Positions 1 through 46,151 of a stretch of DNA of 46,151 bases are shown here, piece after piece. Within the stretch, counting starts at the first letter, position 1, and every line of letters begins with the position of its first letter. The stretch lies in the NCBI GenBank assembly GCA_902611135.1, contig CACLYL010000006.1, positions 1-46,151 on the forward strand. The letters are read 5' to 3'. The notes under the pieces are model-generated. The model did not search any database, was not told the origin of the DNA, and saw only the letters and a list, made by a program, of their open reading frames with translations. This DNA is from an uncultured Fidelibacterota bacterium (GTDB lineage Bacteria; Fidelibacterota; Marinisomatia; Marinisomatales; UBA1611). The translations under genes and the position numbers were made by a program.

Positions 1-508
1 TTTAATTATCATTTCTTGTGCATCTTTTAATGGCGCAACCGGCCCAACTGGTCCTCCCGGTAAAGATGGAAAACAAGGTCCCATTGGTCCTGAAGGTGAG
101 CAGGGTAAGGTCGGTCCACGAGGACCGATTGGATTGCCTGGAAAAAGTGTACCAGAACCAATTATGGATAGGGTCAATCAATATTTAGATTTAAAAGATA
201 AGTCTGAAATAATTGTTGATGTTACTTCTTACAGCTTTGGATTTGCTCCCATGGTCACAGGATTCAGTTTTTTAACTAATTTTGGTCGTGTATTTAAGTT
301 AGAAAATAAGAATATTAAAACAGTGGGAAAAATAATAGAGCCTGTCACTAAAATAGGTAACCACAAGGATTTTGTATCCTTTTCAAGAAATTTATCAAGT
401 GAAAATATAACTCAGTATTTTACTGCAGCAACTAGTTCCGGAGAAATTTACATATCTAGCGATTTAATTAATTGGTCTTATTTAAATCAAATAGAATTAA
501 AAAAGTAA
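1..508 (+). CDS. Collagen-like lipoprotein, 5'-truncated by window edge
   Basis: The frame is open from base 2 to the TAA at 506-508, so the gene enters from outside the window. The first visible residues are hydrophobic and end in a lipobox-like Ile-Ile-Ser-Cys, with Cys at 17-19, so the protein is probably a lipoprotein. Thirteen uninterrupted Gly-X-Y triplets follow at 32-148 (such as GPT, GPP, GKD, GPI, GPR), which is a collagen-type triple-helix repeat. The remaining 120 residues are a globular tail of alternating hydrophobic and polar residues, ending in a segment with Gly-Glu-Ile-Tyr-Ile-Ser-Ser and Trp-Ser. That tail loosely resembles BNR or propeller-type repeats, but I cannot assign a family. 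A TTG at 134 lies inside the collagen repeat and is not a credible start. The gene converges on der, with 14 bases between stops. Its role is unknown; surface fibre or adhesion is inference. Confidence 0.8.
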   Translation, partial: LIIISCASFNGATGPTGPPGKDGKQGPIGPEGEQGKVGPRGPIGLPGKSVPEPIMDRVNQYLDLKDKSEIIVDVTSYSFGFAPMVTGFSFLTNFGRVFKLENKNIKTVGKIIEPVTKIGNHKDFVSFSRNLSSENITQYFTAATSSGEIYISSDLINWSYLNQIELKK

Positions 509-522
509 ACCTTTTATATTCA

Positions 523-1842
523 CTATTTCTTTCGAAATGATAGTTTTATTGATACTCCCTCTAAATCAAAGTTTTTGCGAATAGAGTTTTCTAAATATCG
601 TTTATAGGAAGTTTTTACTAAAGATGGATAATTTAAATAAAATGCAATGACATTTGGTTCACTGCTTACCTGAGCTACATATTTTATTTTTATGTTTTTT
701 CCTTTTTGTGATGGCGGTGGATTTAATTTTAATATCTCTATCATTTTTGAGTTTAAGACTTTAGTGGGAATTCTAGTTTTCATTCTCTCATACACCTGCC
801 AAGAAATTTCAAGAACTTTATTTATCCTCTGTTTTGTTAAAGCCGAAACAAATAAAATGGGATAGTAATCAATTAATTTAAATTGCGATTTTATACTTTT
901 AATATATTTGCCCATAGTATCATTATTTTTTTTTATTAAATCCCATTTATTTATTACTAGTACTAGTCCTTTACCTACTTTTATAGTCTCATCAATGATT
1001 GATTTGTCTTGTCTAGTGAAACCTTTTTCAGCATCAATTAAAACTAAAACAATATTTGAGCGAAAGATGGCACTTTTTGTTCTCAATGTAGAATAATACT
1101 CTATTTTATCTTTTATTTTTGATAGTTTTCGCAAACCTGCAGTATCAATTAGGTTAATTTTATTTCCATACCATTTTATTGATGCATCAATAGAATCACG
1201 AGTAGTGCCAGCGGTAGTAGATACAATAGATCGATTTTTCTTTATTAAAGCATTAGTTAATGATGATTTTCCAACATTTGGCATTCCAACAATAGATAAG
1301 CCCAATACATTCTCAGTTTCTTTTGACGCATGGATACTTTTTGATCCTAATTCTTTAATGATCATATCCATTAAATCTCCCGAGTTTCTACCATTTAATG
1401 CGGACATGGAAAAAGGAGCATTTTTCATACCTAACTCATAAAAAGAATGTTTTTGGGTATCACTTTTTAAGGTATCACATTTATTAACAATGCAAAAGTA
1501 AGGCTTCCCGCTTTTTCTAACTATTTGTGAAATTTCTTTATCGGTTTGCGTAAGACCATCCTGTCCGTCTACCATAAATAGAACAAAATTAGATTCTGAA
1601 ATTGCTTCCTCGGCTTGTAATCGTACAGGGGAATTAAATTCATTTGCATCATTGAAAATGTAACCACCTGTATCGATTAAATCAATTACTACCCCACACC
1701 ATTCAGTCTGCCCATAGACTCTATCTCTAGTGATACCTTCCTTTTCATCAATAATTGATTTTCGTTTTCCAATCATTCTATTAAAAAAAGTTGATTTGCC
1801 AACATTTGGACGTCCAATTATTGAAATTAAAATTTTACTCAT
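523..1842 (-). CDS. der: Ribosome-associated GTPase Der (EngA)
   Basis: Der is a cytoplasmic double GTPase needed for 50S subunit maturation. The 439-residue product has the family's tandem G domains: a first P-loop GRPNVGKS at residues 10-17 with DTGG near 57-60 and NKCD at 120-123, and a second P-loop GMPNVGKS at 186-193 with DTAG at 233-236 and NKWD further on. A basic KH-like C-terminal domain follows. Length matches the family (about 430-490). The start is ATG at 1842, and the 272-base spacer to the divergent nrdJ should hold its promoter. It stands alone and converges on the collagen-like gene. Confidence 0.97.
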   Translation of the reverse strand: MSKILISIIGRPNVGKSTFFNRMIGKRKSIIDEKEGITRDRVYGQTEWCGVVIDLIDTGGYIFNDANEFNSPVRLQAEEAISESNFVLFMVDGQDGLTQTDKEISQIVRKSGKPYFCIVNKCDTLKSDTQKHSFYELGMKNAPFSMSALNGRNSGDLMDMIIKELGSKSIHASKETENVLGLSIVGMPNVGKSSLTNALIKKNRSIVSTTAGTTRDSIDASIKWYGNKINLIDTAGLRKLSKIKDKIEYYSTLRTKSAIFRSNIVLVLIDAEKGFTRQDKSIIDETIKVGKGLVLVINKWDLIKKNNDTMGKYIKSIKSQFKLIDYYPILFVSALTKQRINKVLEISWQVYERMKTRIPTKVLNSKMIEILKLNPPPSQKGKNIKIKYVAQVSSEPNVIAFYLNYPSLVKTSYKRYLENSIRKNFDLEGVSIKLSFRKK

Positions 1843-2114
1843 AGATTAAAAATTAATATAAAATAGGGGCTTTATAATAGAACTTATTTAATTGTTTAAT
1901 TTTAAAATTAATGTTCTGTGAAAAGAAATTTTAATTAACAAAGTGCCAATTTTTTTTATTATTTCTATTTTATGTCTTGTCAATTATGGGACGTTTATTT
2001 AATATTGTTTTCAGCCAACCAGCTTTTTTGAAGCTTTATTTGTTAGTCATTTAACATTCTTATAACCTGCAGTAATTAATTGACCATTTACTGCAAAAAC
2101 CAGAGGATTCATTA
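1843..2114. promoter_or_regulatory. Divergent intergenic region between der and nrdJ
   Basis: These 272 AT-rich bases separate two divergent genes, so both promoters should lie here. A TATAAC at 2061-2066 could be a -10 for nrdJ, with a poor TTGTTA at 2040-2045 only 15 bases upstream. GAGGA at 2102-2106 is a well-placed ribosome site for the ATG at 2115. A short inverted repeat, AGCTT-N5-AAGCT, sits at 2021-2035. I saw no cobalamin riboswitch and no clear NrdR box. No small ORF stands out. Confidence 0.35.
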
Positions 2115-4511
2115 ATGGCAGAAGCTATAAAACTCAATCTTACAGTACCCGATAATCAAAAACACACCGACCTTGAGAATCCTCTTGTTTTTAACAAAAA
2201 AGAGACAAAAGAAAAGGAAGATCATAAAAAAGATTATCAAATTGAAAATTACTACGAGAAGGATGTGCTGGGATCTGACGTTTTGAAACAAAAGTATTTG
2301 GCGCCATGGGAAACACATCCTTACCAATTATGGGAGAGACAAGCAAAGGCACTGGCATCTGTCGAAAAAACAGAAAAATTAAAGAAAAAGTGGGGAAAAA
2401 AGTTCTATAAAATTCTAGAAGATTTCAACTTTGTACCAGGTGGTAGGATAATGCACGGTGCAGGAAGAGAGGATATAACAACCACGCTCAATAACTGCTA
2501 CGTGGTATCAATAAAAAGTGACTCCATAAAATCAATTTACGATGCTGTGATCAATGAAGCGTTAACATATAAATATGGCGGGGGATGTGGTCATGATCTC
2601 TCTATTTTGAGACCTTCAGGTAAGGAGATAAATGGCACCGGAGGTGAATCATGCGGCCCTACTGGTTTTATGAACCTCTTTAGTGAAAATACTAATACTA
2701 TAGCTCAACATGGTCGCAGGGGAGCTAACATGCAAACACTTAGAATTGATCATCCAGATGTTGAAAAATTTATCAGTATCAAAACCGGTGATATTAATAT
2801 GGTTAAATACTCAAATATATCGGTCCTTTTGACACACAAATTCATGGATGCTCTAAAGAACAAACAAGATTTTGATCTCAAGTATGATGGGAAAGTATAC
2901 AAGACAGTAAAGGCTCAAAAGCTTTGGAATAAAATAGTAAAGCATGCTCACTCCAGTGCGGAGCCAGGTTTGCTTTTTTGGGACACAATGAAAGATTACC
3001 ATAATGCCGAATATTGCTCACCTCTTGTTTCAACTAATCCCTGTGCTGAACAACCCCTACCAGATGGTGGATGTTGTAATCTAGGTGCGGTGAATTTAGA
3101 GAGATATGTTGACGAGAATGGTAATTTTATGATTGAGTCATTTAAAGATACCGTTCAAATAGCAACAAGATTTTTAGACAATGTCATTGATTATAATATG
3201 GATCGACATGCACTTGAAGATCAGAAAAAAAATGCACACGGTGATAGGAGAATAGGTTTAGGAATACTTGGTCTTGGAGACATGCTCGTTAGAATGGGAA
3301 TTCAATATGATAGCGAAGATGCGCTACAAACTATTGAACAGGTCATGGATATCTTCAGGGATACTGCCTATGAAACGAGTATAGCCTTAGCAAAAGAAAA
3401 AGGAGGATTCCCACATTTTAACTGGGATGGATATTCAAAAAGTAAATTTGTAAAATCTCTACCAAAGTCATTAAGAAACAACATTAAAAATCATGGTATA
3501 AGAAATTCTACAATCACAACCGTTGCTCCAACAGGTAGTGGTGCAATTGTAGCAAGAGTGACCTCAGGAATAGAGCCTATTTTTGCAACTTCATATAAAA
3601 GAAGAGTAAAAGAAAATGATGGAGGATACGGAAAAACTTTTAAAAATTATACAGTATACCATCCAATTATTGAGAAGTTATTTGGTACTGACGATAACCT
3701 GCCTTCATACGTTGTTACATCACATAAAATTGATCCTTACTTTAGGGTTAAAATGCAAGGTATAATTCAAAAATACATTGATTCATCAATTTCCTCAACT
3801 GTTAATCTTGCAAATGAAGTAACCGTCGAAACCGTTGCTGATATCTATAAAACTGCTTACGAAGCAGGGTTAAAAGGGATAACCGTTTACCGGGAAGGTA
3901 GCAGAGAAGGAATTCTAATCACCGAAGAAGAAAAACCAAAACAAAAAGAACCTGAAACTGAAACAACTCCAATAACCGATCCAGAAGTAAAAATGGCTAG
4001 AAAAAGGCCTACTCACACAATTGGAGTGACAAGAAGGATACGAACTGGCGAAGGAACACTATATATTACAATAAATGAAGATGATAACGGTTTGTGTGAA
4101 GTGTTTACGACCATAGGTAAAGCTGGAGGTAATGCAGCAGCACAATCTGAGGCTATCAGTAGACTTATTTCATTGGCACTGCGCTCTGGACTAGATCCTC
4201 AAGCTATTGTAAGGCAATTGAAAGGAATATCAGGACCTAACCCAACATGGGAAGATGGCCGTCTTATACTCTCCACACCTGATGCGATAGGGAAAGCATT
4301 AGATGACTACTTAAAAGAGAAGAAGCTTGAGGGAAACCAAGAAAAAAAAAAACTAGTTAATACTTTTAATGATGAGAAAGTTCGTATTACAATGGCCCAA
4401 GAAAAATCATTTGATTGCGCAGAAGGGAAAAATTACATGGAATGTCAAAATATAGTCAATGAAGGTGGGTGTATGACCTGTAGAGAATGTGGTTGGTCTA
4501 AGTGCGACTAA
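2115..4511 (+). CDS. nrdJ: Adenosylcobalamin-dependent (class II) ribonucleotide reductase
   Basis: This enzyme reduces ribonucleotides to deoxyribonucleotides using a thiyl radical generated from coenzyme B12, without a second radical subunit. The 798-residue chain has the large-subunit barrel motifs: NNCYVV with Cys128 and GGCCNLG with Cys320/321 as the expected redox pair, and TNPCAEQ with Cys310 as the expected thiyl radical site. A TSCPD-type domain at about 640-730 carries GNAAAQSEAISRL. The C-terminal tail is Cys-rich and includes CMTCREC, the mobile thiol shuttle. Length fits the long NrdJ subfamily (about 750-900). I see no ATP cone and no intein. It is the only complete plus-strand gene here and by eye is less AT-rich than its neighbours, which may reflect strong expression or a different origin. 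SD GAGGA lies eight bases before the ATG. Confidence 0.95.
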   Translation: MAEAIKLNLTVPDNQKHTDLENPLVFNKKETKEKEDHKKDYQIENYYEKDVLGSDVLKQKYLAPWETHPYQLWERQAKALASVEKTEKLKKKWGKKFYKILEDFNFVPGGRIMHGAGREDITTTLNNCYVVSIKSDSIKSIYDAVINEALTYKYGGGCGHDLSILRPSGKEINGTGGESCGPTGFMNLFSENTNTIAQHGRRGANMQTLRIDHPDVEKFISIKTGDINMVKYSNISVLLTHKFMDALKNKQDFDLKYDGKVYKTVKAQKLWNKIVKHAHSSAEPGLLFWDTMKDYHNAEYCSPLVSTNPCAEQPLPDGGCCNLGAVNLERYVDENGNFMIESFKDTVQIATRFLDNVIDYNMDRHALEDQKKNAHGDRRIGLGILGLGDMLVRMGIQYDSEDALQTIEQVMDIFRDTAYETSIALAKEKGGFPHFNWDGYSKSKFVKSLPKSLRNNIKNHGIRNSTITTVAPTGSGAIVARVTSGIEPIFATSYKRRVKENDGGYGKTFKNYTVYHPIIEKLFGTDDNLPSYVVTSHKIDPYFRVKMQGIIQKYIDSSISSTVNLANEVTVETVADIYKTAYEAGLKGITVYREGSREGILITEEEKPKQKEPETETTPITDPEVKMARKRPTHTIGVTRRIRTGEGTLYITINEDDNGLCEVFTTIGKAGGNAAAQSEAISRLISLALRSGLDPQAIVRQLKGISGPNPTWEDGRLILSTPDAIGKALDDYLKEKKLEGNQEKKKLVNTFNDEKVRITMAQEKSFDCAEGKNYMECQNIVNEGGCMTCRECGWSKCD

Positions 4512-4527
4512 AAATGAATAGTTAAGA

Positions 4528-5085
4528 TTAAACTTCTATAATTTCTTTTTCTTTATCCTTTTCTATTTGGACTAGCCTATCAATATTCTTATCTGTTAAT
4601 GCTTGTATCTCCCCCTCATTATCTTTTATGAGGTCCTCTGAGACATTACCCTCTTTTCCTTTGTGAATGAGTTGATGAATGGAATCTCTCCTAATATTCC
4701 TAATAGATATCTTACCTTCTTCAATAATGCCATGAGCAACCTTAATTAATTCCTTCCTTCGCTCTTCGCTCAATAGTGGAATTGGTATGATAACACTATA
4801 TCCATTATTATTTGGAGTAAATCCCATATTAGAATTAATGATTGCCTTTTCAATTTCGGGAATTAAATTTTTTTCGTAGGGAGCAATATTTATTAATCTA
4901 GCTTCAGGGGTGGTAATAGTAGAGACCTGATTCAACGCTGTTTTTGATCCATAGTAGTCAATATAGATAGAATTTAGAATTTCTGGATTAGCTCTACCTG
5001 TTCTAATTTTTTTTAATTCTTTTACAGTGTGGTCAATCGCATTATCCATACTAGATTGTGTACTATCAAGTATTTCCTTCATCAT
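4528..5085 (-). CDS. frr: Ribosome recycling factor
   Basis: With EF-G, this factor splits post-termination ribosomes. The 185-residue length is typical. The family pattern is clear: KELKKIRTGRANPEIL near residues 23-38, TPEARLINI with PYEK near 83-98, and RRKELIK in the second half of the three-helix bundle. The start is ATG at 5085, directly followed by a second ATG; a GGAG lies seven bases upstream, inside the pyrH stop region. It is the last gene of the rplM-rpsI-rpsB-tsf-pyrH-frr run, three bases after pyrH. It converges on nrdJ with only 16 bases between stops and no clear terminator. Confidence 0.97.
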   Translation of the reverse strand: MMKEILDSTQSSMDNAIDHTVKELKKIRTGRANPEILNSIYIDYYGSKTALNQVSTITTPEARLINIAPYEKNLIPEIEKAIINSNMGFTPNNNGYSVIIPIPLLSEERRKELIKVAHGIIEEGKISIRNIRRDSIHQLIHKGKEGNVSEDLIKDNEGEIQALTDKNIDRLVQIEKDKEKEIIEV

Positions 5086-5088
5086 AAT

Positions 5089-5805
5089 TTACTCCGAAAC
5101 TAATGTCCCAATATTATGGTCAAAAATTAAATTTTTCAAATTCCCTTTTTCTTGTATGTTAAAAACTCTAATAGGTATATTATTTTCTTTACATAGCGTA
5201 ATTGCGGTTAGATCCATCACTTTGAGATTGTCATTTAACACCTTAGAATATGAAATTTTTTTATATTTTTTAGCATCCTGATATTTCATTGGATCTTTAT
5301 CATAAACGCCATTTACTTTTGTACCCTTAATAACAACTTGGGCGCCCAACTCAGTAGCTCTTAATGCGGCTGCTGAATCAGTTGTAAAAAATGGATTACC
5401 AGTTCCCCCAGCAATTATAACAATACGTTTTTTTTCAAGATGCCTAATGGCTCTTCTTCTAATATAAGGTTCAGAAATTTGAGAAACGCTTATAGCTGAT
5501 AGGGTTCTGGTTTGACAATTGATTTTCTCTAAGGCATCCTGTACAGATATTGCATTCATAATAGTTGCCAACATACCCAAATAATCTCCAGTGACTCTAT
5601 CCATCCCTTGATCTGATGCTTTCATGCCTCTAAATATATTCCCTGCACCAATGATTAAACCAATATTAATGCCAAGTTCATGGATGCCTTTTACTTCATT
5701 TGCTAAATACAAGGCTTTGGAAGGATCGATACCGAAGCCATTTTCTCCAGATAGAATTTCTCCAGATAGTTTTAGAAGCACACGTTTATACAGTGGGCTC
5801 TTCAT
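5089..5805 (-). CDS. pyrH: UMP kinase (uridylate kinase)
   Basis: PyrH phosphorylates UMP to UDP in pyrimidine nucleotide synthesis and belongs to the amino acid kinase fold. The 238-residue protein opens with RVLLKLSGE (phosphate binding). It has GAGNIFRG near residues 53-60, and GGTGNPFFTTDSAAALRA in the central nucleotide-binding region. KVNGVYDKDP and DLTAITLC follow towards the C-terminus. All are hallmarks of bacterial PyrH. The start is ATG at 5805. It lies six bases after tsf and three before frr, the usual tsf-pyrH-frr order. Confidence 0.97.
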   Translation of the reverse strand: MKSPLYKRVLLKLSGEILSGENGFGIDPSKALYLANEVKGIHELGINIGLIIGAGNIFRGMKASDQGMDRVTGDYLGMLATIMNAISVQDALEKINCQTRTLSAISVSQISEPYIRRRAIRHLEKKRIVIIAGGTGNPFFTTDSAAALRATELGAQVVIKGTKVNGVYDKDPMKYQDAKKYKKISYSKVLNDNLKVMDLTAITLCKENNIPIRVFNIQEKGNLKNLIFDHNIGTLVSE

Positions 5806-5811
5806 TATAAA

Positions 5812-6432
5812 TCAAATGTAATCTTTACTAAAATTTATTTCTTCACCAATAGCATACCTGATAAATCTACGAATACTTATATTCTCACCTAAAGTTGAGA
5901 TAGATTCAGAAAGAATATCAGAAATCTTTTTTTCTTGGTCCTTGATAAAAGTCTGATCAACTAAGCAATTCTCTTGGTAAAACTTTGTTAATCTACCTTC
6001 TACCATTTTTTCAATGATTTTTTCGGGTTTATTTTCAGCCCTGGCTTGCTCTAGCAAAACTTTTTTTTCCCGGTCAAGAGTGTTTATGTCAATTGAATCT
6101 CGATTCAAGCACATTGGATTAGTTGCAGCGATGTGCATAGCAAGATTGTGAGCAAGATCTCTAAATCCATCAGTCTTTGCTACGAAATCAGTTTCGCAAT
6201 TTAGCTCGATTAGTACCCCCAATTTTCCACCAGCATGAATATATGAATATACTATTCCTTCCTTAGTATCTCTGGATCCTTTCTTTTCAGCTTTCGCGGC
6301 TCCAGTTTTTCTTAAATAATCAATTGCCTTATCAATATCACCCTTAGATTCAACTAGTGCTCTTTTACAATCCATCATTCCTGAACCTGTTTTTTGACGT
6401 AATTCTTTAACTAATGCAGCACTTATACCCAT
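5812..6432 (-). CDS. tsf: Elongation factor Ts, short form
   Basis: EF-Ts is the guanine nucleotide exchange factor for EF-Tu. The N-terminal TS-N/UBA domain (residues 1-40) has LRQKTGSGMMDCKRAL. TDFVAKTDGF near residues 80-89 is the EF-Tu contact motif. At 206 residues it is the short type with a single core subdomain, shorter than the roughly 280 of E. coli, but it ends naturally and I see no truncation. The ATG shares one base with the rpsB stop in a TAATG overlap, indicating translational coupling to S2. Confidence 0.96.
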   Translation of the reverse strand: MGISAALVKELRQKTGSGMMDCKRALVESKGDIDKAIDYLRKTGAAKAEKKGSRDTKEGIVYSYIHAGGKLGVLIELNCETDFVAKTDGFRDLAHNLAMHIAATNPMCLNRDSIDINTLDREKKVLLEQARAENKPEKIIEKMVEGRLTKFYQENCLVDQTFIKDQEKKISDILSESISTLGENISIRRFIRYAIGEEINFSKDYI

Positions 6433-7202
6433 TATTCTTCCTCTAATTCTTCCTTTGGCAAATTTGGATTAGAACTAGTACTCACTGTTTTATCGAGATT
6501 TGAATCTTTCTCAGATTCCACTATATTCTTTTTCGACTGAATGATAGCATCCGCTAATGAAGATATGATAAGTTGAATTGTTCTGATGGAATCATCATTT
6601 GCAGGAATAGGATATTCAACTTTATCTGGATTAGTATTGGAATCAACGATGGCAACAACTGGTATATCTAATTTTTTTGCTTCCCGGATAGCAGTATCTT
6701 CGTATTGGGCATCCACAATAATAATAGCATCAGGGAGCCTCCTCATGTCTTTAATACCCCTGTGTTGATCTGCTAATTTTATCTTTTCACGATTTAACAT
6801 TTGAGTCTCTTTTTTAGTCATATGTTCATATAAGTTAGAACCTTCCTTTTCTAATAATTTTAACCTTTTAATACTCTTTTTGATAGTTGAAAAATTGGTT
6901 AATGTACCGCCTAACCATCTTTCAACGATATAATACATAGAGCACCGATCAGCCTCTTGTTGAACAATATCTTGGGCTTGCTTTTTTGTACCAACAAATA
7001 AGATCTCGCCTTTATTTTTTACTATATTAGAAACAAATGCTTTAGCTTTTTCTACACAATCTACGGTGTATTCGAGATTGATGATATGTATTCCATTTTT
7101 CTCTAGCAGAACATAAGGTTTAAAATTGGGGCTCCATTTTTTTGTAACATGACCAAAATGGGCTCCTGTACTGAGTAAATCTTCTATCTTAACTTTAGCC
7201 AT
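6432..7202 (-). CDS. rpsB: 30S ribosomal protein S2
   Basis: The 256-residue protein starts with MAKVKIEDLLSTGAHFGHVT, the S2 hallmark. It continues with RWLGGTLTNFSTIKKS, LPDAIIIVDA and IPVVAIVDSNTNPD, all conserved S2 blocks contacting the S2/uS5 region of the small subunit. The C-terminal 30 residues are a low-complexity, acidic tail ending in Glu-Glu-Leu-Glu-Glu-Glu. It lies three bases after rpsI and overlaps tsf by one base. I saw no separate leader or S2 autoregulatory structure in the three-base gap. Confidence 0.98.
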   Translation of the reverse strand: MAKVKIEDLLSTGAHFGHVTKKWSPNFKPYVLLEKNGIHIINLEYTVDCVEKAKAFVSNIVKNKGEILFVGTKKQAQDIVQQEADRCSMYYIVERWLGGTLTNFSTIKKSIKRLKLLEKEGSNLYEHMTKKETQMLNREKIKLADQHRGIKDMRRLPDAIIIVDAQYEDTAIREAKKLDIPVVAIVDSNTNPDKVEYPIPANDDSIRTIQLIISSLADAIIQSKKNIVESEKDSNLDKTVSTSSNPNLPKEELEEE

Positions 7203-7205
7203 TAT

Positions 7206-7598
7206 CTAACGTTTGGAAAATTGAAAATTAGCACGAGCTCCAGGTTGTCCGGGCTTTTTTCTTTCAACCTTTCTTGCATCTCTTGTTAAAAATCCTCGAG
7301 ATTTTAAGGTTGAGCGAAAGTCTTTATTTACATTGAGTAAAGCTCTAGATATACCAAGTCTTATAGCTCCTGCTTGACCTGTTAGACCACCACCCTTCAC
7401 GTTTATTTTGATATCATATGATTTCGTACCATCAATGGCGACAAGTGGCTGCATTACTATAGTAGCTAGTGTCTGCCTACATAGATATTTCTTAAAAGAA
7501 ACGCCATTAACTAAAATTTTGCCTTTGCCTGGGGAAAGGTATACTCTGGCAACAGACCTTTTTCTTCTTCCAGTGCCATAAAAAGTAGAATCGTTCAT
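7206..7598 (-). CDS. rpsI: 30S ribosomal protein S9
   Basis: The 130-residue product has the S9 signature: [14 protein letters not shown] at the N-terminus, [19 protein letters not shown] in the middle, and a C-terminal tail ending RANFQFSKR, whose terminal Lys-Arg reaches the P-site tRNA. Length and termini are complete. The start is ATG at 7598, five bases after rplM, in the widespread L13-S9 pair. Confidence 0.98.
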
Positions 7599-7603
7599 AA
7601 TAT

Positions 7604-8032
7604 TTAAAATTTTAATACTTTTGGAGTCTGTGCTCCATGAGGGTGTATTGAACCTTTATAAACTTTGAGATTATGGAATATTTTTCTACCCAATCTATTG
7701 TGCGGAAGCATACCCTTAACTGAATTTTGTATGATTCTCTCTGGATATTTACTTAAAACTTCTGAGATTCTGACATTTCTAGCACTCCCAGGATAGCCAG
7801 AATGCTTAAAATAAGTTTTTTGTTGAGGTTTATTACCTGATAACCTAATCTTATCAGCATTAATAACAACCACAAAATCTCCCATATCCATGTGTGGAGT
7901 GAAGTTTACTTTGTGCTTTCCCCTAAGAATTTGAGCAATATTTGAGGAAATTCGTCCTAGGGTTTTATCTTTAACATCAACAACCCACCATTCTTTTTTT
8001 ATTTCAGATTTCTTAATTGATCTTGTGTACAT
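7604..8032 (-). CDS. rplM: 50S ribosomal protein L13
   Basis: The 142-residue protein carries L13 blocks: [16 protein letters not shown] at the start, [15 protein letters not shown] near residues 47-61, and [13 protein letters not shown] near 104-116 followed by [14 protein letters not shown]. It is complete, with ATG at 8032. It is the first gene of the ribosomal operon, and the 69-base gap upstream holds a good promoter candidate. Confidence 0.98.
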
Positions 8033-8056
8033 ATAAACTTTAGTTACAGCTTATTA

Positions 8057-8085
8057 ATTTAAAAACTATGTTTAGTAATAGTCAA
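8057..8085 (-). promoter_or_regulatory. Candidate sigma70-type promoter for rplM operon
   Basis: Reading the minus strand, TTGACT at 8085-8080 matches five of six bases of the -35 consensus. It is followed after 17 bases by TTAAAT at 8062-8057, four of six for the -10. It sits about 25-50 bases before the L13 start, a sensible place for the rplM-rpsI-rpsB-tsf-pyrH-frr transcript. A weak AACTAT...ATAGTT inverted repeat followed by Ts (8090-8064) overlaps it and could end the pyr transcript instead. Both readings are by eye. Confidence 0.4.
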
Positions 8086-8101
8086 TAGTTATAGTTGTGA
8101 T

Positions 8102-9409
8102 TTATATATCTAGCTTGGTTCTAGAATATATTTGGTTTTTCGATATTGTAAACTCAATTCGACCAATTAATTCCTCGCCTATGAATGGTGAATTTAAAGA
8201 ATTTGACTTAATTGAATCTTCGGTGAATTTCCACTTTTTCCTTTCATCGAGAATTACAATTTCAGCTGTTTTTTCATAGCTAAATAAATTACTATCAAAT
8301 CCCATTACATTTCGGGGATTTATAGTTAAAAACTTAATCAAAGACAATAATTTGAATTTGTTTTGATAAACTAAAACTTTATAAACTGCTCCAAAGCATG
8401 ATTCAAGACCTATCATGCCGCATGAGGCCAGGTCAAATGTTGTTTCTTTTTCTTCTAAAGTGTGCGGAGCATGGTCCGTGGCTATACAATCTATTACCCC
8501 ACTCTTTAGACCTTCTATCAAAGATAGTCTATCATTTTCTGTTCTAATTGGTGGCGCAACCTTAAAATTTGTATCAAAGGAGCTCAAAGCTTCATCGTTA
8601 AAATATAAGTGATGAGGAGTTACTTCAGATGATACATTTTTAAACTGAGTCTTAAATTTTGAAATTTGAGCCACTGATTTTTCAGCGCTCACATGAGGAA
8701 TATGAATTTTAGATCCAGTAAAACTAGCTAACTCAAGATCTCTGTGAATCATGACCGATTCTGCAAAATCTGGGTTCCCAGGCAGCCCCAAATTGGTTGA
8801 AACCAAACCCTCATGCATTAGTCCATCAGATCTTAAACAAACATCTTCAGCATGATTAATTATTGGCAAATCTAATGGTTTTATATACTCAAGTGCCATT
8901 CTCATAACTTTCCCATCTTGAATCGGTAAACCATCATCACTAAATGCTACAGCACCTTGCTTTTTCATTAAACCCATTTCAGTTAAATTTTTTCCATCTT
9001 GATTTTTCGTAACGGCACCAATAGGATGAACATGTACAGGATAACTTTTTGATTTTTTTGACAAAAAATCTATTAATTCTGGCGTATCAATTGGAGGATG
9101 AGTATTTGGCATAACACATACTCTAGTAAATCCACCAGCCATGGCAGCTAAAGAACCTGTTTCAAGAGTTTCTTTGTCCTCCCTGCCCGGCTCTCGAAAG
9201 TGGGAATGTATATCACAAAAGCCATGAGTAATAATCTTTCCGGAGCAATCTATTATTTTTGTTTTTTTTGTCTGTTTTGATGGATCCCCAATTCTTCCTT
9301 TATCAATAAAGATATCACCTGTATAAACTTTATCAATAAATGGATCAATAATTTTCCCATTTTTTAATAATAACTCGTCAGGCAGAATTTTAAAATTTAC
9401 TTTGTTCAT
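8102..9409 (-). CDS. pyrC: Dihydroorotase
   Basis: This amidohydrolase cyclises carbamoyl aspartate to dihydroorotate, step three of pyrimidine synthesis. The metal-site motif DIHSHFREPG with following GREDKET, then VMPNTHPP, VTPHHLYF and IATDHAPH, place it in the PyrC/allantoinase-type class of about 430 residues. I start it at ATG 9409 (435 residues, MNKVNFKILPDELLLKNGK), five bases after the pyrB stop at 9414. An upstream ATG at 9469 would add 20 aromatic-rich residues lying inside pyrB and is less likely. It is the last gene of pyrR-pyrB-pyrC. Confidence 0.95.
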   Translation of the reverse strand: MNKVNFKILPDELLLKNGKIIDPFIDKVYTGDIFIDKGRIGDPSKQTKKTKIIDCSGKIITHGFCDIHSHFREPGREDKETLETGSLAAMAGGFTRVCVMPNTHPPIDTPELIDFLSKKSKSYPVHVHPIGAVTKNQDGKNLTEMGLMKKQGAVAFSDDGLPIQDGKVMRMALEYIKPLDLPIINHAEDVCLRSDGLMHEGLVSTNLGLPGNPDFAESVMIHRDLELASFTGSKIHIPHVSAEKSVAQISKFKTQFKNVSSEVTPHHLYFNDEALSSFDTNFKVAPPIRTENDRLSLIEGLKSGVIDCIATDHAPHTLEEKETTFDLASCGMIGLESCFGAVYKVLVYQNKFKLLSLIKFLTINPRNVMGFDSNLFSYEKTAEIVILDERKKWKFTEDSIKSNSLNSPFIGEELIGRIEFTISKNQIYSRTKLDI

Positions 9410-9413
9410 AATT

Positions 9414-10337
9414 TCATTTTTTTCCACCACATAAAAGAAAAAGTATAGCCATTCTTGAAGCGACTCCATTTAAAACCTGGTCTAAAATGATTGCATTTTG
9501 ACCATCAGCAACCGCACTGTCAATTTCAACACCTCTATTAATTGGACCGGGATGCATAATTACAATGTCTTTTTTATGCTTTTCAATTCGTTTTTGATTG
9601 ATGCCAAAAAAATTTCTATACTCCCTCACAGATGGAACCAAACCAATTCCCATTCTCTCTCTTTGAATTCGTAGAACATTTAAAGCATCTGCCCAATCAA
9701 TAACTTCATCGACATCATAATTTATATTGACTCCTAAATCTTTTAAAAATTCAGGAATAAGATTGGGTGGTCCACAAAGGGTTATTTCAGCGCCCATCGT
9801 TTTTAGGCCATATATATTGCTCAAAGCCACACGACTATGTAAAATATCTCCAATGATACCTATTTTTAAACCTTTTAGGAAACCAAATTTTTCTTTTAAA
9901 CTCATCATATCAAGGATCGCTTGGGTTGGATGTTCATGGGTCCCATCTCCAGCATTAATAATTATAGATTTTATAAATTTAGATAAAGTTTTAGGTGCTC
10001 CCGGAGAAGGATGCCTGATAACTACAGCATCAATTTTCATTGCCTCAATATTTTGAGCTGTATCTTTAAAACTTTCTCCTTTTTTTAAACTACTTGATGA
10101 GGCAGAAAAATTTACAGTATCGCAGCTTAAACGTTTTTGGGCTAATTCAAAACTTATCCGTGTTCTAGTCGAATTTTCGAAAAAGAGGTTCACCACCGTT
10201 AACCCATTTAAAGAGGGTACTTTTTTGATTGGTCTATCTAAAACTTCTCTAAACTTAAATGCTAAATCTAAAATAGACTCGATATCTTTTTTTGGGTAAT
10301 CTTTCAATCCAAAAAGATGTCTATTTTTTAGTGACAC
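9414..10337 (-). CDS. pyrB: Aspartate carbamoyltransferase catalytic subunit
   Basis: PyrB joins carbamoyl phosphate and aspartate, the committed step of pyrimidine synthesis. The 307-residue chain has FFENSTRTRISFELA (carbamoyl phosphate site), HEHPTQAILDM, and HPGPINRGVEI, all family signatures. The start is GTG at 10337, inside the end of pyrR (17-base overlap), with an AAGGGA-type ribosome site a few bases before it. No regulatory pyrI follows, as expected when PyrR is present. It is directly followed by pyrC. Confidence 0.96.
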   Translation of the reverse strand: MSLKNRHLFGLKDYPKKDIESILDLAFKFREVLDRPIKKVPSLNGLTVVNLFFENSTRTRISFELAQKRLSCDTVNFSASSSSLKKGESFKDTAQNIEAMKIDAVVIRHPSPGAPKTLSKFIKSIIINAGDGTHEHPTQAILDMMSLKEKFGFLKGLKIGIIGDILHSRVALSNIYGLKTMGAEITLCGPPNLIPEFLKDLGVNINYDVDEVIDWADALNVLRIQRERMGIGLVPSVREYRNFFGINQKRIEKHKKDIVIMHPGPINRGVEIDSAVADGQNAIILDQVLNGVASRMAILFLLCGGKK

Positions 10338-10866
10338 TTTCTTCCCTTAAAAGATAAACGCCCTCATTGAAGTCAGTTTCTTTCAAAAATACATTGACAT
10401 GTTCCCCTTCATGGGTTGGAATATTTTTACCTATAAAATTTGCTCCTATTGGCAATTCTCTATGTCCCCGATCCACCATAACAGCCAATTGAATTTTAGA
10501 GGCTCTACCAAAACTATTCAACTCATCAAGAGCAGCCCTGATCGTCCTACCTGTGTATAAGACATCATCAACCAGAACAACTATTTTACCATCAATAGAA
10601 AATGGAATGTTTGTGCTTTTGATCTTTGGCATAATCAATCTTTCTCTAAAGTCATCTCTATGAAAGGTAATATCTAAAGAACCAATAATTGGTTTATTTT
10701 TACTTAACTTTAAAATTTTTTTCTGTATCCTGTGAGATAAAGGAACACCTCTATTATGAATCCCAACTAAGACAATATTTTTAGAATTATTATTTTCCTC
10801 TAAAATTTCATGGCTCATTCTTGCTAGAGAACGATTAATACTTGAAGAGTCCATTAACCTTTTCAT
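10321..10866 (-). CDS. pyrR: PyrR: pyrimidine regulator / uracil phosphoribosyltransferase
   Basis: PyrR proteins bind UMP/UTP and pyr mRNA leaders and often have uracil phosphoribosyltransferase activity. The 181-residue sequence has the PRPP loop VVLVDDVLYTGRT near residues 95-107. It also has GIHNRGVPL near the N-terminus and VMVDRGHRELPI later in the chain, all typical of PyrR. The start is ATG at 10866. The 109-base region upstream shows no clear antiterminator/terminator pair or PyrR-binding loop, so the mode of control is uncertain. It overlaps pyrB by 17 bases. Confidence 0.94.
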   Translation of the reverse strand: MKRLMDSSSINRSLARMSHEILEENNNSKNIVLVGIHNRGVPLSHRIQKKILKLSKNKPIIGSLDITFHRDDFRERLIMPKIKSTNIPFSIDGKIVVLVDDVLYTGRTIRAALDELNSFGRASKIQLAVMVDRGHRELPIGANFIGKNIPTHEGEHVNVFLKETDFNEGVYLLREESVTKK

Positions 10867-10975
10867 ATTACCTTTTAATTCACTATTAGAGGTCTAGAAT
10901 AAGAGGTTTAATATTTGAAATCATCACTGTTATCGGATATATGAGACTTTAACCTAGTGAAAAATTATAAAAAAT

Positions 10976-11899
10976 CTACATGTATACCAAGTTACAAATA
11001 ATATTGGCGGCCTCTCTGACTTTAAGTTGGTCCATATCAACTTTTAGATCGATATTTTCTTTTTTAAACCAATGTTTTTGTTTTTTTGATAATTGATTGG
11101 TTTTTTGTAAAATATTTATTTCTAAACTTTTGTAATCCAAAAGACCATTTAAATAATCTATAATTTGATTATAGCCGATTGAGTTTAATGCTGAAAATGT
11201 AAATCCTGATTTTTTTTGTAAAAGAAGTAAGTTTCTGACTTCATCAATCCATCCCTCTTGCAACATCTTTTTAGTTCTTGCTGATATCCTACTTGATAAT
11301 TTATTCTTATTTCTAAATAAATAGATTGTAAACATTTTTGAGCCCAAGTTGTCTTTTTTTTGATTTTTAAAGTGATGACTGGGACCCTTCCCTGTTATTT
11401 CAAATATTTCTAGTGCTCTTACTAATCTCTTTTTATTATTGATATGCACAATTTCAGCATATTCTAAATCAATTTTTTTCAATCTTTTTAATAGAGCTTC
11501 TGGATGCCTATCATAAGCTTTTTCTAATTTTTTTCGAATTTCTTTATCAGATTTACTTTTATTAAATAGACCAAAATATAATGATCTAAAATATAGACCT
11601 GATCCTCCGCAAATTATTGGTACATTATTTCTAGATTTTATCTCTAGAATCTTATTTTTAACCATTTCAGTATATTGGCCAGCTGAAATTGTATATTTTG
11701 GATCCCGAATTCCTATTAAATGGTGAGGAACTCTTTCTAGATCATCACTACTTGGTTGCGCAGTTCCAATATTCATAAACTTGTAAATTTGCCTAGAGTC
11801 TAAACCAATTATTTCTCCATTAACTAGTTTTGCAATCTCAATTGATAAACTGGTTTTACCGCTTGCAGTAGGACCAATAATGGTTAGTATTTTATTCAA
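10976..11899 (-). CDS. miaA: tRNA dimethylallyltransferase
   Basis: MiaA adds a dimethylallyl group to A37 of tRNAs that read U-starting codons. The 307-residue protein begins with the P-loop TIIGPTASGKTSL (residues 6-18), followed by DSRQIYKFMNIGTAQP, VPIICGGSGLYFRSL, and NKKRLVRALEI, all MiaA signatures. The likely start is TTG at 11899; the only in-frame alternatives upstream are non-standard. It follows the threonine dehydratase-like gene by 18 bases. The next gene, pyrR, is 109 bases downstream, so miaA probably ends a transcript that includes mutL. Confidence 0.94.
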   Translation of the reverse strand: MNKILTIIGPTASGKTSLSIEIAKLVNGEIIGLDSRQIYKFMNIGTAQPSSDDLERVPHHLIGIRDPKYTISAGQYTEMVKNKILEIKSRNNVPIICGGSGLYFRSLYFGLFNKSKSDKEIRKKLEKAYDRHPEALLKRLKKIDLEYAEIVHINNKKRLVRALEIFEITGKGPSHHFKNQKKDNLGSKMFTIYLFRNKNKLSSRISARTKKMLQEGWIDEVRNLLLLQKKSGFTFSALNSIGYNQIIDYLNGLLDYKSLEINILQKTNQLSKKQKHWFKKENIDLKVDMDQLKVREAANIICNLVYM

Positions 11900-11917
11900 A
11901 CTAAAGCTAATTTTTTT

Positions 11918-12853
11918 TTACCATGGTAATTGATTTAGATCAATATTCCCACCGGTTAAAACTATTCCAATATTCTGATTTCTAAAATTTGATTTGTTAC
12001 TGATAACAGCTGCTAAAGCTATTGAGCATGATGGCTCCACAATTATTTTGAGTCTATTTAGAATCAATTTTAAACTTTTTATAATATCATCTTCTGAAAC
12101 AACAATTATACCATCTACTAATTCTTGGATAATTGGAAAAGTAATTGATCCAATTTGAGCCCTTAAACCATCACAAACAGTATTTGTTGTTATATTTGTC
12201 TCTATCTTACCAGATTGTATAGATCTAAATGTATCATCCGCTTCTGATGGTTCTGCTCCAAAAATTTTTATCGACGGATTTATTTTTTTAACATATGATA
12301 ATACACCACTTAGCAAGCCGCCACCGCTTACAGGGACAACTATAGCATCTAGATTAGGAATATCTTCAATAAACTCTTTACCAATTGTTGATTGTCCTAA
12401 AATTATATGTTTATTATCGTATGGGTGAATTACCTCAACATCCCCCATTGTTTTTAATTTAGTTAATGCCCTCTCTCGAGATTGATTACTTGGATTACAC
12501 CATACAACTCTACCCCCATTTCGTATAACATTATTTACTTTAATTTTTGAGGTGTTTTTTGGCATTACAACAATTGTTGAGCCATTTCTCTTGGAGACGG
12601 CCATCGAAAGCGCAGCACCATGGTTTCCCGATGATACAGTTACAATATCTCCCTTAAAACTTTTTGCACTTAATTGCAGAACTGCATTTGTTGCACCTCT
12701 AATTTTGAATGAACCAGATTTTTGAAAATTCTCTGATTTAAAGTACAAATTAGCAGAAGTCAACTTGTTCAGACTTTCGCTAGTTAAAACAGGCGTCCTG
12801 TGAATGTATGGCCTTATCCTATCATGGGCTCTTTTCATTTCACTTATTAACAT
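11918..12853 (-). CDS. PLP-dependent threonine dehydratase / serine racemase-like enzyme
   Basis: Fold type II PLP enzymes of this group deaminate threonine or serine, or racemise serine. The 311-residue protein has the PLP lysine in GSFKIRGA (Lys50), the substrate loop SSGNHGAALSMA, and the phosphate-binding glycine loop PVSGGGLLSG. There is no C-terminal ACT domain, so it is not the feedback-regulated biosynthetic IlvA. I prefer ATG 12853, which gives the usual YIHRTPVL distance. The frame can extend to a TTG at 12919 inside the mutL end, but those 22 Lys-rich residues look untranslated. Threonine ammonia-lyase and serine racemase cannot be told apart here. Confidence 0.85.
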   Translation of the reverse strand: MLISEMKRAHDRIRPYIHRTPVLTSESLNKLTSANLYFKSENFQKSGSFKIRGATNAVLQLSAKSFKGDIVTVSSGNHGAALSMAVSKRNGSTIVVMPKNTSKIKVNNVIRNGGRVVWCNPSNQSRERALTKLKTMGDVEVIHPYDNKHIILGQSTIGKEFIEDIPNLDAIVVPVSGGGLLSGVLSYVKKINPSIKIFGAEPSEADDTFRSIQSGKIETNITTNTVCDGLRAQIGSITFPIIQELVDGIIVVSEDDIIKSLKLILNRLKIIVEPSCSIALAAVISNKSNFRNQNIGIVLTGGNIDLNQLPW

Positions 12854-12899
12854 AAAACGTTTGTACTTTTTAATTAGTTTAATTTTTAAATCGTATATG

Positions 12900-14687
12900 T
12901 CAACCTTTTGGTCTTTCAAACCTACTATCTAGTTCATCTATTGACATTTTAATAATAATAGGTCTCCCATGCGGACAATAATATGGATGTTTTGTTAAAA
13001 ACAATCTATTGACAAGCTCTTGCATTTCTTGCTTAGTCAGAGAATCTCCTGCTTTTATAGCAGCTTTACATGAGAACATAGCCGCCAAATCTTCTTGAAA
13101 GGAGCTATATTGTTTTTTTTGAGATGAAAAGTTATCTAAAATTTCTCTAATTATTACTTTTTCACTTCCCAGAGCCATATCAGTTGGTATTGCTTCAATT
13201 CTAATAGTTGTTTCAGATTCCTTTTTCATTTTAAAACCAATTTTTTCGAGATAAGGTAAGATATCAAGCAATCTATCAATATCATTCAATGAGAAGCTGA
13301 TACTTTCAGGAAATAAAACTGTTTGAGATGACATTGAAGTTGACTCAAAAGCTTTAAGTGCATCTTCATAGAGTATCCGCTCATGAGCAACATGTTGATC
13401 AATTATTACTAAACCACTATTTATTTCAGAAAGAATGTATTTTCGATGAATTTGCCATATGTTTTCTGTAGCAATTGGTTCACTTTGATTTGTTTTTATT
13501 TCAGCCAACTTTGAAACATATGTTTTTGCTCGCTCTAATTTCTTTTGAACTGGTGTGACCATATCAGAAATTTTTAAATCTAAGGAATCTTGAAAAACAG
13601 ATTGATTCTTTATATTTTTTTCAATTTTAAATAAAGGCCTATCGTTTAAACCATTTAGATCCATTTTTTGAGGTTTAAAAGCAGGATTACTAAAATTTGG
13701 TATAGTATCTAAGATAGTTCCTAAAGAATCTCTAATTCCAGCTTTTAGAACACTAAAAACTCTCCACTCATCAATGAAGCGTACTTCTGTTTTCATCGGA
13801 TGAATATTGACATCGACTTGATCAGGTGGCATTTTTATGTTTATTAAAAAAAACGGATATTCCCCGCGTTTTATTAATGATTCATAGGCATTATAAACTG
13901 CTTTATTAATTAATTTATCCTTTATGAATCTATTGTTTACAAAAAGATATTGCTCACCTGGTCTTTTTCTAATGAGGTTTAAATTTCCAATGAATCCAGA
14001 AAAAATATAATCTTCCTTAACTAAATTTACAGGCAATAGGTTTGATGAATATGTTGGATCCATCAAATTATTAATTCTATCCTCTAAATTTTCCCTTTGG
14101 ACATGAAAAATAGTTCTATTATCTGAGATAATCCGAAAGACTTTATCAGGAAAAGCTAACCCGTATCTTCGCACTACTTCTATTATTTTCCTGAGTTCAG
14201 TTCTTGGTGTTTTAAGAAATTTTTTACGAACGGGAGTATTAAAAAATAAGTTTTGAATAGTTACTTCAGTTCCTCCGATTTTAGCATGGGGCTGAACGTC
14301 TTTGGAAATGCCTCCTGTTACATTAAGTTTGTAACCATCGTATTCTTTATTATTTGATATAACTTGTAGATCACAAACTGATGCGATACTAGATAGAGCC
14401 TCACCTCGAAATCCTAAAGTCTCAATGTTATAGAGATCATTTAAATTATTAATTTTACTTGTGTTAAACCTTAATATTGATAAAGGTAAATCATCCCTCA
14501 TAATTCCATCACCATTATCTCTGACTTGGATTAACTGATGTCCACCTTTCTCAACAATAACTGAAATATCATTTGCATTTGCATCAATACTATTTTCGAT
14601 CAATTCTTTTACAACTGATGCTGGATTTTCAACAACCTCGCCTGCTGCAATTTTATTCCTTAAGTCTTCTGAAAGTGCTTTTATCAA
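12900..14687 (-). CDS. mutL: DNA mismatch repair protein MutL (endonuclease type)
   Basis: MutL couples MutS mismatch recognition to strand removal. The GHKL ATPase domain shows NKIAAGEVV, ELIENSIDA and DNGDGI in the first 65 residues, then GFRGEALSSI and NIHPMKTEVRF. The C-terminal domain has DQHVAHERILYE from residue 430, the metal-binding endonuclease motif with one Ala-to-Val change. It also has CKAAIKAG and CPHGRP (571-576). The protein should therefore nick DNA itself, as in MutH-less bacteria. The start is TTG at 14687, four bases after the ftcD stop; the N-terminus aligns well with the family and no ATG is nearby. Length 595 is normal. Confidence 0.95.
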   Translation of the reverse strand: MIKALSEDLRNKIAAGEVVENPASVVKELIENSIDANANDISVIVEKGGHQLIQVRDNGDGIMRDDLPLSILRFNTSKINNLNDLYNIETLGFRGEALSSIASVCDLQVISNNKEYDGYKLNVTGGISKDVQPHAKIGGTEVTIQNLFFNTPVRKKFLKTPRTELRKIIEVVRRYGLAFPDKVFRIISDNRTIFHVQRENLEDRINNLMDPTYSSNLLPVNLVKEDYIFSGFIGNLNLIRKRPGEQYLFVNNRFIKDKLINKAVYNAYESLIKRGEYPFFLINIKMPPDQVDVNIHPMKTEVRFIDEWRVFSVLKAGIRDSLGTILDTIPNFSNPAFKPQKMDLNGLNDRPLFKIEKNIKNQSVFQDSLDLKISDMVTPVQKKLERAKTYVSKLAEIKTNQSEPIATENIWQIHRKYILSEINSGLVIIDQHVAHERILYEDALKAFESTSMSSQTVLFPESISFSLNDIDRLLDILPYLEKIGFKMKKESETTIRIEAIPTDMALGSEKVIIREILDNFSSQKKQYSSFQEDLAAMFSCKAAIKAGDSLTKQEMQELVNRLFLTKHPYYCPHGRPIIIKMSIDELDSRFERPKG

Positions 14688-14691
14688 TGTA

Positions 14692-16389
14692 TTAACTTTT
14701 GATTAAACTAATAACTTTTTTATAAATCATCACTGATATCTTTTCAGCACTCTGAACAATACTATCTGCTTCTTTCAACCTATTATCGCAATATATTTTA
14801 TCCTCTATTGATGAAGTATTAATCAATACGTTCAAATACGCTCCCCTGACGCTTGATACTGCAAGCTCACTAGCTACACCTAAATCAGATACAGAATTAG
14901 GATTGCAGACTTTTACTAATTCAGATGATAATTCTAAAATTCTAAGAGAAAGGTTTGCTGTTTTAAGCGGAATTTCTAGAGCATTTTTGTTTGCCATTAA
15001 AATTTGATCTCTTTTGTACATCGTCTCTTTTTTTGTTGAGTTGGGCAGACGATTCGCATCTACAACTGCATTAAAAGCATTAGTATCCTCATCTATTAAT
15101 CTAGACAATTTTTTTTTTAATAATTGAGAACCCTCACCCCATTCATTATACAGATTTCTATTTTTGATTAGCTCTTTTTTGTCATAGCTTAATGCTGAAA
15201 CCATCGAGATCAATGAAGCACTCAATGCACCTGCTAACGCAGATACTGTCCCTCCTCCAGGAGCAGGACTATTTCTAGACAGTTCATTAATGAAATCAAT
15301 ATTTTTCATAGAAATCAAATTTCTCTTTTGTTTTTTAATAGCATATTCAATGATTTTTTCATTTTTATTAAATTTAACAAGATTATTAAGGCCTAATGAT
15401 TGAACCGCCGTTTCAATAATATCTGTTTCAGGCAATCCAGTTGGTCGCTGTTGCTTTTGCAAATAATATTTTCCAGCTATTATTAATGCATCCAAAGGAA
15501 TTAATCCTACTATTTCACTGCCAGTTACTATGAGGCCTCTTTCATTTGCTAATTTATTAGCCTCATCATAAACTTCATGAATAGTAGAAACCTTATAATT
15601 ATTTAGATTTATCGAAATTTGTGCTTGATCAAACTTTGTAACAAACCACCCTATTCCTTTAACATCTTTAAATTTTCCAGGCACTTTTACAGCTTTACCA
15701 AATTCATCCCTAACAATTTCACCATCCAACAAATTTTTTGAAAGTGGATTAGGCACTCGTTTACTCCTACCTATCTCTCTGAGTTCGAATGCGATATCGG
15801 TAGCGATTCTTGGATTTCTGGTGTTTAAATTTATGTTATATGCTATTAAAAAATCACGGCAACCAACAATTGTAGCACCATTAAAGTGATTCATTTTTGA
15901 AGGGCCAAAATCTGGAATCCACTCTTTACTAGATAGCTTTTTCTCTAAGCCCTCATATTCACCTAGCCTTATATCTGGCAATTTTTTCCTGAAAGACAAA
16001 TTAGAAGATTTTTCATAGAGATATACAGGAATTCCTAGCTTCTCGCCTATCCTTTTTCCTAATTCTAGTGATAGTTTTATGCACTCTTCCTCACTTACAT
16101 TTTTTATCGGAATTAAAGGGCAAACATCTGTAGAACCGATTCGCGGATGAGTTCCTGCATGCTTACGCATATCTATAATTTTAGACGCTTTTTTTATTCC
16201 ATTAAATACTCCCTTGAGCACTTCAGATGGTGACCCAATTATAGTGATAACTGTACGGTTGGTATCAAATCCCATATCAACATCTAAAATTAAAGCATCA
16301 GAGCTCTCCTTTATTGATGAAATAATTTCATCAATTTTACTTTTATTTCTACCCTCAGAAAAGTTTGGTACACATTCAATTAATCTCAT
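14692..16389 (-). CDS. ftcD: Fused glutamate formimidoyltransferase / formimidoyl-THF cyclodeaminase
   Basis: The two-domain enzyme moves a formimino group from formiminoglutamate to tetrahydrofolate, then releases ammonia to give methenyl-THF, ending one route of histidine breakdown. Residues 1-300 are the transferase, starting with LIECVPNFSEGR and including MRKHAGTHPRIGSTDVCPLIPI. Residues from about 365 to 565 are the all-helical cyclodeaminase with NSPAPGGGTVSALAGALSASL. Total length 565 matches animal and Bacteroidetes-type fusions. No other hut gene is in the window. The ATG shares a base with the stop of the small upstream ORF (TAATG). Confidence 0.93.
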   Translation of the reverse strand: MRLIECVPNFSEGRNKSKIDEIISSIKESSDALILDVDMGFDTNRTVITIIGSPSEVLKGVFNGIKKASKIIDMRKHAGTHPRIGSTDVCPLIPIKNVSEEECIKLSLELGKRIGEKLGIPVYLYEKSSNLSFRKKLPDIRLGEYEGLEKKLSSKEWIPDFGPSKMNHFNGATIVGCRDFLIAYNINLNTRNPRIATDIAFELREIGRSKRVPNPLSKNLLDGEIVRDEFGKAVKVPGKFKDVKGIGWFVTKFDQAQISINLNNYKVSTIHEVYDEANKLANERGLIVTGSEIVGLIPLDALIIAGKYYLQKQQRPTGLPETDIIETAVQSLGLNNLVKFNKNEKIIEYAIKKQKRNLISMKNIDFINELSRNSPAPGGGTVSALAGALSASLISMVSALSYDKKELIKNRNLYNEWGEGSQLLKKKLSRLIDEDTNAFNAVVDANRLPNSTKKETMYKRDQILMANKNALEIPLKTANLSLRILELSSELVKVCNPNSVSDLGVASELAVSSVRGAYLNVLINTSSIEDKIYCDNRLKEADSIVQSAEKISVMIYKKVISLIKS

Positions 16390-16517
16390 TAAAGGATCGT
16401 CTCCGATAGGCTGTTTAAGTAATTAATTAAATATATTAATGCAAATAACGCGATAACATATTTTATTATAGGTCTTTTTTTATTTCTATTAAGGTTTAAG
16501 TTTTTAAAATATGTCAT
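16389..16517 (-). CDS. Small 42-residue single-pass membrane protein
   Basis: I read this ORF directly from the sequence: ATG at 16517-16515, 42 codons, TAA at 16391-16389. The N-terminal 19 residues are basic (Lys5, Arg11, Lys13, Lys14, Arg15, Lys19). Residues 17-34 are a continuous hydrophobic stretch (VIALFALIYLI at its core), and the last eight residues are polar, so a single-pass inner-membrane protein with a cytoplasmic basic end is likely. Both ends overlap neighbours by one base as TAATG: its ATG with the M50 protease stop, and its stop with the ftcD ATG. Such exact packing, seen elsewhere here at rpsB-tsf and prfB-lysS, argues that it is translated. No family recognised; it might assist the protease. 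Confidence 0.65.
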   Translation of the reverse strand: MTYFKNLNLNRNKKRPIIKYVIALFALIYLINYLNSLSETIL

Positions 16518-17146
16518 TACACTCCAGCAAACAAAAACATAAAGAAGTTAACAAATGGTCTCATTAAAAACCATATTATTGAAAATCCTGTTAAATAACC
16601 AAACAATATTAATCCAAACAAAACCTGGGGACCATATGATTGTATTTTTAAAGCAAGCTGAGGGTTATTTTTCATTAGATATCCAGAAAAAATCTGGGAA
16701 CCATCTAATGGAGAAACTGGAATTAAATTAAAAATTGCTAGAGAAATATTAATGCTAGTAAAATAGTAAACCATTAAAAGTAAATTATCAGATAAAATAG
16801 GGTAGGGCCCTTGAAGACGAAACACTAAACCACTAATGAGGGCAAGCAGAAGATTGGAGACCGGACCTGCGGCAGCTATTTTCATCATATCACTTCTTGG
16901 TTTTTTAAGAAACCTAGGATCTACTGGTACAGGTTTAGCCCATCCAAAACCAACAAATAAGATCATTAATGAACCAAATAGATCTAAATGGGCCAATGGA
17001 TTTAGGGTTAATCTACCTAACCTTGCTGCTGTATTATCACCACATTTATATGCCATCCAAGCATGCGCAAATTCATGGAACGATAGAGCAAACATTAATG
17101 TCGGTATCAATAAAACCAAAGCCTCTGCTGGTAGTCTAAATAACAT
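16517..17146 (-). CDS. Site-2 protease family (M50) membrane metalloprotease
   Basis: This is an intramembrane zinc protease of the small YwhC/Rv-type M50 group. The 209 residues form about five or six membrane segments. The zinc motif HEFAH (residues 24-28) lies in the first transmembrane region, and the second motif NLIPVSPLDG supplies the third ligand, Asp, near the C-terminal half. There is no PDZ domain, unlike RseP. Substrates are unknown. The start is ATG at 17146, two bases after xerC/D; its stop overlaps the ATG of the 42-residue membrane protein. Confidence 0.9.
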   Translation of the reverse strand: MLFRLPAEALVLLIPTLMFALSFHEFAHAWMAYKCGDNTAARLGRLTLNPLAHLDLFGSLMILFVGFGWAKPVPVDPRFLKKPRSDMMKIAAAGPVSNLLLALISGLVFRLQGPYPILSDNLLLMVYYFTSINISLAIFNLIPVSPLDGSQIFSGYLMKNNPQLALKIQSYGPQVLFGLILFGYLTGFSIIWFLMRPFVNFFMFLFAGV

Positions 17147-17148
17147 AT

Positions 17149-18183
17149 TTAGCTTCTTGGATGATGATTTTTATATACCGATTTAAGATAATTTTTATCC
17201 ATATGAGTATAAATTTGAGTAGTAGAAATGTCGCTGTGACCTAAGAGAGCTTGTACAAACCTAAGATCAGCTCCTCCCTTTAAAAGGTGAGTAGCAAAAG
17301 AATGCCTAAAAGTATGGGGTTTAGGAGATATCCTTAAATTAAGATTAACAGTTGAGATTTTAATTATTTCATTTATAATTTGTCTTGTTAATCTTCTTCC
17401 ACTTTTGCTTAAAAAAACTTCATCACTCTTTCTTTTTTTTGCATATTCAGGTCGATCAAAGGTTAAATATCTATTCAAATTTCTATAAGCTTTCCCTAAT
17501 AATGGAACAAGTCTTTCCTTGCTACCTTTCCCAAGGATTTTTAAAAAACCTTCATTTTTAGAATCTTCTACTATTATGTTATTAATTTTTAATTCACAAA
17601 CCTCACTCGTCCTTAAACCACATCCATATAGAAGATAAACTATTGCCAAATTCCTCTTTTTAAATTCGCTGTTGCCAAAAACAATTGAAATATTATTTAA
17701 TATGCTCTCAATTTCCTCTACGTTTAAGTAATCTGGAATTTTTCTATTAATTTTTGGTAACTCAATATTTGAACTGGGATCTATTTTTGTAAAAGAACCT
17801 AAAAATAAATATTTATGAAAAATTTTAATTGAAGACATAGCTCTTCTGATGCTTTTCGGAGCAAGAGGTTTTTCTATTTTTGAAATTTTAGATTCTAAAT
17901 TTGTGATATCGCTCATACTTTGTTTTTTTTCAATTCTCATTCTTAGTTCTGTAGTTATTTTTTTCTTCGCTTGCCCTTTGTAAAGATATGAGCCAGTTTT
18001 TGAGAGCAATCTTAGGTAAGAGCGAATATGAATTTTATCAATATACTTAACATTTTCAACATTGCACACCTCAAATAAAAAGGATAAATAATCATTTAAT
18101 GATAATTTATAATTATAAATCGTATTAATAGATTTATTTTCAACTCTTAGTTGCAATAAAAATTGCTGAAGATAGGATTTCAT
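17149..18183 (-). CDS. Tyrosine recombinase XerC/XerD-like
   Basis: Xer recombinases resolve chromosome dimers at dif. The catalytic residues are present: Arg in [20 protein letters not shown] (His, Arg), [16 protein letters not shown] (His, Tyr). The N-terminal SAM-like core-binding domain starts typically with residues 1-60. At 344 residues it is longer than the usual 295-305. The excess is about 42 Lys-rich residues (roughly 65-106) between the two halves of the core-binding domain, just before APKSIRR. It sits among housekeeping genes with no att-like repeats or mobile genes, so it is probably the chromosomal Xer rather than an integrase. C or D type cannot be decided. Confidence 0.9.
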
Positions 18184-18239
18184 TTATTAAAATTTCATTA
18201 TTTTATGGTGAATAATTTTTTGAATAGCAAAACTAAATG

Positions 18240-18983
18240 TTATTTCATTTTCCAATGTACTGCATCTGCAATTTCGTTCATTATGGTGGATTCTGTTTCA
18301 ATTATTGTCCCAGTAACAATTACAGAAGCACCAGCAATTACTTTTTCATTTACGATTTCGGGGCTAGACAAACCACCTCCAATAATTAGAGGAATGTTTA
18401 AAACATCTCTTACAGCCTCTATAATATTATTTCCCACTGGATATTTTGCACCGCTGCCAGCTTCTAAATAAATCATCTTTTTCCCTAGATATTGGCCAGC
18501 AAGCGCATGAGCAATTATAGCGTCTATCTTTTGCATTGGAAGCGGAATTGTGCCACTCATTACCTGAACCATTGACACAGAACCACCATCTATTAAAATA
18601 TATCCTGTTGGTATAGTCTCTATTTCTAAATCTTTTACAATTGGAGCTGCTATTACTTGCTCGCCAATCAAATAGTGAGGATTTCTGCCAGAAATTATAG
18701 AAGTGAATAACATAGCATCAAAATATGGATTAATCTGATTTACACCACCTGGGAAAAGTATAATAGGTATTTTTGATTTATTTTTAATATCTCTTACACG
18801 TCGATTATATTCAGAATCCATAATTAGACTCCCACCAATAAAAAAGGCATCGACACCAGAATTATTGCCTGAATTAACAATTTTTTCTATTGCTTGATTG
18901 TTCTTTTTGTCGGGATCAATTAGAACAATGTAAGCCGCTCCTTTCTTATCAATAGTTTTTTTTAAATAGTTTAAAATCGACAC
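18240..18983 (-). CDS. Geranylgeranylglyceryl phosphate synthase family protein (PcrB/GGGPS)
   Basis: The family links a polyprenyl diphosphate to sn-glycerol-1-phosphate, the first committed step of archaeal-type ether lipids. The 247-residue TIM barrel has the early LIDPDKK loop, FIGGS, ILFPGGVNQI, IYLEAGSGA near residues 158-166, and the phosphate-binding IIGGGLSSPE and IVTGTIIE. Bacterial members include PcrB (heptaprenyl) and the FCB-type group II GGGPS; this one looks like the latter by its length and motifs. The start is GTG at 18983, immediately after the gcvH stop. Prenyl chain length cannot be judged by eye. Confidence 0.88.
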   Translation of the reverse strand: MSILNYLKKTIDKKGAAYIVLIDPDKKNNQAIEKIVNSGNNSGVDAFFIGGSLIMDSEYNRRVRDIKNKSKIPIILFPGGVNQINPYFDAMLFTSIISGRNPHYLIGEQVIAAPIVKDLEIETIPTGYILIDGGSVSMVQVMSGTIPLPMQKIDAIIAHALAGQYLGKKMIYLEAGSGAKYPVGNNIIEAVRDVLNIPLIIGGGLSSPEIVNEKVIAGASVIVTGTIIETESTIMNEIADAVHWKMK

Positions 18984-19361
18984 TTATTTAATAAACTCTT
19001 CGTAAGATTTATGATCAATTAATTTTTCTTTCTCATCGATATCTAATGGAGAAATTTTTATCAGCCAACCATCTCCATATGGATCAGAATTTATTATTTC
19101 AGGATTATTTTCAATCTGATCATTTATGGATACAATCTTACCAGATATTGGTGCATATAATTCTGAGACTGTTTTAACCGCTTCAATTTCACCAAAAACA
19201 TCACCCATTCTAACTACTGAACCCAATTCTGGAGTTTCGAAAAAAATTATGTCACCCAACTGACTTTGAGCATAATCTGTTATCCCAACTATCACATCTT
19301 CATTATTAAAATTTGCCCATTCATGTTCCTTTGTATAAAGCAATTTACTTGGAGTATCCAT
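18984..19361 (-). CDS. gcvH: Glycine cleavage system H protein
   Basis: GcvH carries the lipoyl arm that moves the aminomethyl group between P, T and L proteins. The 125-residue protein has the family sequence YTKEHEWA near residue 9, GITDYAQSQLGDI, and the lipoylation site EIEAVKTVSE with Lys63. The C-terminal part has NSDPYGDGWL. All are standard. The rest of the gcv operon is not in this window, so an additional lipoate-carrier role is possible. The start is ATG at 19361, eight bases after accC; the stop abuts the GGGPS GTG. Confidence 0.96.
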   Translation of the reverse strand: MDTPSKLLYTKEHEWANFNNEDVIVGITDYAQSQLGDIIFFETPELGSVVRMGDVFGEIEAVKTVSELYAPISGKIVSINDQIENNPEIINSDPYGDGWLIKISPLDIDEKEKLIDHKSYEEFIK

Positions 19362-19369
19362 TCCTGCCT

Positions 19370-20719
19370 CTATTTAGTTTTATAATTAAATGTTTCTAGA
19401 AAACTTGTGTCAAATTCACCCGACTTAAATTTTTCATTTTGCATGATTTGCAATTGATATGGAATAGTTGTCTTCGGACCAGTAATTATACATTCTTCTA
19501 ATGCTCGCTCCATCTTTTTTATAGCACCCTCTCTGTTTTTAGCATGAACAATTATCTTGCCGATCATTGAATCATATTGCGAAGGAATTTTATATCCAGC
19601 ATAAGCATGAGTATCTAATCTCACTCCATTACCTCCTGGAATATGAAAACTAACAATTTCAGAGGGAAATGGCATGAATTTATTTTCTGGGTCTTCGGCA
19701 TTAATTCTACACTCAATTGAATGGCCCCTTAGATTTATATTGAAAAATCTTTTTGGAATAGATAGTCCAAAGTGCATTTTTATTTGCTCTTTGATAAGAT
19801 CTACTCCTGTAACCATTTCTGTAACGGGATGCTCAACTTGAATTCTGGTATTCATTTCCATAAAATAGAAGTTTTTATGTTTGTCCATGAGAAACTCCAT
19901 AGTTCCAACTCCAACATAATTTACTGATTTAGCGCCCAGAACAGCTGCAGAACCAATTTCATCTCTTGTAGCCTGATCAACTAATGGAGAAGGTGATTCT
20001 TCAATTAATTTTTGATGCCGTCTTTGAATTGAACATTCTCGTTCCCCAAAATGAACAGTATTTCCATTTACATCTGCTAATATTTGCACCTCTATATGTC
20101 TAGGATTTTCAATAAATTTTTCTATATATATATCTCCATTGCCAAATGCAGATAGAGCTTCCTGGTTTGCTGATTTATATGCGCTAATTACCTCCGATTC
20201 TTGCTCCACATACCTCATTCCTCTTCCACCTCCTCCTGCTGAAGCCTTTAGCATTATAGGAAATCCCATTTCCTTTGCCTTATTCAAGGCATCTTGAGCT
20301 TCCCCTAATATACCATCACCTCCTGGAACTACTGGAACCCCAGCTAATTTCATTGTCTTTTTTGCTTTTGATTTATCACCAATAGAATCAATTATTTCAG
20401 GATTAGGTCCTATAAAAATAAAATTATTTTCTGAACAAATTTTTGAAAATTGAGCGGATTCTGATAAAAAACCATACCCAGGATGAATAGCATCTGCACC
20501 AGTTATCTCGCCTGCAGCAATTATATTTGGGATATTTAGATAACTATCGCTACTTAGCGGAGGTCCAATGCATACAGCTTCATCAGCAAATTTTACATGA
20601 AGAGATAATTCATCTGCAGTTGAATAAACTGCTACAGTTTTAATATTTAATTCTTTACATGCTCGAATAACTCTCAGAGCAATTTCTCCTCTATTGGCAA
20701 TTAAAATTTTTTTAAACAT
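19370..20719 (-). CDS. accC: Acetyl-CoA carboxylase, biotin carboxylase subunit
   Basis: AccC carboxylates the biotin on AccB using ATP and bicarbonate. The 449-residue ATP-grasp enzyme begins [19 protein letters not shown]. It has the glycine-rich ATP loop [38 protein letters not shown], and [15 protein letters not shown] with the catalytic Glu and Arg. Length equals E. coli AccC. The start is ATG at 20719, three bases after accB. The carboxyltransferase genes accA and accD are elsewhere. Confidence 0.97.
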
Positions 20720-20722
20720 ATA

Positions 20723-21181
20723 CTATGTGGGTTCGATAATAAATAAAGCTTGATTATATTCAACTGGCTCAGAATTTTTTACTAGAACATCAGTAATATG
20801 TCCATCATATTCAGATTCAATCTCGTTCATTATTTTCATTGCCTCTATTATGCACAGCGTTTGTCCTTTTTTTATTTTATCTCCTTTACTCACAAATGGA
20901 GGGTCATCAGGAGTTGGGGCAATATAGAATGTACCTGGCATTGGAGAAAGTAATTGTTCTCCTTTTATTTCTTTATTTTTATCATTTTCAGTATCATTTT
21001 TGGTTAGATCCTCTTTTTTAGAATCTAAAAGAATACTTTTACTCTTTTGGACTGGAATATCAGGGATTGTATTTGGTTTTTTTACTACTCTATATTTTCT
21101 ACCCCAGAAACTAACCTCAATTTCATTTACATTTGAATTCTCCAAAATGTAAATAATTTCTTTCAACCTATTTTGCCACAT
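20723..21181 (-). CDS. accB: Acetyl-CoA carboxylase biotin carboxyl carrier protein
   Basis: BCCP carries biotin between AccC and AccA/D. The 152-residue product has a short N-terminal helical segment, a Lys/Asp/Asn-rich linker at about 46-75 in place of the usual Ala/Pro linker, and a biotinyl domain from about 77. The biotin site EAMKIMNEIE has Lys116, and the BCCP-specific thumb insert is present around APTPDDPPFV. The start is ATG at 21181, 17 bases after efp. It is followed directly by accC. Confidence 0.96.
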   Translation of the reverse strand: MWQNRLKEIIYILENSNVNEIEVSFWGRKYRVVKKPNTIPDIPVQKSKSILLDSKKEDLTKNDTENDKNKEIKGEQLLSPMPGTFYIAPTPDDPPFVSKGDKIKKGQTLCIIEAMKIMNEIESEYDGHITDVLVKNSEPVEYNQALFIIEPT

Positions 21182-21198
21182 TAAAAAAATCTCCAGTT

Positions 21199-21762
21199 TT
21201 AATCTTTTGATCTATCGGTATACTCACCAGTTCTTGTGTCAATCCTTATTTTATCTTTATTATTTATAAATAAAGGTACATTTATTTTCAAACCGGTTTC
21301 CATCATGGCCGGTTTTAAAGCACCTGTTGCTGTATTTCCTTTAAAACCAGGTTCCGTATCAGTTACAATCAATACAACATGGGCAGGTAACCTTATATCT
21401 AAAACTTCTTCCCCATCGAATAATAAATCAACGGTTTGTCCAGCTATTAAAAAGTTTTTCTTGTCATCTGATATATTTAAAGGAATATTAATTTGTTCAT
21501 AGGTGTCATTATTCATAAAAATTAAAAAGTCGTCATCGCAGTATAGGTATTGAGCTGGTTTTGCCTCAACTGTGATAAACTTCAACTTGTGTCCTGAATT
21601 GAAAGTTTCATCAATTATTTTACCGCTTTGAATATCTTTTAGTTTTGTTCTAACAAATGCACCACCCTTTCCAGGTTTCACATGTTGGAAATTAATGACT
21701 TTCATTCGTTTATTTTTATGTAAAATAACAGAACCATTACGAATATTAGATGTATTTGCCAT
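21199..21762 (-). CDS. efp: Translation elongation factor P
   Basis: EF-P relieves ribosome stalling at proline runs. The 187-residue three-domain protein has the tip loop KPGKGGAFV with Lys32 at the position that is modified in Lys-type EF-Ps; an Arg-type (EarP) modification is excluded. Domain III contains TDTEPGFKGNTATGALKPA and ends IDTRTGEYTDRS, as in the family. No modification enzyme (epmA/B) is nearby. The start is ATG at 21762; an 89-base gap with a hairpin separates it from the Bat-like genes, so efp-accB-accC-gcvH-GGGPS may be its own transcript. Confidence 0.97.
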   Translation of the reverse strand: MANTSNIRNGSVILHKNKRMKVINFQHVKPGKGGAFVRTKLKDIQSGKIIDETFNSGHKLKFITVEAKPAQYLYCDDDFLIFMNNDTYEQINIPLNISDDKKNFLIAGQTVDLLFDGEEVLDIRLPAHVVLIVTDTEPGFKGNTATGALKPAMMETGLKINVPLFINNKDKIRIDTRTGEYTDRSKD

Positions 21763-21784
21763 TTGAAACCTTTAAATAATTAAA

Positions 21785-21813
21785 ATTGAAGTAGATAAAT
21801 ATACTGCTTCAAT
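21785..21813 (-). terminator. Possible terminator after the Bat-like genes
   Basis: ATTGAAG at 21785-21791 and CTTCAAT at 21807-21813 form a seven-pair stem with a 15-base loop, followed on the minus strand by a short T run and AT-rich sequence. It lies in the 89-base gap between the BatD-like stop and the efp start, so it could end the MoxR-DUF58-BatD transcript. The stem is AT-rich and the T tract short, so the call is weak. Confidence 0.35.
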
Positions 21814-21851
21814 AGAATTATTCAAATGATGCCAGAGTCTTAATAAAAATT

Positions 21852-22712
21852 TTAATTGATACCTATAATTTCACTTAATAGATCACGATCATACTTTAAT
21901 TGACTGTTATCTACAAGATCGTTCGCATATTTAATTTTATCAGCAGTCTTCAGAATGGATATTACTTTTGAAAAATAATCTTGTGTAATAGGTAATAGAG
22001 TTTGATTATCAATTATTTCCTTTGTTGTCATCTCTAAAACATGGATATAAAACTTTTCTTCTAAAAACTGTTTGAGTATTTTAGATAAATGTGAATAATA
22101 TTTCCCTTGATCTGTTTCATTTTCTAAAATTTGCATTCTATTAATTGCGCGTTCTTTTGGGGTTTCTAAATAAAGATAGGATTTTTTTTCAAAATTTCCC
22201 TTTTCTCTATTTTTCCAAAAATAAAAGATAAAATAAATGGAAACAACTAAAAGGATAGATAAAAATATTAATTTTATTGGCCAAACAGGTTTAACTGGGA
22301 CAGGATCAGCCATAGGTCTGAAATCAACATTACTTATATTATCTAAATTAGATTTCACATAGAATTCGTTTGATTTAACTTTTAATTTATAATCGAGGAT
22401 TCCATTACTTTTGAGAACATCAATTGAATAATTTGGAGTAAAAAATGAACCAGTATCCCAACAAACTATTTCAAATTTTTTCCCAATTATTGTTTTATCT
22501 TTAAATATTGATTTTTGATCTGGTATGGATAAATTGTTATCAACATCCACTAAATCAGGAAAGTGTATATTTTTTTCTTTAACAATATTTGTTTCTATCG
22601 TCCAAGTTATAACGCCCCCTACACCAATAATATTGGTATCCAGCTTTGATTCAATAATAATGCTCTGAGAAAAAATAAAAAAAGGAAATAAAAGAATAAA
22701 ACCGTACTTAAT
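21852..22712 (-). CDS. BatD-like membrane protein with apparent AUU start
   Basis: The frame stays open from the DUF58 stop to 21852 (286 residues), but the first standard start is a GTG at 22550 that would cut off the export signal. Reading from ATT at 22712 gives a Lys2, a hydrophobic run of about 12 residues and a Ser-Gln cleavage-like site near 15-17, an ideal signal peptide. GAGGG at 22724-22720 lies seven bases before that ATT, and ATT overlaps the DUF58 TAA by one base. The exported part (about 17-140) is beta-rich; one membrane helix lies at about 147-166, then a cytoplasmic helical tail. Topology and position match BatD-type partners of MoxR/DUF58, though similarity is weak. Confidence 0.7.
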   Translation of the reverse strand: MKYGFILLFPFFIFSQSIIIESKLDTNIIGVGGVITWTIETNIVKEKNIHFPDLVDVDNNLSIPDQKSIFKDKTIIGKKFEIVCWDTGSFFTPNYSIDVLKSNGILDYKLKVKSNEFYVKSNLDNISNVDFRPMADPVPVKPVWPIKLIFLSILLVVSIYFIFYFWKNREKGNFEKKSYLYLETPKERAINRMQILENETDQGKYYSHLSKILKQFLEEKFYIHVLEMTTKEIIDNQTLLPITQDYFSKVISILKTADKIKYANDLVDNSQLKYDRDLLSEIIGIN

Positions 22713-23583
22713 AGCGATTCCCTCGATTTTTAAAAAAGGAAATTAATGGCTGGATATAATCCTTTTGTGAATCTATTGAAATAACATCAAAGCCCATTTT
22801 ATTTGATATTTTGTAAAAGTTGGATTGATTTTCAATTAGATATTTATGATGTTCATCTTTATGCCTCTTTGAAGATGAATCAAACCAAAAAGATTCATTT
22901 GTTTCTGGATCCTTAGCTTTAATTAAACCAACATCCGGAAAATAAAGCTCTGCAGGATCAAATATTTTAATTCCAATCAAGTCATGCTTTTTATTTAATA
23001 CTTTTAGAGATTGCCAGTACCCAGTATCAATAAAGTCAGATATAATGAAAATTACGCTTTTTCTTTTTGCCACTTTTAATATGTAGCTGATAGCATTTTG
23101 AATGGAGGTTCCACTACTTTGAGGTTTGGTGCAAAGTAGTTCACGTATCAAACGAAGAACGTGGCTTTTACCCTTTTTAGGGATTAAATATCTTTCAATT
23201 TCATCAGAGAATAAAACAAGGCCTACTTTATCATTATTCTTTATGGCAGAAAATCCTAAAACAGAGGCTATCTCGATCCCTATATCATTTTTTAAATTAT
23301 TTTCTGATCCAAAATAACCTGAACCTGAGATATCTACCATTAAATACACAGTTAACTCTCTTTCCTCTTCAAAAACCTTTACAAAAGGACTATTTGTTCT
23401 TGCAGTTACATTCCAATCTATGAACCTAATATCATCACCTGGTTGATATTCTCTAACTTCGGAAAAAGTCATACCTTTGCCTTTAAAAGCGGAATGATAT
23501 TCACCGCCCATAATATTCTCAACCAGGTCTTTAGAGGTTATCTCAATGCGCTTAACTTTTTTTATTATATCATATGGGTCCAT
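22708..23583 (-). CDS. DUF58 protein (MoxR-associated, vWA-like)
   Basis: DUF58 proteins occur with MoxR ATPases and have a von Willebrand factor A-like fold, but their biochemical role is unclear. The 291-residue protein has the family signature GKGMTFSEVREYQPGDDIRFIDWNVTART near residues 35-63. Next comes the MIDAS-like VYLMVDISGS near 80-92, and then VIFIISDFIDTGYW. The start is ATG at 23583, four bases after the MoxR gene; its stop shares a base with the ATT start of the BatD-like gene. Confidence 0.9.
   Translation of the reverse strand: MDPYDIIKKVKRIEITSKDLVENIMGGEYHSAFKGKGMTFSEVREYQPGDDIRFIDWNVTARTNSPFVKVFEEERELTVYLMVDISGSGYFGSENNLKNDIGIEIASVLGFSAIKNNDKVGLVLFSDEIERYLIPKKGKSHVLRLIRELLCTKPQSSGTSIQNAISYILKVAKRKSVIFIISDFIDTGYWQSLKVLNKKHDLIGIKIFDPAELYFPDVGLIKAKDPETNESFWFDSSSKRHKDEHHKYLIENQSNFYKISNKMGFDVISIDSQKDYIQPLISFFKNRGNRY
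22720..22724 (-). promoter_or_regulatory. Shine-Dalgarno GAGGG supporting the AUU start
   Basis: GAGGG on the minus strand, within the last codons of the DUF58 gene, is seven bases upstream of the ATT at 22712. That spacing is optimal. No standard start codon occurs between it and the signal-peptide coding sequence, so this site is the main support for non-standard initiation. Confidence 0.5.
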
Positions 23584-23587
23584 ATTT

Positions 23588-24583
23588 TTATGGCACCTCT
23601 ATTGATTCGAAAAGTCTATCAATAACATCATCACTTGACATTTCTTCAGCTTCAGCTTCATAGGTTAAAATGATTCTATGCCTAAGAACATCTTTACCAA
23701 TAAACCTTATATCCTCAGGAGTTACATATCCACGTTTTTCTGTAAATGCCCTTGCTTTTGCAGCTTTTATCAAATTTATAGTAGCTCTTGGAGAAGCTCC
23801 AAAATCAATTATATTCTCTAATTCATCCAAGCCACTCTTTTTAGGTTCGCGTGTAGCTGAGATAAGGTTTAAAACATAATCCTCAATTTTTGAATCCACA
23901 TAGATAGATTCTGAAACCGATTGTGCTTCCAAAATAACCTTTGGATCAACTATTGAGTCTATTGCAGAGGTTACACTACTATTTGTATTATTACGTAATA
24001 TCAACCTCTCCGACTCAAAATTGGGATAGGTAACAACAAGTTTGAACATAAACCTATCAACCTGAGCTTCTGGAAGAGGGTAGGTACCTTCTTGTTCAAT
24101 GGGATTTTGAGTAGCCATTACTAAAAATGGTTTATCCAGTTTAAAAGTATTTTCTCCAATTGTAATTTGTTTTTCCTGCATTGACTCTAAAAGAGAGCTT
24201 TGCACTTTTGCGGGCGATCTATTTATCTCATCAGCTAAAATAATGTTTGAAAAAATTGGACCTTTTCTTGTTTCAAATTTTCCAAGTTTTTGATTATAAA
24301 TTAGTGTTCCTAATAAATCAGCAGGAAGCATATCTGGAGTAAATTGTATTCGCTGAAATTTAGTGTTTATCAATCTAGAAATAGTATTTACTAATAATGT
24401 TTTTCCCAAACCAGGAACACCTTCCAATAATATATGTCCATCGGCAAGGATAGCTATAATGATTTTATCAATCAGCTGATCTTGGCCTACAATGACCTTT
24501 CTGATATTTTTCCTCAATTGCTCAGTGAATTGAGATTTTTTAGTAACTACTTCATTAACTTTTGATAGGCTAAATTGTTCCAT
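23588..24583 (-). CDS. MoxR-family AAA+ ATPase
   Basis: MoxR ATPases act as chaperone-like factors that activate or assemble partner proteins, often exported or metal-containing ones. The 331-residue protein has Walker A GVPGLGKT near residues 56-63, Walker B with IILADEINRSP, sensor 1 VMATQNPIEQEGTYPLPEAQ, and the C-terminal lid with FGASPRATINL. Length is normal. The start is ATG at 24583, seven bases after the bamD-like stop. It leads the MoxR-DUF58-BatD-like run. Confidence 0.94.
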   Translation of the reverse strand: MEQFSLSKVNEVVTKKSQFTEQLRKNIRKVIVGQDQLIDKIIIAILADGHILLEGVPGLGKTLLVNTISRLINTKFQRIQFTPDMLPADLLGTLIYNQKLGKFETRKGPIFSNIILADEINRSPAKVQSSLLESMQEKQITIGENTFKLDKPFLVMATQNPIEQEGTYPLPEAQVDRFMFKLVVTYPNFESERLILRNNTNSSVTSAIDSIVDPKVILEAQSVSESIYVDSKIEDYVLNLISATREPKKSGLDELENIIDFGASPRATINLIKAAKARAFTEKRGYVTPEDIRFIGKDVLRHRIILTYEAEAEEMSSDDVIDRLFESIEVP

Positions 24584-24590
24584 TATCTTA

Positions 24591-25325
24591 CTAGGATGTG
24601 ATGTGTTTCAAAACAGGTATCTCATCAATACCTTTCCCCAAATATTCAAGTTCAAATTTTACAGACGGAGCCAATTCATGATCTTTAAAATCTCTCACAA
24701 ATTTTTCATATTCAATTTTTGCATTTTCTATATCATTTAGCACATTTGCATAAATATACCCTATCATGAATTGGGCATGGGGCTCCTGTAATGAACCTTT
24801 ATGATTGTTAATTACTTTTCTATACTCTTGAATAGCTATTTCAAAATCACGAAAGTCATTCATGTATAAATCACCTAACATATACTGGCCCTTTGGAGTG
24901 AGCTCATTTTTTGGATAATTATCAATTAGATACATTAGATGGTTTACGGATTCTTTCAATTTTTTCTTCTTCCTGAGAGATTCTGCTTTATCAACTAAAA
25001 ACTTTGGAAAATAATCAATCTCTCGCTGAGCTTGTTTTGCTTGCTTTGAATTTGGATAATTTTTAGTTGTTTTGCTCAATGCTTCATAACCACTTAAAAT
25101 TTCGTCTTTCCAATTAAAATAGATAGATGAAACTTTATATTGTGCTTTGGAAGCCAGACTATCATTTGGATGCTTAAGTAAAAGGGTTTCTAGGTTCAAA
25201 ATAGCTTCATCTGCGTTATCCAACTTTAAATTATTTTCTGCAAGATCAAATAATTCTTTTGGAGATTTAGAACAACTAAGTATAAAGAAAGCTACTAGTA
25301 TTAAACAAAACTGATTGATTTTCAT
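24591..25325 (-). CDS. BamD-like outer-membrane TPR lipoprotein
   Basis: BamD is the essential lipoprotein of the outer-membrane protein assembly complex. The 244-residue protein has a signal peptide ending in the lipobox Ile-Leu-Ser-Cys with Cys18. It is followed by about five TPR-like helical hairpins with paired patterns such as ADEAILNLETLLLKHP and KESVNHLMYLIDNYP. The order and length fit BamD (about 240), but TPR lipoproteins of the YbgF/CpoB type look similar. GAGG seven bases before the ATG gives a good ribosome site. The tamA gene upstream supports an envelope role. A 101-base gap with a hairpin precedes it. Confidence 0.8.
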   Translation of the reverse strand: MKINQFCLILVAFFILSCSKSPKELFDLAENNLKLDNADEAILNLETLLLKHPNDSLASKAQYKVSSIYFNWKDEILSGYEALSKTTKNYPNSKQAKQAQREIDYFPKFLVDKAESLRKKKKLKESVNHLMYLIDNYPKNELTPKGQYMLGDLYMNDFRDFEIAIQEYRKVINNHKGSLQEPHAQFMIGYIYANVLNDIENAKIEYEKFVRDFKDHELAPSVKFELEYLGKGIDEIPVLKHITS

Positions 25326-25368
25326 TTTATTACCTCATAAAAAGTCGTTTAAATTAGTAATGTAATAT

Positions 25369-25391
25369 AAAGACAAAAAGCTTTAGTCTTT
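25369..25391. terminator. Possible terminator between tamA and bamD-like gene
   Basis: AAAGAC at 25369-25374 pairs with GTCTTT at 25386-25391 across an 11-base loop that itself contains the palindrome AAAGCTTT. On the plus strand it runs into seven Ts; on the minus strand, where the genes are, the U tract is only the end of the stem. It falls in the gap after the tamA stop, so termination or processing of the tamB-tamA transcript is plausible but weakly supported. Confidence 0.35.
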
Positions 25392-25426
25392 TTTTATGTT
25401 AAAAAAATTAAAATGTTCCTAAAAAT

Positions 25427-27220
25427 TCAAAAAAGATTTTGAACTCCTAATTGAATCTTCCAAATTTCGGGATTTTTCGTTTGAAAAGCATAATCAATTC
25501 TTGCAGGTCCAAGTGGAGTTTGAATAGCTAATCCCATACCATTATTCCATTTTATTAATCCTAACTTTGTAGTTGAAATGTGATTTGACAATATTCCCCC
25601 ATCAGCAAAAATGGTTATCCCAAGGAGTTTATTTATCGGGTATCTATACTCACAGTTAATCATAAATCGATTAATTTTTCCAACTGGCTCATTGCTATTT
25701 GTTTGTTCAAACCTAAGTACATCCCAGCCTCTCATTGATGTGCTCCCACCTAGATAAAATTTTTCATATGAATAATCTAGATCATTATTATTCCATCCTA
25801 TTAAACTACCAATCTTCAATCTCGTAGCTAGAACTGATTGATTTTTAATCATTTTATAGAATTGAAAATTAAAATCAATTTTTAAATAGTCTCTCCCTCC
25901 GCCAAATCCGGCAAGCTTAAGAATGCTAGATGCTAAATATCCTCTTCGCGTGAAGATAGGATCATCTTTCTTATCATAATTTACTTTTATGGAAACCGCT
26001 CTTTGCTCAATCTGATCTTTTTTTTCAGAAGCATCACTAAATGATTCTAGAATCGATTTTGTTTCAATAAATGAACGATTATCAAAATTTAAATGTTGAG
26101 AAAGGTTTAAACCTCTTCTCTCAAGTAACTTTAAGGATTTTTTATTCAAGTTTTGATCTTCCCAATTATCAAAGAATGTCTCATAATAAGCGGTAATTTT
26201 TGTTGGAAAACGTATTCCTAAAAACCAATTACTTGATAAACTGACATCATATCTTATTCTAGGTATAATAAATTCCTCTTCTACAGGGATTCCAGCAAGT
26301 AATTTAGTAGAAAATTGGGTCGGAGAGTTAAAGAATGATCGGTTCCTCCATTCTGTCGTTACACTTATTGCAGGAATAGGCTCTGCCCCATCTGCAAATT
26401 GAATTGGGTCATACCCTCCAATTGAGTTCCACTCTCTCTGCTTATAATTATCTAACTCAACTACCATATTTACCAAAGAATCCGAATTTATGACCTTAAC
26501 TGGAACAATATTTACAAGAGAAAAAACATTCATTTCTCTTAATCTCCTTGTTGAAATATCAACTTTTCTTTTGGAAAATAGTTCATCATCGCCATAAATA
26601 AGTTCTCGAATAATTAAACTAGTATCAATATCTCCATTATTTTCTATGTAAGTATTTTTAACATAGATATTTTTTCCTTCATTAATTTTAATATTAACTT
26701 GCACTGAATCTAAAATCTGATCTTCAATAATAATTTCCATGAATAGTTTCCCTAATTCATGATATTCATTTTCAATCTGATATAAATTATCATTAATAAG
26801 TACAGGGTTGTATGGATTTCCAACTTTTAATCCTAAAATTTTTTTTATCTTATGATCGTTTATTAGTTTATTTCCATCAACATTAACTTTTGATAAATAG
26901 TACCTTTTCCCCTCTATTATATCATATTTGATATCAACAGAATTTTTTTCATTTTCATAAGAATTTTTTATTTCAACATCTAAGAATCCTTTAGAATGGT
27001 AATAGTTTTTTAAAGTAAGAGCGTCAAGTTTTAATAATCGAGGATTAAATTTAGGTCTTCTAAAAAAGAAATTGGGAGGTCTTTGTCTAACTAGATACAA
27101 TATTTCATTCAGAGATACATTTTCATTTCCATTCAGCTGAATAGATCTAATAAAACTATTGTCTGGTTCCGATAAAACTTTCGAGATTAAAATAAGAAAA
27201 ATAGTGAAGGCTTTAATCAT
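25427..27220 (-). CDS. tamA: Omp85-family outer-membrane protein, TamA-like
   Basis: Omp85 proteins insert beta-barrel proteins into the outer membrane. I start at ATG 27220 (597 residues): a signal peptide of about 18 residues, then roughly three POTRA repeats (about 20-250; for example IKYDIIEGKRYYLSKVNVDG), then a 16-strand-type barrel. The barrel has GGSTSMRGW, the Omp85 lid-lock motif, and near the end GPARIDYAF, with a terminal Phe. Three POTRAs and the size favour TamA over BamA (five POTRAs, about 800). The tamB gene directly upstream, 11 bases away, supports this. A TTG at 27229 would add three residues. Confidence 0.88.
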   Translation of the reverse strand: MIKAFTIFLILISKVLSEPDNSFIRSIQLNGNENVSLNEILYLVRQRPPNFFFRRPKFNPRLLKLDALTLKNYYHSKGFLDVEIKNSYENEKNSVDIKYDIIEGKRYYLSKVNVDGNKLINDHKIKKILGLKVGNPYNPVLINDNLYQIENEYHELGKLFMEIIIEDQILDSVQVNIKINEGKNIYVKNTYIENNGDIDTSLIIRELIYGDDELFSKRKVDISTRRLREMNVFSLVNIVPVKVINSDSLVNMVVELDNYKQREWNSIGGYDPIQFADGAEPIPAISVTTEWRNRSFFNSPTQFSTKLLAGIPVEEEFIIPRIRYDVSLSSNWFLGIRFPTKITAYYETFFDNWEDQNLNKKSLKLLERRGLNLSQHLNFDNRSFIETKSILESFSDASEKKDQIEQRAVSIKVNYDKKDDPIFTRRGYLASSILKLAGFGGGRDYLKIDFNFQFYKMIKNQSVLATRLKIGSLIGWNNNDLDYSYEKFYLGGSTSMRGWDVLRFEQTNSNEPVGKINRFMINCEYRYPINKLLGITIFADGGILSNHISTTKLGLIKWNNGMGLAIQTPLGPARIDYAFQTKNPEIWKIQLGVQNLF

Positions 27221-27231
27221 CAAATACAAAG

Positions 27232-30200
27232 TTAATAAGCATACCTGTAACGATATTTAAGGTTTAATTTACCAGATTCATCTATATTCCCAACGACAGA
27301 GAAATGTTTATTTAATTTATACTCAACTCCAATTGCAGATTGATTTAATGAGAAAGATCTTCTGTAAGATAAATTTAAAAAAGTTTTATCCCCAATTTTT
27401 CGCATTGCTGTTAATTCAAAATTTTCATTGCTACCTTGCAATAATCCCATAGCACCAGATATATTAATATCATCTATATAATTCATAACTCCACCACTTG
27501 ATTCTTTTAGATTTTTCTCTAATTGATTTTCGAGTAATGATCCTAAAAATGAAACAGTTTGATTGCCAAAACCTACTGAGGTCCATTCTTGGTCTTCTAT
27601 CCTTTTACCCCATGTAAGTAATTCTAAGATATCACTTTCAGAAAATCCACTCTCAGATTCCAGTATAATGTCAAGATTCTCAACCTTTCCTTTAACGCGT
27701 AAATTAATTCTTTCATCATCTATCATTGTTGAAGCAGAGGCATCAATGAAAGGATTAAAACCTTTGTTATCAAAATTAACGATCCCTTGCAGGTTACTAA
27801 AGCTATCTTTATATGAAAATATACTACCATCTTCTACAAAGATTTGACCTCCGAAATCAATTTCTTGGCTGCCTAGTTGATTTAAACTTAACTCTCCAAG
27901 GATTTTAGCGTCAACTTGGGAATTTTGAAAATAAGACTCTCCTCTTATAGGTATTACAAGTTTATAAGCAAATATAATACCTTTCTCATCTGATATAGCG
28001 GTGCCTAGCTCCTCATTTGAAAACTCATAAAATACTCTTACATCGTTTGCTTCGATTTTACCTGCTATATTAATCGTATCCCTACCAACTATAGCCAAAT
28101 CTAACTTACTCTCACCATCTATATCCAAGTAAAGAGTTTTAAAAGAAACTTCATCAGATTTTACTTTAAGATCGTAAAATGGTTCAAAAAACTTTGAAAA
28201 GTCAATTCCACCTTCTATTTTAACATTGCTTCTGGTTAGGTCTAATTTCCTTTCGTATTTCCTGTAAATATTTCCAACTAAGTTCTTAATAGTTAATTTA
28301 TTATTCGTCATTTCTGAAATCATATTTATATCAGTTATTGGATCATTCAGGAATAAGGTGTGTGCAGTACCGTTTTTTATAGATATTGATCCATTTCGAA
28401 TTAAGTTATCAATTGGCCCGTTTAATTCAAGATCAATTCTAATATTTCCATTAATTGAATCTAATTCAGGTAAATATGGACTCAAGAAGTATAATTTATT
28501 TAAATCTCCTTTAACCTTAAAATTAAAAGAATCACTTGATGTAAAATTTCCAAAACTTTTGGATGAAAGGTTCAAATCAATTGGAATATCACCTAAACCA
28601 ACAACACTATTACCTTTGGTGTTTGCTTGAACATTCTGAATATGTAAAAATTCACCATCGTATGAGCCCACGCTTTTTACATTACCCAATTCAATTATAT
28701 CAAAGATACTATTTTCAATATCAATTTCATATTTATACTTAGTTCTATCTCTTTCGCCGCTCATAGTTAAGATACCACTAGCATTTCCTTCAACATTAAA
28801 GAAATTTGGTATAAATCTATGGACAAATTTGATAGGTAAGTTTGTAAAGTTCGTTTCAAGCATAATACTATTTTTTTTTGATGTATAATTATTTAACGGA
28901 AGGATACCGTTTATTTCAATAGCCATCAAACTCCTCTCTGTCATTGAAAAATCATCAAGATGAAGTACTCCATCTTTGTATAAAAGCGAAATTACCATTT
29001 CATCAAATGATTCCTCCATGTAAATCCCATCCTTCAAACTAATGTCAACATCCAAGTCATATTTTAAATCAGATGGTCTAATCCATACTTCACCAAAGAT
29101 TAATCCTGATAATTTTAACCTCTTGTCTTCAATAAAGTTTGTTAAAACCATTGCATCAAAATTCGACATTTTTAAGTGGCCTTCAAAACTTCCATTGTAT
29201 GATATATAACCTTGAAGAACTCCATCATTAATATGGAGCTCAAATGGACTAATTGTATAATCAGAATCATTTCTAGAAAATTTTATAGGACTCGTATTGA
29301 CTAGATAATTACTGTCATATGCTATTTGTAATCGATCAATTTTATAATCTTTTTTTCCATCAAAAGACCCCGTCAATTGGACAAAATCTTTTCCATTCTT
29401 AAAATTAAAATTATCAATAATAAAGTCATTATTCTTAATTTGAGCACTAAGCATTCCATTTTCAAATTCAAAATCTCTCCATGTCCCATTTTCTGCACTG
29501 ACATCTAAGTATCCAATTGTAGAACCATCTAAAACATCTATCTTTGAACTGAAAACAATAGTTTTTACATTAAAGTCATTAATGATAACGTCATCTCCAA
29601 GCAGCTCTGCGATTACGGATGGATTTTTTAAATCACCACGTATAATTAATCGACCTGTTGCTAGTCCGGAAACAAAATCTCCAACTAAAAAACTATTTAC
29701 TAGTTGGATCTCTGCTTTTTCCAGATCAGTTAGCACATCAACAGTATTACTCTGAAAATTAATGCTTCCATCCAAGGTAAGATAATTATCATCAATCATT
29801 AATAGCACTTGATCATTTGTTGTTAAAATACTGTCCTTATATGCAAATTGGCCATGAACAGAAATTTCACCTTGCTTGAATAATCTATTTTCTTCAACTT
29901 CAAGTGTAAGATCTATCTGATCTAATGATCCAGATTCAGTGATTAGACCATCAATAATTAATAGTCCGGACAATTCTGTTGGTTTTTGTTCAATCATAAA
30001 ATTGCTCAAATCTAATTTTTCAAGATTCATATACAAATTAATATAATCTTGTCTGTTCCAAATTCCTGTAATATTAAGTTCAGAATTCTCTCCACTGAGC
30101 GCCATTTTGTCTATCATCCAAGATTTACTTTTATTTAACAAAGAAAATTCCCCTTTCATTTCAAGGCCAAGTTCATTTTTCAAAGTAATCATACCATTAA

Positions 30201-30996
30201 ATTCATGAAAATCAGTTTCAAAATCTAACATGCCATCGAATTCAGAAAATTTATTTTTGAATGGTGTTTTTAGAAATAATTCTTTTGGTATTTCAACGTT
30301 ATTCACATTTAAACGCCCATAAAGTTTAGATAAACTTCTATCATATTTAGCGTTTCCATTTATAAAAATATCACCCAACCTACCACTAACACTTTTCAGA
30401 ACATAATTTTTGTTACTATATTGAAAGGTAAGATCTTTAAACTGCAATGGTAGTTGGGAATTGTCTTGTTCCATCCAAACATTAACCTTTTCGACATTTA
30501 TCTGTTCTGAGTTGCTTCTATTAATTGACCCTAACAATTCAACTTTTGACTTGAGGTTTTTACCATTAAAGTCGAAGTTAAAATTTCCCAAAATTAGTAA
30601 TTGTTTTATCTCAAACAAGTTTAGGAAACTATAATCTAAATCATCTAAGAATTTTTCCTCATTAGACTTACTTTTGAGATTTAAATCTATATTTTGGACT
30701 GTTAACATGTCCACAGTTGGCTTACTAAAAATTGTTTCAAAAACAGCTATATCAATAGTTAGTTTTTGAAACCTAATTATTTGTTCATCATCCTTAATAA
30801 TAGAGATTTCATCAAGCAAGATTTTACTAAATATTGAACCTGAATGAGATTCGAAATTAATAGACCATTTATTATCTAATATATATGAATTGATTTTACT
30901 TAAAATGAAGTCTCGCGTAAAAACAAAATGCGTTATGATACCAACTGTCAAAAAGAATGAAACAACACCGATAATACATTTTTTGTAATTAAACAT
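27232..30996 (-). CDS. tamB: TamB-like translocation/assembly protein (AsmA-like, DUF490)
   Basis: TamB proteins span the periplasm as a long hydrophobic beta-groove, now linked to phospholipid transport and barrel assembly. The 1254-residue chain has one N-terminal membrane anchor (about 8-27) and long repetitive beta-strand-rich sequence with many Asn, Asp, Ile, Leu and Gly. The last 250 residues have the DUF490 pattern, including SDILELLTWGKR, FLGSLLENQLEK and NLSYRRSF, ending in aromatic residues. The start is ATG at 30996 and the gene is directly followed by tamA. It is among the most AT-rich genes in the window by eye. Confidence 0.9.
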   Translation of the reverse strand: MFNYKKCIIGVVSFFLTVGIITHFVFTRDFILSKINSYILDNKWSINFESHSGSIFSKILLDEISIIKDDEQIIRFQKLTIDIAVFETIFSKPTVDMLTVQNIDLNLKSKSNEEKFLDDLDYSFLNLFEIKQLLILGNFNFDFNGKNLKSKVELLGSINRSNSEQINVEKVNVWMEQDNSQLPLQFKDLTFQYSNKNYVLKSVSGRLGDIFINGNAKYDRSLSKLYGRLNVNNVEIPKELFLKTPFKNKFSEFDGMLDFETDFHEFNGMITLKNELGLEMKGEFSLLNKSKSWMIDKMALSGENSELNITGIWNRQDYINLYMNLEKLDLSNFMIEQKPTELSGLLIIDGLITESGSLDQIDLTLEVEENRLFKQGEISVHGQFAYKDSILTTNDQVLLMIDDNYLTLDGSINFQSNTVDVLTDLEKAEIQLVNSFLVGDFVSGLATGRLIIRGDLKNPSVIAELLGDDVIINDFNVKTIVFSSKIDVLDGSTIGYLDVSAENGTWRDFEFENGMLSAQIKNNDFIIDNFNFKNGKDFVQLTGSFDGKKDYKIDRLQIAYDSNYLVNTSPIKFSRNDSDYTISPFELHINDGVLQGYISYNGSFEGHLKMSNFDAMVLTNFIEDKRLKLSGLIFGEVWIRPSDLKYDLDVDISLKDGIYMEESFDEMVISLLYKDGVLHLDDFSMTERSLMAIEINGILPLNNYTSKKNSIMLETNFTNLPIKFVHRFIPNFFNVEGNASGILTMSGERDRTKYKYEIDIENSIFDIIELGNVKSVGSYDGEFLHIQNVQANTKGNSVVGLGDIPIDLNLSSKSFGNFTSSDSFNFKVKGDLNKLYFLSPYLPELDSINGNIRIDLELNGPIDNLIRNGSISIKNGTAHTLFLNDPITDINMISEMTNNKLTIKNLVGNIYRKYERKLDLTRSNVKIEGGIDFSKFFEPFYDLKVKSDEVSFKTLYLDIDGESKLDLAIVGRDTINIAGKIEANDVRVFYEFSNEELGTAISDEKGIIFAYKLVIPIRGESYFQNSQVDAKILGELSLNQLGSQEIDFGGQIFVEDGSIFSYKDSFSNLQGIVNFDNKGFNPFIDASASTMIDDERINLRVKGKVENLDIILESESGFSESDILELLTWGKRIEDQEWTSVGFGNQTVSFLGSLLENQLEKNLKESSGGVMNYIDDINISGAMGLLQGSNENFELTAMRKIGDKTFLNLSYRRSFSLNQSAIGVEYKLNKHFSVVGNIDESGKLNLKYRYRYAY

Positions 30997-31042
30997 ATAC
31001 AGTATTTTACGGTTTTAGGCATTAATTCGAAAGATTCTTCGT

Positions 31043-31075
31043 GATAAAAAAAGCAAAGATTACGTTTTTTTTATC
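31043..31075 (-). terminator. AT-only inverted repeat after dnaK
   Basis: GATAAAAAAA at 31043-31052 pairs with TTTTTTTATC at 31066-31075 over a 13-base loop, in the 90-base gap between the dnaK stop and the tamB start. The stem is ten pairs long but nearly all A-T, so a terminator of dnaK mRNA is possible without being convincing. Confidence 0.3.
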
Positions 31076-31086
31076 AGGAATTTTAT

Positions 31087-32988
31087 TTAGTCTACGACTT
31101 CAAAGTCGGCATCTTCAATGTTGTCATTTTTACTCTTTTTCTCTGACGAAGTTTTACTCTGATGTTCTTGCTTTTTACTTTGATTATTGTTTCCACTACT
31201 TTGCATCTTAGATGCAATAGCAGCCCATGAAGCATTTAATTTTTCCATATTAGATTTGATATCATCAAGGTTATTTGCGTTTTTCACTTTTTTTAAATCT
31301 TCAACTTTTGCATTCAATTCGGATAGGTCAGATTTACCAATCTTATCTCCATTTTCCTTGATATTCTTTTCGGTTTCATAAATCAAATGTTCAGCTTGGT
31401 TTTGTAAATCAATCCTTTCTCTTTTCTCTTTGTCGGCACCTTCATTTTTTTTCGCATCATTAACCATTTTTTCAATGTCTTTTTCTGACAGACCACTTGA
31501 GGCTTCGATTCTGATGCTTTGCTCTTTTCCTGTTGTTTTATCCTTGGCATTAACATTTAATATTCCATTCGCATCAATGTCAAATGTAACCTCAATTTGA
31601 GGAACACCTCGCGGAGAAGGGGGTATGTCTGAAAGGTGAAATCTACCAATGGTCTTGTTGTCCTGAGCCAATTCTCTTTCACCTTGAAGAACATGTATTT
31701 CGACCGAAGTTTGATTATCTGCGGCCGTGCTAAAAACCTGGGATTTTTTGGTTGGAATGGTAGTGTTCCTCTCGATTAACTTAGTAGAAACGCTACCTAG
31801 TGTCTCAATACCTAAAGAAAGTGGAGTTACATCGAGTAACAATATATCATCAACATCTCCAGATAGGACACCACCCTGGATAGCAGCTCCTAACGCAACA
31901 ACTTCGTCTGGATTTACACTTTTATTGGGCTCCTTCCCAAAAATTTCTTTTACTTTTTGTTGAATTTTTGGTATTCTTGTTGAGCCACCAACTAGTATAA
32001 CCTCATTTATTTCTGATTTGTCAAGGCCTGCATCCTTAAGGGCTTGAACACATGGATTAACTGTTCTTTTTACAAGATCATTAACTAAATCTTCAAATTT
32101 TGCTAATGTTAGATTTAAATTTAGATGTTTCGGACCAGAAGAATCTGCTGTTATGAAAGGAAGATTTATATCGGTTTGTTTTGATGTAGATAATTCTTTT
32201 TTGGCTGTTTCTGCAGCCTCCTTCAACCTTTGGAGCGCCATAGGATCCTTCCTTAAATCTATAGCATCAGAATTTTTAAATTCGTTTGCCATCCAATCAA
32301 TTATTTTTTGATCAAAATCATCCCCACCTAAGTGACCATCTCCATTTGAAGATTTTACCTCAAAAACTCCATCACCAAGTTCTAGAATTGACACATCAAA
32401 CGTTCCTCCGCCAAGATCAAAGACCGCAATTTTCTCATCCTTTTTTTTATCTAAACCGTAAGCAAGTGATGCGGCAGTGGGCTCATTAATAATCCTTCTT
32501 ATATTTAAACCTGAAATTTTTCCTGCATCCTTGGTTGCCTGTCTTTGAGAATCATTAAAATATGCAGGTACTGTCACCACTGCATCGGTAACTTTTGTAC
32601 CCAAATACTCTTCTGCTTGTTGTTTAAGTTTCTGTAAAATCATTGCAGATATTTCTGGGGGGGTGTATTCTTTATCATTTGCATTAACCACACACGCATT
32701 CTTTGAATTTTTGCTCACTTTGTATGGAACTTCAGAAATTTCCGTATTCACCTCATTAAACATTCTACCCATAAACCTCTTGATTGAAAAAATGGTATTT
32801 TGAGGGTTTGTTACAGCTTGCCTTTTTGCAGCTTGACCAACTAATCTTTCACCTTCTTTTGCAAAACCTACAATAGATGGAGTGGTCCTACCACCCTCTG
32901 GATTGGTAATTACAGTTGGTTCACCACCTTCTAGTACCGCAACACAAGAGTTGGTTGTTCCAAGATCAATACCTATAATTTTTGACAT
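31087..32988 (-). CDS. dnaK: Chaperone DnaK (Hsp70)
   Basis: DnaK folds and protects proteins by ATP-driven cycles. The 633-residue protein begins [19 protein letters not shown]. It has the phosphate-2 region [14 protein letters not shown], the adenosine-binding [12 protein letters not shown], the linker [13 protein letters not shown], and a substrate domain starting about 390. It carries the proteobacteria/FCB-type insert in the first 110 residues. The C-terminus is a Ser/Gln/Lys-rich stretch ending DADFEVVD. Neither grpE nor dnaJ is adjacent. AAGGAG five bases before the ATG is the strongest ribosome site here. The 133-base region upstream holds two palindromes and a -10-like GATAAT. Confidence 0.98.
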
Positions 32989-32993
32989 TTATA

Positions 32994-32999
32994 CTCCTT
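32994..32999 (-). promoter_or_regulatory. Strong Shine-Dalgarno of dnaK
   Basis: AAGGAG on the minus strand ends five bases before the dnaK ATG. Many genes here have poor or no SD, so this near-perfect site suggests strong expression and shows that anti-SD pairing works in this organism. Confidence 0.7.
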
Positions 33000-33016
33000 A
33001 ACTAAACTACACATTC

Positions 33017-33066
33017 ATTATCTTACTAAAGCGTTACAACTAACGTACCATTTATATGAATGGTAC
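33017..33066 (-). promoter_or_regulatory. dnaK upstream region with two abutting palindromes
   Basis: A perfect 8-base inverted repeat, GTACCATT-N6-AATGGTAC, covers 33045-33066. Abutting it, CGTTA-CAAC-TAACG covers 33032-33045. On the minus strand, GATAAT at 33022-33017 matches five of six -10 bases, and the inner palindrome occupies the -35 zone. The arrangement suggests an operator over a dnaK promoter. It is not CIRCE. No T run follows the hairpin on the minus strand, so it is a poor intrinsic terminator for clpC, although that reading remains possible. Confidence 0.45.
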
Positions 33067-33121
33067 ATTTTGGCAGAGAAATAAGTTTATTTGAGTCTAT
33101 TATGCATTTGTTTGAAAAAAC

Positions 33122-35566
33122 CTAAGCCGGTTTGAGATCATTATATTTTAGGATCTTAAAGTCTAAATTTGAATCTTTTAGACAAACTTTAATAGTAGAA
33201 TTTTGTTCCAAATGTCCACTCATAAATAAGTTTGTAATTTTATTTTCTATTTGATCTTTTATTGTTCTCGTTAAGTGCCTTACTCCATACTTAGAGCTAT
33301 ATCCCTTATTAGCAATTAAATTTTTAGCTCCTCTATTTAAGATAACTAGGAGATTATGTTTTTTCAAAGTATTATTTAATTTTTGTATTCGAATGTCAAT
33401 TATTTTGTAAACATCTTTTTTTGAAAGTGAATTAAAAATAATTTTATCATCAATTCTATTTATAAATTCTATTGGAAAAACTTTCTCTACTTTTTCTCTA
33501 ATATTTTGCTTTAGATTTGAATAAACCTTATTATTATCAGAGTTGATAAATCCATAATTTTTATTTGAAAACTTATCTGTTCCTAAATTAGATGTCATAA
33601 TAATAATGGAGTTCTTAAAGTTAACTTTTTTCCCCGAGGAATCAGTTAAAATACCTTCGTCGAAAACCTGCAGAAAAATATTAAATAAAGATGGATGAGC
33701 CTTTTCTATTTCATCAAGTAGTATCAAAGAGTGGGGGTTTCTCCTAATTTTTTCAGTTAATTCACCTCCTCTATCATAACCAATATAACCTGGAGGAGAG
33801 CCAATAAGTCTAGAAATTGTAAATTGTTCACTAAACTCAGACATATCAACCTTTATGATAGAATCTTTTTTTATGTAAACATGCTTTGCAAAGACTTTCG
33901 CTAACTCAGTTTTACCTACACCAGTTGGACCTAAAAATAAAAATATACCGACAGGCTGATTTGGATTATTAAATCCCAACTTCTCTAATTGGACCGATTT
34001 AACTAAAGCATTAATTGCATCGTCTTGACCAACAATCTCTTTTTTGAGTCTATTATTTAATTTTGTCAATTTATTTTTTTGGCTTTTCTTTAACTTAGAA
34101 ATAGGAATTTCTGTGATAATAGAAATTGTATGCGCTATATCATCGGCCCCTATATTTTTCACCTTTTTCTGTTCTTTTTCCTCCCACTTTTTATTCTGCA
34201 TATCTAATTTTGCTGTCATCTTTTTTTCTTTATCTCTAATGATAGCAGCCTGCTCAAATAATTGTTCTCTTACTCTTTGCTCTTTCTCCTTTTTCAATCT
34301 AAATATACTTTTCTCTATTTCTGAAATTATTTTAGGAACTTTTTGATTTGACAATTGTACTCTAGCACCAACTTCATCTAAAATATCTATAGCTTTATCT
34401 GGTAAATTTCTATCAGAAATGTACCTTTCAGATAATTCTACACAAGCCTTAATAGCATCATCTGAATATTTTACTCGATGAAACTTTTCATATTTTGATT
34501 TTAGACCATGTAAAATACTGACAGATTGATCAAGGGTAGGTTCATCAACTAGTAATTTTTGAAATCTTCTTTCTAAAGCTCCATCATACTCTATGGAATT
34601 TTTATATTCATCAATAGTAGTTGCACCAATACAAAAAATCTCGCCTCGCGCAAGGGCTGGTTTAATCATATTGGACGCATCCATAGAACCAGATGAGCTT
34701 CCAGCACCGATAATAGTGTGAATCTCATCTATAAAAGTAATTACATTTTTGTTTTTCCTAACTTCTTCAAGAATGCTCTTGATCCTCTCTTCAAATTGTC
34801 CTCGATATTTTGTTCCTGAAACAATCAAAGCAAGATCTAATGATAGAATACGTTTATTATAAAGATTTCTTGGAACAGATTTCTTGATTATTTTGGTAGC
34901 TAAGCCCTCAACAATTGCGGTTTTCCCAACTCCGGGTTCTCCAATGAGAATTGGATTGCTTTTTTTTCTTCTAGACAAGATCTGAATTACTCTTTCAATC
35001 TCACTTTCTCTACCAATAACTGGATCAAGATCTCCCCGGAGAGAAAGATATGTCAAATCTCTTGAAAAATGATCTAAAGTGGGTGTTTTGGACTTAGATT
35101 CTTTATTTTTTGAAAATGACTTTTCCTTAAAATTAAATGAATCAGAAGTGATCATTTCGTTGATTGATTCATAGGAAAAAGAAAAGGAGTCCAATATATC
35201 ATGAGCTATACCATCTGGCTCTCTTAGAAAAGCGAGCAAAAGATGTTCATCATCAGCAGTACTGAATCCTTTTGATGATGCTTCATGGTATGCATTTTTG
35301 ATTATTCTCTCAGCTCTTCTAGTTAAAGGTAAATGACCAAGTGTTACCGTGCTCTTTGAAGTATTAATAAGATCCTCAATCATTTTAATAGTATGATCTA
35401 AATTGATGTTGTAAAAGTCAAAAATTTTATTAGAAAAGCCAGATTTCTCGCTCAGAAGACCAAGTAGCAAATGCTCTGATCCTACGTAACTATGGCCCAT
35501 CCTAACTGCCTCTTCTCGAGATTTTTTAATTATGGTTTGAATTCTTTTTGAAAATTTTTCTCTCAT
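33122..35566 (-). CDS. clpC: ATP-dependent Clp protease ATPase subunit ClpC
   Basis: ClpC unfolds substrates for ClpP. The 814-residue protein has two N-terminal Clp-N repeats (about 1-140), then AAA domain 1 with Walker A GEPGVGKT (209-216) and Walker B with [12 protein letters not shown] short middle segment carries [16 protein letters not shown], a UVR-like coil typical of ClpC rather than ClpA or ClpB. AAA domain 2 follows, with [15 protein letters not shown] and [16 protein letters not shown] loop in domain 2 could be the ClpP-docking site. No mcsA/mcsB/ctsR is present. The start is ATG at 35566, ten bases after lolD. Confidence 0.95.
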
Positions 35567-35576
35567 AATTTAATTC

Positions 35577-36245
35577 CTAAGTCAAAACTCCATTTTCAAG
35601 TATTAATTTTTTATTACCAAAATCGGCTAATTCCTTATTATGGGTCGTTAAAATAATTGTCTGATTAAAATCAGAGTTGATTTTTTGAAATAATGAAACA
35701 AGTTTTTCAGAATTTTTTTTATCCAAATTTCCTGTTGGTTCATCTGCAAATAATATTAATGGTTCATTAATAATTGCTCTTGTTAAACATACCCTTGCCT
35801 TTTCTCCACCAGATAACTGACTTGGGTAATGATCCTTTCTTTTTAAAATGCCAAGGTATTCAAAAATATTCTCTACAGCACTTTTTTTATCATCTTTGTT
35901 GGCTATCCATGCAGGCATAAGAGCATTTTCTAAAGCAGTAAATTCAGGTAGCAGGTAGTGCGATTGAAAAACAAATCCAATTTTTTGATTTCTAATTTTG
36001 GAAAGATTCATGTCATTGAGTTTGCTAATATCAAGTGAATCAATTTTTACTTTTCCCTTGTCTGGTTGATCTAAAGTACTCATTATATTAAGAGCAGTTG
36101 ATTTACCACAACCAGATTCACCAATTATGGTTATTACATCACCTTGATGTACCTTTATAGTAAAATTTGTAAGAACATTTAGCTTGTTCCTTCCATTGGC
36201 ATAAGACTTATAAATTTCATTTGCTTCTAAAATTATTTTACCCAC
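35577..36245 (-). CDS. lolD: Lipoprotein-release ABC transporter ATP-binding protein LolD-like
   Basis: LolD powers LolCE, which extracts lipoproteins from the inner membrane for delivery to the outer membrane. The 222-residue ATPase has Walker A GESGCGKST near residues 38-46, a Q-loop in GFVFQSHYLLPEFTALENALMP (characteristic of the MacB/LolD group), signature LSGGEKARV, and Walker B LILFADEPTGNLD. The start is GTG at 36245, 13 bases inside lolE, giving a normal N-terminus. Overlap with two LolC/E-type permeases supports LolD over other exporters. Confidence 0.9.
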   Translation of the reverse strand: MGKIILEANEIYKSYANGRNKLNVLTNFTIKVHQGDVITIIGESGCGKSTALNIMSTLDQPDKGKVKIDSLDISKLNDMNLSKIRNQKIGFVFQSHYLLPEFTALENALMPAWIANKDDKKSAVENIFEYLGILKRKDHYPSQLSGGEKARVCLTRAIINEPLILFADEPTGNLDKKNSEKLVSLFQKINSDFNQTIILTTHNKELADFGNKKLILENGVLT

Positions 36246-37399
36246 TGTAATATTTTTATTGTTGATATTTTGGAAATTTTACTACCTAAAATGTATGAAG
36301 TAATAGATGAAAATGTTAATGACAATATTAATGTTAAGAGAATATTTTTAAACTCTAGATCAACAGGTAAGTAACTGATGAAATATACTGTATCAGGTAT
36401 TGAAATAAATTTATAAATACTTTGAAAAAAGATAATAATTATGCTCGATAGTGTCCCAAGACAAATTCCTATACCTGATAATTTTATGCCCATATAAAAG
36501 ATTATTTTTCTAATTGATATTTTGGAAGCACCAAGAGCTTTAAGCAAAGCTATTTCTTTTAGATTTTGCAATGAATTTAATGATAGGTTCATAGCCAAAT
36601 TAAAAGATGAAACAAGAAATATTAAGCTCAAAACTATGGTTGCACCAAGTTTCTCTAATTTCATCGCATCAACCAAAGATTTATTTAAATCTTCCCAAGA
36701 CTCTATTTTAATATTTTGACCTAATTTAGAATAAAGCTTATTCTTAATCTCATTTAATACTAAATCATCATTAATCCGTATATCACAAAATTTATCCTTT
36801 AGTTTCCTTTTAAATAATTTTTTTCCATCGAATAAGGTTAAAAATATATACTTATTATCATAATCCATGACATTTGATGAAAATATACTACCTACAATCA
36901 ATTTTCTCTTTATTGGTAAACCAAATCCAAGGTTTTGATCCAAAGGACTATATATTAAAATACTATCCCCAATATCCAAACCTAACCTCACTGCCAAATC
37001 TTTTCCTACCATTACTTCACCATTTTTTAATGGATTACCAATGTGTGAAATATCATACACTTTATCGAATTTGTTCATATTAATCGCTTTAAATGTCAAA
37101 ACACTAGATTCATTTGAATACTCCATAATAGCTTTTCTTTCAATAAAAAGAGACGTTTCTAAGATATCTTCAAAATCATTTAATTTATTCTCATCATAAA
37201 CCCCAGAAATACGTAAATCTCCTTCAAATCCTCTTAATTTATGTTTGATCAATTTTTCAAAACCATTCATTATTGATAATGCTGTAATTATAGAAAAACA
37301 ACCAGCTGCCATTCCAAATACAGATAAAAATTTAGATACAAAAACAAGCGGATTTTTTGATTTTGAAAATGATATTGATATTATTTTTTCCCAACTCAT
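36233..37399 (-). CDS. lolE: LolC/LolE-type permease (second copy)
   Basis: This 388-residue inner-membrane permease has one N-terminal helix with GFEKLIKHKL just after it, and a large periplasmic MacB-type domain (about 50-245). Three C-terminal FtsX helices follow, with LKEIALLKALGASKISIRKI between the first and second, a coupling-helix region contacting LolD. Together with the preceding paralogue it would make a LolCE heterodimer. The ATG overlaps the lolC stop as ATGA. The C/E assignment by order alone is tentative. Confidence 0.85.
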   Translation of the reverse strand: MSWEKIISISFSKSKNPLVFVSKFLSVFGMAAGCFSIITALSIMNGFEKLIKHKLRGFEGDLRISGVYDENKLNDFEDILETSLFIERKAIMEYSNESSVLTFKAINMNKFDKVYDISHIGNPLKNGEVMVGKDLAVRLGLDIGDSILIYSPLDQNLGFGLPIKRKLIVGSIFSSNVMDYDNKYIFLTLFDGKKLFKRKLKDKFCDIRINDDLVLNEIKNKLYSKLGQNIKIESWEDLNKSLVDAMKLEKLGATIVLSLIFLVSSFNLAMNLSLNSLQNLKEIALLKALGASKISIRKIIFYMGIKLSGIGICLGTLSSIIIIFFQSIYKFISIPDTVYFISYLPVDLEFKNILLTLILSLTFSSITSYILGSKISKISTIKILQWVK

Positions 37400-38553
37400 A
37401 AATATTTAAGAACCTTATTTGGATGAAGTTCTGAAATGTATTTTGTTGGTAACCATGAGGAAAATATTGAAAAGAGAAAAACCGAAATTGTTATATATAT
37501 ATAAGTTAAAAAGTCAAAATAAAATGGAATTTGATCCATAAAGTATATATCAGAAGGTATAGGTAATAGCATAAATTTTGTTTGAAGAAAAATTATTATT
37601 AAGGCAATGATTCCGCCTAAAAAGCTTCCAAATAGACTGATTATGCCACCCTGGATTATAAAAATAAATCTTAGAACAATATTCTCCATACCTTGGGCTT
37701 TTAAAATCCCAATTTGAGTAGATTTTTCAATTATTATCATTGAAAGAGCAGATAAAACATTAATAAGACCCACTAAAGCTATTAAGCCAAACATAATATA
37801 AGCTGGCCATCGCTGTAAATTAATCCACTCAAATAACAATGAGTGCTTATCTATTGAACTCTCAAAGTAATAAGGGTAAGCAATTTGATTTTTAAAATTA
37901 GCATTTACATTCTCATTTAAAATAAACCCTGAAATATGATTCTTTGGATAATTAAAGAGCGATCGAGCTTCATTGATATTTACATACACTAATATATCAT
38001 CATATTCTTGAATACCAGTTTCAAAAACATTTACTATTTTGAAGGGCTTAATTTTTGTATTGGTCCTGAAAGAGGGCTTTTGAAATGATTGGATATAAAT
38101 TATATCACCAATTTCAGAATCTATTTTGGTCAAAATATTTTGACCAATTATTATTTCTCCAACGTTTAAGGAATCACTGCTAAAGCTATTAATAAAATCA
38201 GGTAATATTTCCAAACCCTCAACTAAAATCCCTTCCGCATGATTACCATAACGCAACATGCTAAAGCCTTGTACATACCGATTTAGTTTTAAAGATGAAG
38301 TATTTGTATTTTGGAAATCATCATTTGGATTAAAAGATTGATTAAATATATTGGTGATCCTTCCTTTTCCGATAATCAGATCCAACTTTTCTATTATTAT
38401 TTTTTCAAAACCACTTATAATACTCGCGGTTAGCATTAGTGACGCAACTCCTATAGAAAGACCGCCAATTGCTAAAAAACTGGCATAATTTGAAAAGTTT
38501 TGCTTTTTATTTGAAAAAACATATCGTAATGCTAGTCTGAGACTAATTATCAT
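37396..38553 (-). CDS. lolC: LolC/LolE-type permease (first copy)
   Basis: The 385-residue protein has the LolCE layout: N-terminal RLALRYVFSNKKQNF followed by helix 1 and SGFEKIIIEKL, a periplasmic domain (about 50-260), then three FtsX helices with STQIGILKAQGMENIVLRFIF. It is a diverged paralogue of the next gene. The start is ATG at 38553, nine bases after lysS; its stop overlaps the next ATG. The combination lolC-lolE-lolD implies a true outer membrane with sorted lipoproteins, matching the lipoproteins encoded at both ends of the window. Confidence 0.86.
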   Translation of the reverse strand: MIISLRLALRYVFSNKKQNFSNYASFLAIGGLSIGVASLMLTASIISGFEKIIIEKLDLIIGKGRITNIFNQSFNPNDDFQNTNTSSLKLNRYVQGFSMLRYGNHAEGILVEGLEILPDFINSFSSDSLNVGEIIIGQNILTKIDSEIGDIIYIQSFQKPSFRTNTKIKPFKIVNVFETGIQEYDDILVYVNINEARSLFNYPKNHISGFILNENVNANFKNQIAYPYYFESSIDKHSLLFEWINLQRWPAYIMFGLIALVGLINVLSALSMIIIEKSTQIGILKAQGMENIVLRFIFIIQGGIISLFGSFLGGIIALIIIFLQTKFMLLPIPSDIYFMDQIPFYFDFLTYIYITISVFLFSIFSSWLPTKYISELHPNKVLKYL

Positions 38554-38562
38554 ATTTTTAGA

Positions 38563-40050
38563 TTACTCTGATTTCAGTATTGGAAATAAAATCACATCTT
38601 TAATCCATCTATTTTCTGTTAATAGCATTGTTAATCTATCAATCCCAATTCCTACACCTCCAGTTGGTGGCATGCCGCATTCCATTGCTTCAATAAACTG
38701 CGTATCAATAGGTTGTGCTTCAACATCTCCCTCCGCTTTGAACCTGGCTTGCTCTTCAAAACGTTTTCTTTGATCAATTGGATCATTGAGTTCAGAAAAT
38801 GAATTAGCAAATTCAGATCCTCCAATAAACAACTCAAATCTTTCAACCAAATTTCCTCTATTTTTACGATGTGCTTTAGCTAATGGAGAAATTACTTTTG
38901 GATAATCGATTATAAATGTTGGCTCTATCAATTTTGGCTCCACAAGGTTACTCATCAGATGATCTAGTAGTTGTCCTTTGTTTAAAGGATTTTTTGGTTC
39001 AATACCTTTTTCAATACAAACATTTTGTATTTCCGCTTCCGAACTATCCTCCAAATGATAACCCGTTTCTTTTTTTAATAACTCAAAATAACTAATTTTC
39101 TTGAATGGTCTGGTTAAGTCTATTTTTTTGTCTCCAATAGTAACTTTTTCTTTACCGATTGCTTTTGATGTTTTTGAAATAAGGTTTTCTACTATTTTCA
39201 TACAATCGTTATAATCACAATAGGCTATGTAAAATTCCAACATAGTAAATTCTGGATTATGGCTTCTATCAACACCTTCATTTCTAAAGTCTTTTGAAAT
39301 TTCATAGACCCGTTCAAAACCGCCAATGATTAATCTTTTTAGATATAGTTCATCAGCTATTCTTAAAAATAAATTTTGCTTTAAACTATTATGATACGTT
39401 GTGAATGGTCTAGCACTTGCTCCGCCATAGATTGGTTGTAAAATTGGAGTTTCCACCTCTAAAAATCCTAAGCCATCTAGAATATTTCTTAACTCTTTAA
39501 TTATTAGAGACCTATTAATAAAAGTTTTTCGAATATCTGTATTTAAAATTAAATCTAAATGTCGATTTCTATATCTTTGTTCTTTATCTTTAAATCCATC
39601 AAATATTTTCCCATCCTTTTCCTTTACAATTGGTAAAGGTCGAATGCTTTTTGCTAAAATAGTCAATTCAGATGTGTTTATAGAAATTTCATTTGTCTTG
39701 GTTTTAAATACTTTACCAGACACGCCAACGATATCTCCAATATCAAGCAAGCTGAAATTTTTATAATTATTATCACCTATATTGTTTTGTTTTATAAAAA
39801 TTTGAATTTTACCATTTTGGTCCATTATCTGAGCAAAAGAGGCTTTCCCCATTTTTCTGATTGCCATTAAACGGCCTGCAATTTTGATTGTTTTACCTTC
39901 CAAAATATTGAAATTATTGATTATTTCTAAACTCATATGCGAAGGTTCAAATTTATATGGGAATGGATTAACTCCATTTTCAACTAATTTTTTCAGTTTT
40001 TCTTTTCTGTGCTGAATTATTTGGTTTAAGCTTTTTTGTTCCTCTGCCAT
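38563..40050 (-). CDS. lysS: Lysyl-tRNA synthetase, class II
   Basis: LysRS charges tRNA-Lys. The 495-residue protein has an N-terminal OB-fold (about 50-160; GRLMAIRKMGKASFAQIMDQNG). The class II core has motif 1 FLEVETPILQPIYGGA, motif 2 FRNEGVDRSHNPEFTMLEFY, and motif 3 GVGIGIDRLTML at the C-terminus. Length is typical of bacterial LysS. The ATG shares a base with the prfB stop (TAATG), so translation is probably coupled to RF2, the same prfB-lysS pairing as in E. coli. Confidence 0.97.
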   Translation of the reverse strand: MAEEQKSLNQIIQHRKEKLKKLVENGVNPFPYKFEPSHMSLEIINNFNILEGKTIKIAGRLMAIRKMGKASFAQIMDQNGKIQIFIKQNNIGDNNYKNFSLLDIGDIVGVSGKVFKTKTNEISINTSELTILAKSIRPLPIVKEKDGKIFDGFKDKEQRYRNRHLDLILNTDIRKTFINRSLIIKELRNILDGLGFLEVETPILQPIYGGASARPFTTYHNSLKQNLFLRIADELYLKRLIIGGFERVYEISKDFRNEGVDRSHNPEFTMLEFYIAYCDYNDCMKIVENLISKTSKAIGKEKVTIGDKKIDLTRPFKKISYFELLKKETGYHLEDSSEAEIQNVCIEKGIEPKNPLNKGQLLDHLMSNLVEPKLIEPTFIIDYPKVISPLAKAHRKNRGNLVERFELFIGGSEFANSFSELNDPIDQRKRFEEQARFKAEGDVEAQPIDTQFIEAMECGMPPTGGVGIGIDRLTMLLTENRWIKDVILFPILKSE

Positions 40051-41166
40051 TATTCTTTTTCCCTGATTTCGTTGTTTATTGAATTTAAAAGATAAGCTCT
40101 AATAAATTGATTAATATTACCATCCATTATTGATTGTGTATTTCCTGTTTCATAATTAGTCCTGTGATCCTTTACCAATTGGTATGGATGAAACACATAT
40201 GACCTTATTTGACTTCCCCATCCAATATCTAATTTTTGATTTTCAAGTTCCTTATTTTTTTCTTTTTCTTTATCTATTTCTAATTGATATAACCTCGCTT
40301 TCAATATTTTCATAGCTTGGCTCTTATTTTTATGCTGCGATCTTTCATTTTGACATTGAGAAACAATCCCTGTGGGCAAATGAGTTAACCTAACTGCAGA
40401 GTCTGTTTTATTGACATGCTGACCTCCCGCACCGCTGGCTCTATATGTATCAATTCTAAGATCACTTGGATTTATAATTATCTCAATATCCTCTGCAACA
40501 GCAGGGTAAACAAAGACCGATGCAAATGATGTATGTCTTCTGTTATTGGAATCAAAAGGAGATATACGAACCATCCTATGTACACCCATTTCAGATTTGA
40601 TCAAGCCGTAGGCATTTTCACCTTTTAGTTCAAATGTAACCTCTTTTAGTCCTGCTTCATCTCCTGAGTGGAAATCTATTATCTTGAGAGAAAGATTTTC
40701 CATCTCAGCCCATCTCTTATACATTCTGTACAACATCTGGACCCAATCTTGACTTTCTGTTCCGCCAGCACCTGGGTGAATAGAAATGATAGCATTTTTA
40801 GAATCAGCAGAATTTCCAAGAGTTAATTTTAATTCAAGGTCTTCGATTTTGATGACGTAAAAGTCAAGCTCTTTTGATAACTCATTTAATTCAATATCCC
40901 CGCACTCTGCAAACTCTACTAAAATCTCCAAATCATCATGAATCTTTTTTAAATCTACCCAACTCTTTATTTCCTTTTCAATGATTGATATTTTTTTTAA
41001 ACAATTAGATGCGCTTTGGCTGTCTTCCCAAAAGTTATTTTTTAAGGTCTTATCTTTTAACCTTTTTAAAGTTCGATTTTTTGACTCTAGGTCAAAGATA
41101 CCTCCTCATCTCAAATTCTTTTAATTTTGCATTTTTAAACTTTTCTTTTAAATCAAATAGTTCCAT
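40050..41166 (-). CDS. prfB: Peptide chain release factor 2, with programmed +1 frameshift
   Basis: RF2 terminates at UGA and UAA. The gene starts at ATG 41166; 24 codons later the frame meets an in-frame UGA at 41094-41092. Skipping one base at CTT-T leads into the long frame ending at 40050, for a product of about 371 residues, the normal RF2 length. The joined N-terminus (FDLKEKFK before, LDLESKNRTLKRLKD after, then NNFWED) matches RF2. Further on come the UGA-reading tripeptide SPF in RISPFDSNNRRHTSF and the catalytic GGQ in GAGGQHVNKTDSAVRLTH. A TTG at 40931 would give a 293-residue fragment lacking domain 1. The stop overlaps the lysS ATG. Confidence 0.96.
41091..41106 (-). other. Programmed +1 ribosomal frameshift site of prfB
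   Basis: On the minus strand the order is AGGAGG (41106-41101), TAT, CTT, TGA, C. It is the known RF2 autoregulation site: an internal Shine-Dalgarno three bases before the CTT slip codon, a UGA stop and the following C. E. coli has AGGGGG in the same place. When RF2 is scarce the ribosome pauses at UGA and slips to +1. It also shows that UGA is a stop codon here. Confidence 0.95.
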
Positions 41167-41215
41167 TATAAAATTTACTACTTGTAATTTCTATCGCGCT
41201 ATCATATAAATTATC

Positions 41216-41992
41216 TTAGTCCCCAGAAGAGATAAATAATCTTTCATTCAAATACCTTCTCAATGTCATTTCATCATGGTCTAAATGTGTAAAGCGACCA
41301 TTTTCTGCAGTTAATATAGATCCTTTTTCTTCACTAACAATTATAACTATTGCATCAGATTCTTCCGAAATACCCAAAGCCGCTCTATGTCTTGTACCCA
41401 TATCAGGTAAAATCATCTGACTCTCAGTTAAAGGAAGAATACATCCAGCCGCTTCAATAAGGGTATTCTGTAAAATGATTGCGCCGTCATGCATTGGGGA
41501 TTCAGGATTGAATATTGAAATTACTAGTGGGGTAGATATTTCTGCTTTGAGTTGTATTCCTGCATCCTTGTAGGACCGCAGGCCTGTTTCTCTTTGAATA
41601 ACAACTAGAGCTCCCCATTTTTTTTCAGATAAAGTTAGAGATGATTCTACAAGAGCCTCTACAGATCTGGTAGTACTCATCATGAAGATACCCTGGAAAA
41701 ATTTTGTTTGCCCAACATGAATCAATAATCTTCTGATCTCTGGCTGGAAAAGAATTACAAAGGCAACTACCCAAACTGTTTGAAATTGATTAACAAGCCA
41801 AGACATCGCGCTTAATCCAAGGGAATTAAATAAAAAGGAAGCAATCAGTAATATTACCAAACCTATTAACATCTGACCTGCTCTGGTTTCTTTAAAATAC
41901 TGATATACTTTGTAAAATATCCAAGTAACGAGTGAAATATCAATAACATCAACTAATGTCAACGATAAAAACCCTATTTGAAATAATTTCAT
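41216..41992 (-). CDS. cdaA: Diadenylate cyclase CdaA (c-di-AMP synthase)
   Basis: CdaA makes the second messenger c-di-AMP from two ATP. The 258-residue protein has three membrane helices in the first 85 residues. The DAC domain follows (about 105-245), with the catalytic MHDGAIIL (Asp-Gly-Ala 169-171) and GTRHRAALG (Arg-His-Arg 201-203). This is the usual membrane-bound form, often beside cdaR and glmM in Firmicutes; here it follows folP by two bases, and no cdaR is present. The start is ATG at 41992. Confidence 0.93.
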   Translation of the reverse strand: MKLFQIGFLSLTLVDVIDISLVTWIFYKVYQYFKETRAGQMLIGLVILLIASFLFNSLGLSAMSWLVNQFQTVWVVAFVILFQPEIRRLLIHVGQTKFFQGIFMMSTTRSVEALVESSLTLSEKKWGALVVIQRETGLRSYKDAGIQLKAEISTPLVISIFNPESPMHDGAIILQNTLIEAAGCILPLTESQMILPDMGTRHRAALGISEESDAIVIIVSEEKGSILTAENGRFTHLDHDEMTLRRYLNERLFISSGD

Positions 41993-41994
41993 TA

Positions 41995-42846
41995 TTAAGA
42001 TTTCATTATTTTTTCAATAATTTCCACTGATCTCTTTATTTTTTTTACATCATGAACTCTTAAAATACTTGCTCCATTCAGAATACAAAAAAGACTTGAT
42101 GCTATTGTGCCCTCAATAACATCATTAGAGTTTGTTTTTAGAGTTTTTGTCAAAAAAGACTTTCTACTAGTTCCTACCAAAATAGGGTATCCTAAATGAC
42201 AAAATTTATTAATATTTTTGAGTATAATGAAGTTTTGATCTAGACTTTTTCCAAAGCCTATTCCAGGATCTAGGATGATTTTATCATCTTTAATTCCATA
42301 AGATTTTGCTAGATCAATTTGAGTTTTAAAAAAAAAAGAAATCTCTGATATTAAATCAGTATAGTGAGTATTATCCTGCATATTTTCTGGTTTACCTCTC
42401 ATATGCATAATAACTATCGGAACTTTCGTTTTTGATATTAGCGATGCCATTTTATCACAACCTTTTAGGCCTGTAATATCATTTACTAGATCAGCACCAA
42501 AATTTATTGCTTCTGATGCTACCTCAGATTTATATGTGTCAATTGAGATCAAGGTATCTGGAAAATTTTTCTTGATCAAGTTTACTACAGGAGTTACTCT
42601 CTTTAACTCTTCAGTTATAGTCACAGGTGAAGATCCGGGTCGTGATGATTCACCACCAATGTCAATAATATCTGCACCATTTTTTATTAAATTTTCAGCA
42701 TGATTTAATGCATCGGAAGGTCTTAAAAAGTATCCACCATCACTAAACGAGTCAGGGGTTACATTTAATATACCCATAATTGTGGTTTTCTTGTTTAAAC
42801 TTAGTGTAGATCTTTTTACATTATTAGAGTTGAAGATCTTTTCCAA
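41995..42846 (-). CDS. folP: Dihydropteroate synthase
   Basis: FolP condenses p-aminobenzoate with a pterin diphosphate in folate synthesis, the sulfonamide target. The 283-residue TIM barrel has IMGILNVTPDSFSDGG, IIDIGGESSRPGS, and the later motifs ISIDTYKSEVA, IILDPGIGFGK and VGTSRKSFL. All substrate-binding residues look intact. The start is TTG at 42846, eight bases after ftsH; the next ATG within the conserved MGILN block would be too late. It sits in the ftsH-folP order common in bacteria. Confidence 0.95.
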   Translation of the reverse strand: MEKIFNSNNVKRSTLSLNKKTTIMGILNVTPDSFSDGGYFLRPSDALNHAENLIKNGADIIDIGGESSRPGSSPVTITEELKRVTPVVNLIKKNFPDTLISIDTYKSEVASEAINFGADLVNDITGLKGCDKMASLISKTKVPIVIMHMRGKPENMQDNTHYTDLISEISFFFKTQIDLAKSYGIKDDKIILDPGIGFGKSLDQNFIILKNINKFCHLGYPILVGTSRKSFLTKTLKTNSNDVIEGTIASSLFCILNGASILRVHDVKKIKRSVEIIEKIMKS

Positions 42847-42854
42847 GAAAAGTA

Positions 42855-44924
42855 CTAATTTTTAAGTTTGGAAGATCTTGATTGGGTTATAGTTGATGTA
42901 ACTTCTTTAGTTTTTTCATCACTGGTAGGTTTTTTTTGGTTACGTTTATTGGAGTTATATCTTCTGTTCGGGTTACTTTTTCTAGATCTTTTATTTTCGT
43001 TTAAGGGCCTAGTAAGTTTTTGTCCTTTTAAAATTAATTTTAGATCATCAGAATCGATGGTTTCATATTTAAGAAGCTCTTTGGCAATTCTTTGCAAGAT
43101 TTCAATATTTTTTCTAAGTATTTCATCAGCTAGTCTTTGTGAGTCCCTAACAATTCTTGATATCTCTTCATCTATCATTCTAGCAGTAACTTCACTAAAG
43201 TCTCTTGTAGATTGAAAATCACGGCCTAAAAAAACTTCTTCATTTTTTTTACCAAAAGTCATCGGACCTAAAAGATCACTCATACCCCATTCAGTCACCA
43301 TTTTTCTTGCAATTTGAGTTGCTTGTTCAATATCATTCCCTGCACCTGTTGTCATTTCGTTAAAAATAAGCATCTCAGCACTCCTTCCCCCCATAAGTAT
43401 AGCAAGACGACCCTCAACAAATTCTCGAGTATATCCATGCTTTTCGTCCATTGGAAGCTGCATGGTAACTCCTAGGGCTCTACCCCTTGGAATGATCGTT
43501 ATTTTGTGAACAGGGTCAGCACCTTTAGTTTTTATAGCAACCAGTGCATGACCTGCTTCATGAAATGCAGTAACCTCTTTCTCTTCTTTAGATAAAATCA
43601 TACTTTTTCTCTGTACACCCATCATAACTTTATCCTTCGCTTCCTCAAAGTCTATCATGTCAATAGATTTTTTCCTTTTTCTTGCTGCTAATAAAGCTGC
43701 CTCATTAACAACATTAGCTATGTCTGCACCAACCATTCCAGGCGTACCTTTAGCTAATGATTCTAGATTAACCTTTCTGTGGTTAATTACCACTTTTTTT
43801 GTATGTACTTTTAAAATACCTAATCGACCTTTCAGGTCAGGAACATCAACAACTATTTGACGATCAAATCTTCCAGGTCTCAATAGAGCAGGATCCAAAA
43901 CATCAGGCCTATTCGTTGCGGCGAGAACAATTACATTTTGAGAATTATCAAAACCATCCATTTCTACCAGTAATGCGTTTAAAGTTTGCTCTCTTTCATC
44001 ATGACCACCTCCAATACCAGCTCCTCTTTGTCTACCAACTGCATCCATCTCATCTATAAAGACAATACAAGGACAGCTTTTTTTTGCTTGATCAAATAAG
44101 TCTCTGACCCTTGATGCACCAACCCCAACAAACATTTCAACAAAGTCTGCACCGCTTAAACTATAGAATGGAACGCCGGCTTCTCCAGCGACTGCTCTGG
44201 CCAACAGAGTTTTTCCGGTGCCTGGAGGACCAACTAGTAGTGCACCCTTAGGCACTTGAGCTCCTAAGCGTTGAAATCTTTTTGGAGTTTTTAAAAAATC
44301 AATCACTTCCTTTAGCTCTTCCTTTGCTTCCTCGCATCCAGCAACATCTTTGAAAGTAACCCTAGGCTGATCAGACGTCCATAATGCAGCTTTGCTTTTA
44401 CCAAATTTAAATATACTGCCAACTCCACCTGCTCCTCCCTGCATTCGCCGGATCATAAAAAACCAGAAGCCTATTAATAGAATCCATGGCAGCATATTTA
44501 GCAGATAACCTGTCCAGTCAATGGATTCTTCCTTGAAGGTATATTCAACACCTGCACTATCCCATTCTTCTGTTATGGCCCTGTCTAAAAATGGAAGCTT
44601 CAGTTTAAAATGGGTTATATTATCTAGCGTTAGACCAGAGGAAGATTGGATTGATTTAGGTTGCTTAAACTCTCCGTAGAAGATTTCTCCTGTTATGACA
44701 CCTTTAAGAATTTCTTTATTTTTTAAGTAGTTCTTGTAGTCTGAGAACTCAACCTCAACCTCTCTTTTGTTTGATTCAGTTAAAGTTCCGGATACGTAAA
44801 CAGCAAAAAAGATGATCAACAACCAGACTAGACTAGTTTTACTCGCCCTTTTCCAATCGAAATTCTCTTTACTTTTAGACTTATTAGAATTATGTTTTTT
44901 ATTTCTGCTGTTTTTTCTTTCCAT
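42855..44924 (-). CDS. ftsH: ATP-dependent zinc metalloprotease FtsH
   Basis: FtsH is the membrane-anchored AAA+ protease that removes damaged or short-lived membrane and cytoplasmic proteins. The 689-residue protein has two membrane helices (about 30-47 and 140-158) flanking a periplasmic domain. Walker A is GPPGTGKT (232-239), Walker B CIVFIDEMDA, and the second region of homology ATNRPDVLDPALLRPGRFDR. The zinc site is HEAGH (455-459) with Asp in GAGNDIEQAT. The last 40 residues are basic and low-complexity. A GGAAAGAG-type ribosome site precedes ATG 44924. Confidence 0.97.
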   Translation of the reverse strand: MERKNSRNKKHNSNKSKSKENFDWKRASKTSLVWLLIIFFAVYVSGTLTESNKREVEVEFSDYKNYLKNKEILKGVITGEIFYGEFKQPKSIQSSSGLTLDNITHFKLKLPFLDRAITEEWDSAGVEYTFKEESIDWTGYLLNMLPWILLIGFWFFMIRRMQGGAGGVGSIFKFGKSKAALWTSDQPRVTFKDVAGCEEAKEELKEVIDFLKTPKRFQRLGAQVPKGALLVGPPGTGKTLLARAVAGEAGVPFYSLSGADFVEMFVGVGASRVRDLFDQAKKSCPCIVFIDEMDAVGRQRGAGIGGGHDEREQTLNALLVEMDGFDNSQNVIVLAATNRPDVLDPALLRPGRFDRQIVVDVPDLKGRLGILKVHTKKVVINHRKVNLESLAKGTPGMVGADIANVVNEAALLAARKRKKSIDMIDFEEAKDKVMMGVQRKSMILSKEEKEVTAFHEAGHALVAIKTKGADPVHKITIIPRGRALGVTMQLPMDEKHGYTREFVEGRLAILMGGRSAEMLIFNEMTTGAGNDIEQATQIARKMVTEWGMSDLLGPMTFGKKNEEVFLGRDFQSTRDFSEVTARMIDEEISRIVRDSQRLADEILRKNIEILQRIAKELLKYETIDSDDLKLILKGQKLTRPLNENKRSRKSNPNRRYNSNKRNQKKPTSDEKTKEVTSTITQSRSSKLKN

Positions 44925-44963
44925 CTCTTTCCTTATTTAATAAAATTTCTGATATCTATATAG

Positions 44964-44979
44964 TACAATTTACGTGCCA
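44964..44979 (-). promoter_or_regulatory. Sigma54-like promoter candidate upstream of ftsH
   Basis: On the minus strand TGGCACGTAAATTGTA (44979-44964) lies 40 bases before the ftsH ATG. It matches the -24/-12 consensus TGGCACG-N4-TTGCA except T for C in the -12 dinucleotide. A good sigma70 pair was not seen in the 84-base gap. AT-rich DNA gives chance matches, and sigma54 is not documented here, so this is only a candidate. Confidence 0.25.
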
Positions 44980-45008
44980 AAACATGGTAAAGTACATAAT
45001 GACATAAA

Positions 45009-45530
45009 TTATTTTAAAATGTATATTTCTTTTAAATTTCTAAATCTCTGATTATAATCAAGGCCAAATCCTACAACAAATTCCTGTTTAATTTCAAACC
45101 CAATATATTCGTTTATCAATTGAAAATTAAACTTGTTGGATTTTTTTAGCATTGCTACTACGGAAATCGATCGACAATTTTTCTCTTTAAATTTTTTTAA
45201 CAAAAAATTGATAGTTTTTCCAGAGTCTATAATATCTTCCACAATTATTATATGCCTGCCGCTAATGTTAAAAGAAATATCTTTTTCTAGGATGATTTTC
45301 CCAGTTGTTTTTTTTCCTCGGTAACTACTAACCTTTAAAAAGTCAATTTCACAATCAATACTAAGTGACCTTATAAGATCTGCAAAAAAGATAAAACTAC
45401 CATTAAGTACACAAACTAATATTGGAATTTCGGTAGTAAAATTTTTCGAGATTGAACAACCTATTTGATTAATTCTTTTTTGAATTTGAGCTTTGTTAAA
45501 TAAAATTTCAAAGTTTGGTTTTTTTTTCAA
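45009..45530 (-). CDS. hpt: Hypoxanthine(-guanine) phosphoribosyltransferase
   Basis: Hpt salvages hypoxanthine and guanine to IMP and GMP. The 173-residue protein has the PRPP-binding motif IIIVEDIIDSGKTINFL near residues 93-109, VCVLNGSFIFFADLIR early, DFLKVSSYRG, and EFVVGFGLDYNQRFRNL at the C-terminus, all family signatures. The start is TTG at 45530; a good AAGGA lies six bases upstream and the TTGA overlaps the tilS stop. Order tilS-hpt-ftsH is widely conserved. Confidence 0.95.
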   Translation of the reverse strand: MKKKPNFEILFNKAQIQKRINQIGCSISKNFTTEIPILVCVLNGSFIFFADLIRSLSIDCEIDFLKVSSYRGKKTTGKIILEKDISFNISGRHIIIVEDIIDSGKTINFLLKKFKEKNCRSISVVAMLKKSNKFNFQLINEYIGFEIKQEFVVGFGLDYNQRFRNLKEIYILK

Positions 45531-46151
45531 TTTAAATCCTTGTATAATAAATTGGCAAACTCACTTGTTTCTTTTGTTACCTTGATCTTATCAGAAATTC
45601 TGAGACCACAAACCCAGATTATTTCTTCATTTGCAATCATTAATGGTATTATCTCCTTTTTAAATTGATTTATCTTATTATTAATAAAAAAGTCACTTAA
45701 TTTCTGATATTTAGTTAAACCAAGTGGCCTAAAAGCATCCCCCTTTTTCCAATTTCTAATACTAATCCTTTTATTTTTTAATTTTGACCAATCCACAATT
45801 TCACTTGAACCAAATAATATGTCTCTTTTATTAGTAGGGACACATAACTGAATATTTGTACCATTAATAGTGACCCATCTATTTATTTTTAAATTATCTA
45901 TATTTAAATTTCTTGTATCGCGCACTTTCTCTCCAAGAATGTATCTCCTATCAATTAACAATCTAAATGTTTTAGATAATTCAAAAATACTACCAATTTT
46001 ATTCCTATTAAAAAAGCTATCTAACATGTTAATTTTGTGTCTTGACCAATATCTACCTAAGTTTTTTCTTGTTAACAAATGAATTACTCTTAATCTTAAT
46101 ATTTTAGGGTAGGTTAAAAAAAGTTTTTTATCAATTTCAAAGTTTTCATTA
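45527..46151 (-). CDS. tilS: tRNA(Ile)-lysidine synthase, C-terminal part (5' end outside window)
   Basis: TilS changes C34 to lysidine in the tRNA-Ile that reads AUA. The frame is open to the right edge, so only the C-terminal 207 residues are visible; the PP-loop ATPase domain lies outside. The visible part has the helical linker and then the TilS C-terminal domain with SIRNWKKGDAFRPLGL, KLSDFFINNK, IPLMIANEEIIWVCGLRISD. A TTG at 46078 is an internal Leu, not a start. Its neighbours hpt and ftsH support the call. The tTGA overlap couples it to hpt. Confidence 0.88.
   Translation of the reverse strand, partial: NENFEIDKKLFLTYPKILRLRVIHLLTRKNLGRYWSRHKINMLDSFFNRNKIGSIFELSKTFRLLIDRRYILGEKVRDTRNLNIDNLKINRWVTINGTNIQLCVPTNKRDILFGSSEIVDWSKLKNKRISIRNWKKGDAFRPLGLTKYQKLSDFFINNKINQFKKEIIPLMIANEEIIWVCGLRISDKIKVTKETSEFANLLYKDLN
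45537..45541 (-). promoter_or_regulatory. Shine-Dalgarno deciding the TTG start of hpt
   Basis: AAGGA on the minus strand ends six bases before the TTG at 45530. No ATG is available at this N-terminus, and the site lies inside the last tilS codons, so it supports TTG initiation coupled to tilS translation. Confidence 0.6.

Follow-up and report, generated by a model that had tools for sequence, protein, structure and literature searches.

The window, a 46,151-nucleotide stretch of DNA from an uncultured Fidelibacterota bacterium, contains a small open reading frame between the genes for an M50 site-2-type protease and for FtcD (Table 1). From the M50 stop to the ftcD start there is a gap of 127 bases, and this frame fills it from ATG to TAA, with a TAATG overlap at either end and at the coordinates reported in the first-pass annotation. 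The translation likewise agrees with what was described there, a basic N-terminus, one membrane helix at residues 17 to 34 and a short tail, and this is the only hydrophobic segment in the protein. The two further TAATG junctions listed by the same annotation under the labels rpsB-tsf and prfB-lysS are found at positions 6432 and 40050. Of 28 close junctions tabulated for the window, 4 are one-base overlaps of this type.

Table 1. Coordinates of the small membrane protein gene, its junctions and its neighbors in the window
Feature	Position	Strand	Description
XerC/XerD-type tyrosine recombinase gene	17149..18183	(-)	Upstream of M50; PF00589
M50 site-2-type protease gene	16517..17146	(-)	209 aa, minimal; PF02163, E 5.5e-18
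TAATG overlap, M50 stop / small-gene start	16513..16521	(-)	AGTGTAATGACAT
Small membrane protein gene	16389..16517	(-)	42 aa, ATG...TAA; translation MTYFKNLNLNRNKKRPIIKYVIALFALIYLINYLNSLSETIL
Regions of the small protein			Basic N-terminus, residues 1-16; helix, 17-34; short tail, 35-42
TAATG overlap, small-gene stop / ftcD start	16385..16393	(-)	CCTTTAATGAGAT
ftcD	14692..16389	(-)	565 aa; FTCD_N, FTCD, FTCD_C; TIGR02024, 352 bits
mutL	12900..14687	(-)	Downstream of ftcD, same gene run; TIGR00585, 485 bits

The M50 protein has intact catalytic motifs, HEFAH and NLIPVSPLDG, which correspond to the HExxH and N-P-DG signatures of the site-2 proteases (S2Ps), and it resembles MjS2P (3b4r) both in sequence (E 5e-5) and in fold. 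Pfam searches find no PDZ or CBS domain in it. It is not an RseP (group I) protein, having neither the PDZ domain nor the length of RseP (~400 to 450 residues) and scoring 18.6 bits against TIGR00054, where the cutoff is 147.6. A separate, larger M50 protein encoded on contig C10 is RseP-like and a better fit to RseP. The product of ftcD is a fused glutamate formimidoyltransferase/cyclodeaminase, encoded by a single gene in the window; in several families, G044, G053, G115 and other genomes contain two separate ftcD matches, suggesting a split gene or a large insertion. The recombinase scores 272.6 bits against the XerD model TIGR02225, below its cutoff of 329.6. A gene for a threo-3-hydroxyaspartate/threonine-type ammonia-lyase occupies positions 11918 to 12919; it starts with TTG and shares 20 bases with the end of mutL.

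The first-pass annotation considered the exact double coupling hard to obtain by chance. Taken alone, the exact fit is no more than moderately surprising: shuffling the gap leaves a 41-codon frame open in 1.8% of trials, and among shuffled window stretches 4.5% have one. Since such frames are not very rare and TAATG overlaps are common in the window, the fit is suggestive but is not proof on its own. The comparison with related genomes is far more informative. A basic, single-helix frame of the same size, one per interval and in the same pattern, is found in the gap at 49 of 49 loci that have M50 and ftcD on one contig (the window included), with lengths of ~36 to 53 residues. Dozens more loci from a separate genome collection, which partly covers the same genomes, show the same frame.

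Nei-Gojobori estimates with the Jukes-Cantor correction, made on 31 independent pairs with each locus used once, give a pooled dN/dS of 0.28 for the frame of the small gene, a figure inflated by a few divergent pairs that are probably misaligned through the choice of start, and 1.09 and 1.30 for the other two frames. By the same pairwise method, M50 has a dN/dS of 0.067. The window protein is a divergent member of its family, yet its homology to the rest is not explained by shared composition or topology alone: it scores 34.1 bits against a leave-one-out HMM, compared to a maximum of 17.2 bits among 5,000 region-wise, topology-preserving shuffles, in which the three regions of the protein were kept. 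Frameshifts or stops in this frame in relatives had been named at the outset as grounds for rejecting the gene; they were sought, but the frame is kept at every one of the 49 loci and shows purifying selection in relatives, so this test came out in favor of the gene. A search of the gap for RNA elements gives no Rfam match at E 0.1. On the comparative evidence, the small frame is a genuine gene for a small membrane protein, coupled to its neighbors, conserved in relatives and under purifying selection. That it is a chance frame in a short AT-rich gap is refuted by its conservation, dN/dS, leave-one-out score and phylum-wide HMM matches and has practically no probability left, even with open frames of this length appearing in shuffled sequence.

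The 90 distinct members of the family range from 36 to 72 residues, with a median of 43. In 83 of them, the start lies within -4 to +10 bases of the M50 stop, with 31 at a one-base overlap and 20 at a four-base overlap; exact one-base coupling on both sides is found at five loci, the window, L069, L070, L077 and L080. The charge on the N-terminal side of the helix exceeds that on the C-terminal side in all 90 members (medians, +6 and +1), and the helix is followed by a tail of 0 to 9 residues (median, 5.5). Because of this charge excess and the short tail, the expected topology is N-in/C-out. In an alignment of the full family, one F is almost invariant and a K/R-R-I/L motif recurs, while R-S-L-(W) marks the entry to the helix and Y-L its end; the N-terminal arm has the consensus [YF]-F-[KR]-R-[IL]...R-R...R-S-L-W. 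At locus L007, the small gene naturally lies in frame with M50 across the M50 stop. The AlphaFold2 model of a reading through this stop (51 rows, no contact output) has a confident M50 core and a helix at residues 231 to 253, with a pLDDT of ~71 to 81 for the helix block, and a linker that is unreliable at a pLDDT under 50. A fold search with this model recovers only S2Ps.

An HMM built from 42 members matches, at E values below 1e-3, 25 of the 31 families of the phylum among the matches listed, including families with a changed gene order. These families, f1 to f31, follow the numbering of the search tool rather than formal taxonomy, and most of the genomes searched are incomplete metagenome-assembled genomes (MAGs) or single-cell genomes. 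Versions of 32 to 51 residues occur in the same place and with the same topology in f16 to f19; they are assigned by position and topology, their scores being too low to prove sequence homology. The relatives come from genomes titled Candidatus Neomarinimicrobiota or Marinimicrobia. Nine genomes from outside Marinimicrobia have a related M50 but no small gene, and searches for plasmid-borne relatives found none. Two loci labeled as gammaproteobacterial (L055) and Sulfurimonas (L121) have a Marinimicrobia-like M50, with 77% and 62% identity, respectively, and are probably misbinned contigs. Judging from the HMM matches, most of the ocean phylum Marinimicrobia (Neomarinimicrobiota) has conserved this small membrane protein.

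No Pfam, NCBIfam or PHROG family fits the small protein, and the window protein gives no family match at E 0.001. Searches with the family members yield only sporadic hits, each involving one to five members and none better than E 0.002, and the best match in PHROGs has an E value of 0.063. The Hok-type toxins do not account for the family either: a single member of 42 matches NF007279, at E 0.0024, and the others give no match. The small protein is best filed as representing a new family of conserved small membrane proteins that are encoded with, and perhaps act on, a membrane protease.

The first-pass annotation described the gene as locked between M50 and ftcD. This holds as a rule but not universally: in at least six lineages ftcD lies elsewhere or is gone, and in one lineage it is M50 that has separated from the small gene. 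The arrangement with the small gene directly behind M50 and ftcD moved or not found occurs in f3/g13 (where the gap is 520 to 846 bases), f24, f25, f27, f29/g77 and f30/g82. Among these, no ftcD is found in any of the searched f25 genomes. The reverse case, in which the small gene precedes ftcD and M50 lies elsewhere, occurs in f23/g62 alone among the loci examined; in g63 and g64 of the same family, the small gene adjoins neither M50 nor ftcD. Judged by eye, the neighbors of the relocated f23 copies include PurM together with a dihydroorotase-like gene, or genes resembling OsmC and ArgK. The f23 versions (L162 to L166 and L236 to L238) have an extra acidic motif N-terminal to the basic arm, PRPGKYVIxDEDEDKRFDF in g62 and g64 and RRSRWIIKDPDEDKR in g63, which is absent from the M50-linked versions. 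The asymmetry of these breaks in gene order shows that the small gene is clearly more tightly linked to M50 than to ftcD.

In f15, whose genomes are reduced, M50 is retained but the small gene and ftcD are both missing; hence, M50 does not always need the small gene. At loci L192 and L193, in genomes of 0.7 to 1.0 Mb, a miaA-like gene directly follows M50, which suggests a block deletion. Nearly all M50 loci examined retain the xer-M50 pair, including those from which the small gene has relocated or disappeared, and xer is unseen beside M50 only in L234, where a contig end is near. Two assemblies, G128 (contigs C5 and C13) and G228 (C16 and C28), contain two M50-small gene-ftcD sets each, every M50 with its own small frame; these double sets may reflect a real duplication or a mixture of strains in the MAG. 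In a mirror-tree test, the partial distance correlations of the small protein are 0.234 with M50, 0.225 with XerD and 0.117 with FtcD, so that M50 is not singled out.

Several functions might be considered for a gene in this position. If it were only a translational spacer or leader, its translation would feed ribosomes into ftcD and the peptide itself would be inert. The overlapping start and stop codons at either end of the gene, seen at four distinct loci besides the window, speak for such a device, but selection at the amino acid level, the conserved sequence motif and the conservation of the gene where it is not upstream of ftcD largely refute this idea and make it very improbable. The small protein could also be a membrane anchor or partner of FtcD that brings this folate enzyme to the membrane. 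Such a role is compatible with the f23/g62 arrangement, in which the small gene directly precedes ftcD without M50, and with the joint loss of ftcD and the small gene across f15. It is weakened by f25, where M50 is still followed by the small gene although no ftcD is found, and by at least five other lineages in which ftcD moved off and the small gene stayed with M50; we regard this association with FtcD as unlikely, if less so than the inert leader.

A more serious alternative is that of an autonomous small membrane protein with a cellular role of its own, such as stabilizing another membrane complex. Its cotranscription with M50 and ftcD would then merely stem from an old operon, and the coupling would set its dose. 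The f23 copies conserved beside unrelated genes, the loss of the small gene in f15 that leaves M50 in place, and a mirror-tree result that is not specific to M50 all favor this possibility. Against it stands the position of the small gene behind M50, often with overlapping codons, in most families and through at least six downstream changes. An autonomous role is accordingly a real possibility, to which we give roughly one chance in three.

The same observations bear on the suggestion of the first-pass annotation that the small protein is a partner or substrate of the site-2 protease. Its position behind M50, the asymmetric breaks and the predicted N-in/C-out topology speak for the suggestion; the unlinked f23 copies, the f15 genomes with M50 alone and the unspecific mirror-tree signal speak against it. 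We consider it about an even call that the small protein acts with M50, as a partner or as a substrate, through a link that is not obligate. In the likeliest mechanism, translational coupling would make the small protein directly after the PDZ-less M50 protease, and the product would insert N-in/C-out beside it, with the basic arm predicted to be cytoplasmic and a few tail residues outside. There it might be a small regulatory subunit, with its helix at the substrate gate of M50, or a dedicated small substrate of M50. The preferential linkage to M50, together with the predicted topology, fits either role, regulator or substrate; the physical interaction with M50 and its direction are what we infer. 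Proteins cut by S2Ps generally span the membrane once, with N-in/C-out orientation, and RseP of Escherichia coli directly cuts many small membrane proteins of ~50 aa or fewer (PMC10470546). By prediction, the small protein has the same properties, with a single span, N-in/C-out orientation and ~50 residues or fewer.

We tentatively propose, at slightly under even confidence, that this unnamed, phylum-specific family is a dedicated regulator or substrate of a minimal PDZ-less S2P and that the two form a new regulated-proteolysis pair in Marinimicrobia. The family is absent from the searched libraries and present in most families of an abundant uncultured ocean phylum. S2P groups without accessory domains are not extensively characterized (PMC10202637), and a coupled small protein beside a minimal S2P is a concrete candidate for protease regulation or for a cleavage target.

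Among known systems, the S2Ps of groups II and IV, taken jointly here, lack accessory domains (Kinch et al. 2006, cited by PMC10202637), and the neighboring M50 likewise consists of the S2P core only; with their limited characterization (PMC10202637), these groups offer no known partner for comparison. A closer parallel for a regulatory partner is BofA, which, with SpoIVFA, inhibits the S2P SpoIVFB in Bacillus. The likeness lies in a small membrane protein and a PDZ-less S2P, and the BofA transmembrane segment in the active-site cleft of the S2P provides a model for such a partner. However, BofA is predicted to cross the membrane twice and depends on SpoIVFA, whereas the window protein has one hydrophobic segment, forming a single helix, and is thus not a BofA-like inhibitor in this respect; at the window locus, no SpoIVFA-like gene was noted, no sequence match to the BofA system was found and the M50 is without a CBS match. 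The small substrates of E. coli RseP (YqfG, YkgR, HokB, HokE, Blr, CydX and others) are likewise ~40 to 50 residues long, with one helix and a predicted N-in/C-out topology, and share the cell with a site-2-type protease, as here. No sequence relationship between them and the window family was found. Those substrates were picked by screening, whereas the gene in the window is encoded beside, and its family usually coupled to, a different, minimal PDZ-less S2P.
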